Below, piece after piece: positions 1-57,713 of a stretch of 57,713 bases of DNA. The DNA lies in assembly GCA_012728975.1 (NCBI GenBank), contig JAAYDZ010000036.1, positions 1 to 57,713 of the forward strand, written 5' to 3'. The position numbers were made by a program, and so were the translations under genes. This DNA is from Bacteroidales bacterium (GTDB taxonomy: Bacteria; Bacteroidota; Bacteroidia; Bacteroidales; UBA932). Under the pieces are notes generated by a model. That model did no database searches and was not told the origin of the DNA. It worked only from the letters and a program-made list of their open reading frames with translations. Position 1 is the stretch's first letter, and each line of letters opens with the position of its first letter.

Positions 1-207
<207 letters not shown>

Positions 208-240
208 CCATTAGTTTTAACTGTTAAATTTTGAGAAAAA

Positions 241-717
241 ATGAGAAAAACGAAGCCTAAAAAGAGGATTCTACTTCCTGATCCTAAGTATCACGATGTA
301 CAGGTTACCCGTTTCGTGAACAACTTAATGTTACAGGGGAAGAAGAGTATCGCTTATTCTATTTTTTACGATGCGATCGACATGGTCGGCGAGAAGATGA
401 AAGATTCTGATAAGGCTCCTCTCGAAATTTGGAAAAAAGCATTGGAAAACATTACTCCGCAGGTTGAGGTTAAAAGCCGCAGAGTAGGTGGTGCGAACTT
501 CCAAGTACCGACAGAGTTGCGTCCGGAAAGAAAAGTCTCTCTCAGTATGAAGAATATGATACTTTACGCCCGTAAACGTTCCGGCCGCTCAATGTCTGAG
601 AAGTTGGCTGCAGAAATTATAGCTGCATATAATAATGAAGGTGCAGCATTCAAAAGAAAAGAAGATATGCATAGAATGGCTGAGGCCAACAAGGCCTTTG
701 CCCACTTCCGCTTCTAA
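241..717 (+). CDS. rpsG: 30S ribosomal protein S7
   Basis: Ribosomal protein S7 is a primary binder of the 3' domain of 16S rRNA and helps shape the head of the 30S subunit and the E site. The 158 residues have the family's usual length and start ([17 protein letters not shown]), with the conserved core [18 protein letters not shown] near residues 79-98. The start follows an A-rich stretch, TTTTGAGAAAAA, with no Shine-Dalgarno motif, as is usual in Bacteroidota. It lies between rpsL and fusA with short gaps and is surely cotranscribed with them. Confidence 0.98.
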
Positions 718-736
718 TTAGGTATTTGTACATTAG

Positions 737-2860
737 ATGGCAAGAGATCTAAAATATACTAGAAACATTGGTATTATGGCTCATATTGATGCCGGTAAGA
801 CCACTACATCGGAGCGCATTCTCTACTATACGGGTAAAACCCATAAGTTAGGGGAGGTGCACGAAGGTGCTGCTACCATGGACTGGATGGTTCAGGAGCA
901 GGAGAGAGGTATTACCATCACATCGGCAGCTACTACCGCTTTCTGGAATTATAACGATCAGCAATACCAGATCAATCTTATAGATACTCCGGGCCACGTT
1001 GACTTCACCGTTGAGGTGGAGCGTTCACTTCGTGTTCTTGATGGCACAATCGCCACTTTTTGTGCGGTAGGCCGCGTGCAGCCTCAGTCAGAGACCGTAT
1101 GGCGCCAGGCAGACAAGTATCGCGTGCCAAAGATTGCCTATGTCAATAAGATGGATCGTACCGGTGCTGATTTTCTTGCTGTAGTTGAGGAAATTAACGA
1201 AAAACTTGGAGCACGTTCCATTCCAATTTCGCTCCCTATCGGAGCGGAGGAAAACTTCGAGGGAGTTGTAGATCTTATCTCAAAAAAGGCCTATTTCTAC
1301 AATCTGAGCAAGGACCTTGTTAATTATGAGATAAGGGAGGTTCCCGAGAAGATGGTTGCAGAAGTTGAGGAGTGGCGTGGTAAACTGATTGAGTCAGTTG
1401 CCGAGTACAATGAAGAGATACTCGAGAAGTTTTTCGAAGATCCCGATTCAATCACCGAAGAGGAGATTATCGATGCCCTCAGAAAGGCAACTATCGATAT
1501 GGCTGTGGTTCCCACCACATGCGGCTCTTCTTTCAAAAACAAAGGAGTACAATTGCTTCTTGATGCTGTTATGCGTTATCTCCCTTCTCCTTTGGATAAG
1601 GGCGAAATTAAGGGAATAGATCCACGCAACGGTCAGGAGCTTATACGTAAGTTTAACACTCAGGAGCCCTTCTGTGGGCTGGTGTTCAAGATTGCTACCG
1701 ATCCCTTTGTTGGTAGATTGGCCTTTATCAGAGCCTATTCCGGGAAACTGGATGCAGGTTCCTATGTGCTTAATACCCGTTCCGGTAAAAAGGAACGTGT
1801 TGCAAGGCTTTACCAGATGCACTCCAATAAGCAGAATCCTATCGACTGCGTTGAAGCGGGCGATATCTGTGCTGCTGTAGGTTTCAAGGAGCTGCGTACA
1901 GGTGATACCATTTGTCGTGAAGATAAACCTATTGTTCTGGAGTCAATGACGTTCCCGGATCCGGTTATCGGTCTGGCCGTAGAACCCAAGACCCAGAAAG
2001 ATCTCGACAAGCTCGGTATCGCTCTTGGAAAGCTTTCAGAAGAGGATCCTACCTTTACAGTCCAGACTGACGTGGAGACAGGCCAAACCATTATCAGCGG
2101 TATGGGTGAGCTCCATCTTGATATCATTGTGGATCGTCTCCGTCGCGAATTCAGCGTCGAGATCAACCAAGGTGCACCTCAGGTAAATTACAAAGAGGCC
2201 ATCACCGGTACATATCAACACAGAGAGGTATTCAAGAAGCAGACAGGCGGTAGAGGTAAATTTGCCGATATAATTGTTGAAATCTCCCCTGCAGATGAGG
2301 GCGTGACGGGACTTCAGTTTATTGATGAAGTAAAAGGCGGTAATATTCCACGTGATTTTATCCCTTCCGTAGAGAAAGGCTTCAAGTCTGCAATGGCAAA
2401 TGGTGTTTTGGCAGGTTATGAGGTGACATCCATGAAGGTAAGACTTTTGGATGGCTCCTATCACTCTGTCGATTCCGACTCGCTTTCATTCGAGATCTGT
2501 GCCCGTCAGGCATTCCGTAAGGCACTTCCCAAGTGCTCGCCGGTACTGATGGAACCGATCATGTCCCTAGAGGTTGTTACTCCCGAGGAATATATGGGAG
2601 ACATTGTCGGTGACATCAACCGTCGCAGGGGTCAGATAGTCGATATGGATTCCAAAGGCAATGCAAGAATTGTCAAAGCCAAAGTCCCCCTTTCCGAGCA
2701 GTTCGGTTATGTCACTGTCTTGAGAACACTTTCATCAGGACGTGCCACAGCTACGATGGAATTTTCGCATTATGCGGAGGTTCCCGACAATATTGCAAAG
2801 GACGTTGTCGAGAAGCATGGCGGATATAGGTTTTATCACGACAATGATGATGATGAATAA
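737..2860 (+). CDS. fusA: Translation elongation factor G
   Basis: EF-G is the GTPase that drives ribosomal translocation and, with ribosome recycling factor, splits post-termination ribosomes. The 707-residue length is typical. The GTPase motifs are intact: P-loop AHIDAGKT at residues 15-22, the switch I region ending [16 protein letters not shown] at about 84-88, and NKMD at about 136-139. Domains II-V follow without a break. It starts 19 bases after rpsG and ends 16 bases before rpsJ. The order rpsG-fusA-rpsJ with no tuf gene is normal for Bacteroidales, where tuf usually lies elsewhere. Confidence 0.98.
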
Positions 2861-2876
2861 TTAAATAATCACAATA

Positions 2877-3182
2877 ATGAGCCAGAAAATCAGAATAAAA
2901 TTGAAATCTTATGATCATGCACTGGTTGATAAATCGGTTGACAGGATTGTAAAGACAGTAAAGTCTACAGGTGCTGTTGTCAGCGGTCCTATTCCGCTCC
3001 CCACAGACAAGAAGATTTTTACCGTTAACCGCTCGACTTTTGTAAATAAAAAGGCACGTGAGCAGTTTGAACTCAATTCATTCCGTCGCCTCCTGGATAT
3101 TTACAGTTCAACTCCTAAGACCGTTGACGCTCTTATGAAGCTTGAACTCCCCAGTGGTGTCGAAGTTGAGATTAAAGTTTGA
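2877..3182 (+). CDS. rpsJ: 30S ribosomal protein S10
   Basis: Ribosomal protein S10 (also NusE, a transcription antitermination partner) of 101 residues, with the conserved start [18 protein letters not shown] and the [16 protein letters not shown] segment. In Bacteroidales rpsJ is normally followed directly by rplC, rplD, rplW and so on. Here the next element is a separate tRNA promoter and a tRNA, and rplC lies 49.5 kb away on the other strand (52102-52740). The gene itself shows no damage, so the break is in the operon and not in the protein. Confidence 0.98.
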
Positions 3183-3192
3183 TAAAAGTATT

Positions 3193-3223
3193 TTTGCGAT
3201 AAATCATTATTTTGCTACTTTTG
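3193..3223 (+). promoter_or_regulatory. Promoter of the CAU tRNA
   Basis: A -33 element TTTG (3193-3196) is followed after 19 bases by the -7 element TACTTTTG (3216-3223), an exact match to the Bacteroidota primary-sigma pattern TTTG-N19-21-TAnnTTTG. It lies just after rpsJ and about 80 bases before the tRNA. The same -7 sequence and the same 19-base spacing occur before the tRNA-Leu gene at 37753-37836, which supports the call. Confidence 0.72.
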
Positions 3224-3302
3224 TCACGCGACGGGTCATTAGGCTTCTTAGGATGTCTATGACTTTTGACAGATTATCTTTTGTACATCATAGATAGTTT
3301 CA

Positions 3303-3377
3303 GGTCCCATAGCTCAGTTGGTTAGTAGCACCTGACTCATAATCAGGGGGTCACTGGTTCAAGTCCAGTTGGGACCA
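3303..3377 (+). tRNA. tRNA with CAU anticodon (elongator Met or Ile2)
   Basis: A 75-base cloverleaf: acceptor GGTCCCA pairs with TGGGACC (3370-3376), anticodon stem CCTGA/TCAGG with loop CTCATAA giving anticodon CAT, T arm ACTGG-TTCAAGT-CCAGT, discriminator A. CCA is not encoded; the sequence continues CAAG. The anticodon stem lacks the three G:C pairs of initiator tRNA, so it is either elongator tRNA-Met or the tRNA-Ile whose C34 becomes lysidine; the sequence alone does not decide. Confidence 0.93.
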
Positions 3378-3424
3378 CAAGAAGAAAACGTTTCCATTTC
3401 GGAAGCGTTTTCTTCTTGTGGTCC
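3372..3424 (+). terminator. 24-bp hairpin overlapping the tRNA 3' end
   Basis: Arms 3372-3395 and 3401-3424 are complementary over 24 positions with one G:T wobble, closed by the 5-base loop ATTTC. The 5' arm begins inside the tRNA acceptor strand (GGACCA). The distal T-rich 3' arm (TTTTCTTCTT) suggests an intrinsic terminator for the tRNA transcript, but pairing into the acceptor stem is more than a terminator needs. Confidence 0.6.
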
Positions 3425-3567
3425 GTCGCTTCGCTCCTTATCTACCCCTCCTTTTAATGGTTCCCTTGGGGAACCAAAGCATCGCAGAAGCGCTGCGTTG
3501 TCGCATTCGTTCCGAATATTCGCACTCCGCACCCCGCACCCTGTAACTATTTAACTATATTTGCAAA
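3425..3567. other. Noncoding stretch before the phosphatase-fold gene
   Basis: I see no gene here. There is a small hairpin TGGTTCCC (3458-3465) / GGGAACCA (3469-3476), then a C-rich degenerate tract around 3520-3550 (CGCACTCCGCACCCCGCACC) that resembles other low-complexity tracts in this window. A possible -7 element TATATTTG (3556-3563) lies only five bases before the ATG at 3568, so it would give a nearly leaderless transcript; I doubt that it is the real promoter. Confidence 0.5.
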
Positions 3568-4458
3568 ATGAAAAGAATTTTTATTGTTGCGGCATTGGCC
3601 GCTATGGCGTTGTGCTGCAGTTGCAGCGACGCAAAGAGCGAAAATGAGATATTAGTGATGTCATTCAATATACGCTTGAGTCTTAGTGATGACTTTGACG
3701 GAGAAAATAGTTGGATATTTCGGAGGGAAGCCGTTATTGAGATGATAAACGAAGTCAATCCGGATATTTTCGGTATTCAGGAGGGTCTATTAGGACAGGT
3801 CAACTATATGGGGGAACATCTGCCGGAATATGGCTTCTACGGAGTGGCTCGCAATGATGGTCCAAACACTGGCGAATCCAATGCCGTTTTTTATAAAAAG
3901 AGCCGCTTCGAACTTTTGGAAAGCACTACTTTCTGGTTGAGTGAGACACCGGATGAGGTTTCAATGGGTTGGGATGCGGCCTTTCATCGGATTGTTACAA
4001 TGGTTCGCCTGCTGGACAAAAATAGTGGTCAAGAGTTGTATTTCTACAACACTCATTTTGATCATATGGGTAAGGTTGCCCGGGAAGAGTCCGGCAAACT
4101 CATAGTGAAGCGTATGAAAAGTTTAATACCTGATGATGCGCCAGTAGTGCTTACCGGTGATTTCAATGCGGTATACACTGATCCCATTTTAGGTCCGATA
4201 GAAGAGTATATGACTTCAGCTCGAAGTGCGGCTCCTGTTACGGATTCGCTCAACACATTCAATGGTTGGGGTAAAATAGATCCCGAAGAGGGAGGGAAAG
4301 TAATAGACCATATCTATTTCAGAAATCTAACCCCAGCACTCTTTAAAACCCTTATCGGCACCTATGCAGGTGTAGAGTACATCTCCGACCATTATCCCGT
4401 AATTGCTGTTTTTGCTCTTAAGGATGTTCAAAATCAAGAGGTTCAACGTGAATTGTAG
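3568..4458 (+). CDS. Secreted endonuclease/exonuclease/phosphatase-fold lipoprotein
   Basis: A 296-residue protein with a lipoprotein-type signal (MKRIFIVAALAAMALCCSC, lipid on the cysteine near residue 18-19) followed by the endonuclease/exonuclease/phosphatase fold. The fold's signature residues are visible: N and E in MSFNIR and DIFGIQE, GDFNAVYTDP around 190-199, and the final SDHYPV near 275 that supplies the catalytic Asp-His pair. Members hydrolyse phosphodiesters in nucleic acids, sphingolipids or inositol phosphates; the substrate cannot be read from this sequence. It converges with, and overlaps by 41 bases, the cation exporter on the other strand. Confidence 0.82.
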   Translation: MKRIFIVAALAAMALCCSCSDAKSENEILVMSFNIRLSLSDDFDGENSWIFRREAVIEMINEVNPDIFGIQEGLLGQVNYMGEHLPEYGFYGVARNDGPNTGESNAVFYKKSRFELLESTTFWLSETPDEVSMGWDAAFHRIVTMVRLLDKNSGQELYFYNTHFDHMGKVAREESGKLIVKRMKSLIPDDAPVVLTGDFNAVYTDPILGPIEEYMTSARSAAPVTDSLNTFNGWGKIDPEEGGKVIDHIYFRNLTPALFKTLIGTYAGVEYISDHYPVIAVFALKDVQNQEVQREL

Positions 4459-5296
4459 AAGTGATATTAAATCGCTCTTTAATCATTTTCTCAATAGCAG
4501 TCGCAACTGAATGGCCTTCCTCCAGTGAGAGATTTCCGGGGAGCCTGATGTGAAATGTCATCTCCTGGTGAGTTACATAGTTGTGAATATGAAAATGATG
4601 CAGTTGTAATCCCTCCGGATACATCTCTGTCACTGCATCGTTAATCTTGCCTATAAGTTCCTCAGAAGGCTCTTCCCCCAGTATTTTGGTTATAGCTTCC
4701 TTTATAATGGTATAAGTTGCGTAGAAGAGCATCAAAGCTATAATAATCCCTAGTACGCTATCCATCCACCAGAAGTATTTGGCGAGCAGGATGCCAATTA
4801 ATACCACTACTGAAGAGAGCGCATCGCTTCTGTGGTGCCACCCGTCTGCTTTGATAGCCACATTACCCGTTTTACGGGCAAGGTGGAAAGCATATTGTGC
4901 TAATGCCTCCTTGGCTACGATGGAGATACAGGTCACCACGATAGCAAGGGTGCCGAATGTAACTGAGGTGTGATCTTTTAGTCTTAAAATGGAGTCCTTG
5001 AGGAAGTCGTAAGCAATGATAGCAAGAATAATTCCAATAAATATGGCAGCGATCTGCTCCCAGCGACCATGACCAAAAGGATGTTTTTTATCGGGTTTTC
5101 TGTTGGAAAGTCCGGTGGCAGCAATCAATACTATAGAACTGATTGAATCGGACATAGTGTGCCAAGCATCGGCAACGATAGCTAAGGATCCGGTTACAAC
5201 CCCGGCCCAATACTTCAGGATAAACAACAGAGTGTTAACTACAACCGAAACAATACCTTCAACAACACCTGCATTTTTATGAGACTTTAAATCCAT
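4418..5296 (-). CDS. Cation diffusion facilitator family transporter
   Basis: A CDF-type divalent-metal/proton antiporter (zinc, iron, manganese class). Both paired metal-site motifs are present: HTMSD in the second membrane helix (within ADAWHTMSDS) and HHRSD in the fifth (ADGWHHRSDA), with the loop sequence KKHPFGHGRWE between. The cytoplasmic C-terminal domain (LHHFHIHNYV) is the usual dimerisation and metal-sensing ferredoxin-like fold. I place the start at the ATG at 5296 because the 12 extra codons possible upstream are encoded by a degenerate low-complexity tract. The 3' end overlaps the convergent gene by 41 bases. Confidence 0.88.
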   Translation of the reverse strand: MDLKSHKNAGVVEGIVSVVVNTLLFILKYWAGVVTGSLAIVADAWHTMSDSISSIVLIAATGLSNRKPDKKHPFGHGRWEQIAAIFIGIILAIIAYDFLKDSILRLKDHTSVTFGTLAIVVTCISIVAKEALAQYAFHLARKTGNVAIKADGWHHRSDALSSVVVLIGILLAKYFWWMDSVLGIIIALMLFYATYTIIKEAITKILGEEPSEELIGKINDAVTEMYPEGLQLHHFHIHNYVTHQEMTFHIRLPGNLSLEEGHSVATAIEKMIKERFNITSTIHVEPLDFEHP

Positions 5297-5433
5297 TGAG
5301 TTTCGGGTAATGAATTGAGAGTTTTGAGTCACAAATTGTGTGGATATGAGTTAACAGTTTAAAGTTCCGCGTTTCGGGCTTGGAACTCGGTTTTTACTTT
5401 ATGGCAGTACTATTTACGCTCTATTCTAAAATA

Positions 5434-7065
5434 CTAGTGAACGTTTTGGTTCTTAAGTTCTATAACCTTCATCAGAGTGCTGGCCCCTCTGTTCCAGTTG
5501 AGGAATAGAGCTATCTTAGAATGTTTGACAGTATCTTTGGAACCGGAGCAATATATTATTCCGAAGTGAACATCATAGTAATATCTCTGAATTCCTTCTA
5601 TGGTAATGGGATAAATATAAAATTTATCATAATTTGGTTCTATGCTCTTGATATAACCATTGTCAACGGCAAATGCAGTAAGCGAGGTACCAGACTCAGC
5701 CAAATAACTAATTAAATGTGTAAACATGGCCCCGTAGTGGAATATGGTATCTCTAATATTGACCTCAAAGAAGTACTCTTCATTCTCCACGATTCCAGGT
5801 ACATAGTATCCGTTAATGCTGTCTAACTGCATAAGTATAGAGTCGGAATCATTTTTCATGGGGGCAATTGAAATTCTCATTGTGGGAATGCCGCGTCTGG
5901 CCTTTACCATAGTGAACTTATCTCCGTTTGCCATAGTGATGATTACGGAGTGTTCCAGTATCTCGACACTTTTGAAAGGCGATATGCCTCCGCTGACAAT
6001 AGCACGTATCGGGTTGCCTTCATCATCGAGTATCCACTGCGGCTCCTCATCTCCATATGCTATGGTAAAGTAATAAACACCGGAAGAGTCCCTGATACCA
6101 ATTGATGGCTCTATATCATTCGGCTCTGCTGTGAGTACTTTGCTATTGCTTGTGAGCCAGTTTTCAGAACCTTCTTCTCCGATTCTGATGGTCCAGCAAT
6201 TTGTGGAAGTGGCCGGATTGTATTTAATGCCGATAAAAATGCTGTCTGTATAGTTACGACCGCTATAGATCTCGTATATTTTACCGCTCTTAAGTTTAAT
6301 GGCGTACCCGGCAAATTCTCCATTGTTAGTGAGTTCGCTTACAGACTCTACAAATAGGGTAGTATCGACGCTATTGAGGATATCTTTGTAGGTACTGAGA
6401 TTGGAGTTGATATTATCACAATAGGCACTCAACTCATCAAAACCCCTCTGTGTAGGAATCTTGAAAGATGTGCCGTCAACGAGAGTGAATATGACGAAAT
6501 AGGGATCAGAATAGTCGATATACTTAAAAACAGAACCACCTTCTTCTCCGGTAGCTTCATTGAGTTTTTGCCAGGAACTGCTATCATCATACGAAACCCA
6601 CCAGTAGCCATTCTCAATTTTGAGTTTAGGGATGGTTCCGGTGGCTCTTATCCTTTGTCCGAAGGAGTTGGTCATCCAGGTAGGGCTGGCTGTGCCTTTT
6701 TTAATTGTCCAGTAATAATAGCCGTTTGTAGTATTCTGCTGGATACCGACAATCGGAGTAATGCCACTGTCTCCGTTGTAAACATTTACATAAGAGCCGC
6801 TAGTAAAACTTATGACATAACCAACAACTTTTCCCTCTTCCTTTATCTCGTCTATACCACTGATGTGGTCATTCTGCTCAAGTGCTTTGATAGTGGTATA
6901 GAGTGCATTGATGGTTATGTTGGTGGCATTTACCTTACTTTCAGCTGCTGCAACACGATCTAGAAGTGCCAGAATCTTGTCTGAAAGGTCTACACAACTG
7001 TTACAGACAAGCGGTACAGCAGCAAGGAAAAGAAATGTGATAATTATATGTATAGTCCTTTTCAT
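5434..7065 (-). CDS. DUF4988-type surface lipoprotein, paralogue 3
   Basis: Third of three tandem related lipoproteins (543 residues, the longest). It has a lipoprotein signal (VPLVCNSC), a short N-terminal coiled coil (ILALLDRVAAAESK), then repeated modules marked by YYWTIKKG, WWVSYDDSSSWQKL, EATGEEGGSVFKYID and IPTQRGFDE. This is the pattern of the Bacteroidales family annotated as PL29-lyase N-terminal/DUF4988; the name does not prove lyase activity and I see no catalytic domain. The C-terminal part from about residue 390 does not resemble the other two copies. Its ATG overlaps the stop of the preceding gene by one base (TAATG), so translation is coupled. Probably displayed on the cell surface. 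Confidence 0.72.
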   Translation of the reverse strand: MKRTIHIIITFLFLAAVPLVCNSCVDLSDKILALLDRVAAAESKVNATNITINALYTTIKALEQNDHISGIDEIKEEGKVVGYVISFTSGSYVNVYNGDSGITPIVGIQQNTTNGYYYWTIKKGTASPTWMTNSFGQRIRATGTIPKLKIENGYWWVSYDDSSSWQKLNEATGEEGGSVFKYIDYSDPYFVIFTLVDGTSFKIPTQRGFDELSAYCDNINSNLSTYKDILNSVDTTLFVESVSELTNNGEFAGYAIKLKSGKIYEIYSGRNYTDSIFIGIKYNPATSTNCWTIRIGEEGSENWLTSNSKVLTAEPNDIEPSIGIRDSSGVYYFTIAYGDEEPQWILDDEGNPIRAIVSGGISPFKSVEILEHSVIITMANGDKFTMVKARRGIPTMRISIAPMKNDSDSILMQLDSINGYYVPGIVENEEYFFEVNIRDTIFHYGAMFTHLISYLAESGTSLTAFAVDNGYIKSIEPNYDKFYIYPITIEGIQRYYYDVHFGIIYCSGSKDTVKHSKIALFLNWNRGASTLMKVIELKNQNVH

Positions 7066-8522
7066 TATTCAGTTCCGTGTTTAATAGTAATTATGGTATT
7101 CCTTAGGGAGCCCAATCCATCTGAAACAAGAAGAACGAGCTTACTCTCATTACCTTCAGAAAATGTTGCGGGTGAATATATTGTTAGAGTGCCGGTATAA
7201 ACCGAAGATTTGATGATTCTGGCATAAAATCCATCTTGGGTAATGGGAAGGAGATCCAGATTACCGCTGCCTCCGGTGATTGTATACCCAATGCTGAGAG
7301 TATCTGAAGCAGCCATAGTGCAGGTAGTAGGGATGTCAATCCTCAAAGGAGGGTATCTTGGGACGATCACTTTTTGGTCGCCCATTGTCAGTTCTATGTA
7401 ATTTACATCAAAATAAGTTATGCCTGTTATCACTTTGGGGCTTTCAGGTGCCGTAGCAAGCACTTTTTGGCCATCATTAGCCAGAATCCAGGTAAAAGTT
7501 TTGCCGGAGTCATATGATATAGTCCAGTAGTAAAGTCCATCTGTATCCTTGCCGAGTCCAACCATCGGCATAGTAGTCGCTTTGGGATTGACTCTCACTT
7601 TTTCGCTATTAAGCAGAATCCAGCGTGCCTCTGTTTCTCCTTGATATTTGATAGTCCAATAGTAATTGGTGTCTGTAGGATTAGCTATATCCTGTGCAGC
7701 CCCAATTGTGGGTAGAGTCGTAGCTACTCCGTTGTAGAAAGTCATCGCTGTACCGTCAGAAAGCGAGAGTTTATAGCCAATTGTATCTCTCGCCTCAATT
7801 ACAGGTTTGATCTCTTTGGCATATACGCCCTGATTGACAAGATTCACCAGTTCTTCGAGAGCTGAAAGATTGGAATTTGTTGTATTGACGATGTTGTTCA
7901 GTTTGTCGTAGGTCTCAAGCGTGGGTATGGAGATGTATGATCTGTCAAGAAAATTGAACTGCACATAACCATCCATTTCAGTAACGCTCTTTATGAATGA
8001 TGTGCCGGAAGCTCCTGTTGCCTGTCCAAGATAGTGCCATATTTCGCCGTTATCGTAAGTTACCATCCAGTTGCCGTTCTCGATTTTGAGTTTGGGTGTA
8101 GCTGCTACAGCGGGTACTCTTTGTCCAACATTATTTGTGATGAATTCCTCATGGCCCACCGAATAGGAAACCACCCAGTAAAAGACTCCGTCTTCAGCTT
8201 TCTTTACGCCGATTACAGGTGTTTGGGCATCTTTGCCATTGTAAATAGTTATGCTGGGACTGTTGGAAAAAGATATAGTGTAGCCTATCACCTCATTGCC
8301 GCTGTAGATACGTGTGATCTTAGTGACAAAGTCATAGCTATTGAGCTTATTTACCAGGCTTTGCAGGGTGCTTATATTCTCATTCATCAGCACAAGGTTA
8401 TCTTCCATAGCCTTGATACGCCTACTAAGATGGCCTAGTTCATTCTCGAGCTGGTTGAAACATCCTGTAAGAGAGAAAACCAGCACGATCGCAGTCAGAA
8501 TTGATGATAATCTCTGTTTCAT
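7065..8522 (-). CDS. DUF4988-type surface lipoprotein, paralogue 2
   Basis: Second copy (485 residues). Lipobox SLTGC near residue 21, coiled coil at about 22-58 (HLSRRIKAMEDNLVLMNEN), then modules with ISFSNSPSITIYNGKDA, GVFYWVVSY, MVTYDNGEIWHYLGQATG and, in the second half, two further YYWTI-type repeats (NYYWTIKYQ, LYYWTISYDSGKTFTW). The C-terminal segment looks like a beta-sandwich of the cadherin/Ig kind. It starts three bases after the stop of paralogue 1 and couples to paralogue 3, so all three are made together. Function unknown; polysaccharide or host-glycan binding is only a guess from the family. Confidence 0.72.
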   Translation of the reverse strand: MKQRLSSILTAIVLVFSLTGCFNQLENELGHLSRRIKAMEDNLVLMNENISTLQSLVNKLNSYDFVTKITRIYSGNEVIGYTISFSNSPSITIYNGKDAQTPVIGVKKAEDGVFYWVVSYSVGHEEFITNNVGQRVPAVAATPKLKIENGNWMVTYDNGEIWHYLGQATGASGTSFIKSVTEMDGYVQFNFLDRSYISIPTLETYDKLNNIVNTTNSNLSALEELVNLVNQGVYAKEIKPVIEARDTIGYKLSLSDGTAMTFYNGVATTLPTIGAAQDIANPTDTNYYWTIKYQGETEARWILLNSEKVRVNPKATTMPMVGLGKDTDGLYYWTISYDSGKTFTWILANDGQKVLATAPESPKVITGITYFDVNYIELTMGDQKVIVPRYPPLRIDIPTTCTMAASDTLSIGYTITGGSGNLDLLPITQDGFYARIIKSSVYTGTLTIYSPATFSEGNESKLVLLVSDGLGSLRNTIITIKHGTE

Positions 8523-8525
8523 AAT

Positions 8526-9959
8526 CTACAATTTGTTTACAGTGATGGTTTTGACAGAACTTTTTTGACTGTTTTTGATGGTAAAAACAGCCAATATCTT
8601 ACCCTGCTCGGGAGTAAAGTCATTGGGAGACTCAATTATGATAAATCCCGGAACACTGGAGAGGTAAGCCTTGAATCCGCCTTGTGTAATGAATGCCGCA
8701 CTGACATCGGAATATTTGGCACCATATACGGTGTAAGTGAGGTGCATGGTGGATTTGACTGCCATCGATACAGTAGTCAGGAGTGAAATGGAAAACTCTT
8801 TAGGCATACGATATTCTGTGCCGTCCCAAGTAACAAAGAGTACAAAATCAGGATCGGAAAGATCTACTTTCTTGAAAATGGAACTTGTGCTGTTTTTGAT
8901 AGCGGGAGGAGCATAACCTTCGGAATCCTTAATGGTGGTAATAGTTTCTCCCGCATACTGGATTGTCCAGAAAAAATTACCATTGTCATCCATTTCCAAG
9001 CCAATTTTCGGGGGTGCTATCGTATCGCCCACACTGCGTATCCTATTGCCGTCAGTATCGAGCAGCCATTTTATTTCCTCATCATTATACTGAAAAGTCC
9101 AGTAATAGATTCCGTTAATGGAGTCAAGCACCGGCATTATAGTGGGGGCATTGCTACCCTGCCAATCATAGACCTTAAAACTCTCCCCGTTGGAAAGTTC
9201 GAAATAGGTGCCCACACGTTTTCCATTCTCCATAATGCTGCCGGCATCTTCTATGTAGACAACCTGGGAGGCTATTGTGCGGATTATGGTTTCCAGCGCA
9301 TTTGCATTGCTGTTGATCTTTCCGGCTTCGGTCTTGAGGGCTAAATATTGTTCATAAACCGGAATTTTGAATACCGTGCCATTGGTAAGTGTGATTATTA
9401 CATAATTTGGATTGGTTGTATTGATGCTTTTGAACATAGAGTCTCCATCTTCACCTGTTGCCTGTCCCAAGTCAGTCCAGGACGTGCCACCGTCATATGA
9501 GATCATCCATCTGTCATTCCTGACTCTAACATATGGGGCAATACCCATGGCAAGTACTTTCTGACCATAATCATCAGTAATCCAACCTACAGTACCGTCG
9601 TCATATTTGATATTCCAGTAATAATTGCCATCCGTATCTTTAGCTGTTCCGATAAGGGGTACTTTTCCGTTTGTGCCATGATAGATGGTTATAGGGGCTG
9701 TCTTTACAAAATTAATTTTGTAGCCTACTTCTTTGCCGCTCTGGGTGATGGACGTCACACCGGATATCATATCCTTATCCTGTATAGAGGAGACAATCAC
9801 CTGTAAAGACCTGATGTTGACATTCATCTCATCACACAGCTGCTCTATTGCATCGAGTCTGCGTTCGAGTTCTTCAATGTCCTCCAAATATTTGTCTATG
9901 CACCCCGATGTAAGCAGGAGTGACACCGTCAGTGCAAAGGCGATTGATAATCTTTTCAT
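8526..9959 (-). CDS. DUF4988-type surface lipoprotein, paralogue 1
   Basis: First copy (477 residues). Lipobox LTSGC (Cys20), coiled coil about 22-60 (YLEDIEELERRLDAIEQL), the conserved KEVGYKINFVKTAPITIYHG segment, then NYYWNIKYDDGTVGW, WMISYDGGTSWTDLGQATG and GEDGDSMFKSI, the last being the hallmark of the family. The second half repeats the YYWTFQYNDEEIKW theme twice. It lies 21 bases after the stop of an Omp85-type barrel gene. The shared architecture with the next two genes points to local duplication followed by strong divergence. Confidence 0.73.
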   Translation of the reverse strand: MKRLSIAFALTVSLLLTSGCIDKYLEDIEELERRLDAIEQLCDEMNVNIRSLQVIVSSIQDKDMISGVTSITQSGKEVGYKINFVKTAPITIYHGTNGKVPLIGTAKDTDGNYYWNIKYDDGTVGWITDDYGQKVLAMGIAPYVRVRNDRWMISYDGGTSWTDLGQATGEDGDSMFKSINTTNPNYVIITLTNGTVFKIPVYEQYLALKTEAGKINSNANALETIIRTIASQVVYIEDAGSIMENGKRVGTYFELSNGESFKVYDWQGSNAPTIMPVLDSINGIYYWTFQYNDEEIKWLLDTDGNRIRSVGDTIAPPKIGLEMDDNGNFFWTIQYAGETITTIKDSEGYAPPAIKNSTSSIFKKVDLSDPDFVLFVTWDGTEYRMPKEFSISLLTTVSMAVKSTMHLTYTVYGAKYSDVSAAFITQGGFKAYLSSVPGFIIIESPNDFTPEQGKILAVFTIKNSQKSSVKTITVNKL

Positions 9960-9980
9960 ATTCTGTTTTTTAAAATCAAA

Positions 9981-11426
9981 CTAAAAGAGGAAGCCGGTAT
10001 TTATATAGAAGGCACCTTTGCTATTATCTTGTGAATCAAATGCCTTGCCATACTCGAAAGCTACGATGAAATTTCTATTCATTATGAACCTAATTCCGCC
10101 TCCGGCGCTCAAATGAAATTTCTCTTTTCCTCCGTAAAGCATATATTGTTGAGGACCGCCTTGAGGAGAGTAATACGATGACGTTAGGTTATATGATGAT
10201 AATCCGCTAACCCTAAAGTCATTGCTAAATCCTTTGAATACTCTTGCTCCATCAAAAAATCCACTCAATGCAAATGCGATATTCTGTTTCCAAAGGTGGA
10301 AACTTACAAACCTCCAGCGCAGTTCAGTGTTAAAATAGCAGGTGTGAGCCCCTTGGATGCGTCCTCTCATAAGGCCTCGCACAGTACGGTAACCGCCAAA
10401 TCCCTCCCTGTCATAACCGGTGCCAAGGTACATGTCGTAAGGGAGCACATAGAATGCCGGCGATTCTTTGCCGAGGAAGCCCTGCAAGTTGAGCCTGTAG
10501 GCAAAAACAAGTTTATCTTTTGCAATAGGCAGATAGTTTCTGAAAGTGAGATTATATTTTGTATAACCCACTGAAGTACCCAAAAATTTAGGGGCATAAG
10601 CAATATTGGCTTCTGCCCAGATACCTTTGGAGGGCGCTGCTTCAAAGTCACGCGAATCATACATCAAACCCACTCTAATGGCACTTGAAATACCTCCGTC
10701 AGCCTGATCTTCGGGTATGATATCAGCAGCCTTATAAATGTCGAAAAGGGTGGTCGGAAGAGTATAGTTTTCACCCTCAAAGGATCCTGTTCTGAAATGG
10801 CTGAAATGATATCCGGCCTTCCAGTAGAAATTGCCTTCCAACTCTCCCGTAAAGTCAACCTTAAAAGTATGTACCATACGGTTCATACGGTAAAATCCGG
10901 TCTCTAGGGAGCTGTCATAAAAAGATTCATAACCATTGAAACCATAAAAATCGAGTGCTTTATCCTTTGTCACCTGGAGTGCAGTAGAAAGGCGAACTCC
11001 TGGGATCAAGGTGCGGTTGTCATAAGAGATCACGTATAGTTGAGATCCCTTCGTAAATCTTGAAAGTTCAAAATACCACTGCGATTTAGGTATGGGATAC
11101 CATGATCCGTCTCCGAAATTGTAGATGTTGAGGAGGGCGCCGTATTGGAATCCCTTATCGTTATCAAAGGCTACGACCGGTAGCGGTCCGAACGAGAGTC
11201 CGGTTTTGACAATATCGCCCTTGGCAAGTTCATTGGCCTCGGAACTCTTTACTGTGGTGTCCGGTGGGGCCACAAGTACCTCTGTTTCCGGTTTTTTCTC
11301 ACCATGTGGCTTCATGCGCAGAGTATCTATAACCTGACCGGTACGCAGGGTGTCTTGAGTCTGACCATATGATAAGGCAGGAAAAAGGATTCCCATCATC
11401 ACCAGGATTATACTGAGTCGTTTCAT
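9981..11426 (-). CDS. Omp85/BamA-type outer-membrane barrel protein without POTRA domains
   Basis: A 481-residue exported protein: signal peptide cleaved after ALSYGQ, a charged linker to about residue 70, then a beta-barrel to the last residue (NTGFLF, an aromatic C-terminus typical of outer-membrane proteins). The segment LMYDSRDFEAAPSKGIWAE and the later GGYRTVRGLMRGR match the Omp85 superfamily barrel, including the position of the VRGF/Y-like motif. I see no POTRA repeats, so this is a barrel-only member, as in some surface-antigen and phospholipase-associated forms. It lies between an acyltransferase gene and three surface lipoproteins in one operon, so it could help place or export them; that is inference. 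Confidence 0.75.
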   Translation of the reverse strand: MKRLSIILVMMGILFPALSYGQTQDTLRTGQVIDTLRMKPHGEKKPETEVLVAPPDTTVKSSEANELAKGDIVKTGLSFGPLPVVAFDNDKGFQYGALLNIYNFGDGSWYPIPKSQWYFELSRFTKGSQLYVISYDNRTLIPGVRLSTALQVTKDKALDFYGFNGYESFYDSSLETGFYRMNRMVHTFKVDFTGELEGNFYWKAGYHFSHFRTGSFEGENYTLPTTLFDIYKAADIIPEDQADGGISSAIRVGLMYDSRDFEAAPSKGIWAEANIAYAPKFLGTSVGYTKYNLTFRNYLPIAKDKLVFAYRLNLQGFLGKESPAFYVLPYDMYLGTGYDREGFGGYRTVRGLMRGRIQGAHTCYFNTELRWRFVSFHLWKQNIAFALSGFFDGARVFKGFSNDFRVSGLSSYNLTSSYYSPQGGPQQYMLYGGKEKFHLSAGGGIRFIMNRNFIVAFEYGKAFDSQDNSKGAFYINTGFLF

Positions 11427-11438
11427 AATTATTTGGTA

Positions 11439-12755
11439 TCAGATATTTTTCAATTCATTCTTTATTTCTTTATAATCATTTCTCAACTTACGGTTGAAAA
11501 CAATTCTCCAGAGGGAAGCCAGCACACGTACAAATTCAAAAAAGTCATAGACAAAGAATGGTACGGGCATTAGGATTATAGCGGTGGCAAGAGCCCATTT
11601 CCAGGGGGCAAAGCAGAAGAGCAGCACAACTTCAATTAAATATAAAAGGCTCCAGCCCACCCAAAAGACTACCATGCGTACGGAGTTGTGGAATGCGCGG
11701 TCCTTAAATAGGGTACAGAGAATCTCGGATACGGCCCAGATGGGCAGAGATACGGCTGCCATCAGCAAAAAGAGAGGAATCCCGGGTAGAAGTGCCAGAG
11801 TTCCCAATATTGCGGCAAGCAGCGGGTGCTTGTGGTGTATGGCGTTGATACTTACCTTAGACTTGAGACGGCGTTTTCTTAGTTTGTCTGCTTTGCCCAG
11901 AAGTGCGGATGCCTTCTTCGGGTCACGCTCCCTTAACTGCTTGATTCGGCTTATAATTTCTCTGTTGGCGTCAAAGCGTTCTTTAACGCGACACTTACAT
12001 ATCTCGCCACTATGGAGCTTCGCTAATTCCCAAACAGCCTCATATTGCTCATCATCGTCTATATAGACTATCAGCTCCTGTATGCGCTCTTTGACCTGCT
12101 GTCGAATGGCCTCCATGATGTCGCGCTCCGACATACCCTCCTTACGTTGTGAGGAGATAAATTCAGATACGTTGAAGGGATCCCCTATGTTGGCCATGGC
12201 AGTGGATCTGAACCTGTAATAATCACCGTATTCTACTCCAACCGGTACAATGTATATCGGGTGGTTATCACCAAGAGCATCATAAGCACCACATGCGATC
12301 CTCGCAATACCTTTTCCTATAGGCAATAGGCTATGCATGGGACGGTGGGTACCTTCGGGAAGGATACAAATACCCACATTATTTTCCAGTACCTCGATGG
12401 AGACTCTTATAGTTTGCTCTACTGCCGTTACAGACCTGATACCGTCCCTGATGCGGTTGATGGGGATCATCTTGAAGAAGGTGAGAAGTTTACGGAGCAT
12501 CGGCTTCTTGAAAATGTCCGCTCTGGCGATAAATACCTTTCTATCCCTATTTGCAGCCAGTACCAGTAGAGGATCCATAAGGGCGTCACAGTGATTGGGA
12601 GTAAAAATGACCGCAGCATCTCTCGGGATTCGATCCGTATTGAGGAAAACAATCTTTTGGTAGGAAGCCTTGATAAACGCATCAACCGAGTATCTGAGGA
12701 AAGCGTACAAGCGATCCTTGTCGTAAATCTCTCTATGTTTCTTTGACTTACACAT
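11439..12755 (-). CDS. PlsC-type 1-acyl-glycerol-3-phosphate acyltransferase family protein
   Basis: A membrane acyltransferase of the PlsC superfamily, which transfers fatty acyl groups to lysophospholipids or related lipids. The catalytic HX4D motif is NHCDALMD near residue 50, and the substrate-site motif appears as ILPEGTHRP near 135. After about residue 310 come hydrophobic segments (LAAILGTLALLPGIPLFLLMAAVSLPIWAV, split in the membrane, and a second pair), more than in the minimal enzyme. I choose the ATG at 12755, which overlaps the end of the upstream symporter gene, over a TTG at 12776. Same operon as the carrier and the outer-membrane barrel. Confidence 0.82.
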   Translation of the reverse strand: MCKSKKHREIYDKDRLYAFLRYSVDAFIKASYQKIVFLNTDRIPRDAAVIFTPNHCDALMDPLLVLAANRDRKVFIARADIFKKPMLRKLLTFFKMIPINRIRDGIRSVTAVEQTIRVSIEVLENNVGICILPEGTHRPMHSLLPIGKGIARIACGAYDALGDNHPIYIVPVGVEYGDYYRFRSTAMANIGDPFNVSEFISSQRKEGMSERDIMEAIRQQVKERIQELIVYIDDDEQYEAVWELAKLHSGEICKCRVKERFDANREIISRIKQLRERDPKKASALLGKADKLRKRRLKSKVSINAIHHKHPLLAAILGTLALLPGIPLFLLMAAVSLPIWAVSEILCTLFKDRAFHNSVRMVVFWVGWSLLYLIEVVLLFCFAPWKWALATAIILMPVPFFVYDFFEFVRVLASLWRIVFNRKLRNDYKEIKNELKNI

Positions 12756-13725
12756 TAACTTTTTGTGCCCTTGCAAGGCGTCTTCTCGTGGAATAATTAA
12801 ACATTACAGAGACAGCCAGTCCGGAGATTATGTGCCATATACCCCACCAGGCGGTGATAAAGAGCATCCCTCCATTCATCAGATCGGGAGGGAATATCTT
12901 TGGGTTGAACAGAAGCACCAAACCCAGTCCGGAATTCTGTATACCGGTCTCAATAGTTAGGGTACGACGATCTTCACGCGGTACTTTAAAGGTAGTGCCT
13001 ATGCCATAACCAATAGAGAGTGCCAGTGCATTGTGAAGCAAAACGATAAAGAAAATATACCAGATATATTGGAGGAAAAGCTGCAAGTTGTTGCCAAACG
13101 CAAGGACTACCATCAAAAGGAAAAATAGGATGGAAAATATCTGCATAGGCTTTTTTAGCTTCTCGGAAACCTTGGGGAGATATTTGTTGGTCAACAGACC
13201 AAGTATCAGGGGTATGCCGAGCAGGATAAAGACTGTAATCATAACCTCCGAGATGGGAATCTCAAGGGGTTGCAGAGCTCCTGCCGCCTGTTTGTTGAGG
13301 TATCTGACGTAAAGTCCACCCCAAAGGGCGAAGTTGCCGGGAGTGGTAAGCGGCGCAAGAGAGGTGCTGAGGGCTGTCAGAGTTACAGAAAGTTCAATAT
13401 TGGCTTTGGAAAGCGAAGACATGAAGTTGGATATGTTGCCTCCGGGGCATGATGCAACCAGAATCATGCCCATAGCCACCATTGGTGTAATACGGTCGTT
13501 AAGGATGACTACAAGCAGATATGTTAGCGCTGGTAGGAGTACCAGCTGACATATGGCTCCTAGAATTACCGATTTGGGTTTTTTGAAAACCTCTTTGAAT
13601 AATGAGGGCTTAATACCCAGTGCAACACCGTACATTACAAATGCAAGTACGAAATTGATTGTATCCATTCCCGCTTTAGAGAAATTAATCTTGACAGGAT
13701 CAAGATTCAACAGCTGTTCATACAT
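12748..13725 (-). CDS. Bile acid:sodium symporter (SBF) family transporter
   Basis: A 325-residue inner-membrane carrier of the SBF/BASS family (sodium-coupled uptake of organic acids; bile acid, pantothenate or pyruvate-type substrates in known members). The family's core motif is seen as ASCPGGNISNFMSSL near residues 92-106, followed by the second half with PKIFPPDLMNGG and ITAWWGIWHI. About ten hydrophobic segments are present. It is the first gene of the minus-strand operon that runs to 5434 and is divergent from the gene at 13805. The 3' end overlaps the acyltransferase start by 8 bases. Confidence 0.85.
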   Translation of the reverse strand: MYEQLLNLDPVKINFSKAGMDTINFVLAFVMYGVALGIKPSLFKEVFKKPKSVILGAICQLVLLPALTYLLVVILNDRITPMVAMGMILVASCPGGNISNFMSSLSKANIELSVTLTALSTSLAPLTTPGNFALWGGLYVRYLNKQAAGALQPLEIPISEVMITVFILLGIPLILGLLTNKYLPKVSEKLKKPMQIFSILFFLLMVVLAFGNNLQLFLQYIWYIFFIVLLHNALALSIGYGIGTTFKVPREDRRTLTIETGIQNSGLGLVLLFNPKIFPPDLMNGGMLFITAWWGIWHIISGLAVSVMFNYSTRRRLARAQKVNV

Positions 13726-13752
13726 ACTCTTCGCAGTTAAATAAAATGCAAG

Positions 13753-13785
13753 TTAGTAAAAAATGGATAATAATCACTATTTTTG
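13753..13785 (+). promoter_or_regulatory. Probable promoter of the 13805-16690 operon
   Basis: A -7 element TATTTTTG (13778-13785) is preceded, 21 bases earlier, by TTAG (13753-13756), a weak -33. It lies 19 bases before the ATG at 13805 and inside what would be the extra N-terminal codons of a longer reading from 13763; this is the reason I prefer the later start. Confidence 0.5.
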
Positions 13786-13804
13786 CGAATCAATATCCAA
13801 CAAG

Positions 13805-14800
13805 ATGTCTTACATCATAATGTTCTACAACCTTGAGAATCTGTATGACACTCTAGACGATCCAAACACGCAGGATGAGGAATTTACCCCTTCCAGCCCT
13901 AAAAGATGGACTACGCAGAAGTATCAGAAGAAACTCGAGAATCTGGCAGAGGTTATTTCCACGGTTTCCAATGCACATGGGGGATTCCCTGTGATTTTAG
14001 GTGTCTCTGAAGTGGAGAATAAGGCGGTGATGCAGGATCTGGCCGATCAAAGACGTGTCCGCGGAGCCAGATACAAATGTATCCATTATGAATCAAATGA
14101 TGTCCGCGGTGTTGATGTGGGGCTTTTTTATCGCCCTGACAAATTTAAGATAGAAGGTAGTTGTCCTGTGAAGCTGGTATTGCGGAGCGGGCGTGAATAT
14201 ATAGGTCGCGACATACTATGCGTCTGGGGGAAAATTGATGGAGAAATGTTTTGTTTTTATGTCTGTCATCTTCTTTCGAGGAGGACCGGAATCAAAAACT
14301 CTGCTGGATTTCGCCGCGCAGGCACGGAGACAATCTACCACCACGCATTAACAATGCGTGAAAAGTATCCCGATATCAAGATTGTGGTGATGGGAGATAT
14401 GAATGATTCACCATCGGACGAGTCTCTTTCAGTTTTGCTCAGAGCAAGAAAAAAAATGTCATTAGTGGAAGAGGGTGATTATTTCAACCCCTTTTGGGTG
14501 CTACATGACGAGGGATTTGGTACTAGTGTACACAATCATCGTTGGACTCTCTTCGATAACATAATCGTCAGCCCAAATCTGCTGGAGATATTTCCAGATT
14601 CATCAGGCTTGAAACTCGTTAAGATGAATCAAAAGCATTATTGCGAAATTTTCAAACGCAATTTCATGCTGCAAAAAGGGTGGCCAAAACGCAGTTATAA
14701 CGGCAATAGTTTTCAGAACGGTTATAGTGATCATCTTCCCGTTCTGATCAAAATAGACAAAATAAAATCAAATAATAAAAACAACAATGAGCGAAATTAG
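13805..14800 (+). CDS. Endonuclease/exonuclease/phosphatase-fold protein (cytoplasmic)
   Basis: Starts MSYIIMFYNLENLYDTLDDP, the usual beginning of a Bacteroidales family of about 330 residues; no signal peptide, so it differs in location from the lipoprotein at 3568. Fold residues: N9-E11 (YNLEN), VSEVEN, VVMGDMNDSPSD around residue 197-208, and YSDHLPVL near the end. The preceding DEFTPSSPKRWT segment is also typical of this group. The substrate is unknown. Its last 14 bases overlap the start of the S-adenosylhomocysteinase gene, so the two are cotranscribed and probably coupled. Confidence 0.8.
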   Translation: MSYIIMFYNLENLYDTLDDPNTQDEEFTPSSPKRWTTQKYQKKLENLAEVISTVSNAHGGFPVILGVSEVENKAVMQDLADQRRVRGARYKCIHYESNDVRGVDVGLFYRPDKFKIEGSCPVKLVLRSGREYIGRDILCVWGKIDGEMFCFYVCHLLSRRTGIKNSAGFRRAGTETIYHHALTMREKYPDIKIVVMGDMNDSPSDESLSVLLRARKKMSLVEEGDYFNPFWVLHDEGFGTSVHNHRWTLFDNIIVSPNLLEIFPDSSGLKLVKMNQKHYCEIFKRNFMLQKGWPKRSYNGNSFQNGYSDHLPVLIKIDKIKSNNKNNNERN

Positions 14801-16022
14801 AGATATAAATCTTTGGGAGAGCGGTAAACGCAAGATTGACTGGGTGAAGCGGAATATGCCCGTACTCAGTTCAATCGAACAAGAATTTATTGAAGAAAAG
14901 CCCTTTAAGGGGATCAAAATAGCACTTTCGGTCCATCTCGAGGCAAAGACGGCATACCTTTGTATGGTCTTTGCGAGTGGTGGCGCCGAAATGTATGTAA
15001 CAGGAAGTAACACCCTCTCGACACAAGATGATGTTGCGGCGGCACTTGTAAAAGAGGGACTAAATGTCTTCGGGTGGTATAATGCCTCTGAAGAGGAATA
15101 TGAGCGTCACCTTTGCAGTGTACTGGAGTGTGGTCCTGATATCATAATCGATGATGGTGGAGACCTGACCAATCTGATGCACACCCGATTCACTCATCTG
15201 ATCGATAAAGTCATCGGAGGTTGTGAAGAGACTACCACCGGCATTAACCGTTTGATACGTATGGCTCAGACCAACACTCTCAAATATCCGATGGTAATGG
15301 TCAACAATGCCAACTGTAAATATCTTTTCGATAATAGATATGGTACCGGCCAATCTGTTTGGGATGGTATAAATAATACCACCAACCTTATCGTTTCAGG
15401 CAAAAATGTAGTTGTAGCAGGTTACGGTTGGTGTGGTAAAGGTGTTGCAATGCGCGCCAAGGGACTTGGAGCTTCGGTAATCGTGACTGAGGTGGAGCCG
15501 GTAAAGGCGCTGGAGGCGATTATGGATGGTTTTAAGGCAATGAAGATGGAAGATGCAGCTCCTATAGGTGATATCTTTGTGACAGTTACAGGCTGTAAGG
15601 ATGTTATTACAGCCTCTAGTTTTGAGAAAATGAAGGATGGTGCTATCTGTTGTAATGCAGGTCATTTTGACTGCGAGGTGTCGGTGGCGCAACTCTCGCA
15701 AATAGCGGTAGAGAGTTTTGAGGCGCGTACTAATCTCACCGGCTACAAATTGTCTGATGGCCGCTGTATTTATATAATCGCTGAAGGCAAGCTGGTCAAC
15801 CTGGCTGCCGGAGATGGGCATCCTGCCGAGATTATGGATATGAGTTTTGCTATCCAGGCACTAAGCGCGAGATATTTGGTCAAGAGTCGTGGCAAACTGC
15901 CCCCTTCCATTGTCTTGGTTCCCGAGGAGATAGACAACTATGTGGCCGTTAAGAAGCTTGAGAGCTTGGGAGTGAGCATTGATGTGCTTACCAAGGAGCA
16001 AAAGGCATATCTTGGATTGTGA
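14787..16022 (+). CDS. ahcY: S-adenosylhomocysteinase family protein, short form
   Basis: NAD-dependent S-adenosylhomocysteine hydrolase: splits S-adenosylhomocysteine into adenosine and homocysteine and so relieves inhibition of methyltransferases. At 411 residues it is the compact form found in archaea, Thermotoga and some anaerobes; many bacteria, and as I recall many Bacteroidales, have a form of about 470 residues with an extra insertion and the C-terminal tail that reaches into the neighbouring NAD site. Visible motifs: ALSVHLEAKTAYL (substrate), IIDDGGDLT, CEETTTGINRL, NNANCKYLFDNRYGTGQS, and the NAD Rossmann motif GYGWCGKGVA. The related archaeal enzyme that uses S-inosylhomocysteine cannot be excluded. 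Overlaps the genes on both sides. Confidence 0.85.
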   Translation: MSEIRDINLWESGKRKIDWVKRNMPVLSSIEQEFIEEKPFKGIKIALSVHLEAKTAYLCMVFASGGAEMYVTGSNTLSTQDDVAAALVKEGLNVFGWYNASEEEYERHLCSVLECGPDIIIDDGGDLTNLMHTRFTHLIDKVIGGCEETTTGINRLIRMAQTNTLKYPMVMVNNANCKYLFDNRYGTGQSVWDGINNTTNLIVSGKNVVVAGYGWCGKGVAMRAKGLGASVIVTEVEPVKALEAIMDGFKAMKMEDAAPIGDIFVTVTGCKDVITASSFEKMKDGAICCNAGHFDCEVSVAQLSQIAVESFEARTNLTGYKLSDGRCIYIIAEGKLVNLAAGDGHPAEIMDMSFAIQALSARYLVKSRGKLPPSIVLVPEEIDNYVAVKKLESLGVSIDVLTKEQKAYLGL

Positions 16023-16690
16023 TGAAGAGGGAGGATATGGAGCAGAGAAAATACAAGCATCTTATTTTTGACATAGACGGCACATTGCTCGACACTGAAA
16101 AGACAGGCGTCCTCTCTTTGCAAAAGAGTGTTAAGGAGCTTATGGGTAAGGATATGACCTATGACGAGCTTTATCCCTATTTCGGGATTCCAACGATGGT
16201 TGTGGCTCAGAAAATGGGGTTTGAAGATGTGGAAGCGGCAGCACATAGCTGGGAGAAGAATTTCCAGGAATTGATGTATCTCATTGTTCCATTCGATGGT
16301 GTCTCAGAGATGCTTCCCCGCCTTCGCGAAATGGGATTCAAATTAGGCGTAGTGACCTCACGAAGCTGCTTTGAGTTCAATTATGATCCTCGTTTGTCAC
16401 AATGGAAAGATCTTTTCGAGACGGTTATCACCAGCGACGATTCACTTCGTCACAAACCCTGGCCGGATCCGCTTTTGGCCTATATGTCCCGTTCCGGCGC
16501 AACAGCCGAGGAGTGTATCTATTTCGGAGATACTGATTATGATTTCGAGTGTGCCCGCGGAGCAGGTATAGACTTCGCTCTGGCTGATTGGCGCAACCGG
16601 GGTTTTCAAGGCATCCCGGCTCAGTATCGATTTTCGAGTGTTGAGGATATTATGGCTATTAGCCGTTGGCCGTTAGCTGTTGGCTATTAA
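16019..16690 (+). CDS. HAD family hydrolase (phosphoglycolate phosphatase-like)
   Basis: A 223-residue haloacid-dehalogenase phosphatase of the PGP/PpaX group. Motif I DIDGTLLDT, motif II TSR, motif III lysine in HKPWPDP, motif IV GDTDYD; the cap domain lies between motifs I and II. Its ATG overlaps the preceding stop (ATGA). The likely starting methionine is the first or the seventh codon. The last residues (SRWPLAVGY) are encoded by a degenerate repeat tract (about 16660-16700, GCCGTTGGCCGTTAGCTGTT), so the C-terminus has been replaced or extended by low-complexity DNA. A phosphatase for purine metabolites would fit beside S-adenosylhomocysteinase, but this is only context. Confidence 0.8.
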   Translation: MMKREDMEQRKYKHLIFDIDGTLLDTEKTGVLSLQKSVKELMGKDMTYDELYPYFGIPTMVVAQKMGFEDVEAAAHSWEKNFQELMYLIVPFDGVSEMLPRLREMGFKLGVVTSRSCFEFNYDPRLSQWKDLFETVITSDDSLRHKPWPDPLLAYMSRSGATAEECIYFGDTDYDFECARGAGIDFALADWRNRGFQGIPAQYRFSSVEDIMAISRWPLAVGY

Positions 16691-16755
16691 CTGTTGTTTT
16701 TTTGTTTTTGTGGTTTTCCGGTCGGTGTTTTTGTGGTAGCCTTTGATGTTATTAC

Positions 16756-16805
16756 TTCCTTATTGACGAAAATCCAAATAGTTTGACGTTTTCGTCAATA
16801 AGGAA
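16756..16805. repeat. Perfect 17-bp inverted repeat between convergent genes
   Basis: TTCCTTATTGACGAAAA (16756-16772) and its exact complement (16789-16805) flank a 16-base loop. It lies midway between two convergent genes. There is no T-run right after the stem on either strand, so it is a poor intrinsic terminator; it could be a protein-binding site, a REP-like unit or a transcription roadblock. The rest of 16691-16870 contains a G/T-rich and then a C-rich tract and no gene. Confidence 0.75.
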
Positions 16806-16870
16806 TGCCATTACTGTTTTGAAGCTTACAAACGAACTCCAAACTACCCCACAACCTGCACCCCGCAACT

Positions 16871-18175
16871 TTATTTACATATCATAATTTCCAAAATCAT
16901 CTCATCTGTACTCTGCATGCCTATAGAGCCGATTTTACCGAGATTGGCTATGGTTTTTTCGATATCCTCCTCTATGATGCCGTCGTTGGAAGATATGCAG
17001 ATACCATCGAGCGCCAGCACCGCGGATTGCAGCGCACTGGCTACTCCTGAGGCCACTTTTAGGGCACATCCTACCTTGGCTCCGTCGCATACCATTCCGG
17101 TGATATTGCCTATCATGTTTTTTATGGCAGCACACATCTGCTCATAACCCCCCTTGCGCAGATAGACGATGCCGCAGGCTGAGCCTGTAGAGGCAACCAC
17201 ACATCCGCAGAGAGCTGAGAGTCTGCCCAAATGCCCTTTGATGTGGATAGCTACCAGGTGGCTGATCACCAAAGCTCTCGCCAGATCTTCATGATTAGAC
17301 TTCAATTTTTCTGCAATAGCGATAACGGGAACCGTGGCGGTAATGCCCTGGTTGCCGCTGCCGGAGTTGCTCATAGCAGGAAGAGTACTGCCTGCCATCC
17401 TCGCATCGGAGGCTGCTGCAGTATAAGCCATGGCATAAGTGAGATAGGTATCCCCATACACATCTTTGTTGACAGGTGCGAGCAGTGTTCTGCCCACCTG
17501 TAGGCCATATTTGTTTCGAAGCCCTTCATCCACCAGCGCCTTGTTTAGTGTAACGGATTCCATTATAAACTCCAACTCTTCAAGAGGTGTCCGAGTGGCA
17601 AAGTCAAGTATTTGCTCAATAGTGATTTTACGCGCAAAATCGGGTTCAATCCCATTACCGGTGGGATCTTCAGAGTTGCTGTTTTCTATGCTTTTGATGA
17701 TTATACCATCTAGTTCTTCATGCACTATCGAGTCATGATTACCGCTTATAATTGTGACTGCCTTATGAGAGCCTTGCTCCTCTGAAGAGCAAGTTTCAGC
17801 ATATACATAGAGTTTCTCCGAAGTCTCTGCAAGCGATATGGCCACCTTTCTGGTTGATACCATCTCACGCGCTTTGGAAACGCTCTTATCAGTCACATCT
17901 TTGAGTACTTCGAGACGATACTTGGATTTACCGCAGGTGCAACCCAGGGCCGCAGCAATATGTAGTCCCACCGTGTCGGTGCCCGGGATTCCTACTCCCA
18001 TGCCATTCTTGAGTATGTTGTTACTGACCTGAACATTGATGTATTCAGGTTCTACAGAAATGCTCCTTAGAAGTTCACAACTGCGGGCCACTGCAAGGGC
18101 TACCGCTATGGGTTCGGTGCATCCCAGAGCCGGTTTAACCTCCTGTTTGAGAAGTGCTATGATTTTGTTTTTCAT
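16871..18175 (-). CDS. UPF0597 / L-cysteine desulfidase (CyuA-type) family enzyme
   Basis: An iron-sulfur enzyme of the serine dehydratase alpha/CyuA superfamily, whose characterised members break L-cysteine into hydrogen sulfide, ammonia and pyruvate. Typical features: KQEVKPALGCTEPIAVALA at the N-terminus with the conserved cysteine, GTDTVGLHIAAALG, SNSGSGNQGITATVPV near residue 275 and further cysteines (SALCGCVVASTGSACG, MVCDGAKVGCALK) that would hold the 4Fe-4S cluster. I use the ATG at 18175; a GTG 11 codons earlier lies inside a terminator hairpin. Other possible activity: serine or another amino acid dehydration. Confidence 0.8.
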   Translation of the reverse strand: MKNKIIALLKQEVKPALGCTEPIAVALAVARSCELLRSISVEPEYINVQVSNNILKNGMGVGIPGTDTVGLHIAAALGCTCGKSKYRLEVLKDVTDKSVSKAREMVSTRKVAISLAETSEKLYVYAETCSSEEQGSHKAVTIISGNHDSIVHEELDGIIIKSIENSNSEDPTGNGIEPDFARKITIEQILDFATRTPLEELEFIMESVTLNKALVDEGLRNKYGLQVGRTLLAPVNKDVYGDTYLTYAMAYTAAASDARMAGSTLPAMSNSGSGNQGITATVPVIAIAEKLKSNHEDLARALVISHLVAIHIKGHLGRLSALCGCVVASTGSACGIVYLRKGGYEQMCAAIKNMIGNITGMVCDGAKVGCALKVASGVASALQSAVLALDGICISSNDGIIEEDIEKTIANLGKIGSIGMQSTDEMILEIMICK

Positions 18176-18184
18176 ATCCTTGAT

Positions 18185-18211
18185 AAAAAGGGGCGACTTT
18201 GCGGCCACCCC
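18185..18211 (-). terminator. Terminator or attenuator between the SIS gene and the desulfidase gene
   Basis: On the minus strand GGGGTGGC (18211-18204) pairs with GTCGCCCC (18197-18190) with two wobbles over a 6-base loop, followed by TTTTT (18189-18185). It is only ten bases before the ATG of the next gene, so readthrough would be needed if the two genes are an operon. Confidence 0.6.
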
Positions 18212-18233
18212 CCTGATATTGTATAGTAAAAAA

Positions 18234-18995
18234 TTAAAGTCCCCTTACCCTTCTCTTGTACTCGGTAATACAGGCATCCAGACGCTCTTGAGCTGTAGTA
18301 TCGCCAGGTACATTATGAGAAGGATGGATAAAGAGTTTTTCGCCGCGATCAGCGAGAATCTGGGCAACGGTGCAGATGGTCATCCATACGGCAGTGATAA
18401 ATGCCACCGTAGATACGGGACCGATCTTGTCCCGGTGGTTTTTGAGGTCAACTGATGCATCAACGAGGGGACAGCAGGTATCCACCACATAATCGGCTAT
18501 CTGAAAGAGGTTTTTGCCGCCTGAATGACGGGGAACCTTGTTGCCTGTCTGTTCTGCCGAGCCAAATGCGATGACCTTCATACCGCGTTTTTTTGCTTCA
18601 AGGGCAACGTCTATATTAACTGCGTTGATGCCGGTATGTGAGAAGAGCCAAAGCACGTCTTTCTCGTCGAAATTCCAACCCTTCATAATGGCTTTGCCAT
18701 AGCCTTCGGTCCTTTCGAGGAAGAGGAATTGGTCAATACCCATCTCACCGGTGATATGGGTGAAAAATGTAAGGGGAAGCTCGCACAGGGGATGAAATCC
18801 TACAAAGCCGCCGATACGGGGATACATCTCCTCTATCGGGAGTGTGGCGTGGCCACAGCCGAAGGTGTGTACCCAACGACCTGACTGGATAGTGTCTGCC
18901 ATTACTTCTGCAACCTTGCGGATATTCTCCATCTGAGTTGCCTCAATCTTATTCATAACGCCCTGAGCGTTCTTTAACCATTCTTTTGCTAACAT
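18234..18995 (-). CDS. SIS-domain (sugar-phosphate-binding) protein
   Basis: A 253-residue protein of the uncharacterised SIS-domain group (COG4821-like). The SIS core is seen in GRWVHTFGCGHATLPIEE and in VLWLFSHTGINAVNIDVALEAKKRG, where serine/threonine residues would hold the phosphate of a phosphosugar. No helix-turn-helix domain is attached, so it is an isomerase or binding protein and not a RpiR-type regulator. The sugar is unknown; relatives often lie with N-acetyl-sugar or sugar-kinase genes, but none is adjacent here. Confidence 0.75.
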   Translation of the reverse strand: MLAKEWLKNAQGVMNKIEATQMENIRKVAEVMADTIQSGRWVHTFGCGHATLPIEEMYPRIGGFVGFHPLCELPLTFFTHITGEMGIDQFLFLERTEGYGKAIMKGWNFDEKDVLWLFSHTGINAVNIDVALEAKKRGMKVIAFGSAEQTGNKVPRHSGGKNLFQIADYVVDTCCPLVDASVDLKNHRDKIGPVSTVAFITAVWMTICTVAQILADRGEKLFIHPSHNVPGDTTAQERLDACITEYKRRVRGL

Positions 18996-19045
18996 TTGTT
19001 GTGTTTTAAGTTATAATAATCTTTATTCTTTATTTTAAATTCTTA

Positions 19046-19200
19046 ATTGCTAATCACTCATTCCTCATTACTACCAACCACACACTTCTTACTTCTCACT
19101 ACACATCACATACTACATACTCCCTATTACATACTCCCCACTCCCCAATTCATACTCTTCACCACACACTTCATACTCCTGACTACATACTACTTCATAC
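19046..19200. repeat. Degenerate pyrimidine-rich low-complexity tract
   Basis: About 155 bases made of variants of CATACTCC, CACACTTC and CTACATACTA. Read in one frame it would give a repetitive peptide (LLTTHHILHTPYYIL), which I take as an artefact. Similar degenerate tracts occur near 3520, 5290-5360, 16660-16700 and 16840-16870. It touches the 3' end of the gene at 19190. Confidence 0.6.
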
Positions 19201-19606
19201 TTTCTCTCTCTGCCATTCGTTTATCACGTTTGCGTTTTTCTCTGCCGCGAGCCGACTTGAGGTATCGTTTCCACTGGTCTTCGTCAAATATTTTCTCGTA
19301 TTCCTTGTCAATGGCGTCGAGCCATTTGTCATATGTGATCATAAAGATTTCGCGATTGGTGGCACCTGAGCGCTGAATGGCAGTCATCTCCTCATTCATT
19401 TTCGGCATCATATCCTGTAAAAGGGAATCTACAAGAAAGACCTGACGGAAATCGAGATCGAATTCTTTCATCAGATTGTCTGCCTCTTTGGCGGCCACCT
19501 CTATAAAATTGGTCGGACCCTGCTCGCCTTGAGGGTTTTGTGCATACAAAAAGCTACCGCAAAGCAGTGTCAGCGTTATCGTCAACAAAAACCTGGAGTA
19601 TCTCAT
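19190..19606 (-). CDS. Small exported helical protein, unknown
   Basis: From the ATG at 19606 this is a 138-residue protein with a signal peptide (MRYSRFLLTITLTLLCGSFLYAQ). The mature part is almost all charged helix, with VAAKEADNLMKEFDLDFRQ, DEDQWKRYLKSARGREKRKR and a basic tail. This recalls periplasmic Spy/CpxP-like or other short helical proteins of Bacteroidales, but I do not recognise a defined family. A TTG start eight codons earlier is possible but less likely. The 3' end abuts the low-complexity tract. Confidence 0.6.
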   Translation of the reverse strand: MRYSRFLLTITLTLLCGSFLYAQNPQGEQGPTNFIEVAAKEADNLMKEFDLDFRQVFLVDSLLQDMMPKMNEEMTAIQRSGATNREIFMITYDKWLDAIDKEYEKIFDEDQWKRYLKSARGREKRKRDKRMAERESMK

Positions 19607-19711
19607 GATGTGAAAGTTATTAGGATGCAAATATACAACAAAGAAACGAAAATGATGGATTTTGTCTTTCTGAAAAATACTCTAGAATCATCCCGATAAC
19701 AAGTTTTTTAT

Positions 19712-19719
19712 TATATTCG
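19712..19719 (+). promoter_or_regulatory. Possible -7 element of the C69 peptidase gene
   Basis: TATATTCG lies 29 bases before the ATG at 19749, one base away from TAnnTTTG. I see no good TTTG at the -33 position, so this is weak. Confidence 0.3.
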
Positions 19720-19748
19720 TGAAAATATTAATAAAAAAACTGAAAACA

Positions 19749-21416
19749 ATGAAGAGAACATTCCAAATCGTAATCTGCCTGATGCTCGCTTTTTGGCTGG
19801 GACAGGTGGAAGCCAACGCATGCACCAATGTTATTGTGACCAAAGGGGCCTCCAAAGATGGTTCCTGTATGGTGACTTACTCCGCTGACTCCCACCAGCT
19901 CTATGGCGAACTTTATTATGTGCCCGCCACTACATGGCCTAAGGGATCGAAAATGGAGATCTATGAGTGGGATTCGGGAAGGTATCTTGGCCAAATTGAC
20001 CAGGTTGAGCGTACATTCCAGACCGTGGGCAATATGAACGAACACCAGCTGATTATTGCGGAAACCACTTTTGGAGGACGCCGAGAATTGGCTAACCGTC
20101 ACGGCATAATGGATTACGGTTCCCTAATTTATGTTACTCTCCAGAGAGCACGTACTGCACGAGAGGCAATTACCATTATTGATGAATTTCTCCAGACATA
20201 TGGATTTCCTTCGGGAGGAGAATCATTTTCTATTGCGGATAAGGATGAATGTTGGATAATGGAGATTGTGGGTAAGGGAGAAGAACTCGGAGCTGTTTGG
20301 GTTGCTATCAGGATTCCTGACGGATATATCAGTGCACACGCCAATCAGAGCCGTATCCACAAATTTCCCCTTAATGATCCCGAAAACTGTCTCTATACTC
20401 CAGATGTAATCTCCTTTGCCCGCTCCAAAGGCTACTTCACCGGTGAAGATAAGGACTTCAGCTTCTGTGATGCTTATGCGCCGGCAGATTGGGGAGCACT
20501 CAGAGGCTGCGAAGCAAGAGTATGGGCTGCTTTCAATATTCTCGGCAAAGGCACATTCGATGCAGACAAATATCTCGACTTCGCTTTTGGCCACAATCCT
20601 GACAATAAGATGCCGCTCTATATAAAACCCGCAGAAAAAGTTGGAGTTAAAGAACTCGCTGATGTGATGAGAGACCATTTTGAGGACACTCCTATGGATT
20701 TCAGATATGATGTGGGCGCGGGTCCTCACGAGATTCCCTACAGATGGCGCCCGATGGGCTTTGAAGTGGATGGAAAGGCATATCGCTATGAGCGCTCAAT
20801 CGCCACCCAACAGACAGGATTCTGGTTTGTAGCCCAGTCACGCGGCTGGCTTCCCGATGAGATCGGAGGCGTGATTTGGTTTGGAGTAGACGACGCTGCC
20901 ACCTCTGCTGTGACTCCTATCTATACTTCAATTACGGAGGTTCCCGAGTGTTTCAGAGTTGGCAACGGAGGTATGACCACCTACTCACCCACTTCTGCAT
21001 TTTGGCTATTTAATAAAGTGACTCACTTTGCCTATCTTTTCTACAACAGAGTAGAGCCCGTTCTTAGAGCTGAGATTGATGCTTTCGAGCTAGGTAGTCT
21101 GAAGCTTATCAAAGAGGCTGATGTTAAAGCGCTCAAGATGCTGGAAGCAGGAAACAGAGGACAGGCTATCGCCTCTCTTACTGAATTCTCTGCTAAGAGG
21201 TCGGAACAGCTCTTTAATAGATGGTTGGAGCTGGAGGAGTTTCTGCTTGTCAAATTCATTGATGGCAATATCAAGCAGCAGAATGAGGATGGTACATTTA
21301 AGGATAACGGATCCGGTAAAGGAATTCCCGCTCGTCCTATCAATGATATTCCTCGCGAGCGTTGGCTCCGCGCCATTGTCAAGGATCATGGAGAAGTCAT
21401 GAAGGTTGGTAAATAA
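19749..21416 (+). CDS. C69 family dipeptidase
   Basis: An exported dipeptidase of the C69 (PepD/U34) family, which belongs to the N-terminal-nucleophile hydrolases. The signal peptide is removed just before the catalytic cysteine (WLGQVEANA / CTNVIVTKGASKDG), so Cys becomes the new N-terminus, as in Bacteroides members. Other family landmarks: YSADSHQLYGELY, ITIIDEFLQTYG, SFSIADKDECWIMEIVGKG and HANQSRIHKF. I chose the ATG at 19749 over a GTG at 19719 because the signal peptide begins there. Likely periplasmic digestion of peptides. The gene ends at a strong bidirectional terminator. Confidence 0.87.
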   Translation: MKRTFQIVICLMLAFWLGQVEANACTNVIVTKGASKDGSCMVTYSADSHQLYGELYYVPATTWPKGSKMEIYEWDSGRYLGQIDQVERTFQTVGNMNEHQLIIAETTFGGRRELANRHGIMDYGSLIYVTLQRARTAREAITIIDEFLQTYGFPSGGESFSIADKDECWIMEIVGKGEELGAVWVAIRIPDGYISAHANQSRIHKFPLNDPENCLYTPDVISFARSKGYFTGEDKDFSFCDAYAPADWGALRGCEARVWAAFNILGKGTFDADKYLDFAFGHNPDNKMPLYIKPAEKVGVKELADVMRDHFEDTPMDFRYDVGAGPHEIPYRWRPMGFEVDGKAYRYERSIATQQTGFWFVAQSRGWLPDEIGGVIWFGVDDAATSAVTPIYTSITEVPECFRVGNGGMTTYSPTSAFWLFNKVTHFAYLFYNRVEPVLRAEIDAFELGSLKLIKEADVKALKMLEAGNRGQAIASLTEFSAKRSEQLFNRWLELEEFLLVKFIDGNIKQQNEDGTFKDNGSGKGIPARPINDIPRERWLRAIVKDHGEVMKVGK

Positions 21417-21425
21417 CAACTTAAT

Positions 21426-21460
21426 AAAGAAGCCCTCGATCAATAACCGAGGGCTTCTTT
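21426..21460. terminator. Bidirectional intrinsic terminator
   Basis: AAAGAAGCCCTCG (21426-21438) pairs perfectly with CGAGGGCTTCTTT (21448-21460) over a 9-base loop, with A/T-rich flanks on both sides. It separates two convergent genes and can serve both. Confidence 0.9.
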
Positions 21461-21494
21461 ATTATAAATGATCTGAGGATCTTTTTAGCGATGA

Positions 21495-22658
21495 TTAGTT
21501 ACGCAGGGAGGCAATTTCATTTACGGCATTGATGGCGGCAATGATCTCTTCTTCCGTGGTAAAGGCACCTATACTCATACGAACTGTTCCGTGATTGTTG
21601 ATGGTACCGATACCTTCGTGTACTTTGGGTGCACACTGCAGACCGATACGAACTGCAATGTTGTAGTCCACATCCAGCATGGTGCCGACATCGCTGGAAT
21701 CGAAGTTATTGATATTGAACGAGAGTACCGGATTGTGGTTTTCAGCACTTTTGCAGCAATAGAGCTTAACAGCCGGATTCTTGCGCAGGCCATCCACCAG
21801 GATGTTCCACAATTCCATTTCACGTCTGTGAATGTTCATTATTCCCTGTTCGGTAATCCATTTTACACCGGCATGGAGACCTGCCACGCCCAAGATGTTG
21901 AGGGTGCCATATTCCAAACGATAGGGATATTCTTCCAAGTGTCCCGGATAAGCAGAACGGACGCCGGTACCGCCGGCACGGGTTTGGTTGATTTCGACTC
22001 CTTCGCGTACGTATGAACCACCGATTCCTGTCGGCCCCATCAGGCATTTGTGACCTGTAAAGCAATATACGTCGATGTTGCTGGCTTGCATATCCAAATC
22101 TACAGCACCTGCACCCTGGCTCCCGTCTACAACGAAAAGGATACCTTTTTTGCGACAGATTGCTCCTATCTCCGTCAACGGTTGAATGGTACCTACTACA
22201 TTGGAACAGTGAGTAACAATCACAAGTTTAGTGTTCGGACGGATCGCCTTTTCGATATCCTCCGGATGCACATAACCATCCTCATCAAAGGGCACATAGG
22301 TAACATCGATTGTTCCTGCTTGTTCGTGAACATAAAGTGGCCGCAAAACGGAGTTGTGTTCCAACATTGTTGTAACGACATGGGTCCCTTTTTCGACTAA
22401 ACCGTTGATGATCAGGTTGAGTGAATCAGTGGCGTTGTAACTGAAGGTAAGTCGGTTGTAGTCCTCGCCACCGTTAAAAAGGCGGGTCAACATTTTGCGG
22501 GTGGATGTTACCATATCTTCGGCTTCCAAAGCGGCATCAAAGCCCGAACGTCCCGGACTTACTCCTTTGGAACAATAAAACGAGTGCATAAACTCGTATA
22601 CACTATCGGGCTTCGGAAAACTTGTGGCCGAATTGTCCAAATAAATCAATTTGCTCAT
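21495..22658 (-). CDS. Class V aminotransferase, cysteine-desulfurase-like
   Basis: A 387-residue PLP enzyme of the cysteine desulfurase/selenocysteine lyase group (EF2568-like subfamily). The N-terminus YLDNSATSFPKPDSV is characteristic; the PLP lysine is in CFTGHKCLMGPTG near residue 210 and the loop cysteine that would carry the persulfide is in VRIGLQCAPKVHEGIG near 340. It is the last gene of a four-gene run with dsrC, a cytochrome b and an HdrD-like protein, 18 bases after the last. In that place it could load sulfur from cysteine onto DsrC. No IscU or SufU scaffold is nearby, which argues against a housekeeping iron-sulfur role. Confidence 0.82.
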   Translation of the reverse strand: MSKLIYLDNSATSFPKPDSVYEFMHSFYCSKGVSPGRSGFDAALEAEDMVTSTRKMLTRLFNGGEDYNRLTFSYNATDSLNLIINGLVEKGTHVVTTMLEHNSVLRPLYVHEQAGTIDVTYVPFDEDGYVHPEDIEKAIRPNTKLVIVTHCSNVVGTIQPLTEIGAICRKKGILFVVDGSQGAGAVDLDMQASNIDVYCFTGHKCLMGPTGIGGSYVREGVEINQTRAGGTGVRSAYPGHLEEYPYRLEYGTLNILGVAGLHAGVKWITEQGIMNIHRREMELWNILVDGLRKNPAVKLYCCKSAENHNPVLSFNINNFDSSDVGTMLDVDYNIAVRIGLQCAPKVHEGIGTINNHGTVRMSIGAFTTEEEIIAAINAVNEIASLRN

Positions 22659-22676
22659 GTTGTATTGTAATTATAA

Positions 22677-23969
22677 TTATAATATTAATGCGTTTGCTAC
22701 AATTTCTGCAACGGTCATGATCTTTACATTCAATTTGTAGGTGTGATTCAATTGCAACAACTGGTCGACACAGTTGTGACAGGGGGTAATTACAATCTTG
22801 GCGCCGCTCTTGCGAATTTGATCGGCTTTGATCTTGCCTATTCCGAGTCGGCGTTCATTATACTCACTCATAGCCAACTGTCCACCTCCGCCTCCGCAAC
22901 AATGGTTGTCGTTACCGTATGGATCCATTTCTATTATACTGCTGCACGATGCGTGCAACACATAGCGAAGGGTCTTAAACAAGCCTCCATTGCGTATCAA
23001 GTTACAGGGATCATGAATGGTAACCGGTTCGCTGTTGAGACTTTTATCCAAACGAATCAGTCCTGAATCGATGTACTCTTTGATCAGTTCCACGGCTGTT
23101 ATCATATCGAATTCGTAGGAATGTCCCAAATAATTGGGTCCTTCCCAACGGTTAGCGTAGGATCCGTGTCCACATTCTCCCAAAATCAAACGTTTTCCCT
23201 TTAAACGAAGTACCTCATCGTGGAGGTTACGGGCAATCAAGGTTGCTTCAGCAGTATTTCCGTTGAAATAACCGTAGTTGGTTACATCGTAGTATTTGGA
23301 AGAAAGTGTCCAGCTTTCTTGAGCAGCATAGAAAATTTTAGCCATTGCCTTAATAGAGAGCGGAAAAAACTTAGGTTCGCGCGGATTGAGGGTATAGAAG
23401 ACATTGCGATCCGATTCGTCCAGTGGAATACGAGCATTTTCGTCTTCAACTTCATCTTGCAGTTCTTCTTCCATCCATTCGATCGTATCCGTATATTCTT
23501 CGACGGGAATGGCCATATTGTTGCCGGTCTGTACTGCGGCATCCACCGTGGACTGCAATGAGGCCGGAACCATACCCATCTCTGCCAGCATCTCCCGGCC
23601 TTTATGGACGAGATAGGAGATATCTACTCCGATGGAGCAATGGGTGACGCAGCGGCCACACATGGTGCAGGATCCGAAAAGCAGGTCTACCATCTCTTCC
23701 GCCGTCTCTTCATTCAAGGGGCGGGCATTGACCAATTTAGGCGCATGTTTACCTAAAAAGGTGTTATAACGTTTATATATGGAGGCCACAATATCCACTT
23801 TGACAGCGGGAATATACTTCGCTTCGTGGAAGGTGTCATAATACATACAACTGGTTGCGCAAAGACCGCATCGAACACACGAATTCAGATGAGTGCGTAA
23901 TTTACTATCCGAGGTATCGGCCAAAAGGGCCAGCGCCTTTTCTCGTTTTACGGGATCAATCGGTTTCAT
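22677..23969 (-). CDS. HdrD/DsrK-like iron-sulfur oxidoreductase subunit
   Basis: A 430-residue cytoplasmic protein with two N-terminal 4Fe-4S cluster motifs (Cys31, 34, 37, 41 and Cys101, 104, 107, 111) and a C-terminal CCG domain (HCCGGGGGQLAMSEYNERR, then PCHNC). The CCG domain is the part of heterodisulfide reductase HdrD and of sulfate-reducer DsrK that holds the noncubane 4Fe-4S catalytic centre acting on disulfides. The first CCG repeat is degenerate (GECGHGSY, DPCNLIRNGG). It is 6 bases from a cytochrome b gene, giving an HdrDE/DsrMK-like pair. The expected substrate is a protein disulfide or trisulfide, here DsrC; the direction of electron flow cannot be told. Confidence 0.8.
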   Translation of the reverse strand: MKPIDPVKREKALALLADTSDSKLRTHLNSCVRCGLCATSCMYYDTFHEAKYIPAVKVDIVASIYKRYNTFLGKHAPKLVNARPLNEETAEEMVDLLFGSCTMCGRCVTHCSIGVDISYLVHKGREMLAEMGMVPASLQSTVDAAVQTGNNMAIPVEEYTDTIEWMEEELQDEVEDENARIPLDESDRNVFYTLNPREPKFFPLSIKAMAKIFYAAQESWTLSSKYYDVTNYGYFNGNTAEATLIARNLHDEVLRLKGKRLILGECGHGSYANRWEGPNYLGHSYEFDMITAVELIKEYIDSGLIRLDKSLNSEPVTIHDPCNLIRNGGLFKTLRYVLHASCSSIIEMDPYGNDNHCCGGGGGQLAMSEYNERRLGIGKIKADQIRKSGAKIVITPCHNCVDQLLQLNHTYKLNVKIMTVAEIVANALIL

Positions 23970-23974
23970 AGCGT

Positions 23975-24610
23975 TTAATGTTCAGGCCATGTGCCTCGGC
24001 GACCATAAAAATAACCGAGGTGTAAACGGGCAAAAAAGAAATAGAGAATGTGACGTGTTTTGCCGAGCGGAAACCACACCAGAAACAAAACGGATATGAT
24101 AAAGTAAACTATTTCAATGGCAGGCAGATGGGGGAATGCTATAAAAAGTGCCGTTATAGCTTGAAATATGGTCGTTAAACCGTTGGAAATGTAGTCGTCT
24201 GGGTTGGAAAAAGAGCGCAATTCCTGCTTGACAATACGTTTAATTAAAACTCCCAAACCGCAAAGTGTCGAAATTAGCAGACAACCTCCCAGTATCCATC
24301 CCAAAAGTTCGGGCATTTTCCAACCTATCCAAATATTGATAAGCGAAAAGATCAACAGAAGCAGGGATAAAAAGGTCCCTAAATGATAAATGATCCCTGC
24401 GGTGTAAGTCGGAAGATGGAGGTAGGCCGATTCTTTATGTTGTGGCATCATGGAATTGATGTAAGCATAACGAATGCCGGCCGATGTCTTGCCTTGCGTT
24501 TTAGCCTTATCTTTGGGCAACCCAAAACTTATGAGGCGAATAAAATGGCCAAAGAATATGCCGAAACATATTACTGAGGCCACCCATGCTAAAATATGAT
24601 ACCATTCCAT
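23975..24610 (-). CDS. HdrE/DsrM/NarI-like membrane cytochrome b
   Basis: An integral membrane protein of about 211 residues with five hydrophobic segments: EWYHILAWVASVICFG, LHLPTYTAGIIYHLG running into LLLLIFSLINIW, WILGGCLLISTLCG, TTIFQAITALFIAFP, and VYFIISVLFLVWFPLGK. The histidines in the first two and last segments are placed as in the haem-b ligands of nitrate reductase gamma-type cytochromes. With the adjacent HdrD-like protein it would pass electrons between quinone and a cytoplasmic thiol site. A second ATG at 24628 overlaps dsrC; I use 24610, which leaves a short gap. Confidence 0.75.
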   Translation of the reverse strand: MEWYHILAWVASVICFGIFFGHFIRLISFGLPKDKAKTQGKTSAGIRYAYINSMMPQHKESAYLHLPTYTAGIIYHLGTFLSLLLLIFSLINIWIGWKMPELLGWILGGCLLISTLCGLGVLIKRIVKQELRSFSNPDDYISNGLTTIFQAITALFIAFPHLPAIEIVYFIISVLFLVWFPLGKTRHILYFFFARLHLGYFYGRRGTWPEH

Positions 24611-24614
24611 AGCA

Positions 24615-24911
24615 CTATACACAACCATCAGGTTTGGGCAATCCGGCTACACGACAAGCGCCACGGGCAGGTCCCAAGGGGAACAATTCATAAATTTCTT
24701 TTAATTTCAATCCGGTGGATTTGCAGATTTTGCGAACCATCGGGGCATTACCATTTTCCAGATAGTGTTCACGTATTACGTCAATTACTTTCCAGTGATC
24801 TTCTGTCAATTCGCTGATTCCGTCTTCTTGGGCAAAGGTTTCTGCCACGGTTTTACTCCAAATGTCCGGATCCTTCAAGAATCCGTCTCCATCAACTTCG
24901 TATTGTGCCAT
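24615..24911 (-). CDS. dsrC: DsrC/TusE family sulfur-carrier protein
   Basis: A 98-residue sulfur carrier. The C-terminal arm carries both redox cysteines, Cys86 and Cys97, in CRVAGLPKPDGCV with ten residues between, the arrangement of true DsrC that can form an intramolecular disulfide or trisulfide; TusE of tRNA thiolation has only the last. The core motifs DGFLKDPDIWS, LTEDHWKVIDVIREHY and GARGAC-like LGPARGACR agree. I use the ATG at 24911; a GTG eleven codons earlier is less likely. No dsrAB, tusBCD or sulfite reductase gene is in the window. The next gene downstream is an HdrE-like cytochrome b, its probable redox partner. Confidence 0.88.
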   Translation of the reverse strand: MAQYEVDGDGFLKDPDIWSKTVAETFAQEDGISELTEDHWKVIDVIREHYLENGNAPMVRKICKSTGLKLKEIYELFPLGPARGACRVAGLPKPDGCV

Positions 24912-24965
24912 ATTGAATTTGATTAATGCGTTCCAAACGGCCACTAAGGTAGGAAAAATTGTGTG

Positions 24966-25001
24966 TGCGACAAAACATTATATTAAAAAAATGTTTTCGC
25001 A
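24966..25001. terminator. Hairpin between nrdG and dsrC
   Basis: TGCGACAAAACATT (24966-24979) pairs with AATGTTTTCGCA (24990-25001), with a two-base bulge. It lies in the 110-base gap between nrdG and dsrC and may end the nrdDG transcript, though the run of T falls in the loop and not after the stem. Just upstream is the palindrome TAACTAGTTA. I found no clear promoter for dsrC. Confidence 0.4.
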
Positions 25002-25021
25002 GATAACTAGTTAGCTGATTA

Positions 25022-25504
25022 TCAAGCTTCGGAGAGGGTATATTTTTGCATTAATGATGTGATGTCCTGCATTGTGTCGTTGTGAATGCGATAGAGGCGT
25101 TGGTTGGTGGTTTTTTTGTTCAATCCGCCGAGTGATTGAATATATTCTCCTAGTTTGATATAGTCAAAAAAGCGCATCGATTCTTTGTTTTGCAGAGTAT
25201 TGTTTCCGGAATACCAGGCAGTTCTGATTTTGTGATCCCATTTTTTTCGAATAAAAGCTGCCAATCCACACAACTCAGCGGGCGCGGCATCGCCGCCCAT
25301 AAAACAGACGCAGGTAATTGCATTTTCGTATTTGCAAATCAAGTCGTAAAGAGCTTTTTCGGAGAGTTCTTCCCCAATGTCGCTGCGCAAATGAGGGCTA
25401 TGACATCCAACGCAGCGATATGGACAGTTGGATAAGTTAATAGCCAACGTTACCTCATCGGGGACTTCCTGAAAAACGATATCGTAATCCACATATTTTA
25501 GCAT
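25022..25504 (-). CDS. nrdG: Anaerobic ribonucleotide reductase activating protein
   Basis: The radical-SAM activase that installs the glycyl radical on NrdD. The cluster motif CX3CX2C is CPYRCVGC (Cys27, Cys31, Cys34), followed by FMGGDAAPAEL, the SAM-binding GGD segment. At 160 residues it has the usual size. Its ATG overlaps the nrdD stop by 7 bases (ATGCTAA), so the pair is translated in a coupled way. The final part (GGLNKKTTNQRLYRIH) is the usual NrdG C-terminal motif. Confidence 0.93.
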   Translation of the reverse strand: MLKYVDYDIVFQEVPDEVTLAINLSNCPYRCVGCHSPHLRSDIGEELSEKALYDLICKYENAITCVCFMGGDAAPAELCGLAAFIRKKWDHKIRTAWYSGNNTLQNKESMRFFDYIKLGEYIQSLGGLNKKTTNQRLYRIHNDTMQDITSLMQKYTLSEA

Positions 25505-27615
25505 GCAATTGCTTCCTTCTCCTTTTCCAATTTTCCGTAATATCGCTTCTGTGCCTCTACCTGACGTGCTGCCGAGAAGTTGCTTACCCGTTTCATATAG
25601 CCTATGATGCGTGTCAGATAGTCAATATCTTGTGATGCGCATTTGGGACATTGCTTCAAATAACGCTTGTCGATGCAGCCACATTCGTTGCACACCGTAT
25701 TGGGAATGTTAAAGGTAAAATAATTACACCCTTCACGGGCAGCAACGCGTAACAATTGACGGTATTGACTTTTGGTGAGATGCTCTTCCAGATTCATGTG
25801 AAGTGCGGAACCACCCGTAAGTCTTTCGATATATTTTCGCCCATGCAGGCGAAATTTATCCAGAACATTGAGCGAACTATCTTCTACACGGTAGAAATAA
25901 CTATTGTAGCAGTCGCGGGGAACGAAATAACCATCTTCACGATCCCATTTGGCATGTTTTACCCCCACATTTTCAGCCGGAATCATTTCACAATTGAACA
26001 TCACTCCATCGGAACGATATTTTTTATTGTAACTCTCGATAAGGCCAAGAATCTCCTGCACGAAAGTGACATATTCGGGATTATCATTTATTTCAATACC
26101 GCACGATTCGGCAGCTTCAACCAATCCATTGACGCCAATGGTCAGATATTGCCTGCCCATATTGATATATCCCGCATCAAAGAGGGGCAACATCCCCTTT
26201 TCCAAAAACATTTTCAGGTTTTCGTCGTAGGCGAGCTGCACTTTGTGGGTAAGATCTACCACCTCTGCCAGAAAATCCAGATAATCTCTTCCGATACGCT
26301 TGGCATACTGTACGCAGCGGTTGAGGTTGATGGTTAAAACGCTTTTCGAGCCGGTGGAAACGCCACCTGCACCAAGCGTATAGCTGAATCCATTATCCTG
26401 GATTTCATTGCGCAAACGGCAGCAACTTGAGAGCGAATCGGCATTTTCACTCATATAGGTAAAAAATGAATGTCCTTCAGCATACATTTCCGCTGTAAAA
26501 TCGGCATATTCGGTATCAATAAGATCATCTCCTTTGGCAAGCAGCGCCATAGTTTCTACCGGAAAGGTAAGTACCGTCCTGTTGCGTTCCGCATTGAACC
26601 ACTTCATAAATCGTTTTTGAAGCCAGCTCAGGGATTCCCATATTGGACGACTGCCATCGGGGAAGACAAACTCTCCAAACAGGCTTTCGAAATAGGGGCG
26701 GTCATAATAGGAGATATTCCAGAAAACAGCTTGGAAATTGCGCGCTCCGGTAGGCTGGTTGATTGAATAGACAATCTGCTCGAAACAGTCGCAAATAGTC
26801 TTGTCGAGAGTGCGGCGCCGCTTGGACAAGTCCACTACATCATCAACCCGATTGTAGTAATCATTCCCATATTCCAGACGGATGAAGTAGTCCATATACA
26901 TCAGGAATTCGGGCGTAGCGCAAGCTCCGCTCAACATACTTGATACGATAAAAACCAGATTGACAAATCCGCCACAAAAGGACTTCAGGTTGGTAGGCGG
27001 GGTTGAGTTGCCACCGACAGGGATAGTGCCGTGCAGTAACCACGGGTACATAGTAATGCTGGCGCAATAGTTGGCAAGATTGGTCTCGTCATTTTTGTAA
27101 ATAAAATGTTCGTTGAGCATTCCGATATATTTGTCGGCAAACTCTTTTCCATACATCTCCTTCAATCTGTCGGTCAGCATCCTGCGGTTGAGGTTGATAA
27201 AGCTCTTTTTGGGCAGCTCTCCAATGAGAGTGGCAATGTTTTTCTTCTCCACATTGGCATTTGCGTCGAACTTACTGCCTGTGGCCGCATTTTGTGCATC
27301 GCAGTAGTTCATCATAAAGTTCATTTTATCCCGAATCTCGCGTGTCTCCGTATGCTTTTGTCGATAGAGCATGTAAGATTTGGCTACGGCGAAATATTTT
27401 TCCGCCATCAGGGCGATCTCAACCTGATTTTGGATCTCTTCCACCGTCATCCCATTTGAAATGTGCAGACGTGAGAGGATGGCGACAAAGTCCTCTTGCG
27501 TCGCAAAAGAACCTACTGATAAAAATGCTTTAGAAATGGCATTTTCAATTTTTTTGATGGAAAAAGGCACCCGTTTTCCATCTCTTTTTACGATATAAAT
27601 TTCTTTGTGACTCAC
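25498..27615 (-). CDS. nrdD: Anaerobic (class III) ribonucleoside-triphosphate reductase
   Basis: Makes deoxynucleotides from ribonucleoside triphosphates using a glycyl radical and formate; works only without oxygen. The N-terminal ATP-cone starts IYIVKRDGKRVPFSIKKIENA; the C-terminal zinc site is CNEC...CPKC and the radical glycine lies in RIIGYMKR (Gly about residue 672 of 705). The start is GTG at 27615: a stop lies four codons upstream in frame, and there is no nearby ATG. A 10-codon reading (27644-27612) ends exactly on this GTG (GTGA), which suggests coupled initiation. The gene is preceded by a cobalamin riboswitch. Confidence 0.95.
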   Translation of the reverse strand: MSHKEIYIVKRDGKRVPFSIKKIENAISKAFLSVGSFATQEDFVAILSRLHISNGMTVEEIQNQVEIALMAEKYFAVAKSYMLYRQKHTETREIRDKMNFMMNYCDAQNAATGSKFDANANVEKKNIATLIGELPKKSFINLNRRMLTDRLKEMYGKEFADKYIGMLNEHFIYKNDETNLANYCASITMYPWLLHGTIPVGGNSTPPTNLKSFCGGFVNLVFIVSSMLSGACATPEFLMYMDYFIRLEYGNDYYNRVDDVVDLSKRRRTLDKTICDCFEQIVYSINQPTGARNFQAVFWNISYYDRPYFESLFGEFVFPDGSRPIWESLSWLQKRFMKWFNAERNRTVLTFPVETMALLAKGDDLIDTEYADFTAEMYAEGHSFFTYMSENADSLSSCCRLRNEIQDNGFSYTLGAGGVSTGSKSVLTINLNRCVQYAKRIGRDYLDFLAEVVDLTHKVQLAYDENLKMFLEKGMLPLFDAGYINMGRQYLTIGVNGLVEAAESCGIEINDNPEYVTFVQEILGLIESYNKKYRSDGVMFNCEMIPAENVGVKHAKWDREDGYFVPRDCYNSYFYRVEDSSLNVLDKFRLHGRKYIERLTGGSALHMNLEEHLTKSQYRQLLRVAAREGCNYFTFNIPNTVCNECGCIDKRYLKQCPKCASQDIDYLTRIIGYMKRVSNFSAARQVEAQKRYYGKLEKEKEAIAC

Positions 27616-27796
27616 TTTATCAGACTATTTAAATTTTTTACCATTCTTCAAATTTCAGCAATAGGGTAGTTACACCCTGATTTTTGAGGTGTTCCGGTAC
27701 GACAAGGTAGTCTAAAATGCTAACAGCTCTGTGAGTGATAGTATTATTTGACTATTTTGGACTGTCCTTTAACCCGAAGACATCAAAAACTTAGCA
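27616..27796 (-). promoter_or_regulatory. nrdD leader downstream of the riboswitch
   Basis: This 180-base leader should hold the expression platform. I see TGCTAAG soon after the aptamer and GTTAGCA about 75 bases later, which could pair, and a GTTACACC-like hairpin around 27665-27690. A 10-codon reading MVKNLNSLIK (27644-27612) overlaps the nrdD GTG. No other gene. Confidence 0.45.
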
Positions 27797-27982
27797 TGCA
27801 AATTGGCAGGTCTTCTGACTTGCTCTTGTTTCCGAACGCCTTCCCATCCGAATTGATCGAGACAGTGGCAAAAGTAGTGTTCAGTACATTTATAGAGCTT
27901 ACAGCAGCGGGAACTGTTGCCGACTTTCACGGCATTCCCTTTTCATCTTTATCCGAAAGGAGATTCGGACAAGAACCAAATG
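27797..27982 (-). ncRNA. Cobalamin riboswitch aptamer
   Basis: On the minus strand, in order: a P1-side segment, AAAAGGGAATGCCGTGAAAG, TCGGCAACAGTTCCCGCTGC with the conserved CAG..CCCGC core, TGTAAGC, GCCACTG, GGGAAGGCG, and the B12 box in the form GTCAGAAGACCTGCC. All conserved blocks of the cobalamin (B12) aptamer are present in order and spacing. It begins at the predicted transcription start and leads into nrdD. Binding of B12 would be expected to lower expression of the B12-independent reductase. Confidence 0.93.
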
Positions 27983-27987
27983 CGTCA

Positions 27988-28019
27988 CAAATGTAATTTA
28001 TTCTTTCTACTAAAACAAT
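27988..28019 (-). promoter_or_regulatory. Promoter of the riboswitch-nrdDG transcript
   Basis: On the minus strand ATTG (28019-28016) is followed after 20 bases by TACATTTG (27995-27988), close to the Bacteroidota consensus with a full -7 match. The start of transcription would fall a few bases later, just at the 5' edge of the aptamer. Confidence 0.65.
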
Positions 28020-28118
28020 AAAGGTTTTCAAAAGTTATCAACGCGATGTCCGGCCTTCTACAAAATAAGCACTTTATGTGCTCATCCATATATAGATACG
28101 TTGTTCGGAAAAATCTTA

Positions 28119-28649
28119 TCAGTGTTCTATCCCGATTCGGGCTTCTACGCCTTGGGTGTAATAATGTTTGATCTCTTTCATTTCGGTGACCAAATCGGCC
28201 ACTTCGATTAATTCCGGTGCCGCATATCTGCCGGTAATGATGATTTCAGTTTCTGTTGGTTTTTGTGTGATGATATCAATAAACTCCTGAACTGAAAAAA
28301 GACCGTAGTAAACAGCAATATTAGCCTCATCCAATACCACGACATCATATTTGCCGGAGAGGATGATCTCTTTAATTTCACACAATCCCTTGTGCGCAGC
28401 ATCAATATCGGCTTGTGTGGGCTTGTTCCTTATAAAACAATCCAGCCCGTACTGTTTTATTTCAACTATTGGCAGAAATTTCTCTATCGCTTTTACTTCA
28501 GAGTAACGTTGTCCCTTTACAAATTGGGCTATAAAAACCTTTTTTCCGGCTCCTGCAGCTCGCAATGTGAGCCCAAGCGCTGCTGTGGTTTTTCCCTTAC
28601 CGTTTCCGGTATAAACGTGAACATATCCTCTATTTTTCATTGTTTTCAT
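28119..28649 (-). CDS. cobO: Cob(I)yrinic acid a,c-diamide adenosyltransferase
   Basis: Transfers the adenosyl group of ATP to cob(I)alamin or its precursors, giving the adenosyl-B12 coenzyme form (CobA/BtuR type). The P-loop GNGKGKTTAALG is at residues 15-26; further family motifs are VFIAQFVKGQ, DVVVLDEANIA and IIITGRYAAPELIE. 176 residues is typical. Both the first and fourth codons are ATG. It lies directly upstream of the B12-controlled nrdDG unit on the same strand, so B12 activation and B12 sensing are neighbours. No other B12 synthesis genes are in the window, which suggests salvage. Confidence 0.93.
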   Translation of the reverse strand: MKTMKNRGYVHVYTGNGKGKTTAALGLTLRAAGAGKKVFIAQFVKGQRYSEVKAIEKFLPIVEIKQYGLDCFIRNKPTQADIDAAHKGLCEIKEIILSGKYDVVVLDEANIAVYYGLFSVQEFIDIITQKPTETEIIITGRYAAPELIEVADLVTEMKEIKHYYTQGVEARIGIEH

Positions 28650-28656
28650 AATAACA

Positions 28657-28664
28657 CAAATTTA
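28657..28664 (-). promoter_or_regulatory. Possible -7 element of cobO
   Basis: TAAATTTG on the minus strand, 8 bases before the first ATG of cobO; no good -33 at the right distance. A short leader would result, or the second ATG is used. Confidence 0.35.
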
Positions 28665-28808
28665 AACATTTTTAGTCGCTTCTGACATTTCCAAAAGATT
28701 GGTGCTAGTGTTTTTTGAAAAAGTAGATATCTGCATAAAATGACTTATAGACAGCATATTATGGGGGGTTTGCCATACCGATGGCACAATATTTGCCGTT
28801 TTTGCAGT

Positions 28809-29819
28809 ATGCAAAAAGATGAAATTTATTTAGTTACCGGAGCAACCGGTCACTTAGGCCTCACAATAGTATCTCAGTTAATTGCCGATGACAAAAAAGT
28901 TCGCGTACTGGCACTACCGGGTGATAAGTTGAATTCGCGCTTACCTTCTCAGGTTGAAGTTTGTTATGGAAACGTAGTGGACCCCTCCTCTTTGGAAGAT
29001 TTTTTCCGTGTTGATCCTGATACTGATATGTATGTGATACATGCTGCTGGTATCGTGACTACTTCCCTGGAATACCAGCAAATCGTTTATGATGTCAACG
29101 TTAAGGGAACACAGAACATTACAGATGCAGCAATTAAGTACAATGCGACTAAGCTTGTCTACGTAAGTTCGGTCCATGCCATTCCGGAGCAACCCAAAGG
29201 AAAGATCACATATGAGGTCGATCATTTCGATAAGAATCTTGTTTATGGACAATACGCCCAAACCAAGGCTGAGGCGACTCAATATGTCCTGGATGCGGGG
29301 AAAAAGGGTCTGGATGTTACTGTCATACATCCAACAGGTATTTGCGGTCCCAATTCCCCCACCAATAATCATACGGCACAGTTGGTAATTACCTGTTGGC
29401 GCCGAAAGATGCCTTCGGGGGTAGTTGGAGGTTTTGATTTTGTGGATGTTCGCGATGTGGCTACAGGAATCATATCTGCCTGTAAGAAAGGGGGCAGGGG
29501 AGAATGTTATATACTGAGCAACCGCTATATATCCATTAAAGAATTTTTCAGGACTTTTAAAAACCTCACAGGTAAAAGACAACCCATATTCATGGCACCA
29601 ATGTGGCTGGTCAAAATTTTTATGCCTAGCTATAATTGCTTTTACAAGCTCAAAAAACGAACTCCACTATTTTCCACTCAATCGTTGCATATCTTGACAA
29701 CAAACTCTCTGTTTTCATCTGAAAAGGCCCGCAAAGTACTGAATTTTATTACAAGACCATTTAAAGAAACCCTCGCAGATACAATAAGATGGTTTAAAAA
29801 AGAGGGAGTCATTGCCTGA
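28809..29819 (+). CDS. NAD(P)-dependent epimerase/dehydratase (extended SDR)
   Basis: An extended short-chain dehydrogenase: nucleotide-binding motif GATGHLG near residues 12-18, catalytic YAQTK (YX3K) near 156-160, and VIHPTGICGPN after it. These are features of NAD-dependent sugar epimerases and of the dihydroflavonol/3-beta-hydroxysteroid reductase branch; the substrate is not clear. I start at the ATG at 28809 because the 23 codons possible before it lack similarity to the family start (IYLVTGATG) and sit in the promoter region. Divergent from cobO. Confidence 0.8.
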   Translation: MQKDEIYLVTGATGHLGLTIVSQLIADDKKVRVLALPGDKLNSRLPSQVEVCYGNVVDPSSLEDFFRVDPDTDMYVIHAAGIVTTSLEYQQIVYDVNVKGTQNITDAAIKYNATKLVYVSSVHAIPEQPKGKITYEVDHFDKNLVYGQYAQTKAEATQYVLDAGKKGLDVTVIHPTGICGPNSPTNNHTAQLVITCWRRKMPSGVVGGFDFVDVRDVATGIISACKKGGRGECYILSNRYISIKEFFRTFKNLTGKRQPIFMAPMWLVKIFMPSYNCFYKLKKRTPLFSTQSLHILTTNSLFSSEKARKVLNFITRPFKETLADTIRWFKKEGVIA

Positions 29820-29832
29820 GCGGAAATTTAAG

Positions 29833-30342
29833 CTATTTTTCAGTCAAAATGATACTTGGTGACTCGTAAAAACACTTGTCATCAATCTGCATTCTTAGAT
29901 ATTGTTCTACTTCTTTTCTCTTGATAAGAACTATTCTTTCTAGATAAAAAACGGATGATTTCTCATTCTTGGCAATAAAATAGTGGAAGGTTTCACCCGG
30001 ATTAATATTTTTGATAAATGAATATCCTATGACTGTTGGTTGCTCATCCAATAAGTTTTCAAACATCGCTTCAAGAAAAGAGAAGTCGCCTTTCCTCTTT
30101 TTAAAGTAATCGTGAATCAGCTCCGTATTTGTTCTCTCATTAATCGGTTCCAATGATACCCAGGTAAAATAATCCTCGTCTGAATTATTTGTTATCCGGT
30201 AACTCTCCATTATTTCATTTTTGCCGGTGATGCCATTGAAATAACTAACCTCTGTGGTATCAATATGTATTTGACGTTGAGGATCACAGGCTGTAACAAC
30301 CATCAGCAAAGTCAGAAGAAATATATGGGCTCTTATTTTCAT
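29833..30342 (-). CDS. Lipoprotein of unknown function
   Basis: A 169-residue protein with a lipoprotein signal (MKIRAHIFLLTLLMVVTAC). The mature part begins DPQRQIHIDTTEVSYFNG and has several beta-rich stretches (IMESYRITNNSDEDYFTWVSL, GETFHYFIAKNEKSSVFYL). I do not recognise a family. It stands alone between a plus-strand epimerase and the M28 peptidase gene, and its composition is A+T-richer than its left neighbours. Confidence 0.6.
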   Translation of the reverse strand: MKIRAHIFLLTLLMVVTACDPQRQIHIDTTEVSYFNGITGKNEIMESYRITNNSDEDYFTWVSLEPINERTNTELIHDYFKKRKGDFSFLEAMFENLLDEQPTVIGYSFIKNINPGETFHYFIAKNEKSSVFYLERIVLIKRKEVEQYLRMQIDDKCFYESPSIILTEK

Positions 30343-30514
30343 TTCTCCACACCCCGTTCTTTGTAAAAATCAGAGGCATTATACCTACGTCCAATTTGAG
30401 TATGCTACACTTATTGATAGGAAAAATCGGCGCTACTCAAAATGTGGTAAATACGAATAACAAACAAATTTGCTAATCATTTTTACTACTAGGATGGTTT
30501 ATTTATAGTCGTCC
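30343..30514. other. Intergenic stretch with no recognisable gene
   Basis: A+T-rich spacer between the M28 peptidase stop and the start of the lipoprotein gene on the same strand. I see no clear promoter, terminator or RNA. Confidence 0.4.
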
Positions 30515-32152
30515 TTATAAAACTCTATCCACACATCTTTCCTGATAAAATTCCGAGGTTTTGTGCCATTGAGGGTAGGTTTTTTCGTTGGCGATGCGGT
30601 AACCGACACTGAAAAAGAGCTGTGCGTCTTCGAACAGGCCATCCAGTTTGTCTCGTTCGGAGACGAATTCGTCACATGGTTTGTGGTAAACATTTTTCCA
30701 ATAATCGGCGATGATTTGAAGGGTTGCCTCTTTGCCCAGTTCGCGCTGATGGGTATAGCCCTTGGCAAATAGGAACGGAACTCCTTTTTTCATAAAAGGC
30801 AGCTGATCGGAGCGGAAAAACATGCCGTTTTCCGGATTCGGATCATTGGAAATATAACGACCTTGTTTTAGAGCCTCTTTTTCAAGATATTGATCCAATT
30901 CGGAGTGCCCGAGTCCGGTCACGGTGACATCTTCAAATCTTCCCAACATCAAGATAACATCGGAATTGAATCCAGCTACCGTTTTTTCCATCGGGAAAAC
31001 GGGATTTTCCACATAATGGTAACTACCCAACAGACTCGACTCTTCTGCGGTGGGGATAAAGAATAAGAGCGAACGCTCAGTTTGTGGTTGTACCTTAAAT
31101 TCCTCTGCAATAGCCAATACCCACGCCATAGCTGCGGCATTATCCGAGGCACCATTGTAGATGGAATCCCCATCAACGGGACGACCGATGCCCAGATGAT
31201 CCCAATGCGCCACATATACAACCGCTTCATCGGGGGCAGTCGAACCCCTCAGTACCCCCGCCACATTGTGCGAAGTGCAGGTTTCCCAGGAATTGCGGAG
31301 ACGAACATTGAACTTAGCTTGAAGCTGAATGGGAGTAAAATCTCGGGTGACAGCCGCCTCTTTGAGTGCATCATAATCGTATCCGGAGCGAGCCAACAAA
31401 TCGCGCGCCGCAGATTGGGAGATCCAGCCGAGCACTTTACATTGCTTCTCGCTTTGTGCCTCGTCCTGCAGATAATATTCCGGATCCCTCGAATGGCGGG
31501 AAGGTACAGCCCAAGGATAGCCGGCAGCTACATCTTCATGCACAATAATACATCCCGCAGCGCCCTTGCGCTCCGCTTCTTCAAATTTATAGGTCCAGCG
31601 CCCATAATAGGTCATGGTTGTGCCGTTGAAAAGCGTGGAATCTTGCGTAAAGAATCCGGGGTCATTGACCAACACCATAATCGTCTTTCCCTTAACATCT
31701 ATTTTTTCAAAATCATTCCAGTTATGTTCGGGTGCATCGATTCCAAAACCGACAAACACGATCTCATTGTTCGTTAGCGAAATTTCAGGGCTCAACATCG
31801 GACTCCAGAGGCTGATTTCGGCCCCGTTCGTATATTGAAGCACTCCCTTTTTATCCTTGACAACCACCGGCTCGGATGGATCGGGGAGAATCTTGACCAA
31901 AGGAACTTCCTGTAAATAGCTTTCGCCAAAGGCCGGCTCCAGCCCAATTTCCTCCATTCGTGATTGCAGATAACGGACGGCCCGCTCCCCGCCGGCCGTA
32001 CAGGGGGCTCGCCCCTCCATATCATCGGCGGCCAGGATTTCCAGATCGGTCGCCAGCATGGCGAGGTTCATTTTTTTCGTATTTATAGAATTATTGTTGC
32101 CACAACTCACCAAAAGGAGCAGCAATACGAGTGAATAGAGAAAATGTTTCAT
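30515..32152 (-). CDS. M28 family zinc metallopeptidase (lipoprotein)
   Basis: A 545-residue exported aminopeptidase-type enzyme. Lipobox LLVSC near residue 17, a protease-associated (PA) domain in the middle third (FEKIDVKGKTIMVLVNDPGFF, KGAAGCIIVHED), then the M28 metal-binding series: AHWDHLG, GASDNAAA, TAEESSLLGS with the catalytic Glu pair, and later FNSDV and YTHQ. This is the Bacteroidales M20/M25/M40-like PA-containing form. It would trim peptides at the cell surface or in the periplasm. Single gene with its own strong promoter. Confidence 0.87.
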   Translation of the reverse strand: MKHFLYSLVLLLLLVSCGNNNSINTKKMNLAMLATDLEILAADDMEGRAPCTAGGERAVRYLQSRMEEIGLEPAFGESYLQEVPLVKILPDPSEPVVVKDKKGVLQYTNGAEISLWSPMLSPEISLTNNEIVFVGFGIDAPEHNWNDFEKIDVKGKTIMVLVNDPGFFTQDSTLFNGTTMTYYGRWTYKFEEAERKGAAGCIIVHEDVAAGYPWAVPSRHSRDPEYYLQDEAQSEKQCKVLGWISQSAARDLLARSGYDYDALKEAAVTRDFTPIQLQAKFNVRLRNSWETCTSHNVAGVLRGSTAPDEAVVYVAHWDHLGIGRPVDGDSIYNGASDNAAAMAWVLAIAEEFKVQPQTERSLLFFIPTAEESSLLGSYHYVENPVFPMEKTVAGFNSDVILMLGRFEDVTVTGLGHSELDQYLEKEALKQGRYISNDPNPENGMFFRSDQLPFMKKGVPFLFAKGYTHQRELGKEATLQIIADYWKNVYHKPCDEFVSERDKLDGLFEDAQLFFSVGYRIANEKTYPQWHKTSEFYQERCVDRVL

Positions 32153-32173
32153 GGGATTTGAGATTTTATCCTA

Positions 32174-32205
32174 CAAATATAACTTTAGGGGATTTAATTC
32201 GCAAA
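32174..32205 (-). promoter_or_regulatory. Promoter of the M28 peptidase gene
   Basis: On the minus strand TTTG (32205-32202), 20 bases, TATATTTG (32181-32174), an exact Bacteroidota match, 22 bases before the ATG. Confidence 0.75.
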
Positions 32206-32326
32206 TGGAAATAATTGCGTTATCCACCTAAAAATGAGTAATTTTACAATATGGTAGAATTAAGGCATCTTGAAGCTGTGCCGAGAAAAGGTCAATATGA
32301 GATGCGAAAAATGAAAGGAGGTAAGT

Positions 32327-32800
32327 ATGAAACGAATACTCTTATACCTTATAATTGTTGTTACATCAGCCAACTGTCCGGGACAAAATAGGTCAACAAC
32401 ATTAACTCTGCAACAAGTGGGGTTTAAAGATGATGCACTTACAGAAATCCTTTCAGATTTATCTAAAACAGAACAAAGGTGTTTCAGCAAAAACGATTTT
32501 TATGTTCTAAATTTTTTTCAGTCAAGTTTGTCCGGTAATGAGTATTATTTAACGATAGATGAATTTAGAACTGAGTCTAATATTCAGGATCTATTATCTT
32601 ATTACGTGGTGATTAATGATATAAATTTTTTCATTTCCAATAAAGTTACCCTTGACATATTTGAGGTTTTGCCGACAAGCAAAGAATTTGTTTTCAAACA
32701 AGATCAAATACCGGCTGTCGGTGGCGGCGATTACCATTTTTTAATATGGAAAACACCAAACGAATATTATCACGTCCTTTTGAGAACGTGTGGCGAATAA
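32327..32800 (+). CDS. Exported protein of unknown function
   Basis: A 157-residue protein with a signal peptide (MKRILLYLIIVVTSANCPGQ; the cysteine before PGQ could also make it a lipoprotein). The remainder, NRSTTLTLQQVGFKDDALTEIL and later DYHFLIWKTPNEYYHVLL, is not recognised. Its start is preceded by AAAGGAGGT (32314-32322), a full Shine-Dalgarno sequence, very unusual among the genes of this window. First gene of an A+T-rich accessory run. Confidence 0.6.
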   Translation: MKRILLYLIIVVTSANCPGQNRSTTLTLQQVGFKDDALTEILSDLSKTEQRCFSKNDFYVLNFFQSSLSGNEYYLTIDEFRTESNIQDLLSYYVVINDINFFISNKVTLDIFEVLPTSKEFVFKQDQIPAVGGGDYHFLIWKTPNEYYHVLLRTCGE

Positions 32801-32832
32801 ACAAAGATCAGGCAGTATATAATTGGAAAAAC

Positions 32833-33117
32833 ATGAAAAGAGCAAATAAAATAGTTGGAGTAGTAGGAATATGTATAAATGTGCTGATACTGTTTTATTC
32901 GCTTCATTGGTGTTATTTATACAATTTCACGAGCGGAAGATTGTTTTTGTTTATGTATCCCAATTGGGTGTTAGTGGTAAATTCTTTTCTTTCAATAATT
33001 GGGATTTTTATTTCTATACTTTTAATGAGAAATAAGATTGGAATGAAATGGTTTCTGATTATTACAATACTATTGTGGTTGGTTGTTTTATCAAATTTTT
33101 TCTTTCCGATATACTGA
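32833..33117 (+). CDS. Small membrane protein, unknown
   Basis: About 94 residues with three hydrophobic segments (IVGVVGICINVLILFYSL, VLVVNSFLSIIGIFISILL, WFLIITILLWLVVLSNFFF). I start at the ATG at 32833, which has an A-rich leader; an earlier in-frame ATG at 32746 lies inside the preceding gene and adds a charged stretch. It resembles in plan the small membrane protein at 52964-53338. Function unknown. Confidence 0.55.
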   Translation: MKRANKIVGVVGICINVLILFYSLHWCYLYNFTSGRLFLFMYPNWVLVVNSFLSIIGIFISILLMRNKIGMKWFLIITILLWLVVLSNFFFPIY

Positions 33118-33135
33118 GAAACAGATGTTGAAAAT

Positions 33136-33801
33136 ATGAATAAAACTATAACGATTTTTCTGGGATTACTTCTTTCTCCTTTGATTCTGTATTCGCAGGA
33201 TGCGGTCGGTAATCTCTATACATACAAAGCTCCTCATTATTATGAGAGCATAGATTTGCTTGAAGATGGAAGGTTTGTTTATTACTGTAAGTCGGAGTTT
33301 CTAAAGAGCGAAATAGAAGGAAATTGGCAACTACGAAACGATACTATTCTCGTATTGGACAGCAAACCCCAAAGGAGTAAAATGGTGGTATCTGAGTCTC
33401 ACAAAAGAGCCAAAAGAAATACCTTTCAGATACGCAGTACGGATAATCGTATAATTAATTATCATCTCTATTTAATTACACCGACTGAGGACACTTTAGA
33501 ATTCAGAGATCAATTTGATAAAACAGTTGTGTCGGGAAATTATTCTTCATTTTATATTGTAGATACTAAAGGACAATATTCTCCTACCTATGAAGTAGTT
33601 GGTTCAAAGGCTAACTTTTTTGAAATATTGATAGAAGGAAAAAGGGTTTTTGAGAATGAGTATTGGAAGTATTATGGAGAATATATAATACCGCTGGGAA
33701 CAGATGGAAAATATTCAAACTATAAATTGGTCAAAAACACCAACAACTTTACAAGAAGCAGCCATAAATATCGCTATCGAAGATTTTTCGACAAAATGTA
33801 A
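33136..33801 (+). CDS. Exported protein of unknown function, possibly frameshifted
   Basis: A 221-residue protein with a signal peptide (MNKTITIFLGLLLSPLILYSQ) and a beta-rich body (YESIDLLEDGRFVYYCKSEF, EIEGNWQLRNDTILVLDS), similar in style to the lipocalin-like exported proteins common in Bacteroidota, but not assigned. The other reading frame stays open from 33704 to a TGA at 33884-33886, whose bases overlap the ATG of the next gene (ATGA), as if the true C-terminus were in that frame. A frameshift near 33700 would join them into about 250 residues. Confidence 0.5.
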   Translation: MNKTITIFLGLLLSPLILYSQDAVGNLYTYKAPHYYESIDLLEDGRFVYYCKSEFLKSEIEGNWQLRNDTILVLDSKPQRSKMVVSESHKRAKRNTFQIRSTDNRIINYHLYLITPTEDTLEFRDQFDKTVVSGNYSSFYIVDTKGQYSPTYEVVGSKANFFEILIEGKRVFENEYWKYYGEYIIPLGTDGKYSNYKLVKNTNNFTRSSHKYRYRRFFDKM

Positions 33802-33882
33802 ATTATTCCAACAAGATAGTATGAGTGTAGCAATAAAGAAAATCAGTAATTTTGTGATAAAACTTAAACTATACAAAAACGC

Positions 33883-34863
33883 ATGATACTAAAAGAGCGT
33901 GACCAAATGTCAACAGGAGGGAGTAAAACAACCTCTTTAGCGTCAAGAAGTGTATATATAGATACCATAAAAGGTATATTGATTATCCTTGTTGTATTCG
34001 GACATTTTCTGGAAACAACATTTGAATGCCCGATTGATTGCCTCATCAGGAATATTATCTATTCATTCCATATGCCGTTATTTGTATTCTTATCAGGGTA
34101 TTTGACGCCAAGCGAGGATGATAGAATTATTCGTGGAATTAAGAAAGCCGCTATACTATATATTGTATTCCAAACGATAGAACTAATATTGCATGGAGAT
34201 TTCTCAATAAGAGGTTTTCTAACACCTTATTGGCATCTTTGGTATATATGGTGTGTGCTTTTTTGGAGAATTGGTATCTATTTCCTTAAAGACTACTTAA
34301 CTAACAAAACCATCATTATAGTCTCTTGTTTTATTGTAGGATTTGCAATAGGTTTTGTTCCAAGAAACTCAACTCTGGCAATACAAAGAATATTTGCATT
34401 CCTTCCATATTTTATGTTAGGTTATTTTTCAAAAGGAAAGCAACTGAAAGAGGGAATCAGCAAATTGGACATCAAATGGTTTATCTTATGTTTGCTTTGT
34501 TTAGTTCCGATTATGATATATAAGGGACAGAACTACTTTTTCATACTGACAAATTCGATGTCGTTTGAATGGAGTAAATTGAATATGTTTGGGCGATTTT
34601 CCGCATATATTATTGGAATTAGCTTCAGCGTCATAATATTGAGATTGACAAAAGAAAATAATATCTTATCTAAGATTGGAAAAGATAGTTTGATAATATA
34701 TTTGTTGCATACCGAATTTGTTTTGGCTGTAAGATACTTCCAGGTATTACCACGCAATCTGTTTATGTATATAATATACACAATAGTTACAATAACGGTG
34801 TTAATGCTATTGTCTTATTGTTTAAATAAAATAAAGTGGGGCAGACTAAAAAGCGTTATTTGA
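33883..34863 (+). CDS. Acyltransferase 3 family membrane protein
   Basis: A 326-residue integral membrane acyltransferase (OafA/WecH-like). The family's opening motif is seen in YIDTIKGILIILVVFGHF, with the conserved histidine, and the second conserved block is SFHMPLFVFLSGYL near residues 62-75; about ten hydrophobic helices follow. Members add acetyl or succinyl groups to surface sugars or small molecules. The ninth codon is also ATG and fits the family start better. Its A+T-rich composition and neighbours suggest a horizontally acquired gene. Confidence 0.75.
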   Translation: MILKERDQMSTGGSKTTSLASRSVYIDTIKGILIILVVFGHFLETTFECPIDCLIRNIIYSFHMPLFVFLSGYLTPSEDDRIIRGIKKAAILYIVFQTIELILHGDFSIRGFLTPYWHLWYIWCVLFWRIGIYFLKDYLTNKTIIIVSCFIVGFAIGFVPRNSTLAIQRIFAFLPYFMLGYFSKGKQLKEGISKLDIKWFILCLLCLVPIMIYKGQNYFFILTNSMSFEWSKLNMFGRFSAYIIGISFSVIILRLTKENNILSKIGKDSLIIYLLHTEFVLAVRYFQVLPRNLFMYIIYTIVTITVLMLLSYCLNKIKWGRLKSVI

Positions 34864-35029
34864 CTTTTTTGAGGAAAATATTGATACGGAAGAGACAAAT
34901 TATCTAATAATAACTTTATCATACTTTGACAAGTGTTTTTTTGAATTCGAACCCTTAAACAAAGAGCTGATTGTTATAAAAAACAGAAACCGGTTGTTTT
35001 GGAAAGATTATATTTGGAAAAAGCGGTAA
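34850..35029 (+). pseudogene. 3' remnant of an unknown gene
   Basis: Just after the acyltransferase stop, one frame is open for about 59 codons to a TAA at 35027-35029 with no start codon, reading ...DFFEENIDTEETNYLIIT... and ending ...LFWKDYIWKKR. The balanced composition looks like real protein. I take it as the tail of a gene whose front was lost or replaced by the acyltransferase gene. No family recognised. Confidence 0.35.
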
Positions 35030-35223
35030 CACTGCAAGAATGGTAAATTCCGACAAGAAACAGCAAAATTTAACTCAAAACCGCCACTATTTTGATAGAA
35101 AAAGAAAGAAAAATGCGTTATCTGTCGAAAAATGACTATTCATGCAATATCATTACCGATTTATATAGCAAAGCTGCTACAGATGTAGCAGTTTTGAGGT
35201 CAATTACATTATTGGTATCATTA
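35030..35223. other. Noncoding spacer with a small hairpin
   Basis: A+T-rich spacer before the DUF1016 stop. The only structure I see is CTGCTACA (35174-35181) / TGTAGCAG (35184-35191) followed by TTTT, a possible terminator for the plus-strand genes. No gene seen. Confidence 0.4.
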
Positions 35224-36258
35224 TTAATCTTCCGAAATTGTTTCTGCCAACTCGATGTATTCCTTTAACTTTCTTTGTAACAGTTTCTTGTCGATCAATT
35301 TGAGGTTGTATTCAGAGACCATTGTGGGAGATAAACTTCGGCTAAGCGCAAATTCCACAACCTCATCATCTTTGCTGGCGCAAAGGATAACACCCACACT
35401 CGGATTTTCGTTGTCTTTTTTCATTTCACGATCAAGAGCTTCTAAGTAGAGGTTCATCTTGCCTACATACTCCGGCTTGAATTCCCCTATTTTCAGCTCA
35501 AACGCCGCAAGACATGAAAGTCCTCTGTGATAGAAAAGCAAATCGATATAATAGTCGTGCTTTCCGACCTGCACGCGGTATTGTTCTCCAATAAAAGTGA
35601 AATCTTTGCCGATTTCAAGTATGAAGCTTTTTAGATTTCGTAATATAGACTTCTGTAAATCCCGTTCTGAAACAGGGTCCGGCACATCAAGAAAATCGAG
35701 TACATAATTGTCGAGAAAAACATTTCCGGTTGACTTTTTTGATTCGTCAATGGCTGGAGTTAGTGGTTTTTGCGATAACATATACCTTTCATAGTAACCG
35801 CTATCAATTTGTCTTGCTAATTCTCTTGCACTATATTTTCCTTTAATGCACATATTCATGTAAAACAGACGTTCTTCCATCGTTTTACATGCTGACATTA
35901 TCTTTAAATGATTAGACCAACTCAATTGTGTCAACAGTGTTGACACTTTTGGGTTGTCCTTATAAAGCTCGTAGAATTGCTTCATTCTATAAAGCCCACG
36001 ACGATTGAAACCTTTTAAGTCAGGGTAATTTGCTGCGAAGAAATCGGCAAGTTTCTGCACGAATGCATCACCGTATTCTACATTTTCAGATTGTTCGCTA
36101 ATGTGCTTGCCAATATCACGATACATTAAAATCAACTCCTCGTTGACCTTTCGATATGCACGATCTCTGGCAGACTCGATAATATCAATTATTGTTTTGA
36201 ATTGCTCATTGTAAGGCATTAATTCATTCATAGCCGTTCTCCTTGTCATTATTGGCAT
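35224..36258 (-). CDS. DUF1016 (YhcG-type) PDDEXK nuclease family protein
   Basis: A 344-residue protein with the two DUF1016 parts: an N-terminal helical DNA-binding domain (IIESARDRAYRKVNEELILMYRDIGKHI, split here around residue 20-48, then FNRRGLYRMKQFYELY) and a C-terminal PDDEXK nuclease (YIDLLFYHRGL then AAFELKIGEF, giving the Asp and the Glu-X-Lys catalytic set). Family members accompany restriction systems and mobile elements, but no methylase or specificity gene is near, so it is an orphan. ATGs at 36258, 36249 and 36231 are all possible starts. A -7 element TAAATTTG lies at 36285-36278. Confidence 0.85.
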   Translation of the reverse strand: MPIMTRRTAMNELMPYNEQFKTIIDIIESARDRAYRKVNEELILMYRDIGKHISEQSENVEYGDAFVQKLADFFAANYPDLKGFNRRGLYRMKQFYELYKDNPKVSTLLTQLSWSNHLKIMSACKTMEERLFYMNMCIKGKYSARELARQIDSGYYERYMLSQKPLTPAIDESKKSTGNVFLDNYVLDFLDVPDPVSERDLQKSILRNLKSFILEIGKDFTFIGEQYRVQVGKHDYYIDLLFYHRGLSCLAAFELKIGEFKPEYVGKMNLYLEALDREMKKDNENPSVGVILCASKDDEVVEFALSRSLSPTMVSEYNLKLIDKKLLQRKLKEYIELAETISED

Positions 36259-36277
36259 CTGAAAAAGTTATTTGCTA

Positions 36278-36285
36278 CAAATTTA
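36278..36285 (-). promoter_or_regulatory. -7 element of the DUF1016 gene
   Basis: TAAATTTG on the minus strand, 19 bases before the first ATG; the -33 is not clear. Confidence 0.4.
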
Positions 36286-36370
36286 AGAAAAATGTTTCTC
36301 TATTTCCTACATCCGATTTGTCGCTATTTGATCAATTTTTTATACAACTAAATCCAAAACCAGGCAAATT

Positions 36371-36427
36371 GCACAACAAAACAAGCAGTTTTTCAACAAA
36401 TTGCATAACTAATTATGCAATTTGTTG
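36371..36427. repeat. 57-bp dispersed repeat, copy A, with a perfect palindrome
   Basis: Begins GCACAACAAAACAAGCA, identical to 57498-57514, and aligns without gaps to 57498-57554 at 43 of 57 positions by hand count. Its second half is a perfect 15-bp inverted repeat, CAACAAATTGCATAA (36394-36408) and complement (36413-36427), with a 4-base loop. It lies in the 343-base spacer between two divergent genes; that spacer has no gene. Confidence 0.65.
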
Positions 36428-36481
36428 ATTGATTTATTCCCCGTATATTATGTAAAATGCAAGTATCCCAATTGTTTTCAA

Positions 36482-36489
36482 TAACTTTG
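36482..36489 (+). promoter_or_regulatory. Possible -7 element of the 4-hydroxybutyrate dehydrogenase gene
   Basis: TAACTTTG matches TAnnTTTG, 112 bases before the ATG; no good -33. Confidence 0.3.
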
Positions 36490-36601
36490 CTTTTGTTTGT
36501 TACATTGCAGCGTCAATTATAAATAGCGATATATTATTTTAAAGTCCATAAAGCCTCATTTTGCTCCATGTGCGCAGAATAAATAATAACGAAATACAAT
36601 C

Positions 36602-37717
36602 ATGCAACTCTTTAAACTGAAAACCCGATTGCATCAATTTGACAAGTTTGCCGAATTTGCTCATGAGTTCGGTCTTAACGAGATGGACCTGGTGGTAACT
36701 AACGATTATCTATACGAGCCTTTCATGAAGCCGCTCAATTTGAAATGTTATTTCATTATGAAGGGAAAATATGGTCCGGGTGAACCTTCGGACGAGATGA
36801 TGAATGCCATTTTGCGAGATGTGAAGCCGTTGAAATTTAGCCGTGTCATCGCTATCGGTGGAGGTACCATCATGGACATCTCCAAGCTTTTAGTGCTAAA
36901 AGGATTGGAAGATGTGACAGATGCTTTTGAACGAAAAATACCGCTGGTAAAAGAAAAACAACTCATTATTCTACCTGCCACATGTGGAACCGGCAGCGAA
37001 GTGACCAATATTTCCATTGCAGAAATAAAGTCCAAAAAGACAAAGATGGGTTTGGCTGACGATGCTTTAATGCCGGACGACGCAGTGCTTATACCCGAAT
37101 TATTGCGCGGACTTCCATACAGACCATATATTGCAAGCGCTATTGATGCTCTTATTCATGCTATGGAGTCATACTTATCACCAAGAGCCAATCCATATAC
37201 TCAAACCTTTAGTCGTGCTGCTATCGAAATAATAGTTGATATCTTTATGAAGATAGCCGAACATGGGCCGGATTATCGACTTGAACGCCTTGGCGAAATG
37301 CTTATGGCCAGTAATTACGCGGGAATTGCATTTGGAAATGCCGGAACAGGTGCCGTGCATGCGCTTTCCTATCCTCTTGGAGGAAAATATCACGTTCCGC
37401 ATGGTGAATCCAATTATCAATTTTTAACGGAAGTATTTAAAATATATCAACAGAAGAATCCCACAGGGAAAATTCAAGAACTCAATAATATTTTCACCAA
37501 AAATTTCCAATGGCCAAGCGAAGATATCTACGATAAACTAGACGAATTGCTCTCCAACCTCTTAGAAAAGAAGCCTCTGAAAGATTATGGCATGACGGAA
37601 GCCGATATCACCGGCTTTGCAGATAGCGTTATTAAAACACAACAACGCTTACTTGCCAATAACTATGTTGAAATAACTCAAAAAGAGATAGAAAATATTT
37701 ATAGAAAACGATATTAA
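36602..37717 (+). CDS. 4hbD: 4-hydroxybutyrate dehydrogenase (iron-containing ADH family)
   Basis: An iron-dependent alcohol dehydrogenase of 371 residues, the exact length I recall for Clostridium kluyveri 4-hydroxybutyrate dehydrogenase, which interconverts 4-hydroxybutyrate and succinate semialdehyde with NAD. The match to the remembered sequence runs along the whole protein: KYGPGEPSDEMMNAI, AIGGGTIMDISK, PATCGTGSEVTNISIAE, DALIHAMESYLSPRANPYT, GNAGTGAVHALSYPLGGKYH, VPHGESNYQF, DSVIKTQQRLLANNY. Asp and three His metal ligands are present. In fermenters it works with succinate-semialdehyde and 4-hydroxybutyryl-CoA enzymes, none of which is adjacent. Isolated gene between an accessory island and tRNA-Leu. 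Confidence 0.88.
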   Translation: MQLFKLKTRLHQFDKFAEFAHEFGLNEMDLVVTNDYLYEPFMKPLNLKCYFIMKGKYGPGEPSDEMMNAILRDVKPLKFSRVIAIGGGTIMDISKLLVLKGLEDVTDAFERKIPLVKEKQLIILPATCGTGSEVTNISIAEIKSKKTKMGLADDALMPDDAVLIPELLRGLPYRPYIASAIDALIHAMESYLSPRANPYTQTFSRAAIEIIVDIFMKIAEHGPDYRLERLGEMLMASNYAGIAFGNAGTGAVHALSYPLGGKYHVPHGESNYQFLTEVFKIYQQKNPTGKIQELNNIFTKNFQWPSEDIYDKLDELLSNLLEKKPLKDYGMTEADITGFADSVIKTQQRLLANNYVEITQKEIENIYRKRY

Positions 37718-37718
37718 A

Positions 37719-37751
37719 GAGAAAAAAGAGTTCTCTCGAACTCTTTTTCTC
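37719..37751. terminator. Bidirectional terminator at the 4hbD / tRNA-Leu junction
   Basis: GAGAAAAAAGAGTTC (37719-37733) pairs with GAACTCTTTTTCTC (37738-37751), one A bulged, 4-base loop. It starts directly at the 3' end of the tRNA on the minus strand and two bases after the dehydrogenase stop on the plus strand. Confidence 0.8.
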
Positions 37752-37752
37752 G

Positions 37753-37836
37753 TACCCGGAGCCGGGGTCGAACCGGCACAGCCTCTCGGCCACTGGTGTT
37801 TGAGACCAGCGCGTCTACCTATTCCGCCATCCGGGC
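37753..37836 (-). tRNA. tRNA-Leu (CAA)
   Basis: An 84-base cloverleaf with a long variable arm (class II). Read on the minus strand: acceptor GCCCGGA with TCCGGGT (first pair G:T), anticodon stem CTGGT/ACCAG with loop CTCAAAC giving anticodon CAA, variable arm TGGCCGAGAGGCTG, T loop GTTCGAC. CCA is not encoded (the sequence goes on ACG). Confidence 0.95.
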
Positions 37837-37868
37837 AGTAATTATATGGTAAACATATAATAGGTCGG

Positions 37869-37899
37869 CAAAAGTAGAGAAATATTTGAAATTATCAAA
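37869..37899 (-). promoter_or_regulatory. Promoter of tRNA-Leu
   Basis: On the minus strand TTTG (37899-37896), 19 bases, TACTTTTG (37876-37869): exact consensus, and the same -7 and spacing as the promoter of the other tRNA at 3193-3223. It lies directly beside the stop codon of the lipoprotein gene at 37901. Confidence 0.78.
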
Positions 37900-37900
37900 A

Positions 37901-38719
37901 TCACTCCTGATTGAGTTTGTATTTGGCGAATGCTGTAATCAGCTCATTGTGGTGTGACTTCCAGGCCTTACGATAGAGACGTCCTACCTCGTCCAACCAC
38001 GCCTGATCTCGTTTTCCCTCTAAGCTGCTCCCAACTGCCGCCTCTCCACCTGCCGCATAGTACATTTCGCGTGTAGTGCTGCCGATGCGTGCATAACGAC
38101 CTGTATTTGGTTTGAGATCCTCATTTGTAAGCGTCAGATAAAAGTCGAGCATCTCTTCGGTGCAGGTACGGTTCTCTTTGACCTGCGGAAACATCGTAGT
38201 GTCAGCGATATAGACCGTAACTCCATCTTTGAAAACATATGGCTCATAGTGTCCGGGAACATACATATCCTCATAGACCACTCCGGATACGGGAAACTGA
38301 GCTCCAGATTGCCACTGGATCCATTCTCGGATGGTCTCGAAATCCTCGTATGATACACTTCCCGTTGCATTGAAAACCGCATCTGCAATCCATATAGCCA
38401 GCTTTTCAGGCGAAGGATTGAGCATAAGAACTTTGCCTCTTTTAGCGACGCCGAGACGTTTATCCACTCCGGTATAATACTCATACAGCTTTACAGGATA
38501 ACCCTCCCATCCGGGATGGTCTTTGACCTCTCCGACCAGAGTTTGTGCCATATAGGCAGCGTCCAAAGTGGTTTCACATCTGGCTGTCAACGCAGGCAGA
38601 GAATCCTTGAGATATCTCTTTAGAGCGGACTCCATGCCTATGTGTGTGCGGTCACAACTGCAGAGCAGGCAGCAGAATGCACAACATATTGTCAGCATTC
38701 CCAATCGTATTATTTTCAT
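37901..38719 (-). CDS. Lipoprotein of unknown function
   Basis: A 272-residue protein with a lipoprotein signal (MLTICCAFCCLLCSC). The body has EWIQWQSGAQFPVSGVVYED and VPGHYEPYVFKDGVTVYI, suggesting a small globular exported domain; no family recognised. It starts 16 bases after aroC, so it is probably made with the aromatic-pathway genes, though nothing in it suggests a role there. Confidence 0.6.
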   Translation of the reverse strand: MKIIRLGMLTICCAFCCLLCSCDRTHIGMESALKRYLKDSLPALTARCETTLDAAYMAQTLVGEVKDHPGWEGYPVKLYEYYTGVDKRLGVAKRGKVLMLNPSPEKLAIWIADAVFNATGSVSYEDFETIREWIQWQSGAQFPVSGVVYEDMYVPGHYEPYVFKDGVTVYIADTTMFPQVKENRTCTEEMLDFYLTLTNEDLKPNTGRYARIGSTTREMYYAAGGEAAVGSSLEGKRDQAWLDEVGRLYRKAWKSHHNELITAFAKYKLNQE

Positions 38720-38735
38720 ATCAGCTAGGTTTAAT

Positions 38736-39749
38736 TTAAGTCAAATGCATATCCGCAAGCACGCAGGCGGTCATTGCTTCCACAACAGGGGGCACGCGTA
38801 ATGCAAAACAGACATCGTGTCGACCTGAAACTGAGATTTCGGTCATCACCTTCCTGGCAAAATCAAAGGTGGTCTGAGTCTTGCGAATTGAAGAGGTGGG
38901 CTTTACGGCGACACGAAATATCACAGGATTGCCGTTGGAAATACCGCCGTTGATACCTCCCGCTCCATTCTTCGCGGTATGGCCATATTGATCGACAAAG
39001 GGGTCATTGTGCTGGGATCCCTTCATCCATGAGGCTGCAAATCCGTCACCAAACTCGATACCGCGTATACCGGGAATGGAAAATATTGCGTGTGATATCA
39101 AAGATTCCAGGGAATTGAAGAAGGGCTCTCCGAGTCCGGCCGGAATATTGGTACATACACATTCTATAATGCCTCCAAGTGAGTCGCCCTCTTCTATGGT
39201 CTTCTCAAGAAGAGCATCCACAGCATCTTTATCTAAGGTGGAAATTTCTCCGACTTCAATCAGAGTGGCCTTTATATCAATGGGGGAGATGATCTTTTTG
39301 GCCACAACGCCCGCGGCTACAAGCGGTAGTGTCATTCGCCCGGAGAAAATACCTCCACCGGTAAAATCAGCATTCTCAAAATCTCCCTTCTGCGAGAAAT
39401 ATTTTACGTAAGCCGTAAAATCAGCATGACCGGGACGGGGAATATTTTTCAACGAAGTGTAATCCTGCGGACGAATGTTTTTATTATCAAATTCGATGGT
39501 CAGAGGTTCGCCCGAAGTAATCATTACTCCGTCATCTCCTTTGCGGATCCCGCTTTTTATGATAGGAATGTCCTCCTCGATGCGCTGTGTAGTGCCTTTT
39601 CTACCGCTTTTGCGTCTTAGGATATCTTGTGTAAAATCGATCGGATCAAGCGGCAAACCTTTAGGAACGCCCTCTATGGTTATCCCTACCACCGGAGCGT
39701 GTGACGCTCCGAAAATTGTAATTCTGAAGTTTTCACCGAAGCTATTCAT
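38736..39749 (-). CDS. aroC: Chorismate synthase
   Basis: Removes phosphate from 5-enolpyruvylshikimate-3-phosphate to give chorismate, using reduced flavin without net redox change. Conserved segments: FGASHAPVVGITIEGVPKG (His near residue 15), RPGHADFT near 117, and SGRHDVCFALRVPPVVEAM near the end; 337 residues is close to the family length. I use the ATG at 39749; it lies one base after the stop of the aroD-aroA fusion, whose product is its substrate. The two enzymes catalyse consecutive steps. Confidence 0.95.
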   Translation of the reverse strand: MNSFGENFRITIFGASHAPVVGITIEGVPKGLPLDPIDFTQDILRRKSGRKGTTQRIEEDIPIIKSGIRKGDDGVMITSGEPLTIEFDNKNIRPQDYTSLKNIPRPGHADFTAYVKYFSQKGDFENADFTGGGIFSGRMTLPLVAAGVVAKKIISPIDIKATLIEVGEISTLDKDAVDALLEKTIEEGDSLGGIIECVCTNIPAGLGEPFFNSLESLISHAIFSIPGIRGIEFGDGFAASWMKGSQHNDPFVDQYGHTAKNGAGGINGGISNGNPVIFRVAVKPTSSIRKTQTTFDFARKVMTEISVSGRHDVCFALRVPPVVEAMTACVLADMHLT

Positions 39750-39750
39750 A

Positions 39751-41679
39751 TCAATTAAATTTTCTTTGGTCCAGTTTGGCGAGTTCCGCAAGAAAACCCG
39801 GGAAGGATTTGTCAATACAATCGGTATCGTCTATTACTATTTCCGAAGTAGCGAGGAGGTTTGCAATTGAAAGCACCATTGCCAGGCGGTGGTCGCCGTG
39901 TGAGGAACATTCAGCCCCCATAAATTCAAAATCCTCGTTCCCCCTGATGAGCATGTAGTCGCCCCGAATCTCCACCCGGACACCCAGTTTGCGAAACTCC
40001 TGGGCAAAACTGTGTGCACGATTGCTCTCTTTATTGCGAAGGCGACGGATCCCCTGTATACAACTTTCGCCGTTAGCTCGTGTAGCTAACAGGAATAGAG
40101 GTGCAAAGAGATCGGGTGCATCGGTGATATCATATACAAAGGGGCAAATAATGGACTTTCGGATGTTGATATTCCCCTCCTTATCCTTGACGATATCCAC
40201 ATGGTTCTGCTCCAGGAAGTCATATATCATCGCATCTGCCTGATTGGAGAACAAATCCATACCGCGGATGGTGACATCCCCCATCATCGCTCCGGCTACA
40301 AGCATAATCGCGGCAGCACTCCAATCCTTCTCCACTTCGAGTCCATGCAAGGGCTTTATCTGCTGTCCGCCGGAGATAAAAAAGGATCTGGAATCCTCAT
40401 ATTCCTCTCCACTGATCTCAATGTCAATCCCAAAAAATTCGGCCAAATAGATGGTAAGATCAATATAAGGATTGCTGGTGGGATCAGCGATATGTAAAAT
40501 AGAGTCTTGAGCGCATTGAGAAAGCGCAAGCAGCATTCCCGATATCATCTGGGATCCGCGAGCCCCTGAGATATTGACAATTTTGCCATGGAGCCTTCCG
40601 GAAACTGTTGCGGGAAGGTAATGTTCGTCGCGATAACTGATTTTAAGTCCCATTGACCGCAGAGCCGTTGCGTGTTCACGGATTTTACGATTGTTGAGAG
40701 TTTTTTCACCAATTATGCTGATGTCTGAGTTGCTTAGACCTGCAAGAGGGATACAGAGGCGCGCCAGCAATCCTGATTCACCTACGAAAAGTTTATTGTC
40801 CTTAACCACCAGACCCTTTTCATGAATGTGCTGGTGTCCTGTGAGGACAAGTGTGCGACCTTCAAACGAGATATCTGCTCCCAATTGCCAGGCCACTGAG
40901 AGTGCTGACTGGGTGTCATCACAAAGGGTAAGATTGTAGAGACGCGTGGTGCCTTTAGCAAGGGCTGCAAGCAGAATTGCGCGTTGTGCGAAACTCTTGG
41001 AGGAAGGAATATCCACCTCTCCTTTCAACTTAATGTCGCCCTCCAACAAATTGTAGTAGCAGGGTTGCCCTGGTGCGGTTTCAAACCCGCGGCGTGGGGA
41101 GACATAGTAGAGCGGTGCTCCCAGGGTGACGGATTTGAGTCTTGATGGAGCCCCCGCAGCACCCATCGCAAAAGCAATAAGTCGCCCGGGAGGGAATTCA
41201 TTGTACAGGGAGAGGACTCTCTTTGCATCATCCGCTGATTTGGCGGTAGTGACTATTTTAACTATATCCGCTCCTTCGGCAAAGGCATTACTCACAATAG
41301 AGCGAAGTTCTTCCACGGGGTTAGTGTGGTGCCAATTATGATAGGAGTAGATGGTCTTGCAAAATTTATTCATCGCCAGCGAAGAGAGCCACTTGCGAGA
41401 CTCTTCAGGGAGAGAGGTCTCAATATCCACGGCATTTGCACCTGCAAGAATGGCTGTCGAGAGAGCGTTTATGGCATCCTCCCTTTCCGTTGCAAGACGA
41501 CAAGGATAGGCGGCCAGAAGAGCTGCCTCTCTCCGGCAGGAAAAAACATCCTTTATCTCCTGTTCGGAGAAACCGCATTTGTCAAGCCGTATCTCAAGTA
41601 CTTCATCGCGCCTGGTTTCGGCCATGAACTTGCAGTAGATGCTGTCGATATCCCTTATGCTGATGCAGACTTTTGCCAT
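39751..41679 (-). CDS. aroDA: Fusion of type I 3-dehydroquinate dehydratase and EPSP synthase
   Basis: A 642-residue two-domain enzyme. Residues 1-212 are a type I dehydroquinate dehydratase with all catalytic residues: Glu29/Arg31 (EIRLD), His114 (YSYHNW), Schiff-base Lys141 (DIVKIV), Arg180 (APSRL) and Gln205 (APGQ). Residues about 215-642 are 3-phosphoshikimate 1-carboxyvinyltransferase: IPSSKSFAQRAILLAALA, GESGLLAR at 300-307 in the place of GNAGTxxR, DAPDLFAPLFLLA, NKESNRA and HGDHRLAM. The steps catalysed (3 and 6 of the shikimate pathway) are not consecutive. The gene is read with aroC; the substitutions in the GNAGT-type loop may affect phosphoenolpyruvate or glyphosate binding. Confidence 0.92.
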   Translation of the reverse strand: MAKVCISIRDIDSIYCKFMAETRRDEVLEIRLDKCGFSEQEIKDVFSCRREAALLAAYPCRLATEREDAINALSTAILAGANAVDIETSLPEESRKWLSSLAMNKFCKTIYSYHNWHHTNPVEELRSIVSNAFAEGADIVKIVTTAKSADDAKRVLSLYNEFPPGRLIAFAMGAAGAPSRLKSVTLGAPLYYVSPRRGFETAPGQPCYYNLLEGDIKLKGEVDIPSSKSFAQRAILLAALAKGTTRLYNLTLCDDTQSALSVAWQLGADISFEGRTLVLTGHQHIHEKGLVVKDNKLFVGESGLLARLCIPLAGLSNSDISIIGEKTLNNRKIREHATALRSMGLKISYRDEHYLPATVSGRLHGKIVNISGARGSQMISGMLLALSQCAQDSILHIADPTSNPYIDLTIYLAEFFGIDIEISGEEYEDSRSFFISGGQQIKPLHGLEVEKDWSAAAIMLVAGAMMGDVTIRGMDLFSNQADAMIYDFLEQNHVDIVKDKEGNINIRKSIICPFVYDITDAPDLFAPLFLLATRANGESCIQGIRRLRNKESNRAHSFAQEFRKLGVRVEIRGDYMLIRGNEDFEFMGAECSSHGDHRLAMVLSIANLLATSEIVIDDTDCIDKSFPGFLAELAKLDQRKFN

Positions 41680-41687
41680 AGATTGAG

Positions 41688-42905
41688 TTATTCTTCAACT
41701 GATGCGGCCACAATATTGGCCACCAGGGCTCTGGTCCTGGCCAGCCCTCCTTTATCTTCGGGATGCACTCTGTTTGTGAGCAGTATGACAGCGGTCTTTG
41801 AATCCATATCCATTACCATTGAAGTGCCGGTGTAGCCGGTGTGACATATAGTACGTGTGCGACTGAAGAGGTCGCCGCGAATGCCAGCTGCACTGCTACG
41901 GTTGTCCCAGCCGAGTGCGCGTCCGATGTGAGGGGAATTCTCCTCAGGTACAGTAATCATTCTTTCTACTGTCATTTTGCCGAGGACTCTGCGTCCATGG
42001 ATCTGACCACCGTTCATCAGAGCAGCTGCAATTACGGAGAGATCTTCCGCATTGGAGAAGACTCCTGCATTGCCGCTATTGCCTACATTGATAATGCGTG
42101 CGATAGGATCGTGTACATTGCCTACGAGAGGCAGCCCGTCAGTTTGCACTTCGGTAGGGGCGCAGAGTTCAAGAATGGGTCCTGTTGGGCTGTAACAAGT
42201 ATTTTTTAGTTCAAGCGCGTCAAACACATGTGTCTGTGCATAGTCGCTCAAAGTCTGTCCTGTGATATTCTGAAGAATATGCTGAAGAGTAATAAAGTTG
42301 AGGCAGCTATACATATAGCCCGTGGTAGGCTTGAAATTGCGTTTAACCTCCGTTGCGATATATCTTATGAGTGAGTCAGGTGTGGCTTCGCCAAATCTTT
42401 CCACATAGGCAGGTACGCCGATATAGGGTTCAATGCCTGAACTATGTGTGAGCAGGTCGATGATCCTGATATCGGTTTTTTCTCCTGTGTCAGGGTCGAT
42501 CCATGGCCGGAAATCCGGGATATACATATCTACGCGGTCGGTGAGACGGATACTGCCGTTTTCCACCAATTGGAGAAAAGAGAGTGTGGTGCCGACACAT
42601 TTGCTAACGGAGGCCAGGTCAAATACGGTCTCAGTGGTCATTGCCACAGTATCGGGCACTACCGATTTGTTGCCATAGGCTTTTAGATAGACGATTTTAT
42701 CGTTTTTAACAACTGACAATACAGCTCCCGGGCACTGACCCTCTTCAATGGCTTTAAATACTACAGAATCAACTCTGCAAAGAATCGTAGAATTCATTCC
42801 CTGAGACTCGGGCGTGGTTTTGGCAAGTGTTCCGGGTGCGGGTGTGGTAGTGCAGCCTGTTGCCAGAAATGCGCCCAACAGGGTTATAATGAGGAAACGT
42901 TTCAT
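41688..42905 (-). CDS. Serine hydrolase of the beta-lactamase (class C) family, lipoprotein
   Basis: A 405-residue exported hydrolase with lipobox ATGC (Cys18). The nucleophile motif SxxK is Ser99-Val-Ser-Lys102 (LASVSKCVG) and the Tyr motif is in GYMYSCLNFI. The third motif (H/KxG) is in RTICHTGYTGTSM near residue 350. Relatives are peptidoglycan peptidases, esterases and amidases; the exact substrate is unknown, and it is not a resistance beta-lactamase by sequence. A -7 element TAACTTTG lies at 42945-42938, so it has a start of its own after the efflux genes; aroDA follows after 8 bases. Confidence 0.82.
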   Translation of the reverse strand: MKRFLIITLLGAFLATGCTTTPAPGTLAKTTPESQGMNSTILCRVDSVVFKAIEEGQCPGAVLSVVKNDKIVYLKAYGNKSVVPDTVAMTTETVFDLASVSKCVGTTLSFLQLVENGSIRLTDRVDMYIPDFRPWIDPDTGEKTDIRIIDLLTHSSGIEPYIGVPAYVERFGEATPDSLIRYIATEVKRNFKPTTGYMYSCLNFITLQHILQNITGQTLSDYAQTHVFDALELKNTCYSPTGPILELCAPTEVQTDGLPLVGNVHDPIARIINVGNSGNAGVFSNAEDLSVIAAALMNGGQIHGRRVLGKMTVERMITVPEENSPHIGRALGWDNRSSAAGIRGDLFSRTRTICHTGYTGTSMVMDMDSKTAVILLTNRVHPEDKGGLARTRALVANIVAASVEE

Positions 42906-42937
42906 GATAGTATGTTTACGGATTGTTTGACAATTAA

Positions 42938-42945
42938 CAAAGTTA
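42938..42945 (-). promoter_or_regulatory. -7 element before the serine hydrolase gene
   Basis: TAACTTTG on the minus strand, 32 bases before the ATG, overlapping the last codon of the permease gene. No clear -33. Confidence 0.4.
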
Positions 42946-44013
42946 ATTAATTCTTTTGAGAAGTCTAATTGAAGAGAAAAAGAAAATCACACTCAAAAGA
43001 ATTCCGGCTACGAGTTCAGGGAATATTGTCCGTAAAGGAAATCCATACGTAATGACGACACGAAGACTCTCTGTAAGCCAATTAACAGGATTCATCCGGC
43101 AGAAATAGTAGGAAATACCGCTCATATTGGCTAGAGGGGCAATAATTGAGCTTAGCATAACCAGGAATATCATCAGGAAAATCATCAGATATATCGCCTG
43201 AATATCGTTACGTGCGACCGATGCAATGAAAACCCCTAAAAACAACAACGGGAATGTGAGTATATATGTTACCATTACCAATTGGCCTATACCTGAGGCA
43301 ATAGTCATATCGTAAACTATGTATCCCACCGCCAGACAGAGGAAAAGTTCCAAAATCACAACAAGCGAATAAAACAACACTTTAGTGCCAAGATAGAGCC
43401 GCATATCTACTCCGGTGACGATGATCTGGGAAAGAGTGTTGTGTTTTTTTTCACCGGCGATATTAAGTCCGATAAGAAACATGGCTATAATCAGAAGTGA
43501 CATTGATATCAGCGAGACCAAATAATATTGTTCGGAATGTTCTTCACTGTTGAAAAGGCGATGAAGGTTAATGATGCCTCCAGAAGCATCATTGCCCGAG
43601 AGGAGTGACATCATCTTCGGTACTGCGATATCTGCCTCTATCACCCTGGACCCGTCCGCCAGAAGAGTGATTTTTTCGGGATTACCGAGCTCAATTCCCC
43701 GCTCATATCCTTCAGGAATGGAAACGATCATCAATACAGAATTATATTCCATAAGGTGCATCGCTTCCTCTACCGAACTACACCATACGGGTGGCAGACA
43801 ATGCTCGGATGAGAGAATTTTTTGTCCGATTTCCATACTGGCGGAGGAGTGGTCCATATCTACTATGGCACAGTTGAACTTGATGGAATGACCCAGAGTC
43901 TGGGGAATGAATCCGATAACCACAATAGGACAAAGGAGCAGCAATATAATCATCAGTGGAAATCTCACGAATGCCAGAACCTCATGTTTGAATATGAAAT
44001 AGAATCTTCTCAT
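42943..44013 (-). CDS. ABC-2 type permease (YbhR-like)
   Basis: A 356-residue permease: one N-terminal helix, a large extracytoplasmic part (residues about 45-170), then five helices ending in the family's NPVNWLTESLRV segment. It pairs with the preceding permease (44013-45095), with a one-base overlap of stop and start. The two resemble YbhS and YbhR of the YbhFSR exporter, whose substrates in E. coli are cationic drugs and sodium or lithium; here the substrate is unknown. Confidence 0.85.
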   Translation of the reverse strand: MRRFYFIFKHEVLAFVRFPLMIILLLLCPIVVIGFIPQTLGHSIKFNCAIVDMDHSSASMEIGQKILSSEHCLPPVWCSSVEEAMHLMEYNSVLMIVSIPEGYERGIELGNPEKITLLADGSRVIEADIAVPKMMSLLSGNDASGGIINLHRLFNSEEHSEQYYLVSLISMSLLIIAMFLIGLNIAGEKKHNTLSQIIVTGVDMRLYLGTKVLFYSLVVILELFLCLAVGYIVYDMTIASGIGQLVMVTYILTFPLLFLGVFIASVARNDIQAIYLMIFLMIFLVMLSSIIAPLANMSGISYYFCRMNPVNWLTESLRVVITYGFPLRTIFPELVAGILLSVIFFFSSIRLLKRIN

Positions 44014-45095
44014 CAGGATTTGGAATAACGACGTGAAAAGCCCAGCAGGGCGATGATAAATACGATTAAACTCTGAATTGTCAGAAATAGGATATGAGGT
44101 ATATTTTCGGCAAGCCCCGTCCCTTTATACGCTATGCTCCTGTATCCTTCGATAAAATGATATCCGTTATGAAGATGAGCGACTTTCTGCATCGCTTCAG
44201 GCATACTGCTGACAGGCATAACGAATCCCGAAAGGAATAGGTTAGGCGTAAATATAAAAAACCAGCAGATGATCAGGGCTGCTTCATAGGTCTTGCAATA
44301 AGAGCCAACCAGTAGTCCGAGCATCATCGAATTTAAAGAAAAGAGAGAGCAGAATAGGAAATAGAGTAGAAAACTGCCGTTGATCCCAAGACCGAATATC
44401 GATTGCCCTAAAAATATAAGATATGATATGTGTATCAATGATATTAGAAAATAGGGTAGAAGCTTGCCAATTACGATTCTTAAAGGTCCCAAAGGGGTGA
44501 GTGAGAGTAGTCTTGATGTGCCGTGGACCTTTTCTTTATTGATGCTTATGCTGAATATTATGGTTGACACCACTATCAGGATGATCATTATTATTCCCGG
44601 AATAGTAGCCATTTTTCGGTTGAGGTCGGAATTATAAAGATATCTTACAGTGAATGGAGAATTATTTCCAGGTCCGATAAGAGAATTCTTTATGGCGGAG
44701 CTGATGGGATTTCTTATTGCAAGGATATTGGTTGCGAATGAGCAGTTGATAAAGAGGTCAAATTGGAAGGGTGCATTGTAACCACCCTCTCCTTCACTTA
44801 TGACAATTGCGGCCACTATCCCGTCTCGTGCAAAAGACTCTTCCATTTCCGAGGGGGAATTGAGCATTACTACTTTGCTGACTTTGTCTATATTGCATAA
44901 GTGATTTATCACTTCGTTGGCTTTCGGCCCCGCAGTATTGGCAATGGCAAGGTCGATGCGCTCTATGTCAATCGAAATGGCAAATCCTATGGAGATGAAA
45001 AAGAGTGCCGGAAGAACAAACAGGATAAGTCCGCTTACCTTATCCCTCAAGATGTGCGATAACTCCTTGCGTGCTACTGTCCAAATACCTCTCAT
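44013..45095 (-). CDS. ABC-2 type permease (YbhS-like)
   Basis: A 360-residue permease with the same plan: WTVARKELSHILRDKVSGL at the N-terminus, a helix, a long periplasmic loop (residues about 40-180) and five C-terminal helices, including FFIFTPNLFLSGFVMPVSSMP. One base after the ATPase stop. Forms the heterodimeric membrane part with the next gene. Confidence 0.86.
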   Translation of the reverse strand: MRGIWTVARKELSHILRDKVSGLILFVLPALFFISIGFAISIDIERIDLAIANTAGPKANEVINHLCNIDKVSKVVMLNSPSEMEESFARDGIVAAIVISEGEGGYNAPFQFDLFINCSFATNILAIRNPISSAIKNSLIGPGNNSPFTVRYLYNSDLNRKMATIPGIIMIILIVVSTIIFSISINKEKVHGTSRLLSLTPLGPLRIVIGKLLPYFLISLIHISYLIFLGQSIFGLGINGSFLLYFLFCSLFSLNSMMLGLLVGSYCKTYEAALIICWFFIFTPNLFLSGFVMPVSSMPEAMQKVAHLHNGYHFIEGYRSIAYKGTGLAENIPHILFLTIQSLIVFIIALLGFSRRYSKS

Positions 45096-45096
45096 C

Positions 45097-45780
45097 TCAT
45101 TTTTCCTCCAGGAATAGGTTGATAAGATTACCTCCGGCCTTATTGGCCAAATCGATAGGATCTCCGTAAGCCTTGATTGCTCCGCGTTCCATCATCGCAA
45201 TCTTGTCACAGTAATATGCTTCGTCAAGATAGTGAGTGCTCACCATAATAGCTATTCCTTCCTCGGCAGCCTCGCGAACTGCTTCCCAAAGGCGTTTGCG
45301 ATTGAGCAGATCCAGTCCGGAAGTGGGCTCGTCAAGCAACAGCAAAGTGGGGGAGTGGAGTCGCGAGATGGAGAAGGCAAGTAGTTGTTTTCTTCCGGCA
45401 GGTAATCTGTCAGTACGAACATTAAGGTATTCCTCCATCTTGAAATGAGTAATAAAACGATCTCTTTGATCAATAAACTCCTGCCGGGGTAGATTGTATA
45501 GAGCACCGTAAAACTCAAAATTTTCCATTACCGTCAGAGTTCCGACAAGGGAAAATGATTGGCTCATATAGCCGATACGGCATCCTGTTGCAATAGTGAA
45601 TTCACCGGAAGTGGGCTTTGTTAGGCCAATAATCATCCTGATAAGAGTCGTCTTTCCGGCACCATTGGCACCGAAAACTCCTACCACGTCCCCTTTATCC
45701 AGGGTAAGGGAGAAGTCGCGCACAGCTAGAAGAGAACCAAAGCGCTTAGTAAGGGATGATATGGTGAGAATTCTATGCAT
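45097..45780 (-). CDS. ABC transporter ATPase, second, with altered signature motif
   Basis: ATPase of 228 residues from the ATG at 45780 (ATGs at 45810 and a TTG at 45816 are alternatives). Walker A GANGAGKTTL, Walker B LLLLDEPTSGLD and the H-loop STHYLDEA are intact, but the ABC signature is LPAGRKQLLA in place of LSGGxxQ. The two-domain YbhF ATPase also has one canonical and one altered signature, so this pair of genes corresponds to a split YbhF; one of the two ATP sites is probably weak. Overlaps the other ATPase gene by 8 bases. Confidence 0.86.
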   Translation of the reverse strand: MHRILTISSLTKRFGSLLAVRDFSLTLDKGDVVGVFGANGAGKTTLIRMIIGLTKPTSGEFTIATGCRIGYMSQSFSLVGTLTVMENFEFYGALYNLPRQEFIDQRDRFITHFKMEEYLNVRTDRLPAGRKQLLAFSISRLHSPTLLLLDEPTSGLDLLNRKRLWEAVREAAEEGIAIMVSTHYLDEAYYCDKIAMMERGAIKAYGDPIDLANKAGGNLINLFLEEK

Positions 45781-46483
45781 TCGTACTTTCCAAAAATTTG
45801 ATGAAGACATCTTCAAGTCTCTTTTCTCCCTCTGTGAGATGCTTCGGAGTGTCGTATGAGATGAGTTTACCCTTGTCGAGCAGCATCACTTTGTCGGCGC
45901 GAGCAGCTTCATCCAGATAGTGTGTGCTCATAACTATTGTGATACCTTGCTTCCTCAGAGCCAGCAGTTCCTGCCAGAGCTCCCATCTGGAAAGAGGGTC
46001 GATACCGGTAGTAGGTTCGTCAAGCAGCAGTAATGAGGGTGAGTGAACAGCAGCGCAGCATAAAGTAAGCTTCTGCCTCATGCCTCCGGAAAGCTGGCTT
46101 GCGCGGTATCCGGCAAAAGGCTCAAGCGAGCTCCAGATGCGAGGAGTCATCTTGTAGAGCGCCTCCCTGCCACATCCGTAGGCATGTGCAAAGAAATCCA
46201 CATTCTCCATAACCGTCAGATCGCTATAAAGCGAAAAGGTGCCCGGCACATAACCGGTGAGCTTGCGAATTGCACCTTTCTGCCGTCTGGTGTCATATCC
46301 ACCGACCAACATCTTTCCCTTGAAATCGCTGTCGAGAGTGGTGATGATATCAAAAAGGGTGGATTTGCCCGCTCCGTTGGCTCCGATCATGGAAACAATA
46401 GTCCCTTGCTCCACACTGAAGCTGAGATCGTACAACGCTCTGAAGCGACCGTACCACTTGGATATACCCTCGGCACGGATCAT
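45773..46483 (-). CDS. ABC transporter ATPase, first
   Basis: A 236-residue ATPase with full motifs: Walker A GANGAGKSTL, signature LSGGMRQKLTL, Walker B LLLLDEPTTGID, H-loop STHYLDEA. Overlaps the upstream membrane-fusion gene by four bases (ATGA). Together with the next ATPase and two permeases it makes the inner-membrane engine of the export complex. Confidence 0.9.
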   Translation of the reverse strand: MIRAEGISKWYGRFRALYDLSFSVEQGTIVSMIGANGAGKSTLFDIITTLDSDFKGKMLVGGYDTRRQKGAIRKLTGYVPGTFSLYSDLTVMENVDFFAHAYGCGREALYKMTPRIWSSLEPFAGYRASQLSGGMRQKLTLCCAAVHSPSLLLLDEPTTGIDPLSRWELWQELLALRKQGITIVMSTHYLDEAARADKVMLLDKGKLISYDTPKHLTEGEKRLEDVFIKFLESTNA

Positions 46484-47367
46484 AAGTGGAGTTCTGCAGG
46501 GAGACCGGCGCGCAAAGTACCGTCATTGGGCACCTCAATCTTGACCATGTATACAAGACGAGTGCGGTTATCACGAGTCTGAATATGGTTGGGGGCGTAC
46601 TCCGAGTGCTCTGAAATGTAGCTTACAGTCCCTTGATGCTCTACCAGAGTGCCATCGGGACCGTCAGTAATGACGGTAACGTTGTCACCCAACTTGACTT
46701 TTGTCAGAGTCGCACCGTCGAGCCAGCATTTGAAGAGCATTTTATCGGTGCGGGCGAGCTTGAATATGGGACGTCCGATGAGTACATACTCGTGTTCGTT
46801 GAGATATCTAGTCACTACAATTCCATCTTCCGGAGAATAAATGGTGCAGCGTCTGATCTGTTCATCGATCAGGTGTTTCTGTGAAGCAAGCACCTCTATC
46901 TGTGCCAGCACGGAAGCCGACTGCTGCTTAAGCTGTGCCCTTGCAGCCTCTATTCTGCTTTCCAGGATAGAAATCTTGTCTTCGGTTTGCTCCAGTTTCT
47001 TAGAGTCCAGCGATCCGGAAGCCACCAGATTGCGCACCCTTTCGAGCTCTTTGACCAGTGCATCTTTTTCACTTGTATAGGCCTCTATCTGGATTGCTTC
47101 CTTGGGCATTGTAGCCCTGAGTGCGGCTATCTGCGAGATGAGATTGTTGCGTTGGAGCATCAGCAGGGTGGTATCTATATGGCCTACGACCTCTCCGCGA
47201 CTGAGGAGAGTACCCTCTTCGGCTTTAAGGTCGGTCACCTTGCCGTCGGCATCCGCAGATATGGTCCATTCTAGATTGTGGAAAATACCATAACCGTCAG
47301 GCTGGTCATACTGATTGCAGGAAGCGAGCAATAGCACGACAATTAAAAATATAGGGAAGTGTTTCAT
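46480..47367 (-). CDS. HlyD-type periplasmic adaptor (YbhG-like), lipoprotein
   Basis: A membrane-fusion protein of 295 residues from the ATG at 47367, with lipobox LLASC (Cys near 17). It shows the half-motif of a lipoyl domain (TISADADGKVTDLKAEEGTLLSRG, split), a long alpha-helical hairpin (about residues 70-170) and the returning half with YSPEDGIVVTRYLNEHEY. It links the ABC permeases to the TolC channel encoded just upstream. Confidence 0.87.
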   Translation of the reverse strand: MKHFPIFLIVVLLLASCNQYDQPDGYGIFHNLEWTISADADGKVTDLKAEEGTLLSRGEVVGHIDTTLLMLQRNNLISQIAALRATMPKEAIQIEAYTSEKDALVKELERVRNLVASGSLDSKKLEQTEDKISILESRIEAARAQLKQQSASVLAQIEVLASQKHLIDEQIRRCTIYSPEDGIVVTRYLNEHEYVLIGRPIFKLARTDKMLFKCWLDGATLTKVKLGDNVTVITDGPDGTLVEHQGTVSYISEHSEYAPNHIQTRDNRTRLVYMVKIEVPNDGTLRAGLPAELHL

Positions 47368-47372
47368 AGTCG

Positions 47373-48674
47373 TCAATAGTCAAGGTTGTCAATAAAGATG
47401 CGATGGCTGAGAATAATTTTGCGGATTTTTTCAATTCGGTGGTATTCCTTGCCAAGTTCTGCCTGTGTCTGCATATTGAGTGCGGTGAGATATTCGTTCT
47501 CGGAGATCTCGCCCTTTTGCATCATTAAGCGCAGTTCATCTGCCAATTCGCGATATTTTGAAGCCATTTCAGCGGCTTGTATTTCCAGTTCTTCACATGC
47601 TGCTATTTCCTTTTCAATTTCGGTGCGTTTAAGTTCGGTTTGCAGCTCAAGGTTGGCTCTTGAGATCTCCAGACGATTTTTTTCGTTGATTGAGAGGGCT
47701 TTGTTTCGGTGGTGTGTGCGCCAGTCCGATATAGGAACTATTATGGCAACGCCTGCCAATCCGGATAGGAGAGGGTCGTCTGAAAAGACATCCATGCCCC
47801 ATTTGCCATAGTGGCCGAGTGCATATAATTCAACCCTCGGGAGTACCTTAGAGAGTGAAAGTCGTCTACCGGCATCAATTTGCTCACTACGGATATCGAT
47901 TTGCCGTATCGCGGGATCTTCAATTACAGCCTCGATAAGGTAGCGAGAGGGCATCTCGAGCCGGGTTTCGTGAGTTATTTCGCTACCGATGAGTATGGAG
48001 AGCAGTGAGAGGCATTTCTCTCTTTCAATCTCAAGACCGGAAATCCTGTGGCTGCTTTCAAGCAGTTGCATTTCAATAAGAATTACATCCTTGCGATAGA
48101 TTATGCCTTCGGCAAAAAGGGAGTTAATGCTATTTAGGTCATTCTGGAGCCGGTTGTGGGCAATTTTTAGGATTTCCAGACTCTTTTCAGCAAGGAGTGC
48201 ATTGAAATAGAGTTCGTCAGCGATGTTTTCTATGTGAAGAGCCTTTTGCTCAACCTCCATAAGTTCTTCCTCCTTTGTCAGGTCAGTGAGTAGTCGTTTG
48301 GTTTGGTATTCGCCGCCATCGTAGAGTGTCTGTCCGAAAAGCAGGATGCCACCATACTGCCATTTGGAAAGTTGCTTAAAGTCAATCTGGTGATTGACCA
48401 AAGCACCCATATCAGGCGTGTGCGTCTGGTATGAAGTCAAGCCGACTGCCGCGATCTGCGGGAGGATTATTCTTTTGAGTATGCTTTCACGTATTTTAGC
48501 GCCTTGCCGCACAAGGGTGGCATTACGACTATCTTCGATGGATTCGCGAGCCAAAGTACGGCACTCCTCCAGAGTCAGTACCTTATCCGGAGTATCGCTC
48601 TGCTGCGCTCCAGCGCAAATGGTTGTCAACGCCAGAATAGCAGCGGTCATCACTGAAATCAATAACCGTTTCAT
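47373..48674 (-). CDS. TolC family outer-membrane efflux protein
   Basis: First gene of the six-gene efflux operon: 433 residues from the ATG at 48674 with a signal peptide (MKRLLISVMTAAILALTTICAGAQ). The two TolC repeats are visible as long helical stretches with LTLEECRTLARESIEDSRN at the beginning and the typical ALNMQTQAELGKEYHRIEK at the end. It would form the trimeric channel across the outer membrane for the adaptor and ABC exporter. A -7 element lies 28 bases upstream. Confidence 0.87.
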   Translation of the reverse strand: MKRLLISVMTAAILALTTICAGAQQSDTPDKVLTLEECRTLARESIEDSRNATLVRQGAKIRESILKRIILPQIAAVGLTSYQTHTPDMGALVNHQIDFKQLSKWQYGGILLFGQTLYDGGEYQTKRLLTDLTKEEELMEVEQKALHIENIADELYFNALLAEKSLEILKIAHNRLQNDLNSINSLFAEGIIYRKDVILIEMQLLESSHRISGLEIEREKCLSLLSILIGSEITHETRLEMPSRYLIEAVIEDPAIRQIDIRSEQIDAGRRLSLSKVLPRVELYALGHYGKWGMDVFSDDPLLSGLAGVAIIVPISDWRTHHRNKALSINEKNRLEISRANLELQTELKRTEIEKEIAACEELEIQAAEMASKYRELADELRLMMQKGEISENEYLTALNMQTQAELGKEYHRIEKIRKIILSHRIFIDNLDY

Positions 48675-48701
48675 ACACTTTCTAATAAATACAAATTTAA
48701 A

Positions 48702-48709
48702 CAAAAATA
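48702..48709 (-). promoter_or_regulatory. -7 element of the efflux operon
   Basis: TATTTTTG on the minus strand, 28 bases before the tolC-like ATG and just after the ribosomal terminator, so the efflux operon has its own start of transcription. The -33 is not clear. Confidence 0.55.
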
Positions 48710-48728
48710 GGGATAAATAGCGGATATA

Positions 48729-48756
48729 AAAAACGGCCTTATGTAAGGCCGTTTTT
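48729..48756 (-). terminator. Terminator of the rplC-rpsC operon
   Basis: AAAAACGGCCTTA (48729-48741) and its exact complement (48744-48756), 2-base loop; on the minus strand the stem ends in a run of T. A second hairpin, TATCTAGTATT (48773-48783) / AATATTAGATA (48795-48805), lies between it and the rpsC stop. Confidence 0.88.
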
Positions 48757-48818
48757 AGTTTTGAGTTCTGAATATCTAGTATTGCGTATTTTCTAATATT
48801 AGATATGGAACCTCTTTG

Positions 48819-49586
48819 TTATTCGCCATCCCTCGATTGACGGGTACGTCCGCCACGACCACGACGGTCGCCACCGCGTCCGCCACGACCACGACGATCA
48901 CCGCGACTCTGTGACTGGGCTGACGCTGCGTTTGCAGAAATGCCCGTGTTAGGTGACAGATCGCGTTTTCCATAAACCTCACCGTTGCAGATCCATACTT
49001 TAATGCCGAGAACACCAACTTTAGTGTGTGCCTCTGCTAAAGCATAGTCAATGTCAGCACGGAAAGTGTGGAGAGGAGTACGACCCTCTTTGTAGAGTTC
49101 GCTTCTTGCCATTTCAGCACCGCCGAGACGGCCGCTGATAAGCACCTTTATACCCTCAGCACCTACGCGCATTGTAGATGCGATGGCCATTTTAACTGCT
49201 CTGCGGTAAGAAACACGTCCTTCAACCTGACGGGCGATGTTGTTGGCAACGATGTTGGCATCAACTTCGGGGCGTTTTACCTCAAAAATATTGATCTGTA
49301 CCTCTTTGTTACAAACTTTCTTCAATTCCTCTTTCAACTTGTCCACCTCCTGGCCGCCCTTACCGATGATGACACCCGGACGTGCGGTGTGGATGGTAAC
49401 AGTGATGAGTTTCAAAGTACGCTCGATAACAATCTTTGATAAGCTTGCCTTTGCAAGACGGGTATTTAGATATTCACGAATCTTTGCATCTTCGAGAATT
49501 CTGCTGGCATAGTCACCGTACCAGTTGGAGTCCCAGCCACGGATAATGCCTATACGATTGCTGATTGGGTTAGTTTTCTGTCCCAT
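48819..49586 (-). CDS. rpsC: 30S ribosomal protein S3, with RGG-rich tail
   Basis: S3 lines the mRNA entry channel and has helicase activity with S4 and S5. Start [23 protein letters not shown] domain with the GxxG-type loop [12 protein letters not shown] near residue 85, and C-terminal domain [20 protein letters not shown] and [11 protein letters not shown]. The 255-residue protein ends with an arginine/glycine-rich tail ([20 protein letters not shown]) coded partly by a tandem 30-base duplication. In most genomes rplP follows; here a terminator and an unrelated operon follow. One base separates it from rplV. Confidence 0.97.
48847..48896. repeat. Tandem 30-base duplication in the rpsC tail
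   Basis: CGTCCGCCACGACCACGACG occurs at 48847-48866 and again at 48877-48896. The copies code for the RGG-rich tail of S3. Confidence 0.8.
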
Positions 49587-49587
49587 A

Positions 49588-50019
49588 TTATGCCTCCTCT
49601 GTATTTACTGGTTCAACGGTTTTTTTAGTATCAAGCACGATCGTAACGTGGTTTGAACGCTTACGGATACGCGATGCACGGCCTTGAGCGGCTGTTCGGA
49701 TACGTTTTAGTGTACGGCCCGGTCCCACCATGATACTCTTGATATACACATTGCCATTCTCCAACTCTTTACGGTCTGCCTCATTTTTGGCTTCCCAGTT
49801 GGCAATAGCGCTACGTACCAGTTTCTCAAGGCGGATAGCAGCCTCTTTCTTCGAATATTTAAGAATATCCAAAGCACGGTTGACCTCTACACCTCTGATA
49901 ATGTCAGCAACCAGACGCATCTTGCGAGGTGAAGTAGGAATATCATTCAGCTTTGCAATAGCTGTCTGTTTCTTTATCTCTTTCTGCCTTTCGGCCATGT
50001 CTCTTTTTCTAGATCCCAT
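49588..50019 (-). CDS. rplV: 50S ribosomal protein L22
   Basis: L22, which lines the peptide exit tunnel. 143 residues; the core [16 protein letters not shown] and [24 protein letters not shown], which holds the tunnel hairpin, is intact, with no macrolide-resistance-type insertion that I can see. N-terminal charged extension ([18 protein letters not shown]) and short C-terminal tail as in other Bacteroidales. Confidence 0.97.
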
Positions 50020-50041
50020 TGTAATCCTTTCTTTTTAAATG

Positions 50042-50308
50042 TTAACGATTACCCGAGTGACCTTTGAAGGTGCGTGTCGGTGCAAATTCTCCGAGCTTGT
50101 GACCAACCATATTCTCTGTAATATATACCGGAACAAACTTGTTTCCGTTATGAACAGCGATAGTGTGTCCCACAAAGTCCGGCGAAATCATACTTGACCT
50201 TGACCAGGTCTTGATGACTTCCTTCTTCATACTGCCTTCATTCATGGCGAGTACTCTTTTTTCCAAACTGTCCTGAATATAAGGACCTTTTCTAAGTGAA
50301 CGACTCAT
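50042..50308 (-). CDS. rpsS: 30S ribosomal protein S19
   Basis: S19 of 88 residues in the 30S head near the A site. [15 protein letters not shown] and the motifs [24 protein letters not shown] and [13 protein letters not shown] (each a conserved block) are as expected. Spaced 22 bases from each neighbour. Confidence 0.97.
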
Positions 50309-50330
50309 AATCTTCTAAAGTTTAATTCCG

Positions 50331-51164
50331 TTATTTCTTTCTTTTCTTACTTCTTTCAAGGATGAACTTGCTGGAAGTCTTCTTGGGGTTGCGAGTCTTG
50401 TATCCCTTGGCCGGTAAGCCCTTGCGTGAACGGGGGTGTCCACCGGCTGCACGGCCTTCACCACCACCCATAGGGTGATCCACGGGATTCATTACAACAC
50501 CGCGAGTGCGGGGTCTGCGACCGAGCCAGCGTTTGCGGCCGGCTTTACCGTGAGACTCCAGGCTGTGGTCAGGATTGGACACTGTACCTACAGTGGCACG
50601 GCAGGTTACCAGTACCATACGTGTCTCACCGGAAGGGAGACGAAGGATAGCATGGCCGCCTTCGCGTGCTGTAAGTTGAGCAAAAGTGCCGGCGCTGCGT
50701 GCCATAGCGGCACCACAACCGGGGCGGAGCTCAATGTTGTGTACCAATGTACCAAGAGGAATTTCCGATAGAGGAAGAGCGTTACCGATCTCAGGGGCTA
50801 CGCCGGGACCTGAAGCGATCACCTGGCCTACCTTGATACCGTTTGGAGCAATGATGTAGCGTTTTTCGCCATCACCATACACGACCAATGCAATGCGTGC
50901 ACTGCGGTTGGGGTCGTATTCGATAGTCTTGACAGTGGCTGTATATTGGTCTTTGTCACGATGGAAGTCGATTACTCGATACATTCTCTTGTGACCGCCT
51001 CCGAGATAGCGCATTGTCATCTTACCCTGGTTGTTGCGTCCACCTGTGCGCTTGAGGGGCCTGAGGAGGGACTTTTCAGGGGTTGTGCAGGTGATATCGT
51101 CAAAAGCGCTGATCACCTTATGTCTTTGTCCGGGAGTTACCGGTTTAAATTTACGTACTGCCAT
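50331..51164 (-). CDS. rplB: 50S ribosomal protein L2
   Basis: L2, needed for peptidyl-transferase activity and subunit joining. 277 residues with [17 protein letters not shown], the RNA-binding [12 protein letters not shown], and the C-terminal [15 protein letters not shown] including the histidine implicated near the catalytic centre. Begins 4 bases after rplW. Confidence 0.97.
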
Positions 51165-51168
51165 GGCC

Positions 51169-51459
51169 TTAAATGTTACTATAGAAGTCTATCTTATCAT
51201 CTCCGGCCAGTGTCACAAATGCCTTCTTGTAGTGATTTGTACGGCCTGTTAGCATGCCTGCTGTTGTATAGCGGCTTTTGCGTTTTCCTCGGTAGTTTGC
51301 AGTATTTACATCAAGTACTGAAACACCATACATTTGTTCAACCGCTTTTTTGATTTCCAATTTATTGGCGTTGCGGTCAACGATGAAACCGTATCGATTC
51401 AATTTATCGCCTTGAATCGACATCTTTTCAGTTACTATTGGCTTAATTAAAATTCCCAT
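51169..51459 (-). CDS. rplW: 50S ribosomal protein L23
   Basis: L23, at the tunnel exit where trigger factor and SRP dock. From the ATG at 51459, 96 residues: [16 protein letters not shown], then [25 protein letters not shown] and the extended loop [18 protein letters not shown]. An upstream in-frame start within rplD is not likely. Confidence 0.95.
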
Positions 51460-51469
51460 CGTTCTATTG

Positions 51470-52096
51470 TTATTTGCGTCTTTCAACCAGAATGTCCTGA
51501 ACCCCATCAACCATCACAAGGTGGTTGGCATTGATCAGTGTGTAGGTGTTTATCTCATCAACAGTGATAACCTTAACTTCCGGAAGATTGCGGGACGATA
51601 AGTAAATATTGTTTGAATTTTCAGGAAGTACCACAAGGGTTTTTCTTCCGTTTGCTTTGAGGTTGTCAAGAATCTTGATAAACTCTTTGGTCTTGGGAGC
51701 ATCCATTGTAAAGGGCTCTACCATTGTTATTGCATTATCTTTTGCTTTGTAGGTCAAAGCAGAGAAACGTGCAAGCTGTTTGAGCTTCTTATTGAGCTTG
51801 AAACGGTAGTCACGAGGTTTGGGACCAAAAGTTGTTGCTCCGCCTACAAAGATGTTTGCCTTGAGGCTTCCGTGACGAGCTCCGCCACCACCTTTTTGTC
51901 TACCGAGTTTCTTGGTGCTGTGTGCTACCTCCCAACGCTCTTTTGTCTTGTGGGTACCCTGGCGTTGATTAGCAAGATACTGCTTAACATCAAGATAGAT
52001 AGCGTGGTCATTGGGCTCGATTGCAAAAATTGCATCATCGAGAACAACTGATTTTCCGGATTCTGTTCCGTCAATTTTGTAAACTTTCAATTCCAT
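51470..52096 (-). CDS. rplD: 50S ribosomal protein L4
   Basis: L4 of 208 residues, which lines the exit tunnel and in some bacteria represses its own operon. Conserved [20 protein letters not shown] and [20 protein letters not shown] loop segments (the tunnel loop), with no deletion or changes I can recognise as erythromycin-resistance types. Starts 5 bases after rplC. Confidence 0.96.
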
Positions 52097-52101
52097 AACG
52101 C

Positions 52102-52740
52102 TTAATCCTCCACAATTACATAAGAACCATTAGGTCCGGGGACTGAGCCCTTAACTAAAATGAGATTATTCTCAGGGATAATCTTGATTACCTGAAGGTT
52201 CAATACCTTCACGCGCTCTCCGCCCATACGGCCTGCCATCTTCTTACCCTTAAAAATTCTTGAGGGCCAGGACGAGGCACCCAGCGAACCGGGGTGACGC
52301 TGTCTGTCTTTCTGACCGTGAGTACGGTCACCTACTCCTGAGAAACCGTGGCGCTTAACTACGCCCTGGAAGCCTTTACCTTTTGAAATACCGGTAACGT
52401 CAACCCAGTCAATCTTGCCCTCTGAAAGATCGAGGTCGAGATCTGCAACGGTGATAGTGTCCCCAAGTTTGAGTTTGGTAGTGTCAAAATCCTTGAACTC
52501 TACCAGCTTGCGCTTGGGAGTGGTTCCTGCCTTTTCGAAATGCCCTTTAAGGGGCTTGCTGGCGTGTTTCTCTTTAATATCGTCATAGGCAAGCTGTACA
52601 GCGGCATAACCATCTTTTTCAACTGTACGAATTTGCGTAACAACACACGGTCCAGCCTCGATAACAGTGCATGGAAGATTTTTTCCCTCGGCACTGAAAA
52701 CGGAAGTCATTCCGATTTTTTTTCCAATTATTCCAGGCAT
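52102..52740 (-). CDS. rplC: 50S ribosomal protein L3
   Basis: L3 of 212 residues: [20 protein letters not shown], the central extension with [15 protein letters not shown] and [19 protein letters not shown] near the peptidyl-transferase centre, and [15 protein letters not shown]. Here it is the first gene of its operon, whereas in other Bacteroidales it is second after rpsJ. A consensus promoter lies 61 bases upstream. Confidence 0.97.
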
Positions 52741-52800
52741 GGTTGTTAATTTGGTGTAAATAAATTAGTTAAATAGTATCCGCATATTTTTTGCGGGCTG

Positions 52801-52832
52801 CAAATATATAACGTTTTTCTTTATCGGCCAAA
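52801..52832 (-). promoter_or_regulatory. Promoter of the rplC-rpsC operon
   Basis: On the minus strand TTTG (52832-52829), 20 bases, TATATTTG (52808-52801), an exact consensus match. It gives an independent start to a ribosomal block that in related genomes is transcribed from further upstream through rpsJ. The rest of 52741-52963 has no gene. Confidence 0.82.
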
Positions 52833-52963
52833 TAATTAGCTGATTTTCAATTATTATTCCGTTGATTATCTGACAAACGGTTTTTCAGAATCGGAATTAT
52901 TGAATTACCTTTATAGTTTACTTGGGGAGTCATTCGGGAAGGAGCCAAAAGAGGTCACTTAGG

Positions 52964-53338
52964 ATGAAAAATGTATTAAAAATATCACTTACTATTATTT
53001 GCTTGTATGTTTTTTTGGCAAAAATATATGCGATAGTTTTTTCTTTAGTAAATCGTATTAGTGATTGGCCGGTATTACTTGTAGATGTTGTAGTCCTATG
53101 TGCCTGCGTGCTCCTGGTTCTGTTTTTGTGGAGAAATAGAGCAAATATAAGATACGGGATAGTCTGGTGTATATTGATTGTCGAGGCAATTTTTGCACAA
53201 CTTTATGTAGGATTATTCAACCTTTTGATAAAGGTTCCGGGTATCGATCAAACGAGAGTTTTATGGGCTTTTGATCTGCCGAATTTGCTCTCTCTGTTTA
53301 TTCTGGTGGTTTTTATGATAATGATTATAAAAAAATGA
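52964..53338 (+). CDS. Small membrane protein, unknown
   Basis: From the ATG at 52964, 124 residues with four hydrophobic segments (ISLTIICLYVFLAKIYAIVF, WPVLLVDVVVLCACVLLVLF, GIVWCILIVEAIFAQLYV, LLSLFILVVFMIMII). First gene of the second accessory island; resembles in plan the membrane protein at 32833-33117, but I cannot show homology. A TTG 14 codons upstream is less likely. Confidence 0.55.
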   Translation: MKNVLKISLTIICLYVFLAKIYAIVFSLVNRISDWPVLLVDVVVLCACVLLVLFLWRNRANIRYGIVWCILIVEAIFAQLYVGLFNLLIKVPGIDQTRVLWAFDLPNLLSLFILVVFMIMIIKK

Positions 53339-53359
53339 GGCGTGTTAGAAAAATTTAAT

Positions 53360-53851
53360 ATGAAAAAAAGCGGAATAATATTTTTATTCTTGGTTTTAGG
53401 TCTATCGGGTTGCAATAATTCCAATGTCCTGCCCGGGGCCAAAATAGGTTATCTTGAAAAATATCATTGTTGGCCATACGATGTGACTGTTTTTTCTGTG
53501 AAGAATATTAAAATTGACTCATTATTTTACACCTATCCATTAAAACGCTATTTTGGCAATAATACAAAGTACAATATCTCAACTTGGAAGAAATATGATG
53601 ATTCGGATACTTTGATTTGGTCCGGCATGAATAAGGTTCTTGAACAATGTGATGATAATATTGAGTTATATATGCATATAATGAAAGGAGAAGAAATTTA
53701 CTATTCAGGTTCTTATCAATATATGAAGAACAGAGAAGGCAAGCAAGAAAGAAGCTATAAAAAGATATTATTTCTAGACTTAAAATCTAACAAGTTACAC
53801 ATATTTAAAGATGTCAATAAAACGAGTATCCTTGTTTTTTGTCCTTATTAG
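53360..53851 (+). CDS. Lipoprotein of unknown function
   Basis: 163 residues from the ATG at 53360, with lipobox LGLSGC (MKKSGIIFLFLVLGLSGC). The rest (YLEKYHCWPYDVTVFSVKN, YNISTWKKYDDSDTLIWSG) is not recognised. It begins 21 bases after the membrane-protein stop and its last 41 bases overlap the next gene, which suggests coupled expression. Confidence 0.55.
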   Translation: MKKSGIIFLFLVLGLSGCNNSNVLPGAKIGYLEKYHCWPYDVTVFSVKNIKIDSLFYTYPLKRYFGNNTKYNISTWKKYDDSDTLIWSGMNKVLEQCDDNIELYMHIMKGEEIYYSGSYQYMKNREGKQERSYKKILFLDLKSNKLHIFKDVNKTSILVFCPY

Positions 53852-54944
53852 TTTTTGTGCATCAGGGCAAGATCTGTCCGGCACATATTACAGTGAATTC
53901 GGAACAAAAATAGAAATAAGAGGAAATGAATTGACTTACATCGAGCCTCATTTTTCCACCCCTGTCCGGTCCAATGACATCTTGGCAAAATGTACGTTCG
54001 AGTGGGTTGATGCTAAATTTATAAAAATTAACTCAACTCCACCGGACAATATTGCCCTCAAAGGATTAAATGTAACACAGCATTCGGATAGTACTGTCAT
54101 TGACAGCATAAAAGTATCTTTTTCAATTCCATATCAAAGGTGCAATCTTAAAATACAGATACACGCTGATACTTTCAAAACCTTTGATTTTGTCTATTCC
54201 CAAGGGAGCAGAGATGTGATGTTACCCAATAATGTCAGGTCAATAACATTTTATATTACTCCCGAACTTATTATACCACATACTGCAGATGGGCTGTTTT
54301 ATGGTGTTATTGGATTTTACCCATTTCAGGAGTTTGAAATAAATGAGAACATTAATAGAGTTTTGATAGAAATCCCTGCCCTCGATGATTCTTTTTTCGA
54401 AAGATACCATATCAAAGAGGATTTTGCCAGGATATCGAATGACTCCATTGTATGGAAAGGGGAAGTATTTGTAAAGGGTGCTGACGCTCCGAATCAGGAG
54501 TTATTTCAACTCAAAGGAGAGGCAAGTAATCAGTTAAATGAAATGATAATTTCAAGTATCAATTCATATATTACTTGGAAAAACAGTTTTGTAAAAGGTG
54601 GAATCAGTCTGCATGATACTTGTCATTATTGGGTTTGTAAAGATGGCTTTCCTGCTGATTTTCCTTATGATAGTATGCAGAATGTTACCTTTTTGAGTTT
54701 GCATAATTGCAATGGTTTATCGAAATCGTTGAAAAAGGAATTAAAAAAAGGAATAGATGCCTGTTTTGTATGGTTAAAACTAACAGAGAGGCAGTTGGCT
54801 ATTAGCATTGGCGGTAGGAGAGTTAAACTGATTAAGAAAAGTGATTTTGAAATCAGTGTCGGCGATTGGTCTTTTTTTACTTATGAGTACTCTTGCGAAA
54901 AGCAAAAATGGTTGCTTGTAAATACCGAATACGGTGGTATTTAA
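53811..54944 (+). CDS. Exported protein of unknown function
   Basis: A 377-residue protein with signal peptide MSIKRVSLFFVLISFCASGQ. The body starts DLSGTYYSEFGTKIEIRGNELTY, a lipocalin-like opening common in Bacteroidota exported proteins, and has a C-terminal alpha/beta part (SISIGGRRVKLIKKSDFEIS-like end region). I do not recognise a defined family. Its start is inside the end of the preceding lipoprotein gene. Confidence 0.58.
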   Translation: MSIKRVSLFFVLISFCASGQDLSGTYYSEFGTKIEIRGNELTYIEPHFSTPVRSNDILAKCTFEWVDAKFIKINSTPPDNIALKGLNVTQHSDSTVIDSIKVSFSIPYQRCNLKIQIHADTFKTFDFVYSQGSRDVMLPNNVRSITFYITPELIIPHTADGLFYGVIGFYPFQEFEINENINRVLIEIPALDDSFFERYHIKEDFARISNDSIVWKGEVFVKGADAPNQELFQLKGEASNQLNEMIISSINSYITWKNSFVKGGISLHDTCHYWVCKDGFPADFPYDSMQNVTFLSLHNCNGLSKSLKKELKKGIDACFVWLKLTERQLAISIGGRRVKLIKKSDFEISVGDWSFFTYEYSCEKQKWLLVNTEYGGI

Positions 54945-54990
54945 AAATCCCCGCTCTGACACTATGCCTTTTTAACGAGCAGCATAAACT

Positions 54991-54998
54991 TATATTTG
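54991..54998 (+). promoter_or_regulatory. -7 element of the ankyrin lipoprotein gene
   Basis: TATATTTG, full -7 match, 20 bases before the ATG at 55018; the -33 is not clear. Confidence 0.5.
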
Positions 54999-55017
54999 AA
55001 AAAAGAGAACGACTAAA

Positions 55018-56244
55018 ATGAAAAATAGACTCACCATAATCATTTTCGTATTTCTATCTACGATATTTTTGAGCTGTAGTCCTCAATTCTGCCTGAAAAA
55101 GCGAACCGACAGGTTAATTGAAAAATGCCATAAGCACACGGATACTGTTTATCTCTATTCTGTGGCTTTTAATGATTTTAATGTGGTGTGGTATCACAAA
55201 GACAATTTCATACACGGTTATAGGATCCAACCATACAGTACCAGGCAGTACGAACCCATTCAGGCAAGAAACAGGATTCTGGATGAGGATAGTCTTGACA
55301 AATACTTTAAGACTCTCCCTTTTAAAGATATCCCCTGTTTTGAACCTGTTTTAGATGGAGAATGGATTAAAGTTTACATTAAAAATAGAGAGCATTTGTT
55401 CAGTAGTATTGACGTAGAGTGTTTATTCAAGACCAGATATGAGCCAAACACTTTTCCTTATGTGCTCAGAGAAGATTTTATAAAACTCGGCGTTCAAAGG
55501 CTTCCGATTTTGGAAAAAATGACCATACAAGATATTGAAATTTTCAAGGATACTCCTGCTTGGGATTTTGCAGTAGCTTTGGAAAAACCCAACCTAAAAA
55601 GGGCAAAGAAACTGTTGTTGGATAATGAAGATCTGGTAAACTACCAAGAGCCTAAGTTTGGCATGACTCTGCTTATGCGAGCTGTTCTGAGAGAGAACTA
55701 TAAGGCGGTTGAATTTCTGTTACAAAACGGAGCAGATCCAAATATTGTCGCAAAAGTCGGAGGCACAGCACTGTTTGATGCTGTTTCTTACTCTTGGATA
55801 GATGTCGGTGCCAACGAAAATCCAAGGTTCGTTAAAATATTGCTTGACTATGGGGCTGACCCCAATATCCCTTATTGTGCACCGAAAGTCGAAGGAGTCA
55901 CAAACCCGATAGAGTGCGGAACAAACCCTTTGATGCACGCTACAGGATTTGAGAAAGTGAAATTGCTGGTGGAGGCGGGAGCCGAGATTGATTACAAAAC
56001 CAAATTGGGAACTACTGCCGCTATTCAAGCCTTACTGGTGAAAAGAGCAGATGTAGCGCACTATCTGATTGTCGGGAAAAAAGCAAAAGTAACCGAGCCT
56101 TATTATTTCTATGATATTTTTGACAAGACCAAAATCAACTTCGATAAACCTCATTACCCGATCGAACTATTGGAGGAATGGCGGTTTGCTCCGGGCTCTA
56201 AAGAGCATGAACTAAAAATGGAAATAGTAGAAGAGTTCAAATGA
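55018..56244 (+). CDS. Ankyrin-repeat lipoprotein
   Basis: A 408-residue lipoprotein (MKNRLTIIIFVFLSTIFLSC). The first 180 residues are not recognised; residues about 185-345 form ankyrin repeats: FGMTLLMRAVLRENYKAVEF then LLQNGADPNI, a second copy ending LLDYGADPNIP, then CGTNPLMHATGFEKVKLLVEAGAEIDYKT and GTTAAIQALL. Ankyrin repeats bind proteins. The same frame continues open for 71 codons after the TGA at 56242-56244, so the protein may be cut short or extended by readthrough (see the next entry). Confidence 0.75.
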   Translation: MKNRLTIIIFVFLSTIFLSCSPQFCLKKRTDRLIEKCHKHTDTVYLYSVAFNDFNVVWYHKDNFIHGYRIQPYSTRQYEPIQARNRILDEDSLDKYFKTLPFKDIPCFEPVLDGEWIKVYIKNREHLFSSIDVECLFKTRYEPNTFPYVLREDFIKLGVQRLPILEKMTIQDIEIFKDTPAWDFAVALEKPNLKRAKKLLLDNEDLVNYQEPKFGMTLLMRAVLRENYKAVEFLLQNGADPNIVAKVGGTALFDAVSYSWIDVGANENPRFVKILLDYGADPNIPYCAPKVEGVTNPIECGTNPLMHATGFEKVKLLVEAGAEIDYKTKLGTTAAIQALLVKRADVAHYLIVGKKAKVTEPYYFYDIFDKTKINFDKPHYPIELLEEWRFAPGSKEHELKMEIVEEFK

Positions 56245-56457
56245 CAAGAATATCAAGATTCGGTTAGGTTGGACAGCATTTCTAAAACCAAAATAATTAT
56301 ACCCGAATATTACGACTATCAAAGTGAAGTTGATTTTTTTAAGGAGTACTTTGATAGTTTAAATAGCCAAATAAAAGATACGGTTAAAACTAAAATCACA
56401 ATACCTGATTATGATGACTTTCCAGGTAATGAAGATAATTTTTTCAAGGAATTATAG
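56245..56457 (+). pseudogene. In-frame continuation of the ankyrin gene after a TGA
   Basis: The frame of the ankyrin gene stays open from the codon after its TGA to a stop at 56455-56457. The sequence contains a duplicated motif, KTKIIIPEYYDY...FFKE and KTKITIPDYDDF...FFKE, which looks like real protein. A separate gene here would need a TTG start (56269) and has no good leader, so I prefer a former C-terminus separated by one stop codon. Confidence 0.45.
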
Positions 56458-56525
56458 GTCTCCTTTGTAACGGCTCAAGAACAATTTGGGAAAGGCATTA
56501 TTTAGAAAAATCGCTCTTTTAAAGT

Positions 56526-57353
56526 TTACTCTTCTATTTCTTGTGTTGTGGTTGAAGGTGGCAAAAAATTGTCGGATGTTATTACACTTTTGCCTGTTTT
56601 TAACTCTAATGCCTTTCGGGCATCTTTGGCTATTTTGCCTCCCTTTTTTCCGGCGTCAGCATTTTGTTTTACCCCTTTTGCTTGATCCGTCTCAGCAATT
56701 TGACGGGTTGAAAGTTCAGCGAGCGCGGTAAAAATCAGTTCTGCTTCACTCATGTGGTCGCGTAGATTTTGACGGTCAAGTCCTTTGAGATCTTTGTGTT
56801 GCTTTATGGACATATCTGTCCACTCTTGATGAATAATGTTGGTTAGCATTGCAAAATCAGAAGACTTTTCCACTCCGCTTTCTTTCCAGTAGTCGGTAAG
56901 TTTGTTCCGAGTTTCTTGTCCAGCCATACGCTGTTGAATCCATTTATTGCTCCTGCCAAGTTTTTGCCAGTTTTCTCTTGCTCGGTTCAGACTTTGTTCA
57001 GGGTCACTTACTTCTTGTATACGCTCGTAGCCTACTTTGGCAAGCCACTGTTTAAAAGGCTCAGCCTTAGGCGATGGAATGGATTGTATAATGCGTAGAA
57101 GTTGTTGGGTGTCAGCGACATCAGTTTTGTAATATTTTCCATCGGATGATTGCATTTTCAGTTGTACGATTTCTTCGTACAACTGACTCCCTTCATTTGA
57201 TAATTTGCGTTTCAAATCACTCCAATACCGGCGCGGATTTTTACTGTCGGTCAATGCTTCCACCACATCCACAATGGAGAAATACCACTTCTCTTGTTCC
57301 TTATCCCATTGGGTGCGAATTTGCTTGCTCTGGAAAAGTTTAATGTTGCTCAT
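56526..57353 (-). CDS. Bro-N domain (phage antirepressor-type) protein
   Basis: From the ATG at 57353, 275 residues. The Bro-N DNA-binding domain is seen at residues about 1-105: IKLFQSKQIRTQWDKEQEKW, YFSIVDVVEALTDSKNPRRYW, VADTQQLLRIIQSIPSPKAEPFKQWLA. The rest includes LSTRQIAETDQAKGVKQN and a KKGGKIAKDARKALE segment, as in the many Bro-N proteins carried by Bacteroidales genomes. Such proteins act in phages and mobile elements as antirepressors or regulators; no other phage genes are in the window. -7 element TACCTTTG at 57393-57386. Confidence 0.8.
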   Translation of the reverse strand: MSNIKLFQSKQIRTQWDKEQEKWYFSIVDVVEALTDSKNPRRYWSDLKRKLSNEGSQLYEEIVQLKMQSSDGKYYKTDVADTQQLLRIIQSIPSPKAEPFKQWLAKVGYERIQEVSDPEQSLNRARENWQKLGRSNKWIQQRMAGQETRNKLTDYWKESGVEKSSDFAMLTNIIHQEWTDMSIKQHKDLKGLDRQNLRDHMSEAELIFTALAELSTRQIAETDQAKGVKQNADAGKKGGKIAKDARKALELKTGKSVITSDNFLPPSTTTQEIEE

Positions 57354-57385
57354 AACGGGTAACATTTTGATTATATGCTCTGACA

Positions 57386-57393
57386 CAAAGGTA
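57386..57393 (-). promoter_or_regulatory. -7 element of the Bro-N gene
   Basis: TACCTTTG on the minus strand, 32 bases before the ATG; no clear -33. Confidence 0.4.
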
Positions 57394-57497
57394 GAAAACA
57401 ATTACCAATGAGAAATGCAGAAAAGACAATAAATTAGTCTTCAAATGAATGCTTTGTAAAAGCTATATACCGAAAGTTCTAGAAAAGCCCCGAAATC

Positions 57498-57554
57498 GCA
57501 CAACAAAACAAGCAATATTTTGAAAAATTGCTCAACGAGATGTGCGTTTTGATG
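57498..57554. repeat. 57-bp dispersed repeat, copy B
   Basis: Begins with the same 17 bases as 36371-36387 (GCACAACAAAACAAGCA) and stays alignable without gaps through 57554, 43 of 57 positions equal by hand count. Its inner palindrome has decayed. It lies about 145 bases before the Bro-N start, nearly the same distance as copy A from the DUF1016 start. Confidence 0.6.
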
Positions 57555-57586
57555 AAAGTGCGCCTTTGACGCAGCTTAACCTGGAG

Positions 57587-57713
57587 CTACAAAAACATCA
57601 AAATCATAAGTTGCGCTGTGATGACGCGCAAAAACATAGTAAGCGGATAGACTGTGGCGTAGCTTACTGCGGGGACATCGTTACCGGCTATGGAATTTGC
57701 AAAAGCGAGGGCA
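57587..57713 (-). CDS. YidE/AspT-type transporter, C-terminal end
   Basis: The last 41 codons of a membrane transporter that begins beyond the window. The visible part, [20 protein letters not shown] followed by [14 protein letters not shown], is the highly conserved C-terminal motif of the aspartate:alanine-exchanger (AspT/YidE/YbjL) family, with its TVYPL signature. Substrate not known. Found by translating the minus strand at the window edge. Confidence 0.85.

Follow-up and report, generated by a model that had tools for sequence, protein, structure and literature searches.

The window analysed here, i.e. the whole stretch of 57,713 nucleotides from a Bacteroidales bacterium (contig JAAYDZ010000036.1), carries a compact minus-strand operon (24911–21495) in which dsrC is followed by the genes of a membrane cytochrome b, a DsrK/TmcB-like iron-sulfur protein and a cysteine desulfurase. 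All four genes pointed out in the initial annotation are present on this strand; they are conserved and co-inherited, their catalytic residues are intact, and the genomes that hold them yielded no siroheme sulfite reductase. We regard a cysteine-fed, quinol-linked sulfur relay as the best explanation of this module and as a somewhat probable one. A literature search revealed no published description of it, and we know of no biochemistry for its proteins. In operon order the genes are separated by 4, 5 and 18 nt, and a terminator-like hairpin (21422..21464, minus strand; 20-pair stem, -32.2 kcal/mol, z -6.15) lies 3' of csd, between it and a convergent peptidase gene. Since the whole scan returned sites at chance level (terminator-like, 5 vs. 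3.6 expected; promoter-like, 6 vs. 8.0 expected), this hairpin counts by its strength alone, and a promoter is not demonstrated.

The first gene (24615..24911, minus strand; 98 aa from ATG) encodes a two-cysteine sulfur carrier of the DsrC/TusE family (PF04358, 124 bits vs. 24.9; TIGR03342, 108 vs. 53.5), and its AF2 model resembles D. vulgaris DsrC (2v4j_C) with a TM of 0.91. The two cysteines previously assigned to its C-terminal arm are confirmed: Cys97 (CysA; 24621..24623, minus strand) is the penultimate residue and Cys86 (CysB; 24654..24656, minus strand) stands 11 residues from it, as in a true DsrC, while TusE possesses the penultimate cysteine only. Both are invariant in 78 of 78 aligned copies (at least 130 bits, from the examined loci, six being duplicates of another), and so is a third cysteine, Cys63 (24723..24725, minus strand), located in helix 59-66 of the model; two solved DsrC have Ser and Thr at this position, and the invariant Cys63 of the module DsrC is a new observation. 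DsrC of any type is encoded in 122 of the 393 genomes of the order. The single-cysteine DsrC operon of other Bacteroidales, composed of genes for a flavoprotein, a protein of ~225 aa, DsrC and a DsrE-like protein (named by eye), shares with the module the DsrC family and the order; in contrast to the module, its DsrC has Ser/Thr in place of CysB and Gly at position 63 (8 of 8 each), and DsrK and Csd are not adjacent in the loci examined. The four DsrC matches just under 108 bits all belong to this single-cysteine type. A 2012 paper, in its passage on the arm cysteines, ties CysB to organisms with DsrAB and states that it is almost always replaced where DsrAB is missing; despite that statement, CysB is invariant in the module DsrC.

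The cytochrome b (23975..24610, minus strand; 211 aa) is DsrM/HmcE/TmcC-like; it matched no Pfam family, and its NCBIfam matches are weak (HmcE 26.5 bits, cut-off 275; TmcC 26.1 bits, cut-off 240). Among its 84 aligned copies, His76 and His187 are kept in all 83 with a letter, His65 in 77 of 83 and His197 in 54 of 82. The DsrK/TmcB/HmcF-like protein (22677..23969, minus strand; 430 aa) has CCG and Fer4 domains and scores 289 bits with TmcB, 276 with HmcF and 210 with DsrK (cut-off 400), missing every cut-off. It displays the features of HdrD/DsrK-type CCG proteins, namely two four-cysteine ferredoxin motifs, a C...CCG...CxxC pattern and an HdrB-like fold: no substitution occurs in either CxxCxxCxxxC motif or at the CCG cysteines (alignment of 88 copies scoring 540 bits or more, 86-88 with a letter), and its AF2 model resembles EtfD and HdrB (HdrB chains: E 4e-6 to 2.3e-4, TM by query 0.41-0.43). 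The residue counts for DsrK and DsrM take in some loci outside the module as well as duplicate loci, of which the conserved-residue counts include six. "DsrM" and "DsrK" are loose names here, the equivalog cut-offs being unmet, and by family models the pair appears nearer to TmcBC/HmcEF than to DsrMK; the earlier designation "HdrE/HdrD-like" was right in kind and imprecise as to the family. HdrDE of methanogens likewise combines a cytochrome b with a CCG catalytic protein working against a membrane electron carrier, and the module CCG protein shares the HdrB-like fold; however, the substrate of the module pair would be a protein disulfide instead of CoM-S-S-CoB, and Pfam finds one CCG domain. 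The Tmc and Hmc complexes of sulfate reducers provide the best family models for both proteins, yet the pair scores far under their equivalog cut-offs, and no cytochrome c was recognised by eye among the recurrent neighbour clusters listed.

The last gene (21495..22658, minus strand; 387 aa) encodes a cysteine desulfurase of the TIGR01977 group (427 bits vs. a cut-off of 377), with the loop cysteine intact, as had been predicted. Lys204, His101 and Cys342, which we take to be the PLP lysine, the histidine and the loop cysteine, occur without exception in the alignment of 76 copies that score 450 bits or more. The 320 bits obtained with the SclA model might suggest that this PLP enzyme is a selenocysteine lyase of a selenium pathway, which we consider highly improbable: the SclA cut-off of 525 is missed while that of TIGR01977 is passed. 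Besides, a second, weaker Csd paralogue (303-356 bits) is encoded in five module genomes (G165, G224, G246, G252, G342), in all but G224 with a TusA-domain match (48-75 bits) at most 0.15 kb away, which in three of these four falls on a 207-210-aa frame, presumably of the YedF type; as this paralogue lies beside TusA-domain frames, the selenocysteine-lyase role may fall to another gene.

In the genus, dsrC is present in 5 of 37 genomes, all 5 with the four-gene order, and the linkage is found in two distinct flanking contexts. Of the 393 genomes examined in the order, 45 carry a strong dsrC, 44 a strong dsrK and 45 a strong csd (thresholds of 108, 375 and 585 bits, respectively, chosen after viewing the lists; G184 was counted as csd-positive from two half-length pieces under 585 bits). 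All three are present in 43 genomes of 23 families, i.e. in 43 of the 46 genomes holding any strong DsrC, DsrK or Csd (co-occurrence, one-sided Fisher 8e-54 to 1e-57, kinship ignored). The distance matrices of the five protein pairs tested correlate with r of 0.57-0.90, each exceeding 1000 of 1000 permutations. Of the 57 loci left once duplicates are removed, 43 show dsrC-dsrM-dsrK-csd, 11 have csd reversed and 3 have it upstream, and the cassette or most of it was also found in records of five other phyla. The linkage that the initial annotation had left to be checked in relatives is kept across families and phyla. Chance clustering is ruled out by the two flanking contexts, the co-occurrence and the same cassette in other phyla.

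Departures from the complete arrangement exist. In G109 (95% complete) dsrC and csd adjoin and a strong DsrK is absent, so the membrane pair is not required in every case. Two families include seven genomes (f2: G037, G156, G254, G399; f4: G158, G337, G400) in which csd, or csd with dsrK, lies apart from dsrC. L178 holds dsrC-dsrM-dsrK, csd being absent within 5 kb downstream, dsrK stands by itself in five Bacteroidales loci (L183, L185, L186, L192, L231), the flanks of L191 have a partial dsrM and no dsrC, and L205, L208 and L211 have a close pair, dsrC and csd both being absent from the flanks examined. No DsrC-Csd fusion was present among the best matches per locus; DsrK-DsrC fusions were found at L216 and L217, in records titled Chloroflexi/Dehalococcoidales, with DsrC domains devoid of arm cysteines, which indicates that sulfur loading is not a prerequisite for pairing DsrK with the DsrC fold. 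These fusions, as well as the several loci that hold the pair without csd, would suit a general thiol-disulfide hub for the quinone pool, or the handling of imported polysulfide, with the desulfurase as a sulfur-homeostasis neighbour. We find this improbable, because a strong csd accompanies strong dsrC in 44 of 45 genomes, unlinked cases included.

PF01077, which we take to be the family spanning DsrAB, assimilatory Sir and AsrC, was found in 0 of the 63 genomes that carry the module in whole or in part, the window's genome included (43 of them flagged as at least 90% complete, 13 without a figure; control positive in 11 of 14 genomes). A hidden sulfite reductase is rejected on this absence of PF01077 from the genome itself and 62 others, and the lack of a sulfite reductase noted at first for the window extends, for this family, to its genome; the DsrAB expected to accompany a true DsrC was not found. 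PF01077 is uncommon across the order anyway, occurring in 26 of 393 genomes (0 of 46 module genomes vs. 26 of 347 others, one-sided p 0.035, kinship uncorrected), so its absence from module genomes is weakly beyond expectation; it takes away a partner of DsrC, but as proof of mutual exclusion it is not strong.

As to tusBCD, which had also been named for checking, a search of the window's genome (90.55% complete) for the DsrE/TusCD-type family PF02635 and for TusA returned neither. TusA occurs in 34 of the 63 genomes, and an obligatory TusA step is ruled out accordingly. The module resembles the E. coli IscS-TusA-TusBCD-TusE relay, as outlined in part of PMC3397948, in that a cysteine desulfurase would feed a carrier of the DsrC family, and differs from it in the attached membrane redox pair and in the missing PF02635 and TusA. 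By this logic the desulfurase might load DsrC for an acceptor in tRNA thiolation, cofactor or Fe-S biosynthesis, the pair merely resetting oxidised DsrC; G109, retaining dsrC and csd without strong DsrK, fits such a role, and so does the separate SufS-family desulfurase of the window's genome, which makes the module Csd look dedicated. We consider it unlikely, since CysB is invariant, although the 2012 paper describes its replacement as nearly universal in the absence of DsrAB, and since so patchy a spread (5 of 37 genomes in the genus) would be strange for a core modification. Moreover, no acceptor enzyme is prominent, as no listed neighbour cluster (named by eye) spans more than 5 families except a small five-cysteine protein. 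The latter, encoded upstream of dsrC in 30 examined loci and absent from the window, is a new observation; no family of Pfam, NCBIfam or PHROGs matched it convincingly (PHROGs E 0.073). The flow could also be reversed, reduced DsrC being oxidised with electrons passing to the quinone pool and the desulfurase providing sulfane sulfur to be oxidised or assimilated. DsrMK serves both reductive and oxidative pathways, according to the portion of PMC11406059 concerned, and G236, G105 and G342 carry TusA and a nearby DsrE-like protein, two of them also an HdrA-like one (by eye). Nevertheless, sulfur-oxidising DsrAB was not found in the 63 genomes, nor DsrE and TusA in the window's genome, and we give this direction little credence.

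For the quinol-linked relay that we favour, we infer sulfur transfer to DsrC, quinol coupling and the direction of electrons as follows. The desulfurase would take the sulfur of L-cysteine as a persulfide on Cys342, leaving alanine, and hand it to the penultimate Cys97 of DsrC; Cys86, perhaps aided by Cys63, would then attack the persulfide, releasing sulfide and forming a DsrC disulfide, or a trisulfide may be retained on DsrC at this step. The cytochrome b/CCG pair would re-reduce DsrC with electrons of menaquinol. The net conversion would be cysteine + menaquinol to alanine + H2S + menaquinone, making the relay an electron sink independent of sulfite reductase. A menaquinone-type prenyltransferase is encoded in the window's genome, and a UbiA prenyltransferase in 62 of the 63. 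Menaquinol reducing a low-potential disulfide may be uphill, which counts against a quinol-linked relay. According to PMC3397948, A. vinosum DsrC becomes persulfurated in vitro by E. coli IscS and cysteine, a mutant in the penultimate cysteine loses persulfuration, and DsrMKJOP is presumed to regenerate the thiols of DsrC. The module is like DsrC with DsrMK(JOP) of sulfate/sulfite reducers in its two-cysteine DsrC of the same fold and in a pair predicted to re-reduce it; it is unlike it in lacking a sulfite reductase (63 of 63 genomes), in having csd in the operon and in the invariant Cys63. The sulfur-relay reading given at first is partly supported: of the two findings named as able to refute it, a sulfite reductase elsewhere and a lack of linkage in relatives, neither was made, PF01077 being absent and the linkage conserved. 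DsrM is di-heme according to PMC8076601, and two conserved His pairs would be expected of it; against the relay speak the strict conservation of His76 and His187 only, G109 without strong DsrK, and the unlinked or partial loci.

Going further, we tentatively suggest, as possible though not the likelier case, an undescribed anaerobic respiration with cysteine as the terminal electron acceptor, in which the dedicated desulfurase loads a DsrC with three cysteines and the release of H2S is driven by a complex of cytochrome b and CCG protein that oxidises menaquinol, together with the new five-cysteine accessory protein, the cassette being shared by Bacteroidales with at least five further phyla and on occasion transferred among them. 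The 2012 statement takes a DsrC with both arm cysteines to mark organisms with DsrAB; here these cysteines are invariant in a module whose genomes yielded no siroheme sulfite reductase, and the module offers a minimal natural system for the function of DsrC with a DsrMK-like pair without sulfite reductase. If the proposed mechanism is true, surveys based on dsrAB/asr would overlook the module, those assigning dsrC to sulfur and taurine metabolism, as in PMC9016944, could misread it, and some of the H2S that anaerobic Bacteroidales make could stem from a respiration fed by cysteine.

The minus strand carries four successive genes between 24911 and 21495: dsrC, whose product is confirmed as DsrC by PF04358 and TIGR03342, a gene for a 211-aa membrane cytochrome b, a gene for a 430-aa iron-sulfur protein with CCG/Fer4 domains, and csd, encoding a 387-aa cysteine desulfurase that scores over the TIGR01977 cut-off. 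As just 4, 5 and 18 nt separate them and csd is followed by a 20-pair hairpin, we read the four genes as one operon. The gene order given in the initial annotation is confirmed; as for the DsrM/DsrK-like pair it named, a cytochrome b and a CCG/Fer4 protein are indeed present, but no DsrM or DsrK family cut-off was reached. The cytochrome b matched no Pfam family in the scan, and its best models, HmcE and TmcC, scored 26 bits, under the cut-off; the CCG protein scored 289 bits with TmcB, 276 with HmcF and 210 with DsrK, again all under the cut-off. Since all these models stay below their cut-offs, the names DsrM and DsrK denote likeness and not family assignment. The AlphaFold2 model of DsrC (pLDDT 91) matches 2v4j_C, the DsrC in complex with the D. 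vulgaris sulfite reductase (TM 0.91), and that of the CCG protein (pLDDT 87) matches EtfD and, along part of its length, HdrB.

Both C-terminal cysteines of DsrC noticed initially, C86 and the penultimate C97, are present and invariant in 78/78 aligned copies that score 130 bits or more, a set with six duplicates; a third cysteine, C63, is equally invariant there. Position 63 is occupied by Ser and Thr in two solved DsrC, by Ser and Val in two further two-cysteine DsrC of the examined loci (L235, L246), and by Gly in single-cysteine Bacteroidales DsrC. As the DsrC-like copies of loci L215, L216 and L227 carry Cys there and lack the penultimate Cys, C63 is typical of the module and not exclusive to it. 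The loop cysteine of the desulfurase, C342, is intact as first described and is kept, together with K204 and H101, in 76/76 aligned Csd copies, while every cluster cysteine of the CCG protein is conserved across 88 aligned copies. In the cytochrome b, His76 and His187 occur in 83/83 copies, His65 in 77/83 and His197 in 54/82, from which one heme is likely throughout and a second heme likely in many copies.

Within the genus, DsrC was found in 5/37 genomes, including that of the window (1.83 Mb, 76 contigs, 90.55% complete), and the same four-gene order is conserved in 5/5 of them. The window shares its flanks with genomes G016 and G005; the cassettes of G035 and G025 adjoin a RecQ-like gene (named by eye) instead. 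The cassette may have arrived in the genus more than once, as the two flank sets are not direct neighbours in the DsrK+Csd tree (intervening nodes 0.72 and 0.92).

A sample of 393 genomes of the order, Bacteroidales according to the titles of matching records, has DsrC of any type in 122. With thresholds set after the hit lists were seen (108, 375 and 585 bits), strong DsrC, DsrK and Csd hits were found in 45, 44 and 45 genomes. At least one of the three is strong in 46 genomes (24 families) and all of them in 43 (23 families), the families being recounted without G109, which has dsrC and csd and no strong dsrK. G353 lacks csd, its contig stopping inside dsrK, and G416 has csd alone, at a contig end. 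The four genes lie together on one contig in 33/46 genomes, including G307 with a stop in csd and G146 with dsrK split into two. The genes dsrC-dsrM, dsrK and csd are all present in G037, G156 and G254, on separate stretches; in G158, G337, G400 and G399 csd is present elsewhere in the genome, and in the remaining genomes the module is broken by contig ends. The DsrC class next below the threshold sits in an operon of another kind (flavoprotein gene, gene for a ~225-aa protein, dsrC, DsrE-like gene). This second Bacteroidales DsrC type is single-cysteine, with Ser/Thr in the position of C86 (L022, L023, L024, L025, L171-L174), and has flavoprotein-like, ~225-aa and DsrE-like genes (named by eye) as neighbours in most such loci.

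The CCG protein was used as query against named genomes, and the best 80 loci include 22 of Bacteroidales/Bacteroidetes, 14 of them with all four genes. Of the 22, L194 is truncated where its contig ends, csd is missing from L178, L191 is without dsrC and has an incomplete dsrM, and only dsrK was seen in L183, L185, L186, L192 and L231. Among the other 58, csd adjoins the CCG gene in 14: Phycisphaerae (L193), Acidobacteria (L197, L202, L204), Aminicenantes (L198-L200), Holophagales (L203), Terriglobia (L207), an uncultured organism (L209), Holophagaceae (L210), Zixiibacteriota (L212), CSSED10-310 (L213) and Krumholzibacteriia (L214). Twelve of these 14 also have dsrC; the contig starts inside dsrM in L210 and L214, and no dsrM was scored in L213. 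The remaining 44 loci have no adjacent strong csd, and most of them carry a more distant DsrK; L201 and L206 are cut by contig ends, and L205, L208 and L211 have a close pair, the flanks examined showing no dsrC and no csd. The order dsrC-dsrM-dsrK-csd holds in 43 (L202 included) of the 57 loci in which dsrC, dsrK and csd all occur, counted after removal of six known duplicates; csd is reversed in 11 and upstream in L145, L212 and L213. The module is co-inherited: pairwise distances correlate for the five pairs of proteins that were compared (r 0.82-0.90 across 52 loci; 0.57-0.81 among 43 Bacteroidales loci), each above all 1000 permutations. The Phycisphaerae copy (SM23_30) nests among Bacteroidales in the DsrK+Csd tree (support 0.95), which points either to transfer between phyla or to a binning error. 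DsrK-DsrC fusion frames occur in records titled Chloroflexi (L216:4854-6617) and Dehalococcoidales (L217:3496-5145), their DsrC domain being devoid of arm cysteines, and a 269-aa open frame (G386:C277:2772-3401) holds two DsrC-domain matches side by side.

Immediately ahead of dsrC and in the same orientation, 30 examined loci (two duplicates included; e.g., L117:6834-7097) encode a protein of ~85 aa with five conserved cysteines (CpN...C...C...CkR...CPDFVlPD), seen in 21 genomes of 15 families in the first clustering and not in the window. It matched nothing in Pfam or NCBIfam, and nothing in PHROGs better than E 0.073. A role as an accessory that binds metal or handles sulfur is possible, and it could be a fifth component of the module.

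As noted at first for the window, no sulfite reductase was found in its genome (90.55% complete) either: a profile search gave no match to PF01077 there or in any other of the 63 genomes that carry all or part of the module, of which 13 came from named loci (control positive in 11/14 genomes). We take PF01077 to cover DsrAB, Sir and AsrC. An exclusion between module and sulfite reductase is itself weak (p 0.035), because PF01077 occurs in just 26/393 genomes of the order. A metagenome paper reports Asr at Zodletone in CSSED10-310, Krumholzibacteriota and others (PMC9040765); PF01077 was not found in the two module genomes that bear these group names in their titles (L213 and L214). Neither PF02635 nor TusA was found in the window's genome, and TusA as a required step was rejected, since it was not found there and is present in just 34/63 module genomes. 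TusA and a DsrE-like protein lie near the module in L127, L139 and L145, the first two also having a ~916-aa HdrA-like protein (named by eye).

As to the sulfur donor, the window's genome has a separate SufS-family desulfurase (478 bits, cut-off 475), so the Csd of the module looks dedicated. A gene for an SDH_alpha-domain protein (PF03313; 16871-18208, minus) lies on the same strand as csd, ~3.3 kb downstream of it, and is kept in the same flank of G016 and G005; this family presumably includes cysteine desulfidases. UbiA prenyltransferase is found in 62/63 module genomes, 61 over the cut-off (G435 has none and G037 a weak one). The prenyltransferase of the window's genome is accepted by the general TIGR01475 model and is MqnP-like at a score under the cut-off; as a weak aminofutalosine-deaminase-like frame, seen in part, lies ~5 kb from it, menaquinone synthesis via the futalosine route is plausible.

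According to a 2012 paper, the second DsrC cysteine occurs only with DsrAB and is otherwise almost always replaced, Methylococcaceae, Marinobacter and Lawsonia being named as exceptions (PMC3397948). A 2023 phylogenomic study placed seven bacterial assemblies without DsrAB in a basal DsrK clade and described basal Chloroflexi DsrM without DsrAB; its main text contains neither 'Bacteroid' nor 'cysteine desulfurase' (PMC10504309). A full-text literature search, with most subscription papers outside its scope, found no description of this module. We rate its parts as known, their combination as new and its conservation as wide.

One paper reportedly names DsrMKJOP the terminal reductase. IscS of E. 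coli with cysteine persulfurates DsrC of A. vinosum, mutation of the penultimate Cys abolishing the binding, and DsrMKJOP is thought to restore the DsrC thiols (PMC3397948); the DsrC trisulfide is described as reduced by DsrMK(JOP), with DsrMK only in some organisms (PMC10504309). Each end of a relay obtained by joining these observations has precedent. In such a relay, cysteine would give a persulfide on Csd, which would pass to C97 of DsrC; the C97 persulfide would release H2S and leave a C86-C97 disulfide, and electrons would run from menaquinol through the cytochrome b/CCG pair to reduce it.
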